The notes under the pieces: model-generated
Databases searched by the model: none
What the model was told of the DNA's origin: nothing
Seen by the model: the letters and a program-made list of their open reading frames with translations, nothing else
IMG/VR virus record: IMGVR_UViG_3300027971_000198
Location: 1 to 26,049 of that record
Length of the DNA: 26,049 nucleotides
Reading direction: 5' to 3' (one strand)
Origin: a virus
In this document: in pieces, positions 1 through 26,049 of the stretch
Numbering within the stretch: position 1 is the first letter of the stretch
Layout: the number at the start of each line of letters is the position of its first letter
Translations under genes and position numbers: made by a program

Positions 1-578
1 ATACTCACGGCGTTCTGTGGATCAGACTCAGCAAACGATGCAAGGAACTGCTCCGCCAACTCCTGCGGAACGTCAGGGTGCTTCGCTGCTGCTTCACTGA
101 CCTGCTGATCAACGACCTTCATTGCCTCAGAAATTCGCTGCTCCTGCTCCATCTGCTCCTTCCACGCCTTAAGCTCACCGAGCTCAGACATGACAGGATT
201 CAATGGATCCTCTTGTTCCCCGTAGGGATCATCGGAATCTTCAAAACCCTCAATCAGTCCGCGTTCCCTTGCCGTTTCAGCAAGCCAACTATCAAACTGT
301 TCAGGGTCATTAGCAGCCAGTTCACGCAGCGCAATAAGGTTTTCAAGCTCATCACGAGGAACATCCGTCAGACCAAGGTCTTGGAATGGCTCCCACTGCT
401 TACGGAACTCTGCTGCCTCCTGAAAACGCTTCGTGACGTTTGCATCCCAATCCTTAAAGACGGGCTCGACATCACCACGAATATCCTCTGGCAACTTGTC
501 AAGGTACTCCGCGTACGGAGCTTGGCCCTGGCCTTCTGTTTCCCCAATAACCTCGGGCTGTACCATTTCCTCTGACAT
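1..578 (-). CDS. Putative phage scaffolding protein, C-terminus outside window
   Basis: The reading frame is open from an ATG at 578 to the left edge, so at least 192 residues are visible and the C-terminus is missing. The start is backed by AGGAAGG about 7 bases upstream. The protein is highly acidic, rich in Glu, Gln and Ala, and predicted helical; a coiled-coil-like stretch full of E, K, Q and M lies around residues 115-165. No cysteines or catalytic motifs are seen. Acidic, helical, low-complexity proteins directly after the portal gene are typically head scaffolds that shape the procapsid and then leave or are cleaved. The role is inferred from position and composition; a capsid gene would be expected next, beyond the edge. 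Confidence 0.6.
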   Translation of the reverse strand, partial: MSEEMVQPEVIGETEGQGQAPYAEYLDKLPEDIRGDVEPVFKDWDANVTKRFQEAAEFRKQWEPFQDLGLTDVPRDELENLIALRELAANDPEQFDSWLAETARERGLIEGFEDSDDPYGEQEDPLNPVMSELGELKAWKEQMEQEQRISEAMKVVDQQVSEAAAKHPDVPQELAEQFLASFAESDPQNAVS

Positions 579-650
579 ACGTACTTCCTTCCTGAAGCTG
601 TAACGCGGCCCTGGCCGAAGCTGTACCTGTCCCTGGCTCCACGACGTTTA

Positions 651-705
651 GCCCCTAATGGGGCGGGATATAGCCCCGGATGGGGCGAAATAAGCCCCGA
701 AGGGC
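651..705. repeat. Three consecutive GC-rich hairpins in the scaffold-gene leader
   Basis: Three short palindromes lie in a row: GCCCC-TAAT-GGGGC at 651-664, GCCCC-GGAT-GGGGC at 673-686 and GCCC-CGAA-GGGC at 694-705, with 7-8 bases between them. Read on the minus strand the last becomes GCCC-UUCG-GGGC, a stable UUCG tetraloop. They sit in the 169-base gap between the 748-1086 gene and the 578 start, so they would be in the 5' leader of the scaffold-like gene. No U-run follows, so they are not ordinary terminators; mRNA processing, pausing or stability are possible roles. Confidence 0.6.
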
Positions 706-747
706 AAGACCACAAGGCAGGTTTGACCCCGCCAAGGGTTGAAAGGG

Positions 748-1086
748 TTACTTCTTGCGGTTACGCAGCATCAAAATCGCCATCTGCGCAGCGCCCTTCA
801 TGTCCTTCGCTTCCTTCACTGGCTCCTCACTGCCCGAATCCTGCTCCTGCTTCTGCACTGCTGGACTCTCAGCGTTCTCCGTTGCGGGAGTTTCCTTGCT
901 CTCATCATGCACAGCGTTAGCTGCTTGCTTACCGGGAGAATCAGGGGCAGGAGACTCAACGTGCTCCGCGCTTGACACTGCCTTCTCAGCGTGTGAAATC
1001 ACTTCAGCCCACTTCGGGTCACTGCCATAATCAGCCTTCACCGCGTCAACGGCAGCCTTCAGATCCTCAATACATTTAGTTGCCAT
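748..1086 (-). CDS. Hypothetical acidic virion-region protein
   Basis: A 112-residue protein whose ATG at 1086 overlaps the end of the portal gene by 11 bases; AAGGAG about 9 bases upstream supports this start. Residues 1-40 look helical, residues 40-90 are a Pro/Ser/Glu-rich disordered stretch, and the tail is basic, ending in RNRKK. No domain is recognised. Its place between portal and scaffold suggests a head-assembly accessory protein, but that is only context. Translational coupling to the portal is likely from the overlap. Confidence 0.7.
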   Translation of the reverse strand: MATKCIEDLKAAVDAVKADYGSDPKWAEVISHAEKAVSSAEHVESPAPDSPGKQAANAVHDESKETPATENAESPAVQKQEQDSGSEEPVKEAKDMKGAAQMAILMLRNRKK

Positions 1087-3013
1087 TAGGCGGAGCTCCT
1101 TGCGGCCCTTGGGCCATCATTTGTTGTTGTTGCATCATCTGTTGCTGCTTCTGATCCTGCCTTTGCTGATGCATTGCTACGTGCTGCTCAAAGACCTGCT
1201 TCGCCATTGGACTAATCGAGTCATACGAAGCTGTTTTCATAAAGTCCTGATGCCCACTGATATGCGCGGAATCATCATCAAACGAATTGACTGGCAGTGG
1301 TTCACCCTTCGCAAGACGCTGGTTCTCACGATTGACCTGCTGCTCATCCTCCGACAACTCATCCACAAGGCGCTCAAGGCCACCAACGTCCCAATCCTTC
1401 AAGAACCGTGCAAGATTCTTGCCCTGCAACGGTTGACCGGACTGCACAAAGAACGTCAGTAGTTCCTGAAGGGCTGCTTGCTTTGCGGCCTTGCTCTGCG
1501 GGAACGCTGAACCAGTCTGGACAACAACATGGGTGTTATCGCGCAGCATTGAGCCACGGAAATCAAAAATGCGCCACGTAGCGTCCTGACCGGCAATACG
1601 GATCGTTCGACTGTCCGTGTAGTACTTGCTGACCAGTGTGAGGATCTTCCTGCCAGCGGCAGCAAGATTGTCCTCCATGTCCGCAACAGCCGGTCCAAGA
1701 CGAGTATCGTCAGACTCCTGCAAAAGATTGATAGCTGACGCGGCTGTAACACCCGACGGCACATTCCCAGCAGTGATCTCATGCTGTCCACTGATCTCCT
1801 GAATTGACTGCTCAATACGATCAATCTCCTGCAACACGTAACCCGGAAGTTGCGGAGCCTGCAAATACGCTGGGGCCGCATTCGGGCCATTGTTGTCGTC
1901 GTAATAGAAAATCCCACCCGGTTGAGCCATCGCGGACTCAAACGCATTCGGGTCAGCAATTGACTGTTTAGAAGCAAGCACCGTCGGATTACCCACACGG
2001 TTGCGGTTCTCAGCAATCTGACTCTTGACCTTGTTCAGTTCGGTCTGCGGGCCACGCAACTGCTCGGCAATCGAAGTAGGCCACACGCGACCAGGAACCT
2101 CAATGCCCTTAAACATCACGTACGGCATTGGGTCATACGGCTTCGTGTCCTCAAACAACACCTTGTCCGCAACCCACACAACACGCCGGCCATTCGGAAA
2201 CTCACTATTCGGCTTCTGCCACAACTCACTGATGCGAACACCCTTGTAGTTGTTCTGACCCATCATTGAGCCACCAAGTCGAGCCTCAACCAAACCCGGA
2301 TTCGCTGTCGCATCCGGTTTTGCATCATGGTTCCACCTGCGCTTCACATACTCAACAGACCTAACTGACTGCTCAATCAGCCACTCAACCTCATCGAAAC
2401 GCTCGGCAATCGGGTCAAGGAACACCTGAAACGGGCTCCTGACCTCCACCGACACATCACCCTGCTTAACACTCTTAGAAGTCACAGGAACACCAAGTTG
2501 CTGACTAATCATCTCAGGATCCATGCCCGTCAATGGAGCACCATTCGGGCCGGGGATCGGCTTCCCATCAGGGCCAACCAAGGCCTCAAACCCATCACCA
2601 ACAGTCGAATCCCAAGTCACCTTCAAAAACCCAGCGCCACACACCCTTGACCAATGCAAAGCCCTAAGGAGCTTGTCACGCATCTCAAGGTGCGTCCACT
2701 CAAACTCAAGGATCTGCTCGGCAACCAACGCAGCCTCAACATCCTCCTGATCACCCGTCCGAGGAGTCACAGTAAACACTGGCCGCTGCTTCGTCAACTT
2801 CGCAACCTCAGTCCTCACAGCAGGCTGAATACGATTGTCAACAATCGTCATTCTGTCCCTGCGCAACTGCGGCCTATACAAGTTCCGGCCATCCCAAGCA
2901 ACCCACTGCTCACCCTGGTAATACGCAAGGTTCAAAAACCACTGTGCCTCAAACTTCGACCGGGCACTCTTAGCCTGCCGAAGCTTGCCCTCAAGTTCCT
3001 TAACGTCAGTCAT
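1076..3013 (-). CDS. Portal protein (P22-like podovirus type)
   Basis: A 645-residue protein of the size expected for a P22-type portal, the dodecameric ring at the capsid vertex through which DNA is packaged and ejected. The N-terminus carries the typical motif around 'YYQGEQWV', followed by the 'NRIQPAVRTEVAKLT' region common to this family. Acidic Asp/Glu-rich strands and long helices follow, then a Gln/Met-rich tail (runs such as QQQMMQQQQ) ending in a Pro/Gly stretch. I prefer the ATG at 3013, which has GAGG 6 bases upstream, over an in-frame GTG at 3025 that has none. It overlaps the preceding small gene by 8 bases and follows TerL by two genes, the usual order. Function is family recognition; residue-level roles were not mapped. 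Confidence 0.85.
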   Translation of the reverse strand: MTDVKELEGKLRQAKSARSKFEAQWFLNLAYYQGEQWVAWDGRNLYRPQLRRDRMTIVDNRIQPAVRTEVAKLTKQRPVFTVTPRTGDQEDVEAALVAEQILEFEWTHLEMRDKLLRALHWSRVCGAGFLKVTWDSTVGDGFEALVGPDGKPIPGPNGAPLTGMDPEMISQQLGVPVTSKSVKQGDVSVEVRSPFQVFLDPIAERFDEVEWLIEQSVRSVEYVKRRWNHDAKPDATANPGLVEARLGGSMMGQNNYKGVRISELWQKPNSEFPNGRRVVWVADKVLFEDTKPYDPMPYVMFKGIEVPGRVWPTSIAEQLRGPQTELNKVKSQIAENRNRVGNPTVLASKQSIADPNAFESAMAQPGGIFYYDDNNGPNAAPAYLQAPQLPGYVLQEIDRIEQSIQEISGQHEITAGNVPSGVTAASAINLLQESDDTRLGPAVADMEDNLAAAGRKILTLVSKYYTDSRTIRIAGQDATWRIFDFRGSMLRDNTHVVVQTGSAFPQSKAAKQAALQELLTFFVQSGQPLQGKNLARFLKDWDVGGLERLVDELSEDEQQVNRENQRLAKGEPLPVNSFDDDSAHISGHQDFMKTASYDSISPMAKQVFEQHVAMHQQRQDQKQQQMMQQQQMMAQGPQGAPPNGN

Positions 3014-3230
3014 TCGAAGCCTCACTAATCACGCCCACAAGATTGAACTCATCCAGCTCAACCTCAGGCAACACAAAATCCGCTGTTTGAGCGTTCGGAA
3101 GCCGCTCCGGTGCCTGAACCCTGTCCGTAAGCTCGCGGCGCTCCACAAGCCACTCAGAACGCTCCTGATGAATCGTCCACTCCCTAACAAGGATTAGGGC
3201 AAAGAGAATCAGGCAAGGAACCCAGGTCAC
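3006..3230 (-). CDS. Small single-TM protein between TerL and portal
   Basis: A 74-residue protein with a GTG start at 3230 that shares GTGA with the stop of the upstream gene. Residues 1-15 are strongly hydrophobic (PCLILFALILV) followed by a charged, helical stretch rich in E and R, so it looks like an N-in or signal-anchor single-pass membrane protein with a soluble tail. No family recognised. Its coupling to the head-packaging genes points to late expression; role unknown (possible Rz-like or head accessory, unsupported). Confidence 0.65.
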   Translation of the reverse strand: MTWVPCLILFALILVREWTIHQERSEWLVERRELTDRVQAPERLPNAQTADFVLPEVELDEFNLVGVISEASND

Positions 3231-3553
3231 GCCGCAACCTTCCGCTTCACGGGAGCCTTCTTAGGCTCAGGACGAACCGCCAAACCAGCCTCAAGCTTCT
3301 CCGCATAAGCCTTCCACTGCTCCGCACGAACCTCACCAGCCTGAACGTCACGCTTCAACTCCTCAACCTGAGAAGGATTCACGCTCAACGCATGGGCGGC
3401 GCTCGCAACGCAACCCTCACACAACCGAAGATCATCAACTGGAATACCGCCCTGAACGCCACCCTCCCAAGCAGCACCAAGATCCACAACCTTCATGTCC
3501 GTCACAAAATTAAAACAACCCACGCAAAACGCGCCACCCTCAATAACAACCAT
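3227..3553 (-). CDS. Small protein with two CxxC pairs and coiled-coil tail
   Basis: The ATG at 3553 is preceded by AGGGAG at 5 bases, better placed than the in-frame GTG at 3559; this gives 108 residues. Two Cys pairs, CVGC near residue 10 and CEGC near residue 45, could bind one zinc ion as a treble-clef or ribbon. The second half is a charged helix (VEELKRDVQ...) followed by a basic Lys/Arg/Ala-rich tail suited to nucleic-acid contact. It lies directly downstream of TerL and is coupled to the next gene through GTGA. Function is not known; a packaging or head accessory role is inferred from place only. Confidence 0.65.
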   Translation of the reverse strand: MVVIEGGAFCVGCFNFVTDMKVVDLGAAWEGGVQGGIPVDDLRLCEGCVASAAHALSVNPSQVEELKRDVQAGEVRAEQWKAYAEKLEAGLAVRPEPKKAPVKRKVAA

Positions 3554-3562
3554 GAACACTCC

Positions 3563-5050
3563 CTAAATGAACTGCCCTGGCCCATTGCCAGAGTCATGTA
3601 CGCGCTCCCCAAGCCCCCGCAAAGACTCACGAAACATTCTTTCCTGAACACTCAAACTCTCCACGGGAACATCCACGGGAGTCAAAGGCCGCGACATCAC
3701 CACATAACGCAACGCATCCAACAAGTGATCATCACGCTTCACCGGAGCCTCACGAGCATCATTCTCACTCCGCTTAGGTGAAGCCCACCTGTACTTCTTA
3801 AACTCACTAATCAACTCCGGGCAATCCGACGAAACAACAAGCTTCCCAGCCCGCAGCCGCTCCTTCACCTTGTTAATGCCAGGACGCACAGCGTTCTGAC
3901 CCGGCGAAGTAAAAATCCCATGATCAGCAAACGTCATCTGATCACTACGCCCAGTCTGATTGTTCTTATTCCTCGACGCAGGATCAATCACCCACCACCG
4001 AGGCTCACAACCCCACCTGAGCTTCTTCAACTCAATCTCCTTACACACCTCCGAGATCGTGTGCCCCTGCAAAGCAAGCTCATCAAACACAACAAGATTG
4101 TCCTCAGCGTCAAGGTAAGCGAACACCACAGCGGCCATATGACGAATCCCAGGGTCAATCCCACCAAACACCTCGGCACCCTCAGGCAAAGCCCTCACAG
4201 ACGGCACAACGTGCGCCTCAGGACTGAACTCGCTGTACACAAGGCCAGCAAAGTGCACAAACAACCCAGACTTACGAGCCTGACGCTCCTCATCCGAATA
4301 CTCAGCCAACACCCTGACCTTCGTCCGCTCATCCAAGTGAGGGTTGTCATCCATGTCAACCAACACCACAGTCGCACCCTTCAACCGCTGTTCCTGAAAC
4401 GGAACCCAAACATCGTCATACATCCACGACATACCCCTCAACGGAGTCATCGTGAACACCTCATCACCGCCGTAATCAATCAAACGCGCCAATGACTCCC
4501 GACGAATGTCCTGACGCGGCTCCTCATCGTAATGAACCCTATGCAAAGCAGCACCACCAAACTTGTCCAAATCCTGATCGTTCGACATGAACTGAAACCA
4601 AGACCCGTTCGCAAACCGCAACACGCGCAAACGCTGATCAAACGCCTTATCCAAACTCCCACCAGCCAAAGCACCAGGAGGACACCACTCCCTAATCTTC
4701 TGCAACACAACCTGATCCAAAGTCTGACCCAAATCAGGAGTCACAACACGACAATAAAACGGAGGAACCCAACGCTTAAACCCCCTCAAATGCACAGGCA
4801 CATCCCGCACATCCAAAGCCTGAATCAAATCATCAACAATCCCAGCCGTCGTCTTACCCGACCTATTACCCCCCAAAAACACCTTCAAATCCTCACCCGA
4901 AGCATGAAACACAACCTGCTTCACATGAGGCACATAAGCCTCCAAAGGATTCCGAGCCCGAACACCCTCCAACAACCGCAACTCATCCTCAACCACCCTC
5001 CGAGTAGCAGCATCAAGCGAACCCAACACCGATGGGTCAATCTTAAACAA
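3563..5050 (-). CDS. terL: Terminase large subunit (ATPase plus nuclease)
   Basis: A 495-residue packaging motor protein. The ATPase domain shows a Walker A, GGNRSGKTT at about 60-68, a Walker B, VHYDEE at 172-177, and a coupling-type motif FTMTPL near 200. The C-terminal RNase-H-like nuclease shows GGIDPG near 297-301, FDEL near 322-325 and DDHLLDALRY at 440-449, giving the usual acidic triad. It cuts concatemeric DNA and pumps it into the procapsid through the portal. The start is TTG at 5050 with GGAG 4 bases upstream; the frame stays open upstream, so the exact start is uncertain. The small subunit is not adjacent; a candidate lies at 23207-23713. Confidence 0.9.
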   Translation of the reverse strand: MFKIDPSVLGSLDAATRRVVEDELRLLEGVRARNPLEAYVPHVKQVVFHASGEDLKVFLGGNRSGKTTAGIVDDLIQALDVRDVPVHLRGFKRWVPPFYCRVVTPDLGQTLDQVVLQKIREWCPPGALAGGSLDKAFDQRLRVLRFANGSWFQFMSNDQDLDKFGGAALHRVHYDEEPRQDIRRESLARLIDYGGDEVFTMTPLRGMSWMYDDVWVPFQEQRLKGATVVLVDMDDNPHLDERTKVRVLAEYSDEERQARKSGLFVHFAGLVYSEFSPEAHVVPSVRALPEGAEVFGGIDPGIRHMAAVVFAYLDAEDNLVVFDELALQGHTISEVCKEIELKKLRWGCEPRWWVIDPASRNKNNQTGRSDQMTFADHGIFTSPGQNAVRPGINKVKERLRAGKLVVSSDCPELISEFKKYRWASPKRSENDAREAPVKRDDHLLDALRYVVMSRPLTPVDVPVESLSVQERMFRESLRGLGERVHDSGNGPGQFI

Positions 5051-5506
5051 GGGACTCCAACACCTTTCAGGAGGGGATGAATTTGTACAGGGGACTCCGG
5101 GACTCCGACGACGCGACGGCCTGGGCCGACCCTACCCCCCCCCTGCCTGCGCTGCGAGCCGTCACCTTTGAGCCGTCGGTGTCGTGTTTATCGTCCGGGT
5201 TTGATGGTGACGTTCCCGCAGCGGGAAGGGGTAGCCGCTGCACCCGTTGACACTTCCGCCGGCGGGGTACTAGCGGGGTACACCTATAACCAGGGCAGGG
5301 GGGCGGGCATAGTTTCCCCGAGCTGATCGGCGGCCCGTTAGATACACGCGCGCGCGGGCCGATCGGTGCGTGAGTACGGCGCGGGAACTAACCCGCCCTA
5401 TGCACTATCCCTACACCTGCTTGACACCTAAGCGGCGTTAGTGTACGTTGTGTTCACCTACGCTAACCGGCGTTAGGTAATAACCGACCAGATAGGGAGA
5501 CATACC
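5051..5506. promoter_or_regulatory. Divergent control region between TerL operon and plus-strand operon
   Basis: No convincing gene lies in these 456 bases. It holds three GGGACTCC copies near 5051-5107, a run of nine C (5135-5143), the perfect palindrome TTCCCGCAGCGGGAA (5213-5227), a GGGGTAC direct repeat near 5265-5281, a GC-rich imperfect hairpin near 5324-5363 containing CGCGCGCG, and two TTGACAC elements (5247 and 5421). It must drive the late operon leftward and the small-gene operon rightward. Confidence 0.6.
5421..5449 (+). promoter_or_regulatory. Sigma-70-like promoter for the plus-strand operon
   Basis: A perfect -35 hexamer TTGACA (5421-5426) is followed after 17 bases by TACGTT (5444-5449), a fair -10. 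The octamer GGCGTTAG occurs inside the spacer (5434-5441) and again downstream in the palindrome CTAACCGGCGTTAG (5463-5476), a likely operator. The clamp-like gene starts at 5507 after GGGAG. Confidence 0.6.
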
Positions 5507-6130
5507 ATGTCAGTAATCGAACGTGAAGTAACTGAAGTTGTAGCGGCCCCGGTAAGCGCTAGCTATGTCAAGTGTGAAGTTCCCGTATGGAAAGCGGCAA
5601 GCACTGATAAGACCAGGCCGGCATTGCGGGGAGTTGGTTTCGCTAGTCGTGACGGCGTTACGTATTGCGTAGCTACCGATAGCTATATGCTCGCAGCGGT
5701 GCCGGTGGAAGGTGTACCGGCGGAATGGTGCGGCGCTATTGTTCCGCTAGAAGCTGCAAAGCTGTGGCAGAAGTCAGGCAAGCGCAATACGCCCGCGCCC
5801 GTATTGACTATTGACCGCGCCGCGAATACGTGCACCGTAGTTACCGACGACGGCGCTACTAGTTTCGCGCTAGTGGAAGGGGCCGCGCCTAAGGTAATAG
5901 AATTGGTACCCGATAAATACCTGGCAGATAGCTTCGATACGTCCCCGGTACTTGGTGAGTTTGGCTTGAACCCGTGCCTAATGGTTAGTGTCATGCAGGC
6001 GCTAGGCGGCAAGCTCGGAGTCCGTGTTAGGTCAATCGGGGCGACCCGTGGGCTATTCGTACAAGCGCGGAATAGTAATAAGGGCTACCTCCCCGGATTT
6101 GCCCTGGTGATGCCTATCAAAGTTGATTAG
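5507..6130 (+). CDS. Sliding-clamp-like (beta-clamp) protein, short form
   Basis: A 207-residue protein with GGGAG 7 bases before its ATG. Residues 36-66 (RPALRGVGF ... VATDSYMLAAV) match the beta-clamp pattern 'RP.L.GV.F ... ATD.YRLA', and the C-terminus 'FALVMPIK' (198-205) resembles the 'LVMPVR' end of DnaN domain 3. The middle (LTIDRAANTCTVVTDDG) fits the paired beta strands of clamp domains. At 207 residues it is just over half of bacterial DnaN (about 365), so it would hold two clamp-like folds instead of three. A clamp tethers polymerase to DNA; a phage version might replace or block the host clamp. The assignment is by pattern memory, not search. It is the first gene of a coupled operon behind a strong promoter. 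Confidence 0.5.
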   Translation: MSVIEREVTEVVAAPVSASYVKCEVPVWKAASTDKTRPALRGVGFASRDGVTYCVATDSYMLAAVPVEGVPAEWCGAIVPLEAAKLWQKSGKRNTPAPVLTIDRAANTCTVVTDDGATSFALVEGAAPKVIELVPDKYLADSFDTSPVLGEFGLNPCLMVSVMQALGGKLGVRVRSIGATRGLFVQARNSNKGYLPGFALVMPIKVD

Positions 6131-6140
6131 CCCTATCGGG

Positions 6141-6194
6141 CGACACGGTGCGAGCCGCTCCCCAAATAGGGGGGCGGCTCTATTCCGTGCCGAA
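6141..6194 (+). other. Structured intergenic element, copy 1
   Basis: CGACACGGTG (6141-6150) is followed by a 12-bp stem, 6152-6163 pairing with 6169-6180 around the loop AAATA with one G-U pair, and then TATTCCGTGCCGAA (6181-6194). The outer CACGG can pair with CCGTG to close a longer stem. The same layout recurs at 7668-7719. The downstream T content is low, so it is not a classic terminator. Confidence 0.6.
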
Positions 6195-6225
6195 TTGGTA
6201 CGGGCTAACGCCTAAGGGGGCAATT

Positions 6226-6438
6226 ATGGAAGTAGCAGAGACGCGGACAATAGGTAAAGCTGACGCGCGGGAGAATTGGCAATTAGAAGCGGAAGCGCGC
6301 GTTATTGACACGAATACGGGCCGGGAAGGGTGGCTGCTGTGTTCCCGCATGACGGGTACCTGGTCCGTTGAGTTTGATAACGATAACGGGCGGCTAACGC
6401 TAATTGATAGCGGCATGGAATTGGAGCCCGTCCGATGA
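6226..6438 (+). CDS. Hypothetical protein
   Basis: The ATG at 6226 sits 5 bases after AAGGGGG and gives 70 residues; an upstream in-frame GTG at 6148 would run through the folded intergenic element and lacks a ribosome site. The protein is acidic and beta-rich, with an EAEAR segment encoded by the GCGGAAGC repeat sequence of this module and a WLLCSR core. No domain recognised. It ends in the ATGA that starts the next gene, so the pair is coupled. Confidence 0.6.
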   Translation: MEVAETRTIGKADARENWQLEAEARVIDTNTGREGWLLCSRMTGTWSVEFDNDNGRLTLIDSGMELEPVR

Positions 6439-6800
6439 TCGCCAGCGCGTTATTGCCATTAGTGGAAGCGGAAGTGGTCGCCGGCGTGATCGTCGGGGGG
6501 CTATACGTTCACGGGCGCGTTACTGGTAAGCGGACATTAGCGCGGGTAGTCAAGACTGCCGAGATACTCACGGGGGCGGTCGGGTGTAGTTGGAAGCGTC
6601 CGCGCGAATTGGCGCGGGCCGTATGGCGCGGGTCAGCGGAGGCGCTGCCGAAATTCTGCCGGCTAGTGATCGTGCCGGGCGTGTTCTGCCCTATTCCCGG
6701 CCCGGTTGACGAGTCAGCGGCGGCGGTAGCGGTGTGCCTGGTCGCCGTTAGCCCGGCCCTAAGGGTGAAGGTGTTAGCGGCGTGGGAAGCGTCAGCGTAG
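6435..6800 (+). CDS. Hypothetical hydrophobic protein, possibly membrane-associated
   Basis: A 121-residue protein starting in the ATGA shared with the previous stop. Residues 1-25 form a hydrophobic segment (LLPLVEAEVVAGVIVGGLYV), a basic middle follows (KRTLARVVK ... SWKRPREL), then a second hydrophobic stretch at about 96-115. A 'VPGVFCPIPGPVDE' segment is distinctive and reminds me of small actinobacterial membrane proteins, without a known function. Membrane location is inferred from hydrophobicity only. Confidence 0.6.
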   Translation: MIASALLPLVEAEVVAGVIVGGLYVHGRVTGKRTLARVVKTAEILTGAVGCSWKRPRELARAVWRGSAEALPKFCRLVIVPGVFCPIPGPVDESAAAVAVCLVAVSPALRVKVLAAWEASA

Positions 6801-6825
6801 CCCTATAACCGCGCCCTAACGCATC

Positions 6826-6880
6826 GCGGAGGCGGAAGCGGTGCCAGGGGCCGGGGGTAATCGGGGAGGCGGAAGCGGTA
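6826..6880. repeat. Two copies of the GGAGGCGGAAGCGGT dispersed repeat
   Basis: Copies at 6828-6842 and 6865-6879 lie in the non-coding gap before the 6985 gene. The same 15 bases also occur inside genes at 8937-8951 and 9415-9429, with degenerate versions at about 8413, 8593, 8735 and 9780. Confidence 0.75.
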
Positions 6881-6907
6881 ACCCCGTGCAACAACTCCCA
6901 CTACCGC

Positions 6908-6937
6908 TTGACACGCTAACGATAGGTGTAGTAAAAA
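6908..6937 (+). promoter_or_regulatory. Internal promoter of the plus-strand module
   Basis: TTGACA (6908-6913) is followed after 18 bases by TAAAAA (6932-6937) in the only AT-rich patch of this gap. The start TTGACACGCTAAC resembles the 5421 promoter, TTGACACCTAAGC. The 6985 gene begins 48 bases downstream. Confidence 0.5.
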
Positions 6938-6984
6938 TTACATTAGGCGCGAATAACCGCGCAAATACGAAGGGATAGAACACA

Positions 6985-7341
6985 ATGCAAGCAACAATTA
7001 GAGACCAGTTCAGCAGCGGCGGCGGGCGACTTATCGCCTACGTAGATCTACCCGAGGCGGCGCGGACTCGCACCGATAAGGGCGACCAGGTAACGATCCG
7101 GGCAACGTGGCACGGCGGGCGACTCGTTGAGCTAGACACCGGATACGGCGATATATTCGACGTAATCGAAGCGGACGGGTGGCGGTGGGACGGTAACGGC
7201 GGCGTACCGCGTGACCAATTTATCCCCGAGAACCTGCGCGCCACGCTAGCCGCGTGGATCGCGGAAACTAACCGCGAAAACCTGCACGGAACTTTAGTAG
7301 CTTGCGGCGACTTTGCCGCCGACCGATTCGGGGCGCTCTAA
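6985..7341 (+). CDS. Hypothetical protein
   Basis: A 118-residue protein behind its own promoter, with AAGGGAT upstream of the ATG. It is acidic and Trp/Gly-rich in the middle (DGWRWDGNGG), with a helical C-terminal half. No family recognised. The stop and the next ATG share bases as TAATG, so translation is coupled to the following gene. Use of CTA (Leu) codons matches the rest of this module and differs from the flanking minus-strand genes. Confidence 0.6.
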   Translation: MQATIRDQFSSGGGRLIAYVDLPEAARTRTDKGDQVTIRATWHGGRLVELDTGYGDIFDVIEADGWRWDGNGGVPRDQFIPENLRATLAAWIAETNRENLHGTLVACGDFAADRFGAL

Positions 7342-7667
7342 TGGTTACGCGCAGCAGGTGGGCAGACCCGTGCGAGACGGGCGGCTATTGGTTTTGCAGT
7401 ATGTCGGACGTAGAACACGCCAACCATGACGCGGGCGGGCACTTCTTCACCCCCGAGGCGCGGCGCTGGTTCGGATCGCGCATAGGGCGAACGCTCTACG
7501 GCGGGCGGTGGTTCGTGTCAAGCGAACTCAACTACGCCGGCGGGCGCACCTGGAAAGTACGCCGAGCGTTAGCTAACGGGCGGATAGAGACGGAAAGCGA
7601 ACACGCAACACCCGAGGCGGCACGGCGCGAAGCGACACGCCTAGCGCGTGACCTGCACGGCTCCTAG
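7341..7667 (+). CDS. Hypothetical actinobacterial small protein, GGRWFVSSE type
   Basis: The ATG at 7341 overlaps the previous stop as TAATG and gives 108 residues; an upstream in-frame ATG at 7302 lies deep in the previous gene. The centre, 'RWFGSRIGRTLYGGRWFVSSE', followed by a beta strand pattern 'WKVRRALANGRIETES' and a helix rich in Ala/Arg, recalls small proteins with a 'F.SRI..YGGRYFVTSEQ' signature that I have seen in actinobacterial genomes and mobile elements. Their function is unknown. Confidence in the gene is moderate to high, in the family low. Confidence 0.6.
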   Translation: MVTRSRWADPCETGGYWFCSMSDVEHANHDAGGHFFTPEARRWFGSRIGRTLYGGRWFVSSELNYAGGRTWKVRRALANGRIETESEHATPEAARREATRLARDLHGS

Positions 7668-7719
7668 CGACACGGTGAAAGCGGCTCGCCTAGCGCGGGC
7701 CGCTTGATTCTGTGCCGAA
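7668..7719 (+). other. Structured intergenic element, copy 2
   Basis: CGACACGGTG (7668-7677) matches copy 1 exactly. A 7-bp stem follows, AAGCGGC (7679-7685) with GCCGCTT (7699-7705), then GATTCTGTGCCGAA (7706-7719), 12 of 14 bases as in copy 1. The outer stem keeps pairing because the C-to-T change turns a G-C pair into G-U. Confidence 0.6.
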
Positions 7720-7746
7720 CGGTTCAGAGAAACGAAAGGACAAACA

Positions 7747-7995
7747 ATGAAAGACGAATACGCCGTAACAATTTGGAGTCCAAACAGCAAGCACAACAGC
7801 CGCTGCGCCTGCTGTAAACCCAACAACTGGATGAGCGCAGCCCGCATTACGTCAGAACACGCCGGGCAATGGTGCGCGGAAGTGTTTGACGGCGGAAGCG
7901 TGACGCGGTACGCAGCAGGCAACACACCAAGCGAAGCAGTAGCGAAAGCTATTGCCGCCGTTATTGAGTTTCGCAGCAGCTGGGTTTCAGCATGA
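7747..7995 (+). CDS. Hypothetical protein with CACC motif
   Basis: An 82-residue protein; AAAGGA lies 6 bases before the ATG. A Cys cluster (CACC at about 20-23) and a Trp-Cys further on could bind metal, but the spacing does not match a known zinc fold. The second half (SVTRYAAGNTPSEAVAKAIAAVIEF) has the pattern of a small strand plus amphipathic helix, like many phage early proteins. It follows the second folded intergenic element and is coupled to the next gene by ATGA. Confidence 0.65.
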   Translation: MKDEYAVTIWSPNSKHNSRCACCKPNNWMSAARITSEHAGQWCAEVFDGGSVTRYAAGNTPSEAVAKAIAAVIEFRSSWVSA

Positions 7996-8315
7996 CCCCG
8001 ACCGATACAAACGGCTGGCTGGGCGTGTGCTTGATCGCAGGCGTTCCAATTTGGGCAGGTCTTGTAGCTAGCTCAATAAAAAACCAGTACCGACGCGCTC
8101 GCGGTCAATGGCTAGAAGGTGACGCGGTGCGGTGTCCAGAGTGCGGAAGGCGAGCGCGGTTGGAGCACTGGTACGGCGCTGAAGATTGTTCGATGCTCGC
8201 AACCGTCTGCTGCTCTGCCGTAGTGGTCGCGGAGTCCGAGCCGGACGGCGCACTGCTGTACCCGTATGGAGTTCGACTTTGGAACGTAAACACAAAACGA
8301 AAGGTGACCCGATGA
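7992..8315 (+). CDS. Hypothetical TM protein with CPECG zinc motif
   Basis: A 107-residue protein starting in the ATGA of the previous stop. Residues 8-27 are a likely membrane segment (WLGVCLIAGVPIWAGLVA). A CPECG motif near residues 48-52 and a CC near 74 give four cysteines that could form a zinc ribbon on the cytoplasmic side. No family recognised. It is coupled to the receiver-like fragment that follows, again by ATGA. Confidence 0.65.
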   Translation: MTPTDTNGWLGVCLIAGVPIWAGLVASSIKNQYRRARGQWLEGDAVRCPECGRRARLEHWYGAEDCSMLATVCCSAVVVAESEPDGALLYPYGVRLWNVNTKRKVTR

Positions 8316-8431
8316 CAACCCTAACCCTAATTGAGCCGGACGAAGTAATTCGCACGTTTCTGGAAGATAACTTTACCTGCGACGGGTACGCCGTCGAAGC
8401 TTTCGCCACTACTGCGGAGGCGGGAGCATGA
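8312..8431 (+). CDS. Receiver-domain N-terminal half, 39 residues
   Basis: ATG at 8312 overlaps the previous stop, GGTGA lies upstream, and the TGA overlaps the next ATG, so the frame is held on both sides. The sequence 'LTLIEPDEVIRTFLEDNF' followed by 'CDGYAVEAFATTAEA' has the beta1-alpha1-beta2-alpha2 pattern of CheY-like receivers, close to the 'LLIEDD..IRTFLADNLTADGY' start I recall from actinobacterial response regulators. The protein stops before beta3, so the phosphorylated Asp, the Thr/Ser and the Lys are all missing. It cannot act as a normal receiver. It may be a remnant or a decoy; the identity is a pattern match, not verified. Confidence 0.55.
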   Translation: MTTLTLIEPDEVIRTFLEDNFTCDGYAVEAFATTAEAGA

Positions 8432-8682
8432 ACACGCCAACGCCAAACGAACGCGCAGAGCGAGCCGAATCAACCCTGTGGGAATACCGGCCAATGCTCA
8501 GCAACTTCTCACAACAAAGTTGGTATCGCCAAGAAGTCGAGCAAGCACTAGCCGACCTAGTTTGCGATGCCGCGCACCTACTGTCCCAACTAGGCGAGGC
8601 GGAGCCGGTAGCGCGGCTCGCAACACGCCTAGAAACAGCACTAGAAACACACTACGAAAAAGAGGTTCGAGGCGATGAGTGA
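8428..8682 (+). CDS. Hypothetical helical protein
   Basis: An 84-residue, mostly helical protein rich in Glu, Arg, Ala and Leu. The ATG is inside the ATGA shared with the receiver-like fragment, and a GGAGGCGGGAGC stretch upstream is both repeat and ribosome site. One internal segment (LGEAEPVA) is encoded by a degenerate copy of the GAGGCGGAAGCGG repeat. No domain recognised. Confidence 0.6.
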   Translation: MNTPTPNERAERAESTLWEYRPMLSNFSQQSWYRQEVEQALADLVCDAAHLLSQLGEAEPVARLATRLETALETHYEKEVRGDE

Positions 8683-8833
8683 GGCGGAAGAGCTGCTAAT
8701 CAACCTATACGCCTACCTTCTGCGCTCCTGGACTGGGGAGGCGGAGGCGGCAACGGTCTTGCTAACAATCGAAAATCGAATTGGTGAATACGTACTCAGC
8801 CAAGCACAAACACGAGGAGTGAAAGCAGCATGA
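8675..8833 (+). CDS. Hypothetical 52-residue helical protein
   Basis: This small gene fills the gap between its neighbours: its ATG overlaps the previous stop by 8 bases (ATGAGTGA) and its TGA overlaps the next ATG (ATGA). The product is 52 residues, acidic and helical, starting MSEAEELLINLYAYLL, with GEAEAA encoded by the module's repeat. The tiling and GAGG upstream support it. Function unknown. Confidence 0.6.
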   Translation: MSEAEELLINLYAYLLRSWTGEAEAATVLLTIENRIGEYVLSQAQTRGVKAA

Positions 8834-9069
8834 GCGATAGAACAATCACAAGCACTGAGCTGAAAGAGTTGCGCGAATGGTTCGCGGCCCGAATTCAGGG
8901 TTGGGACGAACTCACAAACGCCAACCGACGAGCTTGGGAGGCGGAAGCGGTAGACACACTGGAAGATGATTGGAGCATCGGCAGCAACAGTGTCGTAGAG
9001 ATCCCCGCACGATCATCGGTCAGCGGAGAGCCCGAAACCATGTATTTCCCTTACAAAGCGAAGGCATGA
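8830..9069 (+). CDS. Hypothetical protein
   Basis: A 79-residue protein starting in ATGA, with GGAG about 13 bases upstream. A helical N-terminal part (ELKELREWFAARI) leads to WEAEAV, encoded by an exact copy of the dispersed 15-base repeat (8937-8951), and then a beta-like tail. No family recognised. It is coupled to the following gene through ATGA at 9066. Confidence 0.6.
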   Translation: MSDRTITSTELKELREWFAARIQGWDELTNANRRAWEAEAVDTLEDDWSIGSNSVVEIPARSSVSGEPETMYFPYKAKA

Positions 9070-9353
9070 TGAGCTACAGGAAAGTCACATACACAGCACC
9101 TAGCGAGAGAACCGGAACCTACATAGCTAGCGGCGACCCCGACAGAATCCAAGCAATCACAAGCCTGCTTTTGAGCTCAATTACAACCGGAGCAAGCGCC
9201 GAACAACACCTAGACAATATGTACCAAGCGGCAACGTGTTTGGCGGCGGAGCTTGAGATTATTGACAACAGCCTTGAGTACGAACACACGTATTCGGCAC
9301 TCGGCGCAATCCTGGTCGCGCTTGGCGAGTTTCTCGGGCCGGAGAAAGCATGA
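9066..9353 (+). CDS. Hypothetical helical protein
   Basis: 95 residues from ATG at 9066, which overlaps the previous stop; a second ATG at 9069 is equally possible and leaves AAGG slightly better placed. After a short basic beta-like start (YRKVTYTAPSERTG) the protein is a long helical bundle pattern rich in Leu, Ala and Glu. No family recognised. It ends in ATGA shared with the HTH gene. Confidence 0.6.
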   Translation: MMSYRKVTYTAPSERTGTYIASGDPDRIQAITSLLLSSITTGASAEQHLDNMYQAATCLAAELEIIDNSLEYEHTYSALGAILVALGEFLGPEKA

Positions 9354-9568
9354 GCGACACGCCGACAATCGAACAGATCAAAGCAACCCGCCAACGCCTA
9401 CTAGAAGTTAGGGCGGAGGCGGAAGCGGTCGCGCAAGAGTTCTACAACCTGCTTGCCAAAGCCCGCTTGTACGGCCTGAACCTAAGTGAAATCGGCAGAG
9501 AGCTTGACGTAAGCAACCAGGCGATTCACCAATGGCTCAACAGAGCGGACGCTACCCGTCCCGAGTAG
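9350..9568 (+). CDS. Small HTH DNA-binding protein, last gene of plus operon
   Basis: A 72-residue protein. Residues 1-38 form a charged helix containing EAEAV from a further exact copy of the 15-base repeat; residues 43-66, 'GLNLSEIGRELDVSNQAIHQWL', are a clear helix-turn-helix of the sigma-region-4 or MerR-like kind. It probably regulates transcription of this module or of the phage early genes. Its last 17 bases overlap the end of the convergent minus-strand gene at 9552. Confidence 0.65.
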   Translation: MSDTPTIEQIKATRQRLLEVRAEAEAVAQEFYNLLAKARLYGLNLSEIGRELDVSNQAIHQWLNRADATRPE

Positions 9569-9725
9569 TTTCCGGGCCGTACTGATCAACCTCAACCATC
9601 GGCACAAGGGAGCCGTCAGTGGCGCGGATTAGTTCCTCGTTATTGGCGGCTTCTTCCACGTAATCAGGGTGAATCTTCACAACGTGACGTTTGCCATTGT
9701 TGAGTAGTACCCACGTCCAAGTCAC
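9552..9725 (-). CDS. Hypothetical small protein
   Basis: I place the start at GTG 9725, which has GGAGG 4 bases upstream and shares GTGA with the previous stop; an ATG at 9740 is possible but has no ribosome site. The product has 57 residues, with a beta-like 'TWTWVLLNNGKRHVVKIHPDY' front and an acidic tail. No family recognised. It is the last gene of its operon and converges with the plus-strand HTH gene. Confidence 0.55.
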   Translation of the reverse strand: MTWTWVLLNNGKRHVVKIHPDYVEEAANNEELIRATDGSLVPMVEVDQYGPETTRDG

Positions 9726-9967
9726 AGTTCCTCCAACCATTCAGACGCAGTGCGGCGAACCGTGCTGAAGTTAGTTATTGCGGAGGCGTAAGCGGGGCCA
9801 TCGTGACGTTCCAGAGCGTCAATCGCATCGTCAAGCTTGGACCTGGCCTCCAAGAGGGTGGCTTTCAGAAGGATCAGGAACTTCTCGTCGTCCTCGGAGT
9901 CGCCAATAGGCTTCGTGGATTCCGACCAACTCGACACAGTACGCTTGCTCCTCAGATGTAGTGACAT
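9722..9967 (-). CDS. Hypothetical helical protein overlapping the HNH gene
   Basis: From the ATG at 9967 (AGGA 8 bases upstream) the protein has 81 residues, and its first 46 codons overlap the 3' end of the HNH gene in another frame. The second half (ARSKLDDAIDALERHDGPAYASAITNFSTVRRTASEWL) is a convincing two-helix pattern. A shorter form from a TTG near 9853 would nearly remove the overlap but has a weak ribosome site. The gene is probably real; the start is not settled. Confidence 0.5.
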   Translation of the reverse strand: MSLHLRSKRTVSSWSESTKPIGDSEDDEKFLILLKATLLEARSKLDDAIDALERHDGPAYASAITNFSTVRRTASEWLEEL

Positions 9968-10196
9968 GGATTAGTTCCTGCCGATGCCCAGTGCGATGAT
10001 CCGCAACGTCATACGAGCGATGGCACGGGGGGCAGAGGGGCAGGCAGTTTCGGGGATCCTCGCCGGCCCCAGAATGAATCGGGATGCGTGATCTCGGGAT
10101 CAGGTGCGCTGCTTCTAGCCGGCCCCCAGTACCGCAGAGGCGGCAGCGGCCCTCAGCTTCGACCTTCTGCCTAAACGCTTTCCAATCGCGCTTCAC
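9831..10196 (-). CDS. HNH endonuclease
   Basis: A 121-residue protein from a GTG at 10196 with GGAGG 4 bases upstream. Two Cys pairs, C18/C21 and C55/C58, would hold a structural zinc. The beta-beta-alpha metal site shows AAH (H31), N50 and H59 in the order of an HNH nuclease. Phage HNH proteins of this size either work with the terminase in packaging cleavage or are free-standing homing nucleases. Here it is far from TerL (5 kb) and lies among small early genes, so I cannot choose. A run GAGGCGGCAGCGG in its coding sequence resembles the dispersed repeat of the plus-strand module. Confidence 0.8.
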   Translation of the reverse strand: MKRDWKAFRQKVEAEGRCRLCGTGGRLEAAHLIPRSRIPIHSGAGEDPRNCLPLCPPCHRSYDVADHRTGHRQELIHVTTSEEQAYCVELVGIHEAYWRLRGRREVPDPSESHPLGGQVQA

Positions 10197-10216
10197 AGTT
10201 CCTCCAAAGAATTTGA

Positions 10217-10339
10217 GCCCCGGCTGCGACCTCGGTCGAGGGGGCGAGCGAAAGGTGAGCCGGGGCGGTCGGCGCAAGCGCCGACACCTAATGTCACGCA
10301 ACCCGGAAAACGGCAGGGGTGTACGCGACTTGTGGACAA
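10217..10339. promoter_or_regulatory. Hairpin pair and DnaA-box-like site upstream of HNH gene
   Basis: GCCCCGGC (10217-10224) pairs with GCCGGGGC (10259-10266), and GTCGGCG (10268-10274) pairs with CGCCGAC (10279-10285) around CAAG. TGTGGACAA at 10331-10339 is the complement of the actinobacterial DnaA box TTGTCCACA. No gene was found in 10197-10364. The hairpins would be in the mRNA leader of the HNH gene. Confidence 0.5.
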
Positions 10340-10364
10340 CCATAAAGTAAGGGTCGGACGGAAC

Positions 10365-10460
10365 TTATTTGGAGGTGACTTTACGGACGCAAGACCGGCT
10401 GCAATACGGGGCGTAGAGAGCGTCCTTCAGCAGCTTCTTGCCACAATAAACACACTTCAA
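10365..10460 (-). CDS. 31-residue zinc-finger microprotein
   Basis: A TTG at 10460 shares TTGA with the stop of the upstream HTH gene and has GAGGG 7 bases upstream. The product is only 31 residues with CVYC near the start (C3, C6) and C20/C24 (CSRSC), separated by 13 residues, followed by a basic tail. This is the pattern of a minimal zinc ribbon or of host-derived 'YCS..C' fingers. It probably binds nucleic acid or a protein partner. The start, spacing and Cys pattern make it credible despite its size. Confidence 0.6.
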   Translation of the reverse strand: MKCVYCGKKLLKDALYAPYCSRSCVRKVTSK

Positions 10461-10942
10461 GCGACGGCCCTCATCTTGCCCACGAACCCGTGCGATAAAC
10501 CAAACTCGGCAGCGATGGCACGGATACTTCTGTCACCCTTGTCGAGGGCGGCCATAACGCGCTCCCTGACCTCCTGCCGGTACTCCCTGACGGTTCGTAC
10601 ATGAATCCCGTAGGCGTACGCCACAGTGCCCTCAGAACGCCTGTCACGGGCAACGGCAACCTTCAGCTCAAGTGTCCCGTACTCCGCCTTATGAACTCGG
10701 CTCACCTTGTACCCGCGAAGCTCATCAACGATCTCACTAATGATCTTCAGGCGCACGTTGTCGTTCGGTGCGTTATTCCACCTGGCATGAAACTCGTAAA
10801 CCCTTGATCCGTACTCCTGGGGCAATGGGTTCGTGCGCTCAGATCCTTTGACTCGCTCCCGGTCGAACGCAACAGCGGGGCCACTGGCGCACAGGACGAG
10901 CTCGGTGAGCTTTGCCTTGTAAAGCAGGTCAAGCCCCCGCAA
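10457..10942 (-). CDS. HTH regulatory protein
   Basis: 161 residues from a TTG at 10942 (AAAGGG 7 bases upstream), overlapping the previous gene by 14 bases. The N-terminal half is helical without motif; the C-terminal half has two helix-turn-helix patterns, one near 100-120 (SEGTVAYAYGIHVRTVREYR) and one at the very end (DRSIRAIAAEFGLSHGFVGKM). This looks like a transcription factor, resembling sigma-like HTH proteins of phages. It is the second gene behind the attP-proximal inverted repeat and may control the 11156-9552 operon. The precise family is not recognised. Confidence 0.65.
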   Translation of the reverse strand: MRGLDLLYKAKLTELVLCASGPAVAFDRERVKGSERTNPLPQEYGSRVYEFHARWNNAPNDNVRLKIISEIVDELRGYKVSRVHKAEYGTLELKVAVARDRRSEGTVAYAYGIHVRTVREYRQEVRERVMAALDKGDRSIRAIAAEFGLSHGFVGKMRAVA

Positions 10943-11156
10943 CTATGTGCCCTTTCAGCAGCTCGATTTCAGCCTGAAGCTCAGTGATCAGCTCACGAGA
11001 CTTCTTTAGAGTCTCTCTGACCAGCAGCAGCTCCCACTGTGTACTCTCAAGCTCCTTCTCGACCTTGCCTAACGCGGTTACGGGGCCAACGTCACCCCAC
11101 CCGGGGAACACTGTGGGAACATTCGTATCCCCAGTAGACACAACGGTTTTACGCAT
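10929..11156 (-). CDS. Hypothetical coiled-coil protein
   Basis: A 75-residue protein; ATG at 11156 follows GAGG at 8 bases, and the GAGG lies inside the inverted repeat at 11160-11179. Residues 1-30 are Gly/Val/Pro-rich and probably disordered; residues 31-70 are a strong coiled coil (KVEKELESTQWELLLVRETL...). It begins the operon that continues through the HTH gene to 9552. Function unknown. Confidence 0.65.
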   Translation of the reverse strand: MRKTVVSTGDTNVPTVFPGWGDVGPVTALGKVEKELESTQWELLLVRETLKKSRELITELQAEIELLKGHIVAGA

Positions 11157-11159
11157 TGA

Positions 11160-11179
11160 CGTAACCTCGTTGTGTTACG
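11160..11179. promoter_or_regulatory. Inverted repeat CGTAAC-N8-GTTACG (candidate operator)
   Basis: Perfect 6-bp arms around 8 bases, overlapping the ribosome site of the gene starting at 11156. Read on the minus strand it is nearly the same as the repeat at 19250-19269 (17 of 20 bases). A protein bound here would block transcription or translation of the operon. Confidence 0.55.
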
Positions 11180-11218
11180 CGCCCCGTAAACATTGAGGAT
11201 CTGGCACTGCGGCTAAAC

Positions 11219-11265
11219 ATGGTAAGGAAGGGGTCGCCGGTTCGAGTCCGGCAGAGGGCTTCCAA
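11219..11265 (+). other. attP core: 3' part of a tRNA-Thr gene
   Basis: From ATGGTAAGG the sequence follows the anticodon loop (GGT), variable region, a perfect T-arm (GCCGG at 11236-11240, TTCGAGT, CCGGC at 11248-11252) and the acceptor 3' strand AGAGGGC with discriminator T (11260). The D-arm and 5' acceptor strand are absent, so it is not a working tRNA. Lying beside the integrase gene, it is most likely the attachment core that restores the host tRNA-Thr(GGT) after integration. Confidence 0.8.
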
Positions 11266-11279
11266 GAAAGACGGGCGAT

Positions 11280-11456
11280 TCAGCACTTTGACTCTCCTTC
11301 CAAACTGCCTTCGGGGTACGTCAGGGGTACATTTGCCGTCAGAGGGCGAACCTCATTACCTAATGGCGTTATGTTTTCAGTCTCCTCGGCGTACAGGTCA
11401 ACGCACAAGAACATTGAGGTCGGCTTGACCTTGGTTCGACGCTGAAAGAACCTCAT
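11280..11456 (-). CDS. Hypothetical small protein next to attP
   Basis: ATG at 11456 overlaps the previous stop (ATGA) and has AAGGAG about 9 bases upstream, better than the in-frame GTG at 11477. The 58-residue product starts MRFFQRRTKVK, basic, then beta-like and acidic, without a recognised domain. It is the third gene of the integrase operon and ends about 15 bases from the tRNA-like core, so it may be an excisionase-like partner; that is only position-based. Confidence 0.5.
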   Translation of the reverse strand: MRFFQRRTKVKPTSMFLCVDLYAEETENITPLGNEVRPLTANVPLTYPEGSLEGESKC

Positions 11457-11677
11457 CGCAACTTGCTCCTTCTCCACAGCGGCAACCGACCAGTCCTAAA
11501 CCGTTCCAGTGCCTCAGGGATTTCAGCGTTCAGCAAAGCTCCGCTCTTGGAGTACGGCATCAGGTCGTAGTAACAGGAGATGCAGACCACGGTTTCCCCA
11601 TCAAAAGTTCCATCGTCGTCGCCGTCCCCGAAGCCTTGGCAGCGCTTCATTAGCGCCCTGCATGGTGCGGGGTTCAT
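11453..11677 (-). CDS. Hypothetical Cys-rich protein downstream of integrase
   Basis: 74 residues, starting in the ATGA formed with the integrase stop. Four cysteines (C6, C13 and a CISC pair near 32-35) surround an Asp/Gly-rich loop (GFGDGDDDGTFDG), suggesting a small zinc-binding fold. The C-terminus is basic (LWRRSKLR). It is co-translated with the integrase; a directionality or DNA-binding role is possible but not shown. Confidence 0.6.
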   Translation of the reverse strand: MNPAPCRALMKRCQGFGDGDDDGTFDGETVVCISCYYDLMPYSKSGALLNAEIPEALERFRTGRLPLWRRSKLR

Positions 11678-12681
11678 GCCGTCCCCCTGACTGCTGCCAC
11701 GGCATCCTCGACACGATGATTCTGGCCAGCCATCTCCGCAGTGATCCCCGCGTAATGCCTTGACATCACCTCCAACGTATGACCTGCCATCAGCGCGACC
11801 TCACCAGGCGACCAGCGGCCATCAGCAATCGTCAAGCTCACATACGTTGACCTCAAGCGATAGGGAACGTCGGCCCTGTGGAACTCCCGGCCAATCCCAA
11901 GCTCGTCCAATACTGGCTTCCATGTGTACCGCCGCCACGAACGCCAATCAACATCGGGAAACAAGAGCTCATCCCCTGAGTCCCACGCTGCGAGATCCTC
12001 ACGCAAGAACTCATACAAGTGAACTGGGCGCTCCCTGCGAGTCTTAGAACCCCACACTCTGAGTGTCCGCTCTTTCACTGCTGAAACTGGAAGGGCTAAG
12101 AGTTCTTTTGGCCTGAGCCCTGCGTACGCGAGGACACTGACCATCGTGCGATCACGCAAGTCCAAAGCGCCTCGGATCTGCTCAACCTCCGAAATACTGA
12201 ACGGTTCAGGTGCAAGACGCTGATCAACCTTTGGTTTCGGCAACTCCCGAATCGGGTTGTACTCAAGCTCCCCCGCGATCACCGCTGTCGAGAGAATCCC
12301 CTGAACCATGCCAACAGCCTTCTTCTTGGTTGGTGCCGGCACACTTCTTAAGTCTTGGTTCATCCAGTCGTGAAGGCGCTTCGGGGTCAGGTCACGCAAC
12401 TCCAACAGCCCAATGCTTTCTTTCGCGTACCGCTCCCAATACCCCGCATACGTTTTGATCGTGTCGTAAGTCAAGTCCCGGCTATCAAGGTAGGTGTCGA
12501 AGTGATCCGCGAGCGTTGACTTGCCGCGCTCCAACTCCACCAAGCCCTTACCCTGAGCCATGCGACGTAGTTCACTCTCGGCCTTCACAGCGTCACGCTT
12601 CAGGTCAAACGTTCTACTGACGTTCTTCCCACCGACCCTATATCGGACACGATATTTGCCATCCCGCTCTTCAATACTCAT
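11674..12681 (-). CDS. int: Tyrosine recombinase integrase
   Basis: 335 residues, the usual size. N-terminal AP2-like arm-binding part (1-50), a SAM-like core-binding domain (55-155) and a catalytic domain (160-335). Catalytic residues visible: R190 (YAGLRPKEL), K213 (GSKTRR), R278 (PYRLRSTYVS), H301 (MAGHT) and the nucleophile Y310 (SRHYAG). In the HxLRHT box the first His is Tyr and the second Ser, an unusual but seen variation. GAGGGGG 4 bases before the ATG. It catalyses insertion at the attB in a host tRNA-Thr, whose 3' end is present at 11219-11265, about 410 bases beyond the end of the gene. Confidence 0.93.
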   Translation of the reverse strand: MSIEERDGKYRVRYRVGGKNVSRTFDLKRDAVKAESELRRMAQGKGLVELERGKSTLADHFDTYLDSRDLTYDTIKTYAGYWERYAKESIGLLELRDLTPKRLHDWMNQDLRSVPAPTKKKAVGMVQGILSTAVIAGELEYNPIRELPKPKVDQRLAPEPFSISEVEQIRGALDLRDRTMVSVLAYAGLRPKELLALPVSAVKERTLRVWGSKTRRERPVHLYEFLREDLAAWDSGDELLFPDVDWRSWRRYTWKPVLDELGIGREFHRADVPYRLRSTYVSLTIADGRWSPGEVALMAGHTLEVMSRHYAGITAEMAGQNHRVEDAVAAVRGTA

Positions 12682-12722
12682 AGAACCCCCTCAGGTATCC
12701 TTTCGTTTGTCACCTAATCGTA

Positions 12723-13241
12723 CTATGTCTCAGGGCATAATTCCATTATGCGACGGCCAAGCCACTCACTAACCGTTGCAGTCACCCCGTCACCACACGC
12801 CGCGTACCTACGACCATCCGGCGCTGGCATATCCTCATTCGGAACGTACCCCGGCTCAAACCACCGAGGCGTATCCACGAGACTTGGCCCGTTGAGCAGC
12901 GTCCATCCATCGGGCCAACCTTGAAGGCGCTCGCACTCAACCGGCGTAAGGCGACGCACAAGCGCTTGTTGACGCACTGCGGAATAACCTTGACCTGGAC
13001 GGCCTCCCTGCTTTTGCAACGTAGGCGCAACGTCCATTTCACGAACTTCATCTCGCACATTCATCGCAAATGCTTTTGTTTCGTCAAGTTCATTATTCAT
13101 GCCCCCCCCCGCAATCGACACGGCAGGCGGCGACGGAATACCAATGCCAGACCCAACTTGCAAAGTAGGAAAAGTTTCAGTGCTGGCGTCAACGCTTATT
13201 GACCCGCCAGTGCTGCGGAAACTAATCGGTTTGTCACTCAT
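12723..13241 (-). CDS. C5-cytosine methyltransferase, C-terminal part (motifs IX-X)
   Basis: 172 residues from ATG 13241, in the same frame as the 13254-14066 gene but after its TGA. It holds part of the target-recognition domain, then motif IX 'VRRLTPVECERLQGWPDGW' and motif X-like 'ACGDGVTATVSEWLG'. The overlap ATGAGTGA at 13234-13241 joins it to a reading frame that continues from the N-terminal part. A run of nine G (13102-13110) encodes AGGG inside the gene and is prone to slippage. Either this is the beta subunit of a two-chain enzyme like M.AquI, or one gene broken by frameshift. Confidence 0.75.
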   Translation of the reverse strand: MSDKPISFRSTGGSISVDASTETFPTLQVGSGIGIPSPPAVSIAGGGMNNELDETKAFAMNVRDEVREMDVAPTLQKQGGRPGQGYSAVRQQALVRRLTPVECERLQGWPDGWTLLNGPSLVDTPRWFEPGYVPNEDMPAPDGRRYAACGDGVTATVSEWLGRRIMELCPET

Positions 13242-13253
13242 CGCCAACCACAA

Positions 13254-14066
13254 TCATGTTGAAGTTGTCCGCTCGGCTGTAGTCGTGGCACGTTGTCTCA
13301 AGACAGTGAGCAAGTTCTGGCACTCGTCCCCCGCTGGGCCGCCGCCCTTTCTCCACTTCGCCGTCACCGTGGGGCTCACGGGGGGGCCATAGCCACTCAC
13401 ATACGCGCCGTGACCGTCTAACTCGGTGTGGCTTCGTTGGATGCGTCTGCCGCTGATAGTTCCTGCAACGCTTTGGCCAAAGCTTCGGGAATCGGTTTTC
13501 CCCGTTTCCGCGCTCGCCTCAAAATCCCCGTTGCGGCCCTCGATGAGAGCAAGAATCTGGACGGGAAGCTCGGACTCAGCACGGACACCAACAATGAACA
13601 CCCGCCTGCGTCGCTGGGGCACACGGAAGAATTGGCTGTCAACAAGCCGGTACCCGACAGAAAACCCGATGTCGGAAAGCGTCCGCAAGACGACGGCCAT
13701 GTCATTTCCGTTGTTGGAACTGAGCAGTCCGGCCACGTTCTCAGCGATAAGTACTCCTCCGGGTCGAACATACTCGTCTGCGATTCGTGCAAAGTCATAA
13801 AACAAACCACTCCTTTCACCGGCCAAGCCCTTCCGCTTACCGGCAACGCTCAAGTCCTGGCAGGGAAAGCCACCAGCGACACAATCCACCAATCCGTCGT
13901 GCGTGAACGTGCGTACATCGTCGTGAACTGGCACACCCGGCCAATGCCTTGCCAACACCTGCCTGCGATACGGGTCGGCCTCACAGAACGCAACGTGCTC
14001 AAAGCCCGCTCGATGCAAACCAAGATCCATGCCGCCAACGCCACTAAACAAACTGATCGTCTTCAC
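13254..14066 (-). CDS. C5-cytosine methyltransferase, N-terminal part (motifs I-VIII)
   Basis: 270 residues from a GTG at 14066 overlapping the previous stop (GTGA). Motif I FSGVGGMD, motif IV GGFPCQDLS with the catalytic Cys, motif VI ENVAGL and motif VIII QRRRRVFIV are all intact, so the SAM-binding catalytic core is present. The last part, from about 13314, reads poorly in this frame (QRATTTAERTTST), while the -1 frame continues as a plausible target-recognition sequence (LAHCLETTCHDYSRADNFN) and stops at 13234, overlapping the start of the C-terminal part. It would methylate phage DNA to evade host restriction. Whether the frame change is real, programmed or an error is open. Confidence 0.85.
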   Translation of the reverse strand: MKTISLFSGVGGMDLGLHRAGFEHVAFCEADPYRRQVLARHWPGVPVHDDVRTFTHDGLVDCVAGGFPCQDLSVAGKRKGLAGERSGLFYDFARIADEYVRPGGVLIAENVAGLLSSNNGNDMAVVLRTLSDIGFSVGYRLVDSQFFRVPQRRRRVFIVGVRAESELPVQILALIEGRNGDFEASAETGKTDSRSFGQSVAGTISGRRIQRSHTELDGHGAYVSGYGPPVSPTVTAKWRKGGGPAGDECQNLLTVLRQRATTTAERTTST

Positions 14067-14251
14067 TTGTCGCGCACCGGGTCGTGCTTCGGCATTGGTG
14101 AAGCCATGAACGCCGGGTGCATCGTTCGGGCTGTCATACGAAGGCCCGTCACAAGTTCACCCTCACGGATTTCCGTGCCAACAGCGCACATCGTTCCCTG
14201 CCTGCGGGCAACATCAATCATGCGATCAAAGTTTTTTAGAAAAGCGTTCAC
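14063..14251 (-). CDS. Hypothetical small protein
   Basis: 62 residues from a GTG sharing GTGA with the previous stop, and ending in the GTGA of the methyltransferase start. The N-terminus is a basic helix (MNAFLKNFDRMIDVARRQG), the middle a beta pattern and the end a His/Met-rich tail. No family recognised. Overlaps at both ends make it a secure gene. Confidence 0.6.
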   Translation of the reverse strand: MNAFLKNFDRMIDVARRQGTMCAVGTEIREGELVTGLRMTARTMHPAFMASPMPKHDPVRDK

Positions 14252-14355
14252 TTCGGCCCCTTTACGAGTTCGGAATTACAGAACAGGCATTGCTTACGCC
14301 GGTTCCAAATTGAGCACCACTCCTTGCACTTCCGACACCACAACCAGTCCCTCAT
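14248..14355 (-). CDS. 35-residue zinc-ribbon microprotein
   Basis: ATG at 14355 overlaps the previous stop as ATGA, and the TGA overlaps the next GTG as GTGA, so this short gene exactly bridges its neighbours. The product contains WCRKC, a further Cys (EWC) and CLFC, a CxxC...CxxC pattern about 13 residues apart, with a basic, Trp-rich face. A zinc ribbon binding DNA or a partner protein is the likely fold. Too short for usual gene callers, but the tiling argues strongly for it. Confidence 0.6.
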   Translation of the reverse strand: MRDWLWCRKCKEWCSIWNRRKQCLFCNSELVKGPK

Positions 14356-14579
14356 GCAACGGCTCCGTTCAGGAAGTCCGCGACGAGACTGAGCGCACCA
14401 TCGAACCGTTTGCCACGCAACTCAAAGAGCGGTGTCTCAAACAGCAAGTCATTCCCTTTCCAGACTTGGAAACAGTCCACTTCACTGACTCGGGGAACCG
14501 ACCCGCGCACGGGCTCAATCGTGATCGCCAACCGACAACCCACACTCCGGGCAAGATCAGCTACTTCGTTGTGCGTCAT
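14352..14579 (-). CDS. Hypothetical protein
   Basis: 75 residues, ATG overlapping the previous stop (ATGA at 14576-14579). A helix (HNEVADLARSVGC) is followed by a beta-rich stretch with a 'DCFQVWKGNDLLFE' core and a C-terminal helix. The alpha-beta-alpha order resembles small phage DNA-metabolism accessory proteins, but no family is recognised. It lies between primase-related and methyltransferase genes. Confidence 0.6.
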   Translation of the reverse strand: MTHNEVADLARSVGCRLAITIEPVRGSVPRVSEVDCFQVWKGNDLLFETPLFELRGKRFDGALSLVADFLNGAVA

Positions 14580-15025
14580 AGCCGACCCGCCACGTTCTCA
14601 GCCGTTGTCAGGTTGTTCAGCAAGAACACTTCACCCTCACGGAGATCAACCTTGAAGTCCTTAACAGCAACGTCCTTCAAGCGGCCACCGAAGAACCTGG
14701 CAAGACGCTCGTTGTAATCCCCGTACCAAGCTGGCCTCAACTCAGGCCACACACTCCACAACGCAGTGACACTCACACCCTTCTTCACCACGAGACTCGG
14801 TTGTGCAGGGAACCGACGCAGCAACTCGACTCCCTTGCCACCCTTGAACCTCGTCCAAAGAACCGCGCTCTCCTGTGGGAAATCATCCCTCCACACGACG
14901 GGACTCCACGGCACCCGCATCGCAAGATCATCAAACCGATCCTCATGCGACGCGGGCAACCGCAGCCCATTCTCAAACATCCACACTCCATCCGACAAGC
15001 CTGCGACACGCCCCCAAATGCTCAT
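14576..15025 (-). CDS. Primase-polymerase-related fragment (tentative)
   Basis: 149 residues, ATG at 15025 directly after the TAG of the primase-like gene (TAGATG) with no obvious ribosome site, so probably coupled. The segment 'PSLVVKKGVSVTALWSVW' followed by a helix ending 'ERLARFFGG' resembles the 'S..V.SGGG.H.YW.L' strand and following helix of archaeo-eukaryotic primase-polymerase domains. The acidic catalytic motif normally found before it is not evident. Directly after a primase zinc-finger protein, a primase role is plausible; it may be incomplete or divergent. Confidence 0.4.
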   Translation of the reverse strand: MSIWGRVAGLSDGVWMFENGLRLPASHEDRFDDLAMRVPWSPVVWRDDFPQESAVLWTRFKGGKGVELLRRFPAQPSLVVKKGVSVTALWSVWPELRPAWYGDYNERLARFFGGRLKDVAVKDFKVDLREGEVFLLNNLTTAENVAGRL

Positions 15026-15889
15026 CTAGAAAGGAACTGGATCGTTAACGTTTGACACGACCGGCGCTGCTGCCGGAGACGAACCAAGACGACTCTCAAG
15101 CTCGACAACGCGATCCTTCAATGTGTTGAGCTCCTGACGAATCTCAGCAATCGGATTAGCTGCCGGCAACGACTTGGCCCTCGGGTCACGAACCCAGAAC
15201 TTCGTCCCGTACTTCTCGTGATCCTCGCGCTTTACCTCAAACTCAGCCATCCCGTTCGGAATGAAAGTCCAAGACAACAGCTCCTCACTGATCGGACTAC
15301 CCATCTCATCATTGGCCTGCACCTTGTACTGCGTCCAAGCCTGACCAGTCTTATTACTGATTCCAGTCTTGTGCTCCGTGCACATAACGACTTCCAACTT
15401 CTTCATGCCATTCCTCTCGCGCAACAAACGCGCATCATCCAAGTCCCTAAGAACCCCACCAACAGACTCAACGGGACAACCGTTAGAACACGTTGCGCCA
15501 CCAGGCCCAGCACTCGCCCACCCACCACACGGACAAACACCAACCCACACTCCATTACTGCTCTGGCGCAACTCACACCCAAACCGCTTCGCCAACCCCA
15601 CGGGGTCAACAAATGTCGGTTCCTTCTTCGGTTTCCTGGGGCGAGGAACCCAAACTTTTTCTTCAACACGCAAATCCTTGAACTGCAAACCCAACGAATC
15701 CAAAACATCACTGCCCTCACACCCAGCGAAACAGTGAAACGACACGCGCCCATCGCCCTTCTCATCAGCCAACAACGTCCCGCCCCTCGACCCATGCGCG
15801 GGGCACTGAGCCCGCCACCTGCCACCCATCTCACGCGGGTTACAGCCAGCAGCATCCAAAGCATCAATTAGGACATTCAGTTTCGACAT
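15026..15889 (-). CDS. Primase-type zinc-finger protein with extended C-terminus
   Basis: 287 residues from ATG 15889; GAG lies 8 bases upstream, a weak site. Residues 29-57 form a CHC2-type zinc finger (CPAH at 29-32, FHCFAGC at 52-57), the DNA-binding finger of DnaG-like primases. A second Cys cluster near 135-155 (CPCGG, CSNGC) could bind another zinc. Residues 175-250 are a beta-rich domain and the C-terminus a coiled coil (IAEIRQELNTLKDRVVELE) with a Pro/Ala tail. The TOPRIM catalytic core of DnaG is absent, so catalysis must come from another protein, perhaps the next gene. A role in replication initiation is likely. Confidence 0.65.
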   Translation of the reverse strand: MSKLNVLIDALDAAGCNPREMGGRWRAQCPAHGSRGGTLLADEKGDGRVSFHCFAGCEGSDVLDSLGLQFKDLRVEEKVWVPRPRKPKKEPTFVDPVGLAKRFGCELRQSSNGVWVGVCPCGGWASAGPGGATCSNGCPVESVGGVLRDLDDARLLRERNGMKKLEVVMCTEHKTGISNKTGQAWTQYKVQANDEMGSPISEELLSWTFIPNGMAEFEVKREDHEKYGTKFWVRDPRAKSLPAANPIAEIRQELNTLKDRVVELESRLGSSPAAAPVVSNVNDPVPF

Positions 15890-16238
15890 AGATGTGGCTC
15901 GGTAAAACGCGATCTTTCTGTTTCGTATCTCGAACAACAAACGACGCTGCCAAGGTGTAAGTAGAAGAACTTGGGCATAACTAGGAAACCCTCCCTAGTA
16001 AGGGAAGGAACGCTGTTCCAATCCACGCGACATGGCCTCCCACTCGGCCCCATTCACCACCTCTTGGCAGCTCCGGTTCCAAAGGTTTCCGATCACTCGG
16101 TTCTGTCACTGACTAGGTGACATCCATGCCTTGCCTATGTCAGAACCAGTCACGGTTCGTTAGCGCGGCTTCACTTGGGTTGCCCGTATGCGTTAACCGC
16201 CTGGGCCAGGACGGGGCTCTAAGGTCGCCACCCCACGT
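15890..16238. promoter_or_regulatory. 349-base gap with nested inverted repeats before the primase-like gene
   Basis: No secure gene. GGTTCTG (16099-16105) pairs with CAGAACC (16141-16147), enclosing GTCAC/GTGAC (16105-16121) and overlapping GAACC/GGTTC (16143-16158). Further palindromes are GGAAC-GCT-GTTCC (16007-16019), CTAGG/CCTAG near 15981-15998 and CCTGG-G-CCAGG near 16201. It is the only long gap in the early operon, so an origin, promoter or structured leader is plausible. Two short open frames here are listed under rejected items. Confidence 0.5.
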
Positions 16239-16607
16239 TTAGTCAGCAGCCCTCCCCGTAGACACTTCAAGACTCCAACGCAGAAGGCTCTGTGCGTCCT
16301 TGCGGTCATTGTTGACACGCCACCCGTTCTGCTTGGCAGCCTCAACAAGACCACTCGAAAGATCACGCTCCAACTTCAACGTGGCAATCGCCTCATTACC
16401 CCGTGCGAGATCACCGATCAACGTTGCTGGTTGACCATCAACACGGAGTCGAGCGATCTCCTTCGCCAACTCAACCCTGTACGCAGCCTCAGCCCGTGCA
16501 AGGCGTTCCATCGCCTCACCGATCTGTGACTGTGCCTCTAGTTGGTACTGCGAAGCCTTATACACGGCGGTTCGTGCCTCATTGAAGTCCCACGGAGCGA
16601 CGGTCAT
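16239..16607 (-). CDS. Hypothetical helical early protein
   Basis: 122 residues from ATG 16607, overlapping the previous stop (ATGA) with GGAGG 7 bases upstream. Apart from a short N-terminus it is one long helical region of Glu/Ala/Arg/Leu heptads, probably a coiled coil, with no cysteines. It sits in the recombination part of the early operon. No family recognised; a recombination accessory role is a guess from place. Confidence 0.6.
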   Translation of the reverse strand: MTVAPWDFNEARTAVYKASQYQLEAQSQIGEAMERLARAEAAYRVELAKEIARLRVDGQPATLIGDLARGNEAIATLKLERDLSSGLVEAAKQNGWRVNNDRKDAQSLLRWSLEVSTGRAAD

Positions 16608-16801
16608 GCGACGGCCTCCATGCAATGCGTCCAATAAGACTTCGGGTACGTCTGAACCTGCTGCCCCTGGTAGTCCACAAGACGCACGGTCACAAGGCGC
16701 TCATCACCAAACGGGCTCAAGTCCTTGACAACGATGCGGCCCTTGTAGCCGGCGTAGCGTTCCTTCTTAAACCTCCACACTGAACCAACCTCAAGCGACA
16801 C
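16604..16801 (-). CDS. Small SH3/KOW-like beta protein
   Basis: GTG at 16801 with GGAGGG 8 bases upstream gives 65 residues; upstream in-frame starts lie inside the previous gene. The pattern 'GSVWRFKKERYAGYKGRIVVKDL' and alternating strands afterwards resembles small SH3-like barrels (KOW or Tudor type) that bind nucleic acid or proteins. Family membership is inferred from the strand pattern alone. Coupled on both sides. Confidence 0.55.
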   Translation of the reverse strand: MSLEVGSVWRFKKERYAGYKGRIVVKDLSPFGDERLVTVRLVDYQGQQVQTYPKSYWTHCMEAVA

Positions 16802-16982
16802 GCTTACGGCCCTCCTCAGTGAGACGAACCAAGACCCGAACATCCACAAGGCCAAGCTCCTCAAGGCCCACCAGTGCCGTTAGAACAGCCTCAGGCGTGA
16901 TGTCCTGCTCCTTCTGCACCTGGTACACGACCTCAGAAGCCTCAGCGCACCCAAGTTTGTTCACAACATCAAGCAGAGTCAT
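16791..16982 (-). CDS. Small winged-helix-like protein
   Basis: 63 residues from ATG 16982, which overlaps the TGA of the tiny upstream gene. The order helix, helix, 'TPEAVLTALVGLEELGLVDVRVLVRLTEEG', then a wing-like hairpin, matches a winged helix such as found in phage transcription factors. A longer in-frame extension to 17099 crosses two genes and was not used. Function inferred from pattern. Confidence 0.5.
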   Translation of the reverse strand: MTLLDVVNKLGCAEASEVVYQVQKEQDITPEAVLTALVGLEELGLVDVRVLVRLTEEGRKRVA

Positions 16983-17050
16983 TCGCCGAACTTCCAAACC
17001 GCAACGGCCACAATTAACCCGTAACCCAGTAGTGCAAGCCAGAGGCTCAT
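16979..17050 (-). CDS. 23-residue membrane microprotein
   Basis: ATG at 17050 overlaps the RecB-like gene's TGA (ATGA at 17047-17050) and its own TGA overlaps the next ATG (16979-16982). The product is MSLWLALLGYGLIVAVAVW followed by KFGE: one transmembrane helix with a short charged end. Precise tiling into the operon and hydrophobicity support it. Function unknown. Confidence 0.55.
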   Translation of the reverse strand: MSLWLALLGYGLIVAVAVWKFGE

Positions 17051-17775
17051 AGATCCACCGCCCGCTGCTCCTTAACCAACAAGTCAAGCCCACGGACACA
17101 CTGAGGAATAAGAGCTACGTGCTCGTCTTTAACGACACTCTCGACGAACACGAACTCACCATCAGGAAGTGCGTGAAGGATCGCAATGCGGTCAGGGCGA
17201 CCAAACCCACAAGCATCCATCGCCAATGCGTAAAGGCCCATCTGATAATGGAACTTCGGGGAAAGCTTGTTAGAAGTCTTAAGGTCAATCAGCCACTTCT
17301 CACCCTTGATCTCCACAAGCAAGTCAACGCGGCCCGCATAATCAAACGTGGGGTGGGCAACAATGAACTCCTGATCAATAAGTTCAGGTTGGTCAGAAAG
17401 CCACCATGAACATATTGCGGTTATGTACGGTTGTGTTTGCTCACTAAAATCACCAAGATCAGGAACAGTCCCTTGCACAAGGGCTTCCAAAGCAGCGTGA
17501 ACAGCCGTACCAAGACCGGCCTTACTGTCACGCGCCTCCTTCCAATGCACACCCTCAGTACCAAGCCTCCAAGCCCACTCACACAACCCATCGGAATTAC
17601 CACCATCCACTTTGCTAACCAAGCTCGACACGCTCTTCAACGGCTTGCTGCCGTCCTCAGTGACGCGACGGTACGTATGGTTGCCATCCCTGTACAGGAC
17701 GTTCTGGCCGTCCGGAAGCTGTACGTACAAGTCCTCTGGGCCCAATGGCTTCATGCCCTTAGGGAGCTCAAGCAT
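17047..17775 (-). CDS. RecB/Cas4-like PD-(D/E)XK exonuclease
   Basis: 242 residues from ATG 17775 with GGGAGG 6 bases upstream. The RecB-family signature is complete: G-x-x-x-H motif (GTAVHAAL, H93), D151 in AGRVDLL, D164-x-K166 in LIDLKTS, and the helix motif YQMGLYALA (Q178, Y182). Such phage nucleases resect double-stranded ends for recombination together with a single-strand annealing protein; the 17956-18483 gene is a fitting partner, with one small gene between. No helicase domain or iron-sulfur Cys cluster is present. Confidence 0.85.
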   Translation of the reverse strand: MLELPKGMKPLGPEDLYVQLPDGQNVLYRDGNHTYRRVTEDGSKPLKSVSSLVSKVDGGNSDGLCEWAWRLGTEGVHWKEARDSKAGLGTAVHAALEALVQGTVPDLGDFSEQTQPYITAICSWWLSDQPELIDQEFIVAHPTFDYAGRVDLLVEIKGEKWLIDLKTSNKLSPKFHYQMGLYALAMDACGFGRPDRIAILHALPDGEFVFVESVVKDEHVALIPQCVRGLDLLVKEQRAVDL

Positions 17776-17956
17776 CAGTCGCCTCCCGCAGGAACGCCAA
17801 CAGTCCACGAACCTCAGTCGAAGTCAACGCGAATTCGACAATGCTCTTCGTCTGCGCAGTCTCGTGCGGAACACGAATCAGGGAGAACACTGCAAGTTCC
17901 CCACTGGCACGAACCTCAAGAGTGTTCCGGCGGTCAATGTAGAAGCTCTCAACCAT
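17768..17956 (-). CDS. Hypothetical small protein between recombination genes
   Basis: 62 residues; ATG at 17956 shares its A with the previous stop (TGATG), and its end overlaps the nuclease start by 8 bases. Beta-rich front (YIDRRNTLEVRASGELAVFSLIR) and a C-terminal helix (STEVRGLLAFLREA). No family recognised. Position between the annealing protein and the nuclease suggests a recombination helper. Confidence 0.65.
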   Translation of the reverse strand: MVESFYIDRRNTLEVRASGELAVFSLIRVPHETAQTKSIVEFALTSTEVRGLLAFLREATDA

Positions 17957-18483
17957 CAGGACACCCGCTCCGTAAGTGTCTGGATCTGCTCATCCGTCAT
18001 GCCAGCCAGCACGGTCTTAAGGCGCTTGTTGCCAACCGCAATGCCCATAGCGCCAAGGCACAGCTTGATCTTGTCCGCTGGAACCTTGTGCTTCGCTACA
18101 AACGCAATAAACTCGGTGGCACCGGCGGAAAGGGAGTCGGGTGTCTTGACCTGCTGTACCTGCGAGACTTCATCAACCGTGGCGATCTTCTTGCCACCAA
18201 AGCCAATCGAAGCAAGGGCTCGTCCCCAGGATGCCGTTTCCGCGTTCATCAATTCCGACCCACGGGTGAACGGAGTTCTGCCGGGGAACTGGCACCAAGC
18301 AGTACCAGTACCGGGAATACCATCCTCAGGATGGCGGTACGCATAAGACTCGACGTACACGAACGTCTGCCCACCAATCTCAACCTGTCCCCAATGGGAA
18401 CGCATAAGCGAACCCTCCGGGTACTTCTTTAGGAAGCGTTGAATCCGATCAGCTACTTCTTCATACCCATCAAGACTTTTCAC
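17956..18483 (-). CDS. Probable single-strand DNA annealing protein
   Basis: 175 residues from a GTG at 18483 with GAGGGG 9 bases upstream. The segment 'GSELMNAETASWGRALASIG' (about 76-95) resembles the conserved 'AETSA.GRAL' core of phage annealing proteins of the ERF/Rad52-like group, preceded by the beta strands usual there. A C-terminal helical domain (130-175) follows a linker. It would anneal complementary strands at resected ends made by the RecB-like nuclease. Family assignment is by motif memory. It is the first gene of the early operon and faces the regulator genes. Confidence 0.6.
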   Translation of the reverse strand: MKSLDGYEEVADRIQRFLKKYPEGSLMRSHWGQVEIGGQTFVYVESYAYRHPEDGIPGTGTAWCQFPGRTPFTRGSELMNAETASWGRALASIGFGGKKIATVDEVSQVQQVKTPDSLSAGATEFIAFVAKHKVPADKIKLCLGAMGIAVGNKRLKTVLAGMTDEQIQTLTERVS

Positions 18484-18498
18484 AGCGGCATTCCCCTC

Positions 18499-18529
18499 TA
18501 TTCGTTTTCGGGTTTATACCACGCGAATA
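18499..18529 (-). promoter_or_regulatory. Early promoter with operator-like inverted repeat
   Basis: TATTCG (18499-18504) and CGAATA (18524-18529) form an inverted repeat. Between them, on the minus strand, lies TATAAA (18513-18518), a good -10 for the gene starting at 18483. A Cro/CI-like protein from the divergent gene could bind here. The -35 is not clear. Confidence 0.5.
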
Positions 18530-18585
18530 CGACAACTCCTTACCGATTCCTGCAACAACATCCATACACCGAGAGGTACACGTAT

Positions 18586-18864
18586 ATGACTGACGATGTG
18601 AAAGCCCACGTAGCCGAACGATTGCGCCTAGCCAGAACCCGCGCAGGACTAAGCAAACGCGCCGCCTGCGAAGCCACAGGCATCAGCGAAAGCGCCCTAT
18701 ACCAATGGGAACACGGCATCCATATGCCCACACTGGACAAGGCCATAAAGCTCTGTCGCGTCTACGACCTCACCATGAGCGACCTCGTAGGAGACAACGA
18801 AGAAGATCACTCACGCATGGCCAGATTGGAGGCACGAATTGATGAAATCGAACGAGGTAAGTGA
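18586..18864 (+). CDS. Cro/CI-family HTH repressor candidate
   Basis: 92 residues from ATG 18586 with GAGAGG 9 bases upstream; the longer frame to 18439 would cross the promoter region and is unlikely. Residues 10-65 are an HTH_3 domain: 'RLARTRAGLSKRAACEATGISESALYQWEHG' with the typical W-E-x-G after the recognition helix. A charged helical tail (MARLEARIDEIERGK) may dimerise. It lacks a LexA/CI-like peptidase domain. Divergent from the early operon, it is the prime candidate for the lysogeny repressor. Confidence 0.8.
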   Translation: MTDDVKAHVAERLRLARTRAGLSKRAACEATGISESALYQWEHGIHMPTLDKAIKLCRVYDLTMSDLVGDNEEDHSRMARLEARIDEIERGK

Positions 18865-19108
18865 ACGAATCAGCCAAGCCCGCCTTGATGCCGGCATGAC
18901 ACAACGCAGCGTCGCCAAAGACCTTGACGTAACCATAGGCACCGTCCAAGCGTGGGAATACGACAGGGCCAACCTGACACTCAACCGTGCCGCACAACTC
19001 TCAGAGCTCTACAAGGTCAGCCTGGACTGGATTGCGTTCGGGGAAGAACGAGCCAGTCAAGACCCACGCATCCGCCAAATCCAAAAGCTCCTCAACGAAC
19101 AGGCATAA
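18842..19108 (+). CDS. Second Cro/CI-family HTH regulator
   Basis: 88 residues from ATG 18842, overlapping the previous gene by 23 bases with GGAGG 9 bases upstream. An HTH_3 domain covers residues 5-62 ('RISQARLDAGMTQRSVAKDLDVTIGTVQAWE'). The C-terminus is short and helical. Two tandem small HTH genes with the same orientation are unusual, since CI and Cro are normally divergent; the pair may act together. The stop TAA lies in the A-run of the minus-strand terminator. Confidence 0.8.
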   Translation: MKSNEVSERISQARLDAGMTQRSVAKDLDVTIGTVQAWEYDRANLTLNRAAQLSELYKVSLDWIAFGEERASQDPRIRQIQKLLNEQA

Positions 19109-19137
19109 AAAAACGCCCCAAGCCGAAGCCCGGGGCG
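19107..19137 (-). terminator. Intrinsic terminator with UUCG loop
   Basis: On the minus strand a 10-bp stem (CGCCCC plus two G-U pairs plus GC) closes a UUCG loop (hairpin 19114-19137) and is followed by seven U. It ends the operon that finishes with RusA at 19287. The reverse orientation lacks a U-run. Confidence 0.9.
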
Positions 19138-19286
19138 CTCTCTTCAACCCGCCCCGGTTGAAGTCTTAAACTGGGGGCCGAGGGACAAACCGACCAGGGA
19201 AAACCCGCGACCCCCAGGTGTCCGAACCCAAGAACGGAACAACGGCAGCGTAACACAACATCGTTACGTACGCAACCCAACAGCAA
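19138..19286. other. Gap after RusA with hairpins and an inverted repeat
   Basis: CTTCAACC (19142-19149) pairs with GGTTGAAG (19156-19163), an 8-bp perfect stem that could slow plus-strand transcription. CGTAACACAAC...GTTACG at 19250-19269 nearly repeats the 11160 inverted repeat. A CTGGGGG/CCCCCAG pair spans about 19173-19219. No gene seen. Confidence 0.6.
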
Positions 19287-19673
19287 TCAGCCCTGCAAAC
19301 TCCTCACCAACACCACAGTCCCCTCAGTGCCGTACTCCTTCTGCGCCACAAGCCTTGTAATGTGCCTGTCGTCCACCAACAAGCCACCCGCGACCAAACC
19401 ATCAAGTAGACACCTGGCAAGCTTGTCAACGTCATTACGCGACGGATACTTGTACTTCGGTTTCTGAGGACTCAAGAACCGAAACCTGATCTCCACCTCA
19501 TACGGGGGCTCAAGCTGATCCATCCCGGAGACAACCGCAGCCACACTGTTCTGATAATCCTTCTCCCGAGCATTAGCCGGTCGAGTGAACACAGTCCCGT
19601 TCTTACGTACGCCGGCAACCCTTGAACCCTTAGGGGCCGGTTCACCAGGAATGATCAAGTGAACGACTTTCAT
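19287..19673 (-). CDS. rusA: RusA-family Holliday junction resolvase
   Basis: 128 residues, ATG sharing ATGA with the methylase stop. RusA hallmarks are seen: N-terminal 'IPGEPAPKGSRV' beta strand and loop, then 'SRNDVDKLARCLLDGL' and 'LLVDDRHITRL' carrying the catalytic Asp residues (D in NDVDK and DD), and 'AQKEYG'. RusA dimers cut four-way junctions, resolving recombination intermediates and branched DNA before packaging. It is the last gene before the terminator, so it is transcribed with the late genes. Confidence 0.92.
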   Translation of the reverse strand: MKVVHLIIPGEPAPKGSRVAGVRKNGTVFTRPANAREKDYQNSVAAVVSGMDQLEPPYEVEIRFRFLSPQKPKYKYPSRNDVDKLARCLLDGLVAGGLLVDDRHITRLVAQKEYGTEGTVVLVRSLQG

Positions 19674-20170
19674 GCGAACACCAACTGCGCTACCTCAGCT
19701 GCCATTCCACCCGTGCCGGGGAACAAATCAACAACTTCATCGCCATCCTCATATCCAAGAAGATCAAGCACCCAACGGTTGAACTGAGATGACTTAGCGC
19801 CCGGAAGTCCACGCTGCTTTGTCGCATTGCCAGTCATCCAATCCCGAACCATCGGGTTACGTTTAGGCAACGAACGCCCCCCCCGGAACACAACGGGCTC
19901 CCAAGCGTGCTGCACTGACGTTGGCCTAATCTGGTGCCATGTCTTAACCCACGATGCAACACGCGCATCTTCTGGGCAAGCAGGCAAGATGAAACGAAGG
20001 TCACGCGGGTTACAAGACAATGCCCACCCGTCAGGAAACTCGTCCGTCAACCGCTTCACAAGGTTGATGTGAGCATCTTTTGAATCCCAAACGGCAGCCT
20101 CGGGGTGATGCGCACCGTAAAGCTTCTTGCCGCAACCAAAGTACGGCGGATCAGCGTAAGCAAACTTCAA
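19670..20170 (-). CDS. DPPY-type DNA methyltransferase
   Basis: I place the start at TTG 20170, which shares TTGA with the previous stop and has GGAGG 7 bases upstream; a GTG at 20197 lies inside that gene. The 166-residue protein starts with the catalytic motif IV 'FAYADPPYFGCG' (DPPY at 7-10) and ends with the SAM-binding motif I 'VVDLFPGTGGMA'. This reversed order marks beta-class amino-methyltransferases. I recall close actinophage relatives that begin the same way. A run of eight G (19877-19884) in the coding strand encodes RGGR and is slip-prone. Target site unknown. Confidence 0.8.
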   Translation of the reverse strand: MKFAYADPPYFGCGKKLYGAHHPEAAVWDSKDAHINLVKRLTDEFPDGWALSCNPRDLRFILPACPEDARVASWVKTWHQIRPTSVQHAWEPVVFRGGRSLPKRNPMVRDWMTGNATKQRGLPGAKSSQFNRWVLDLLGYEDGDEVVDLFPGTGGMAAEVAQLVFA

Positions 20171-20544
20171 TCGTCGTCCTCCACCATGTTCCACCACCTG
20201 TAAGCCTCAGTAGCGTGGTGTAGTGCTTTGAGCTTGTGAGCACCAAGACCATCAAGTCCTGAGAGCCTGCGCTGCTGATCAAGCCACACCGCATAGTTCA
20301 CGAAATCCAACAGTTCCTCGTTGCCCTCACGGTGAAAGTTCCTTGTCAAGATGTGCCTGACCCAACCAAGGCCACTCCTAGCAAGACGATTCGCGTTGAT
20401 CACAACGCCCGCCTCAGGACTTACACGTTCAACTAGGACATTCTCAGCCCGAACGTTGCGCTTGAAGCCCTCAGGAATAGGCCGACCACACTTGATGCAA
20501 TCAGTCATACGAGGGTTAGGGAACGGGCTGTGGTCACAGGTCAC
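20167..20544 (-). CDS. Hypothetical zinc-ribbon protein
   Basis: 125 residues from a GTG sharing GTGA with the phosphoesterase stop. C3 and H5 plus a CIKCG pair (residues 16-20) near the N-terminus suggest a small zinc ribbon; the remaining 100 residues are helical with Trp/Arg-rich segments (GLGWVRHILTRNF, YRWWNMVEDDD). No family recognised. Between phosphoesterase and methylase, it probably belongs to DNA processing. Confidence 0.65.
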   Translation of the reverse strand: MTCDHSPFPNPRMTDCIKCGRPIPEGFKRNVRAENVLVERVSPEAGVVINANRLARSGLGWVRHILTRNFHREGNEELLDFVNYAVWLDQQRRLSGLDGLGAHKLKALHHATEAYRWWNMVEDDD

Positions 20545-21728
20545 GAGATCACCCGATCACGCCAACGCAATACGCCATCCTTATACGTCGCAAGTTCAAT
20601 CGTTCCGTTACTCACGGAACAAAACCCGTTCTGCCAATCAGGGGCGATTGAGTACCCCATGCCATTCTCGGTCACAAGCGCCATACACCCGGCCTCAACA
20701 GCAGTCAACTGCTGCTGCACACCATCAACCCAATGCGTGTGATGCACAAGGCTCTGCCGGTGCGTATGACCAATGATCACTGACCGACGAAGCTTGTCCA
20801 AAGTCTTAAGTGCAGAACTGCCCGAACCGCTTGATGCGATCCACCCGTGCCTGACAGCGGGCCCACCAGGAATACGGAACTCCGCGTGTTCATACCCACA
20901 CCCCTCGGGGGGAAACACTTGCTCGACACCCAGTTCATCAAGCCTAAGAAGATGCCTCGTGCTAAGTAACGACACTTCATCCTTGGGCCGGCGAAGGTTC
21001 GCAACGTTCACAAGTCCCTTCGACTCCAAAGCATTGAACAACCGTTGCTCGTGGTTGCCATCAAGGAACACGATTCGTGCGTTACACGCCGTCCGGTAAT
21101 CCCGGAGAACGTCATACGCGCCCTGCAACGACTCATTCAACCCAGCCTCAGTGCCAGTCTTTCGGTGCCGTGACACGCCCGCCCAATCAATCAAGTCACC
21201 CGCAACAACAATCACCTCGGGCTTCTCACGACGCAACAGCTCAACTGTCAAAGCGTGAAGCCTCGTGTCATGCAACGGACAATGATGATCCGACAACACG
21301 AACGTCAAACCCTCCGTCACGGCTCGAGCGCTCATGCGCTCCGAAGGCTTCCAACCATCGGAACGTGCCGGCATCAAGAAATCCCTACGAGGCACCAGAT
21401 CAGCCCTGAGCTGTTCGTTCTCACCCCACTTGTTAATCCTGCACCGGCTCAACACCCAGTCCTCGGGCGTAAGTCCACGAGACTCAACGAGCTTACGAAT
21501 GTCACCCCACTCAGCAGTGTTCTCACTCAACACTTGCTCCACCAAGTCAGCAGTCGCCCCATGCCACGTTGCGTGTTGTGCACCTTGAGACACATCAATG
21601 TTGTGCCTCTGCAAGTACGACGACAACGTGTTCCTGTTGACTCCTAAAACACGAGAAGCCGCCGTAACCGACCCCTCCTCACGAAGGGCAGTTACGACGG
21701 CTTCAGGATGAATCCCCTCAGTAGCCAT
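20541..21728 (-). CDS. HTH-metallophosphoesterase fusion
   Basis: 395 residues. The N-terminus (8-42, 'GSVTAASRVLGVNRNTLSSYLQRH') is a helix-turn-helix. From about 140 there is a calcineurin-like phosphoesterase with all metal motifs: D147-x-H149 (SDHH), GDLID 178-182, GNHE 224-227, H294 (RHGW) and GHTH 320-323. The enzyme would use two metal ions to cut a phosphoester, probably in nucleic acid. The ATG shares TAATG with the holin-like gene. The HTH suggests targeting to DNA, like a nuclease. Confidence 0.85.
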   Translation of the reverse strand: MATEGIHPEAVVTALREEGSVTAASRVLGVNRNTLSSYLQRHNIDVSQGAQHATWHGATADLVEQVLSENTAEWGDIRKLVESRGLTPEDWVLSRCRINKWGENEQLRADLVPRRDFLMPARSDGWKPSERMSARAVTEGLTFVLSDHHCPLHDTRLHALTVELLRREKPEVIVVAGDLIDWAGVSRHRKTGTEAGLNESLQGAYDVLRDYRTACNARIVFLDGNHEQRLFNALESKGLVNVANLRRPKDEVSLLSTRHLLRLDELGVEQVFPPEGCGYEHAEFRIPGGPAVRHGWIASSGSGSSALKTLDKLRRSVIIGHTHRQSLVHHTHWVDGVQQQLTAVEAGCMALVTENGMGYSIAPDWQNGFCSVSNGTIELATYKDGVLRWRDRVIS

Positions 21729-21904
21729 TACGACCTGGGGGTGCGTCCACTATGAATAGCGACAGTAGCTAAAAACGCAATGCCACTCACGGCGACACTC
21801 TGCACAACAGTGGCCTGTTCGCCACCAAGAACACCAAACGACACAAGGGCTGAAAAGACAGCCACACAAAGCCCCGACAGGGCTGATGCTTGAGCCTTAG
21901 ACAT
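21728..21904 (-). CDS. Small two-TM protein, holin candidate
   Basis: 58 residues from ATG 21904 behind AGGAGG 4 bases upstream (an in-frame ATG at 21922 has no site). Two hydrophobic segments, about 8-26 (SGLCVAVFSALVSFGVLGG) and 34-50 (VAVSGIAFLATVAIH), with a short turn and a charged end (SGRTPRS) match a class II holin. Holins open the membrane so the endolysin can reach the wall. The endolysin gene is two genes upstream. A membrane role is clear, holin function inferred. Confidence 0.65.
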   Translation of the reverse strand: MSKAQASALSGLCVAVFSALVSFGVLGGEQATVVQSVAVSGIAFLATVAIHSGRTPRS

Positions 21905-21934
21905 AGTTCCTCCTAGGAACATAATTGGGTGCTA

Positions 21935-21955
21935 GGACATAACCGCGTTACGTCC
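21935..21955. promoter_or_regulatory. Hairpin/inverted repeat before the holin candidate
   Basis: GGAC-ATAAC with GTTAC-GTCC around CGC forms a 9-bp stem, one G-U pair when read as minus-strand RNA. Its arms resemble the CGTAAC/GTTACG repeats at 11160 and 19250. A longer imperfect stem (GTCCC..CAGGC with GCCTG..GGGAC) lies upstream in the same 122-base gap (21905-22026). Confidence 0.5.
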
Positions 21956-22026
21956 TCTTCAACAGCGTGATACGATCTCCTCCGTCCCTCAGGCTCTTAA
22001 TATCCTTTCGTGCCTGGGGGACTCTT

Positions 22027-22335
22027 TTACTTCCACAACTGCGAGCGCCTGCGGAGAGCCTCCCTGTGGACAGCAGCAACATCACTCGTGTTCTTTGGAA
22101 TGGGTTTACCCCACGCCTGAAACATCAATGCGTACCGGGTCGGATCACCAGACGGTTTAACAAGTGGCCTCGGGGTCTTAGTGAACCGAAGCGCCCACTT
22201 CACCCAACGCTTCTTATCCTCCTCAGACGCACCCGAATAGTTCTTAACACCGGGCTTTAAGTGCGCACCCTCAGTCCGTAGGTAATGCGCTCTACCAGCA
22301 GCAGTCAAGCCACCACGCGGATCCTTGTACGCCAC
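22027..22335 (-). CDS. Lys/Arg-rich small phage protein (DUF6321-like, tentative)
   Basis: GTG at 22335 with AAGGA 6 bases upstream gives 102 residues; a longer frame to 22458 lies inside the endolysin gene. The pattern 'GGLTAAGRAHYLRTEGAHLKPGVK' recalls a short basic phage family often annotated DUF6321, associated with virions; this is from memory. The rest is basic and helical. Placed within the lysis cassette; possibly a DNA-binding virion protein. Function unknown. Confidence 0.6.
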   Translation of the reverse strand: MAYKDPRGGLTAAGRAHYLRTEGAHLKPGVKNYSGASEEDKKRWVKWALRFTKTPRPLVKPSGDPTRYALMFQAWGKPIPKNTSDVAAVHREALRRRSQLWK

Positions 22336-22337
22336 GG

Positions 22338-23000
22338 CTAGTCCTTGAACGGAACGGCCACGACTGCCGCGACAACACTCCGTGGTCGAGTCTTTACAAA
22401 GACCCCGCCACCATTGCTCTGCGAACCATTGCCACGACTTGTGTTGCCCTCGCAACAAGTCACAGTGTCAGGCGTGTGAGACAAGTAAATACCAACGTGC
22501 TCAATGCCACCACCATCAAAATCAAAGTACACCCAGTCACCCTTACGGGCCTTGTTGAGACTCACAACGTCCCAACCCTTACGACCACCCATAACCGCGT
22601 GACGCTTCGCACGATCAACAACACTCACGGTGTACCCACCAATGTCCGCCGGATCAATCGTGTTATGAGAACCAAAGTAGAAACTGTTGGAACCAAACAC
22701 CTGACACCAAGGCTCCCCTCCTTGGGGATACCCACAGATCTGCTGCCACCTGGTAATCCTCGGCCCCTGGTTACTCGATGGGGGATGCTCCACGGTTCCA
22801 ACAGCGTTCAAAGCCCACCTCACGGCACGAGCCCTTTCACCATCAACCACCAGTTTCTTACGCAACTTGTCAGCCCTAGACTTCTCAAGCTTCAACACAA
22901 GTGCGTTATGCGCCACCAGGCGCTTGAACTTCTCAATGTTCTTCCGTGCACGACGCGCACGAGCATCATGCGCCTTCAGCGCATCAGCAGGACTACTCAT
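22338..23000 (-). CDS. Endolysin with CHAP domain
   Basis: 220 residues, ATG with GGAGGG 8 bases upstream. Residues 1-55 are a very basic helix (ARARRARKNIEKFKRL), then a CHAP domain from about 60: nucleophile C99 (GEPWCQVF), catalytic H168 (GIEHVGIYL) and E184/N186 (CEGNTS), with GDWVYFDF before the His. CHAP enzymes are amidases or endopeptidases cleaving peptidoglycan peptides. No signal peptide is seen, so export through a holin is expected. The basic N-terminus may bind the wall or membrane. Confidence 0.85.
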   Translation of the reverse strand: MSSPADALKAHDARARRARKNIEKFKRLVAHNALVLKLEKSRADKLRKKLVVDGERARAVRWALNAVGTVEHPPSSNQGPRITRWQQICGYPQGGEPWCQVFGSNSFYFGSHNTIDPADIGGYTVSVVDRAKRHAVMGGRKGWDVVSLNKARKGDWVYFDFDGGGIEHVGIYLSHTPDTVTCCEGNTSRGNGSQSNGGGVFVKTRPRSVVAAVVAVPFKD

Positions 23001-23013
23001 AAAGGAAACCCTC

Positions 23014-23217
23014 CTATTGGGCTAAACGGTCAAGAATCAAAAACAGCACTGGAACACCCGCGATCAACGTTGTAATCAACCAACCAATCGTGCGAGTGCT
23101 TGACTCAAGCCTTGTTACACGCTCAAGCAAATCCGTTGTCTTACCGTCCACGGAATCCACAGACTTCTTAATGTCATCGAGTTCCCGCAAAAGGAATCCA
23201 ATCTCGTCAGGGCTCAT
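23014..23217 (-). CDS. Coiled-coil plus C-terminal TM protein (XhlA-like)
   Basis: 67 residues from ATG 23217 with GAGG 6 bases upstream, better than ATG 23232. A coiled coil (residues 5-45, 'LLRELDDIKKSVDSVDGKTTDLLERVTRLE') is followed by one transmembrane helix (48-63) and a short end. This layout is that of XhlA-like hemolysin accessory proteins in phage lysis modules. It directly precedes the endolysin gene. Function by analogy. Confidence 0.65.
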   Translation of the reverse strand: MSPDEIGFLLRELDDIKKSVDSVDGKTTDLLERVTRLESSTRTIGWLITTLIAGVPVLFLILDRLAQ

Positions 23218-23713
23218 CAACAGCCTCACCATCCATGATCACAAGACCAGGAACCTTCGCTGCCAAAGACCGCAAAATCTCCGACATACCCCGCTCCTCA
23301 GTGATCACCTGCGGACGACCCGTAAGGCTCATCAGCTTGTCAGTAGACACCTGAGACACCTTGGACAACGCCGCAGCAGTCCGGGCAGGGTCAGTATCAG
23401 CACCACGATCAAGACGCTTCTCAGCCTCCTCAACAGCCTTACGCTGCACCATCGTTGCCCTGAGAGCAACTTCACGATACGTATTGACCAGTACCGCTTC
23501 CATTTTGTCCGCGTACTTACCCCGCAGCTCCTCATACTGCTCACGGTGCGTCGTATCAACCCAAGACCTCAAAGTAGAAGTAGGAACCTCAAGCCCCTCC
23601 TCCTTCAACGTCCTCGCAGCATCCGTTGGCCGGCCAGCCCAAGCAACCATCGCAACCAAACCCCGTGTTACTTCCTCCGCCGTATACCTACGCGCCGGAG
23701 CTTTAGCGGTCAT
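23207..23713 (-). CDS. HTH protein, small terminase candidate
   Basis: ATG at 23713 is preceded by purine-rich GAGGCTGGCAGGA and overlaps the previous gene by 11 bases; a TTG at 23770 has no site. 168 residues: an N-terminal HTH (about 8-55, 'GRPTDAARTLKEEGLEVPTSTLRSWV') then a long helical middle and an acidic C-terminus. HTH plus oligomerising helices plus a small tail is the layout of terminase small subunits. No other TerS was found near TerL (18 kb away), so it could be TerS, but regulation is also possible. Confidence 0.5.
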   Translation of the reverse strand: MTAKAPARRYTAEEVTRGLVAMVAWAGRPTDAARTLKEEGLEVPTSTLRSWVDTTHREQYEELRGKYADKMEAVLVNTYREVALRATMVQRKAVEEAEKRLDRGADTDPARTAAALSKVSQVSTDKLMSLTGRPQVITEERGMSEILRSLAAKVPGLVIMDGEAVDEP

Positions 23714-23864
23714 TCCTGCCAGCCTCAGCTCGACGCTGGAACTCAGCTTTACCAAGTTTCTTCCGGCCAATCCATGCGGCCAAAGCCTTGGGGTCTCTCG
23801 TTCCCTTCGCTGCGAGCTTATGAACCAACCTGTCGTACGGAGACATCGCTAAAGATTGGGGCAT
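23703..23864 (-). CDS. Hypothetical small basic protein
   Basis: 53 residues; ATG at 23864 follows AGGAGA at 7 bases, one of the best ribosome sites here. The centre 'TRDPKALAAWIGRKKLGKAEF' is a pattern I recall from short actinophage proteins ('DP.ALAA.IGR.K.G'). Basic overall, helical, ending RRAEAGRNDR. Overlaps the next gene by 11 bases. Function unknown. Confidence 0.65.
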   Translation of the reverse strand: MPQSLAMSPYDRLVHKLAAKGTRDPKALAAWIGRKKLGKAEFQRRAEAGRNDR

Positions 23865-23885
23865 TAGAAATTCTCCTAAGTAGAA

Positions 23886-24053
23886 TTAAATTGAATAAAT
23901 ACGATGGCCGCCGTAACGACCAAGACGCTGCTGCTGCTTCAGCACATCCATGTTCCGCTTGGTGTTCGGGAACCGAAAGTACGGTGCTCTGCGCTGCGGT
24001 GGTGACACCTTCTGCTGCGCCATCTTCACGGCAAGGTTCTTATACGCGCTCAC
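23886..24053 (-). CDS. Hypothetical 55-residue basic protein
   Basis: A GTG at 24053 shares one base with the TAG of the lysin gene (TAGTG). The product is basic and Gln/Arg/Pro-rich (QQKVSPPQRRAPYFRF ... KQQQRLGRYGG), without hydrophobic segments. No family recognised. Coupling and size fit a small virion or lysis-region gene. Confidence 0.5.
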   Translation of the reverse strand: MSAYKNLAVKMAQQKVSPPQRRAPYFRFPNTKRNMDVLKQQQRLGRYGGHRIYSI

Positions 24054-24922
24054 TAGCGAACTCCAATGTGTAGGTGGTTGTAATGGTTGCCGCCCTGGGT
24101 CGTATTGAAAATGACCTGGTAACGCTTACCGTTCTTCGTCAAGTTAAAAAGGCCACCCGTCTGACGCTTTGCCTCAGCAGGACTCATGCCAAGAGCCTGC
24201 AACGCCGCCTGCCCCATGCGAGTCAACGCCTGCCCCGTAGCCGGAACATCAGCACCATTGCCGACATAATGATCCGACACATTCCCGCTCGTCGTGTACT
24301 TGCTGTGATTCGTTGAAGTACCCACAGTCAACGGTTGACCAAAAATGCTCGATGTGTCACGCAACGCACCCTGAATAGACGGGTGAGTAAGACGCGGAGT
24401 ACCCGACTGATACCTAATGCTGCCACTACTCGCAACAGGGCCAGAAGGAGCCTTAGAAGCCTTCTCAGACGATGCTGCCGGCAACTTGGCCTGAGCCTCA
24501 ATCAACTTCACGTACGGTTCAGACTTCAACAAGGAATTACCAAGCCTCGGCCTGTACGCCAAAGGTTGAGCCCCACCAAGAGAACCACCAGTCGAAGAAC
24601 TTGCCGGCTTCGTCTTACCAAGATACGTGATTGTCGCCCGAGCATCCGTTGGATAGTTCCTCTCCGAATACCCTGCGGCCCTAATCGCAGCCGACGTAAA
24701 ATCAATCGAGCGATGAGTCCACGGTGCGGGCCCAATATCCACCTGACGCTCAACCGTCGTCCTGCCATTCGGCCACTTCACACGCCAATACCCGCCCAAG
24801 GTCGCACGGTTATAAACCGCGAGGCCACGCACAGTGTCAGGCAACCCAAGGGCCGTACCAGTGTTCTGCTTGTCGTTCGGGCCACCGAACCAAGAAGTCT
24901 TACCGCTCAACGTTGTAGGCAT
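24053..24922 (-). CDS. Cell-wall hydrolase: RlpA-like barrel plus M15-like peptidase
   Basis: 289 residues. Residues 5-102 form an RlpA-like double-psi barrel ('SWFGGPNDKQNTGTALGL', 'VDIGPAPW', 'FTSAAIRAAGY'). A linker rich in Ser/Ala/Pro (105-165) leads to a peptidase-like domain with M15/VanY metal motifs: SDH218, D225 (GNGADVP) and HYNHLHIG (H280, H283, H285). It would cut peptidoglycan peptides with zinc. No signal peptide; as it follows a large virion protein, it may be part of the tail for wall penetration. No ribosome site within normal range was seen before the ATG. Confidence 0.8.
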   Translation of the reverse strand: MPTTLSGKTSWFGGPNDKQNTGTALGLPDTVRGLAVYNRATLGGYWRVKWPNGRTTVERQVDIGPAPWTHRSIDFTSAAIRAAGYSERNYPTDARATITYLGKTKPASSSTGGSLGGAQPLAYRPRLGNSLLKSEPYVKLIEAQAKLPAASSEKASKAPSGPVASSGSIRYQSGTPRLTHPSIQGALRDTSSIFGQPLTVGTSTNHSKYTTSGNVSDHYVGNGADVPATGQALTRMGQAALQALGMSPAEAKRQTGGLFNLTKNGKRYQVIFNTTQGGNHYNHLHIGVR

Positions 24923-24987
24923 AGGTTTAGCTAACGCTCCATGAACAAGGGATAGGGATATAAACAGGGTGAAAAGGGCACGGCGAG

Positions 24988-26049
24988 CTACTTTGCAAAC
25001 CCGCCGCTTTGATCTTGCGCAGCAAACCCACCAGACTGGCCTTGAGCAAAACCACCGCTCTGATCACCAGCACCAAGACCACCCGAGCCAGCAGAAACTT
25101 TTGCAGAATCACCAGTCTTGATTACGCGGAATGGGTTAAACGAATCAGCAAACCCCTTGCTGCCGGACGTACCGGGTTTCACGCGAGGGTTAAACACGGT
25201 TGAATTGTCGTATGGTTTGCCTCCGCCTTCACGCCATTGACGAAGCATTGCAAGGCCAGGGGTAACGCTTTCGGCAAATAGATAAATTGCCAATGCGGGG
25301 CGGTTGCCAATCGGCTTGCCATCATGCCCCATAGCTTTCTGGCCCTTCCAGTTCACGCCAAAAGCAAGCAACGCAAGCGGAGTCGAAATCTCGGGCAAAA
25401 CCTGTTTTGCAGCTTGCATACCAAGCGGGTTGTAAATCGCGTCATAACCACCAGTTTTATTCCACTTGGCCGAGCCAAGGAACAAACCAGCAGGCGTATA
25501 GCGACCAATCTGGCGAACACCACCATCAACTTGAAGCTCACTGCGCAAGTTACCCGGCTGACTATTTGCCGCATCCTTTGTTTCCTGGCTAATCATCTTC
25601 TCCGAAGAAACAAGCAACGCTGCCTGAACCGGATGCTTGATTGGCAAACTCAACGTGAAGAACTTGACGGCGTTTAAGGCCCACGGAAGGAAAATTGCGT
25701 ACCCTTGAATTGCTTGCCTTAACTTCGGATTGAACTTGCTGTATTTACCAAGCACATCGTCAACAAATCGCGCGGCCTCAATCTGCTTTACCTCGTCAAG
25801 GTGCCCCTCAGCAATACCCCTCAAAACATCAGTCGTTGCTTGATTTGCCTTTACCCACGAATCCGTGAACTCTTGCATCTCACGCTGAACGTGTTTACCA
25901 AGGGATGCCAACTGGAACTGTCTCTCAACGCCACGGTTGATTGCAAAGATCGCGTTCGTAAGTTCCTCACCAAACGTGATTGCCTGACCCAAAGCTGGGA
26001 CTTTGCGCAACAAAATGCCAGTCTTGCCACGAGTAGCCATACGCTTTTG
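24988..26049 (-). CDS. C-terminal part of a large virion protein (start outside window)
   Basis: The frame is open to the right edge; an ATG at 26040 has no ribosome site, so this is probably the last 350 or more residues of a longer protein. The stretch 'FVDDVLGKYSKFNPKLRQAIQGYAIFLPW' resembles the end region of large phage polyvalent or internal virion proteins, where 'V...LG.Y....P..R..I...IPFY.W' is common. A hydrophobic helix follows (about 125-140). The extreme C-terminus repeats QSGGFA three times (DQSGGFAQ, GQSGGFAA, DQSGGFAK) separated by Gly/Ala. It is followed by the wall hydrolase gene, fitting ejection machinery. Confidence 0.6.
   Translation of the reverse strand, partial: QKRMATRGKTGILLRKVPALGQAITFGEELTNAIFAINRGVERQFQLASLGKHVQREMQEFTDSWVKANQATTDVLRGIAEGHLDEVKQIEAARFVDDVLGKYSKFNPKLRQAIQGYAIFLPWALNAVKFFTLSLPIKHPVQAALLVSSEKMISQETKDAANSQPGNLRSELQVDGGVRQIGRYTPAGLFLGSAKWNKTGGYDAIYNPLGMQAAKQVLPEISTPLALLAFGVNWKGQKAMGHDGKPIGNRPALAIYLFAESVTPGLAMLRQWREGGGKPYDNSTVFNPRVKPGTSGSKGFADSFNPFRVIKTGDSAKVSAGSGGLGAGDQSGGFAQGQSGGFAAQDQSGGFAK

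Follow-up and report, generated by a model that had tools for sequence, protein, structure and literature searches.

Multispecific C5 methyltransferases of phages of the Bacillus SPbeta group, as Trautner is said to have set out in 1996, carry several target-recognizing domains in their variable region. As far as is known, all of these domains are encoded in a single frame and belong to a single chain.

Two-chain C5 enzymes that are split at the place considered here are also known. In M.AquI the break falls in the variable region, motifs I–VIII and motifs IX–X are held in separate chains and the genes overlap; M.EcoHK31I is likewise a C5 methyltransferase of two polypeptides (PMC3404938). The H. 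pylori Type IIG enzymes JHP1272 and HP1353-HP1354 have two homopolymer runs, one serving as an ON/OFF switch and the other as a frameshift switch of specificity (PMC3936762), and the specificity of NgoAV HsdS (N. gonorrhoeae) shifts on a change in a run of 7 G (PMC9577141). According to a 2026 review, phase-variable methylation arises through ON/OFF expression and hsdS recombination and is sparsely represented in Type II systems (PMC13076061). In the literature covered, repeat-driven switching of methyltransferase specificity was described for bacterial Type I and Type IIG enzymes, and no case was found for phages or for C5 enzymes.

Gene organization at the locus

The window, i.e. the whole stretch of DNA analysed, is a virus record of 26,049 bases (IMGVR_UViG_3300027971_000198). 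Profile searches identified genes for a P22-like portal, a terminase and an integrase. Directly 5' of the integrase gene, on the minus strand, is a methyltransferase gene spread over two open reading frames. The first, for the alpha chain, runs from 14066 to 13254 as sequenced (frame A, GTG start, 270 amino acids) and comprises C5 methyltransferase motifs I–VIII, a variable segment (segment 1) and a short tail without conservation. It matched PF00145 over profile positions 1–168 (E 6e-48), as well as phrog_116 and phrog_363, and its best solved relative was M.HhaI. The second, for the beta chain, runs from 13241 to 12723 on the minus strand (ORF 13253/13241..12723; 172 amino acids counted from the ATG) and holds further variable segments and motifs IX–X. 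It matched phrog_16528 (E 8e-26) and PF00145 over profile positions 235–294 (E 1e-4, slightly short of the curated cut-off). Alpha and beta together hold what defines a C5-cytosine DNA methyltransferase, namely PF00145 matches with motifs I–VIII and IX–X. The initial annotation had placed motifs I, IV, VI and VIII in 13254–14066 and motifs IX–X in 12723–13241, and the PF00145 matches bear this out.

Alpha and beta lie in one shared frame, interrupted by the TGA at 13256–13254. Frame A is convincing through segment 1 (VSPTVTAKWRKGGGPAGDECQNL, 13311..13379, minus strand), which ends in DECQNL at about 13311 and also occurs in many homologues. From about 13314 a second segment (segment 2, LAHCLETTCHDYSRADNFNMIVVGDE) is readable in the −1 frame (frame B) only. 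Together with its stop TGA (13236–13234) it occupies 13234..13314 on the minus strand, and the stop overlaps the beta ATG (13241–13239) in ATGAGTGA (13234..13241, minus strand). Because alpha and beta share one frame, the two frame changes (−1, then +1) cancel. A credible −1 continuation ending at 13234 in this overlap had been proposed and was recovered here; the accompanying statement that frame A declines after about 13314 was right as to the change of frame, but frame A is good slightly further, through DECQNL. No slippery site was seen by eye at the A-to-B change point itself.

Segments 1 and 2 are placed between motifs VIII and IX, the position of target-recognizing domains, and for this reason they may act as target-recognition modules that set the target sequence.

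A run of seven C (C7, 13380..13386 on the minus strand; G7 on the plus strand) is located directly 5' of segment 1 and is the proposed slippage site. A run of nine G (G9, 13102..13110, minus strand) is located in beta ahead of motif IX and may be a second ON/OFF tract. These two runs, and the repeats found across the family (see below), were absent from the initial annotation. For two G or C runs of at least 7 in 710 nt, a first-order Markov model of the window gave a P of about 0.004, the region being chosen post hoc. Elsewhere in the window, a C8 is present on the plus strand at 19877–19884, within a minus-strand ORF (19670–20197) without a PHROG match, and a C9 on the plus strand at 5135–5143, outside the main ORFs. 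A scan of the window for consensus promoters gave nothing above chance.

Comparison with a close relative

Close relatives were sought in IMG/VR with the integrase, the segment 2 peptide and the beta chain, and a single one was found, IMGVR_UViG_3300018868_000418 (L002). Its alpha chain is 81% identical, and its integrase 87% identical, to those of the window. L002 keeps the −1 change after DECQNL(V), the ATGAGTGA overlap and beta in the frame of alpha, and its −1-frame segment (CLETTCHDYSRADNFNMVLVDE) is of the same kind as segment 2. The indels between the two sequences in the frame-change stretch are of 6 and 3 nt, i.e. multiples of three (partly by eye). The variable region of L002 has a C8, placed as the C7 of the window, and a G8, located elsewhere in beta than the G9.

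In segment 1, five codon changes between the window and L002 are synonymous and none is nonsynonymous in frame A, and none is synonymous in frame B (P=0.0002 for the frame A pattern, with the same substitutions placed at random). In segment 2, three codon changes are synonymous and two nonsynonymous in frame B, both of the latter being conservative (I/V and V/L); read in frame A, 6/6 changed codons alter the residue. Random placement gave P=0.014 for the frame B pattern, a value based on 7 substitutions and one relative, and this selection test is the thinnest link in the argument. The substitutions fit coding in frame A before the change point and in frame B after it. Since the changes are synonymous in A before that point and silent or conservative in B after it, both frames appear to have been translated at some time.

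These data bear on whether the gene is decaying, or owes its form to two compensating indels that arose as errors of sequencing or assembly. Some homologues are intact and single-chain, e.g. L003, the closest (67% identical, with other variable segments), and L005, which has segment 1 within a continuous frame. Both frame changes nevertheless recur in the L002 contig, from metagenome 3300018868, and selection is seen on both sides of the change point, so that decay or error is very unlikely. Sequencing error and a simple pseudogene were rejected on these grounds. One gene with two compensating frame changes, as had been suggested initially, describes the geometry correctly, in that alpha and beta share a frame; its error or decay version is contradicted by the conservation in L002 and by the substitution pattern. 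At the level of sequence comparison, the split into alpha and beta is well supported as real, and sequencing error as the origin of the layout is contradicted. A structure model of L005 had a pLDDT of about 23 in the variable region and was uninformative there.

Run length and reading frame

The gene was read with other lengths of the two runs. With C7, as sequenced, alpha carries segment 1 (270 amino acids). With one more C (or two fewer) alpha carries segment 2 and has 277 amino acids, its end being the stop that overlaps the beta start. With one fewer C (or two more) a stop is met right behind the run (229 amino acids). L002 gave the same three outcomes in relative shifts. Full-length beta was obtained from G9 alone among G7–G11. 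At both the C7 and the G9, run length decides the reading frame of the product, which is the mark of a repeat-driven phase-variable gene.

We propose an M.AquI-like two-chain enzyme in which the alpha segment is chosen by slippage of the C run (phase variation), a reading to which we give an even chance. Alpha would consist of motifs I–VIII and one variable segment, beta of further segments and motifs IX–X, and the two chains would assemble. Either of two segments, encoded in different frames behind the slippable C run, would be carried by alpha, the run being the probable switch point. In the C7 state the 270-residue alpha would end with segment 1 and the short tail; an extra C (or two fewer) would bring segment 2 into frame and end alpha at the TGA overlapping the beta ATG; one fewer C (or two more) would end translation immediately behind the run. 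The G9 in beta would serve as a further switch, of the ON/OFF type. Against this reading as a whole stand the shortness of C7, the single close relative, the 7 substitutions behind the segment 2 test and the freshwater group described below, which splits without a repeat.

The same run may instead act during expression. In frame A the C7 is phased as C_CCC_CCC, i.e. as a slippery heptamer correctly phased for a −1 frameshift, and the C run of L002 is equally phased. A −1 slip at this site would enter frame B exactly, and frame B is open from the C7 run through segment 2 to the overlap stop. Programmed −1 ribosomal (or transcriptional) slippage would then give every cell both forms of alpha, the one with segment 1 and the one with segment 2, in a fixed proportion. 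We regard this as unlikely, as relatives have (AG)n or (AC)n at the site, where such a slip is not expected; the one frameshifting review searched held no C7 −1 site, which is weak evidence. Switching by DNA slippage is favoured over ribosomal slippage, given the dinucleotide repeats of the relatives and the differences in repeat length among them.

A plain M.AquI-like enzyme would dispense with the switch: alpha would stop at 13254, beta would reinitiate at 13241 and segment 2 would be an untranslated remnant. The beta ATG is indeed close behind the frame A stop (12 nt 3' of it in the window and 3 nt in L002), and many relatives are split without any repeat. Segment 2, however, appears conserved at the protein level when read in frame B but not when read in A, the indels in the stretch are multiples of three and the overlap of frame B stop and ATG is conserved, and this explanation is improbable, to about the same degree as programmed slippage.

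Homologues and repeats across the family

In dozens of related viral contigs a break falls between motifs VIII and IX. An M.AquI-like two-subunit enzyme had been among the initial readings, and it gains support from this break site, which is that of M.AquI and is common to L002 and these viral relatives. A homologue ending exactly as frame A does had been named as a result that would refute the hidden frame between the halves; none was seen among the homologues compared.

Homologue counts were made on 169 non-redundant genes with motifs VIII and IX, 78 of which are not one continuous frame. A slippable run was defined as G or C of at least 7, or a dinucleotide of at least 6 units. The variable region had 58 slippable runs in 104.7 kb (0.554/kb), the methyltransferase core 2 in 126.8 kb (0.016/kb) and the flanks 35 in 983.6 kb (0.036/kb), the variable region being about 15 times denser than the flanks. 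Slippable repeat and frame break co-occur: the ratio of broken to continuous genes was 40:2 with a repeat and 38:89 without (169 genes, relatedness only partly corrected). Counted by clusters at 80% identity of the N-terminal half, the ratios were 15:2 and 6:59 (P=6e-10); P was 0.004 with clustering at 70%, and at 60% the clusters were too few to conclude.

The repeats in the variable region of related phages are (AG)6–13, (AC)8–9 or G7–13, and almost every example with a repeat is a metagenomic contig. Of the loci that have a repeat near segment 1, 8/8 have the −1 frame open across the segment, compared with 10/23 of those that lack one (P=0.01), and segment 1 genes without a nearby repeat are mostly one continuous frame. 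Homologues were also found in a scan of bacterial genomes, and the carriers of segment 1 inspected there (L153, L158, L159, L187 and L212) continue in frame. No isolate with the layout of the window was found: INPHARED held no close DNA match to the window, other family members gave partial matches only and the segment 1 region none, and the protein matches were distant. The phage methyltransferase genes of L010, L038, L048 and L089 contain coding (GA)n or (AC)n repeats that reach 29 nt in length. A Mediterraneibacter MAG contig (DWYB01000079.1, L210) has a G13 in the variable region of a C5 methyltransferase at about position 5800 of the locus, with the C-terminal part in another frame.

Four related phages (L010, L017, L038 and L048) have (AC)9 or (AG)8–10 at the place of the C run of the window. 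The repeat is followed by segment 1 (VxPAVTAKWAKGSGGPAGDECQNLV) and then by a second segment (VAGTLTATYGEQSGQDMGPSGAGLV and related sequences), which is shifted by −1 in L017, L038 and L048 and by +1 in L010; L010, L038 and L048 have an additional second repeat and a third segment. At one site the second repeat is (AG)6 in L038 and (AG)13 in L048. Synonymous and nonsynonymous codon changes between these two number 3/0 in segment 1, 3/0 in the core of segment 2 and 6/0 in segment 3, with one residue differing over the longer segment 2. The segments are thus mutually out of frame, yet each evolves synonymously in its own frame. Continuing the frame of the N-terminal domain leads into segment 2 for L010, segment 1 for L017 and segment 3 for L048, and for L038 into none of these. 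In L264 an (AG)13 directly precedes a segment that is now out of frame, and behind this segment is a putative beta start, MSD, as in the window. In L238, which has a G10, nothing 3' of the run is in phase with the N-terminal frame.

In a freshwater group of relatives the split needs no repeat. Alpha typically ends in VVVHEE and a stop or in a similar way, and a TTG or ATG located 20–23 nt before the alpha end can serve as the start of beta (LWFTKSRRAQN...). This overlap of 20–23 nt is recurrent, e.g. in L011, L013, L034 and L042. By eye, the base that varies behind CAC leaves the residue of the beta frame unchanged (ACN, Thr) and alters the alpha tail (E/K/Q). Because the variable base is a silent third position in the beta frame, that frame of the overlap appears constrained and the alpha tail does not. 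Close freshwater relatives have G runs that differ by one in length; part of the freshwater poly-G is ordinary glycine coding, and at one place AGGAGGAG alternates with G8. A further layout was noted in L004 (3001–3954), L047/L231 and L130 (4123–5212), where motif IX (VRRLTPTECERLQG...) is in another frame inside the frame of motifs I–VIII and X; it resembles the arrangement of M.EcoHK31I.

Discussion

Taken over the family, the data suggest a group of phage C5 methyltransferases with alternative target-recognition segments that are bounded by repeats and lie in different frames, the repeat length picking the one translated and letting a phage population present several modification patterns. 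We put this forward tentatively, with slightly less confidence than the two-chain switch proposed for the window. Should this hold, the members of a phage population would differ in the methylation marks that they make, a point relevant to escape from restriction and from methyl-dependent defences, and the phage methyltransferases that look broken in metagenomes would be switches and not debris. The enzymes are small and testable in E. coli. The literature covered, with few subscription papers in it, gave no account of a phage C5 enzyme whose alternative segments lie in different frames, and the apparent novelty is provisional.

The locus differs from each of the described systems. Unlike the break of M.AquI, that in the window is accompanied by slippable runs and by an additional segment in a different frame. 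The small chain of M.EcoHK31I holds motif IX only, whereas beta of the window holds both IX and X. The H. pylori Type IIG enzymes are bacterial, produce m6A and acquire an additional C-terminal domain, and NgoAV HsdS is a Type I specificity subunit in which two genes are fused or truncated; the enzyme of the window is a phage C5 methyltransferase, and its alternative segments occupy different frames. In contrast to the SPbeta-group enzymes, the window encodes a split enzyme whose segments do not share a frame.
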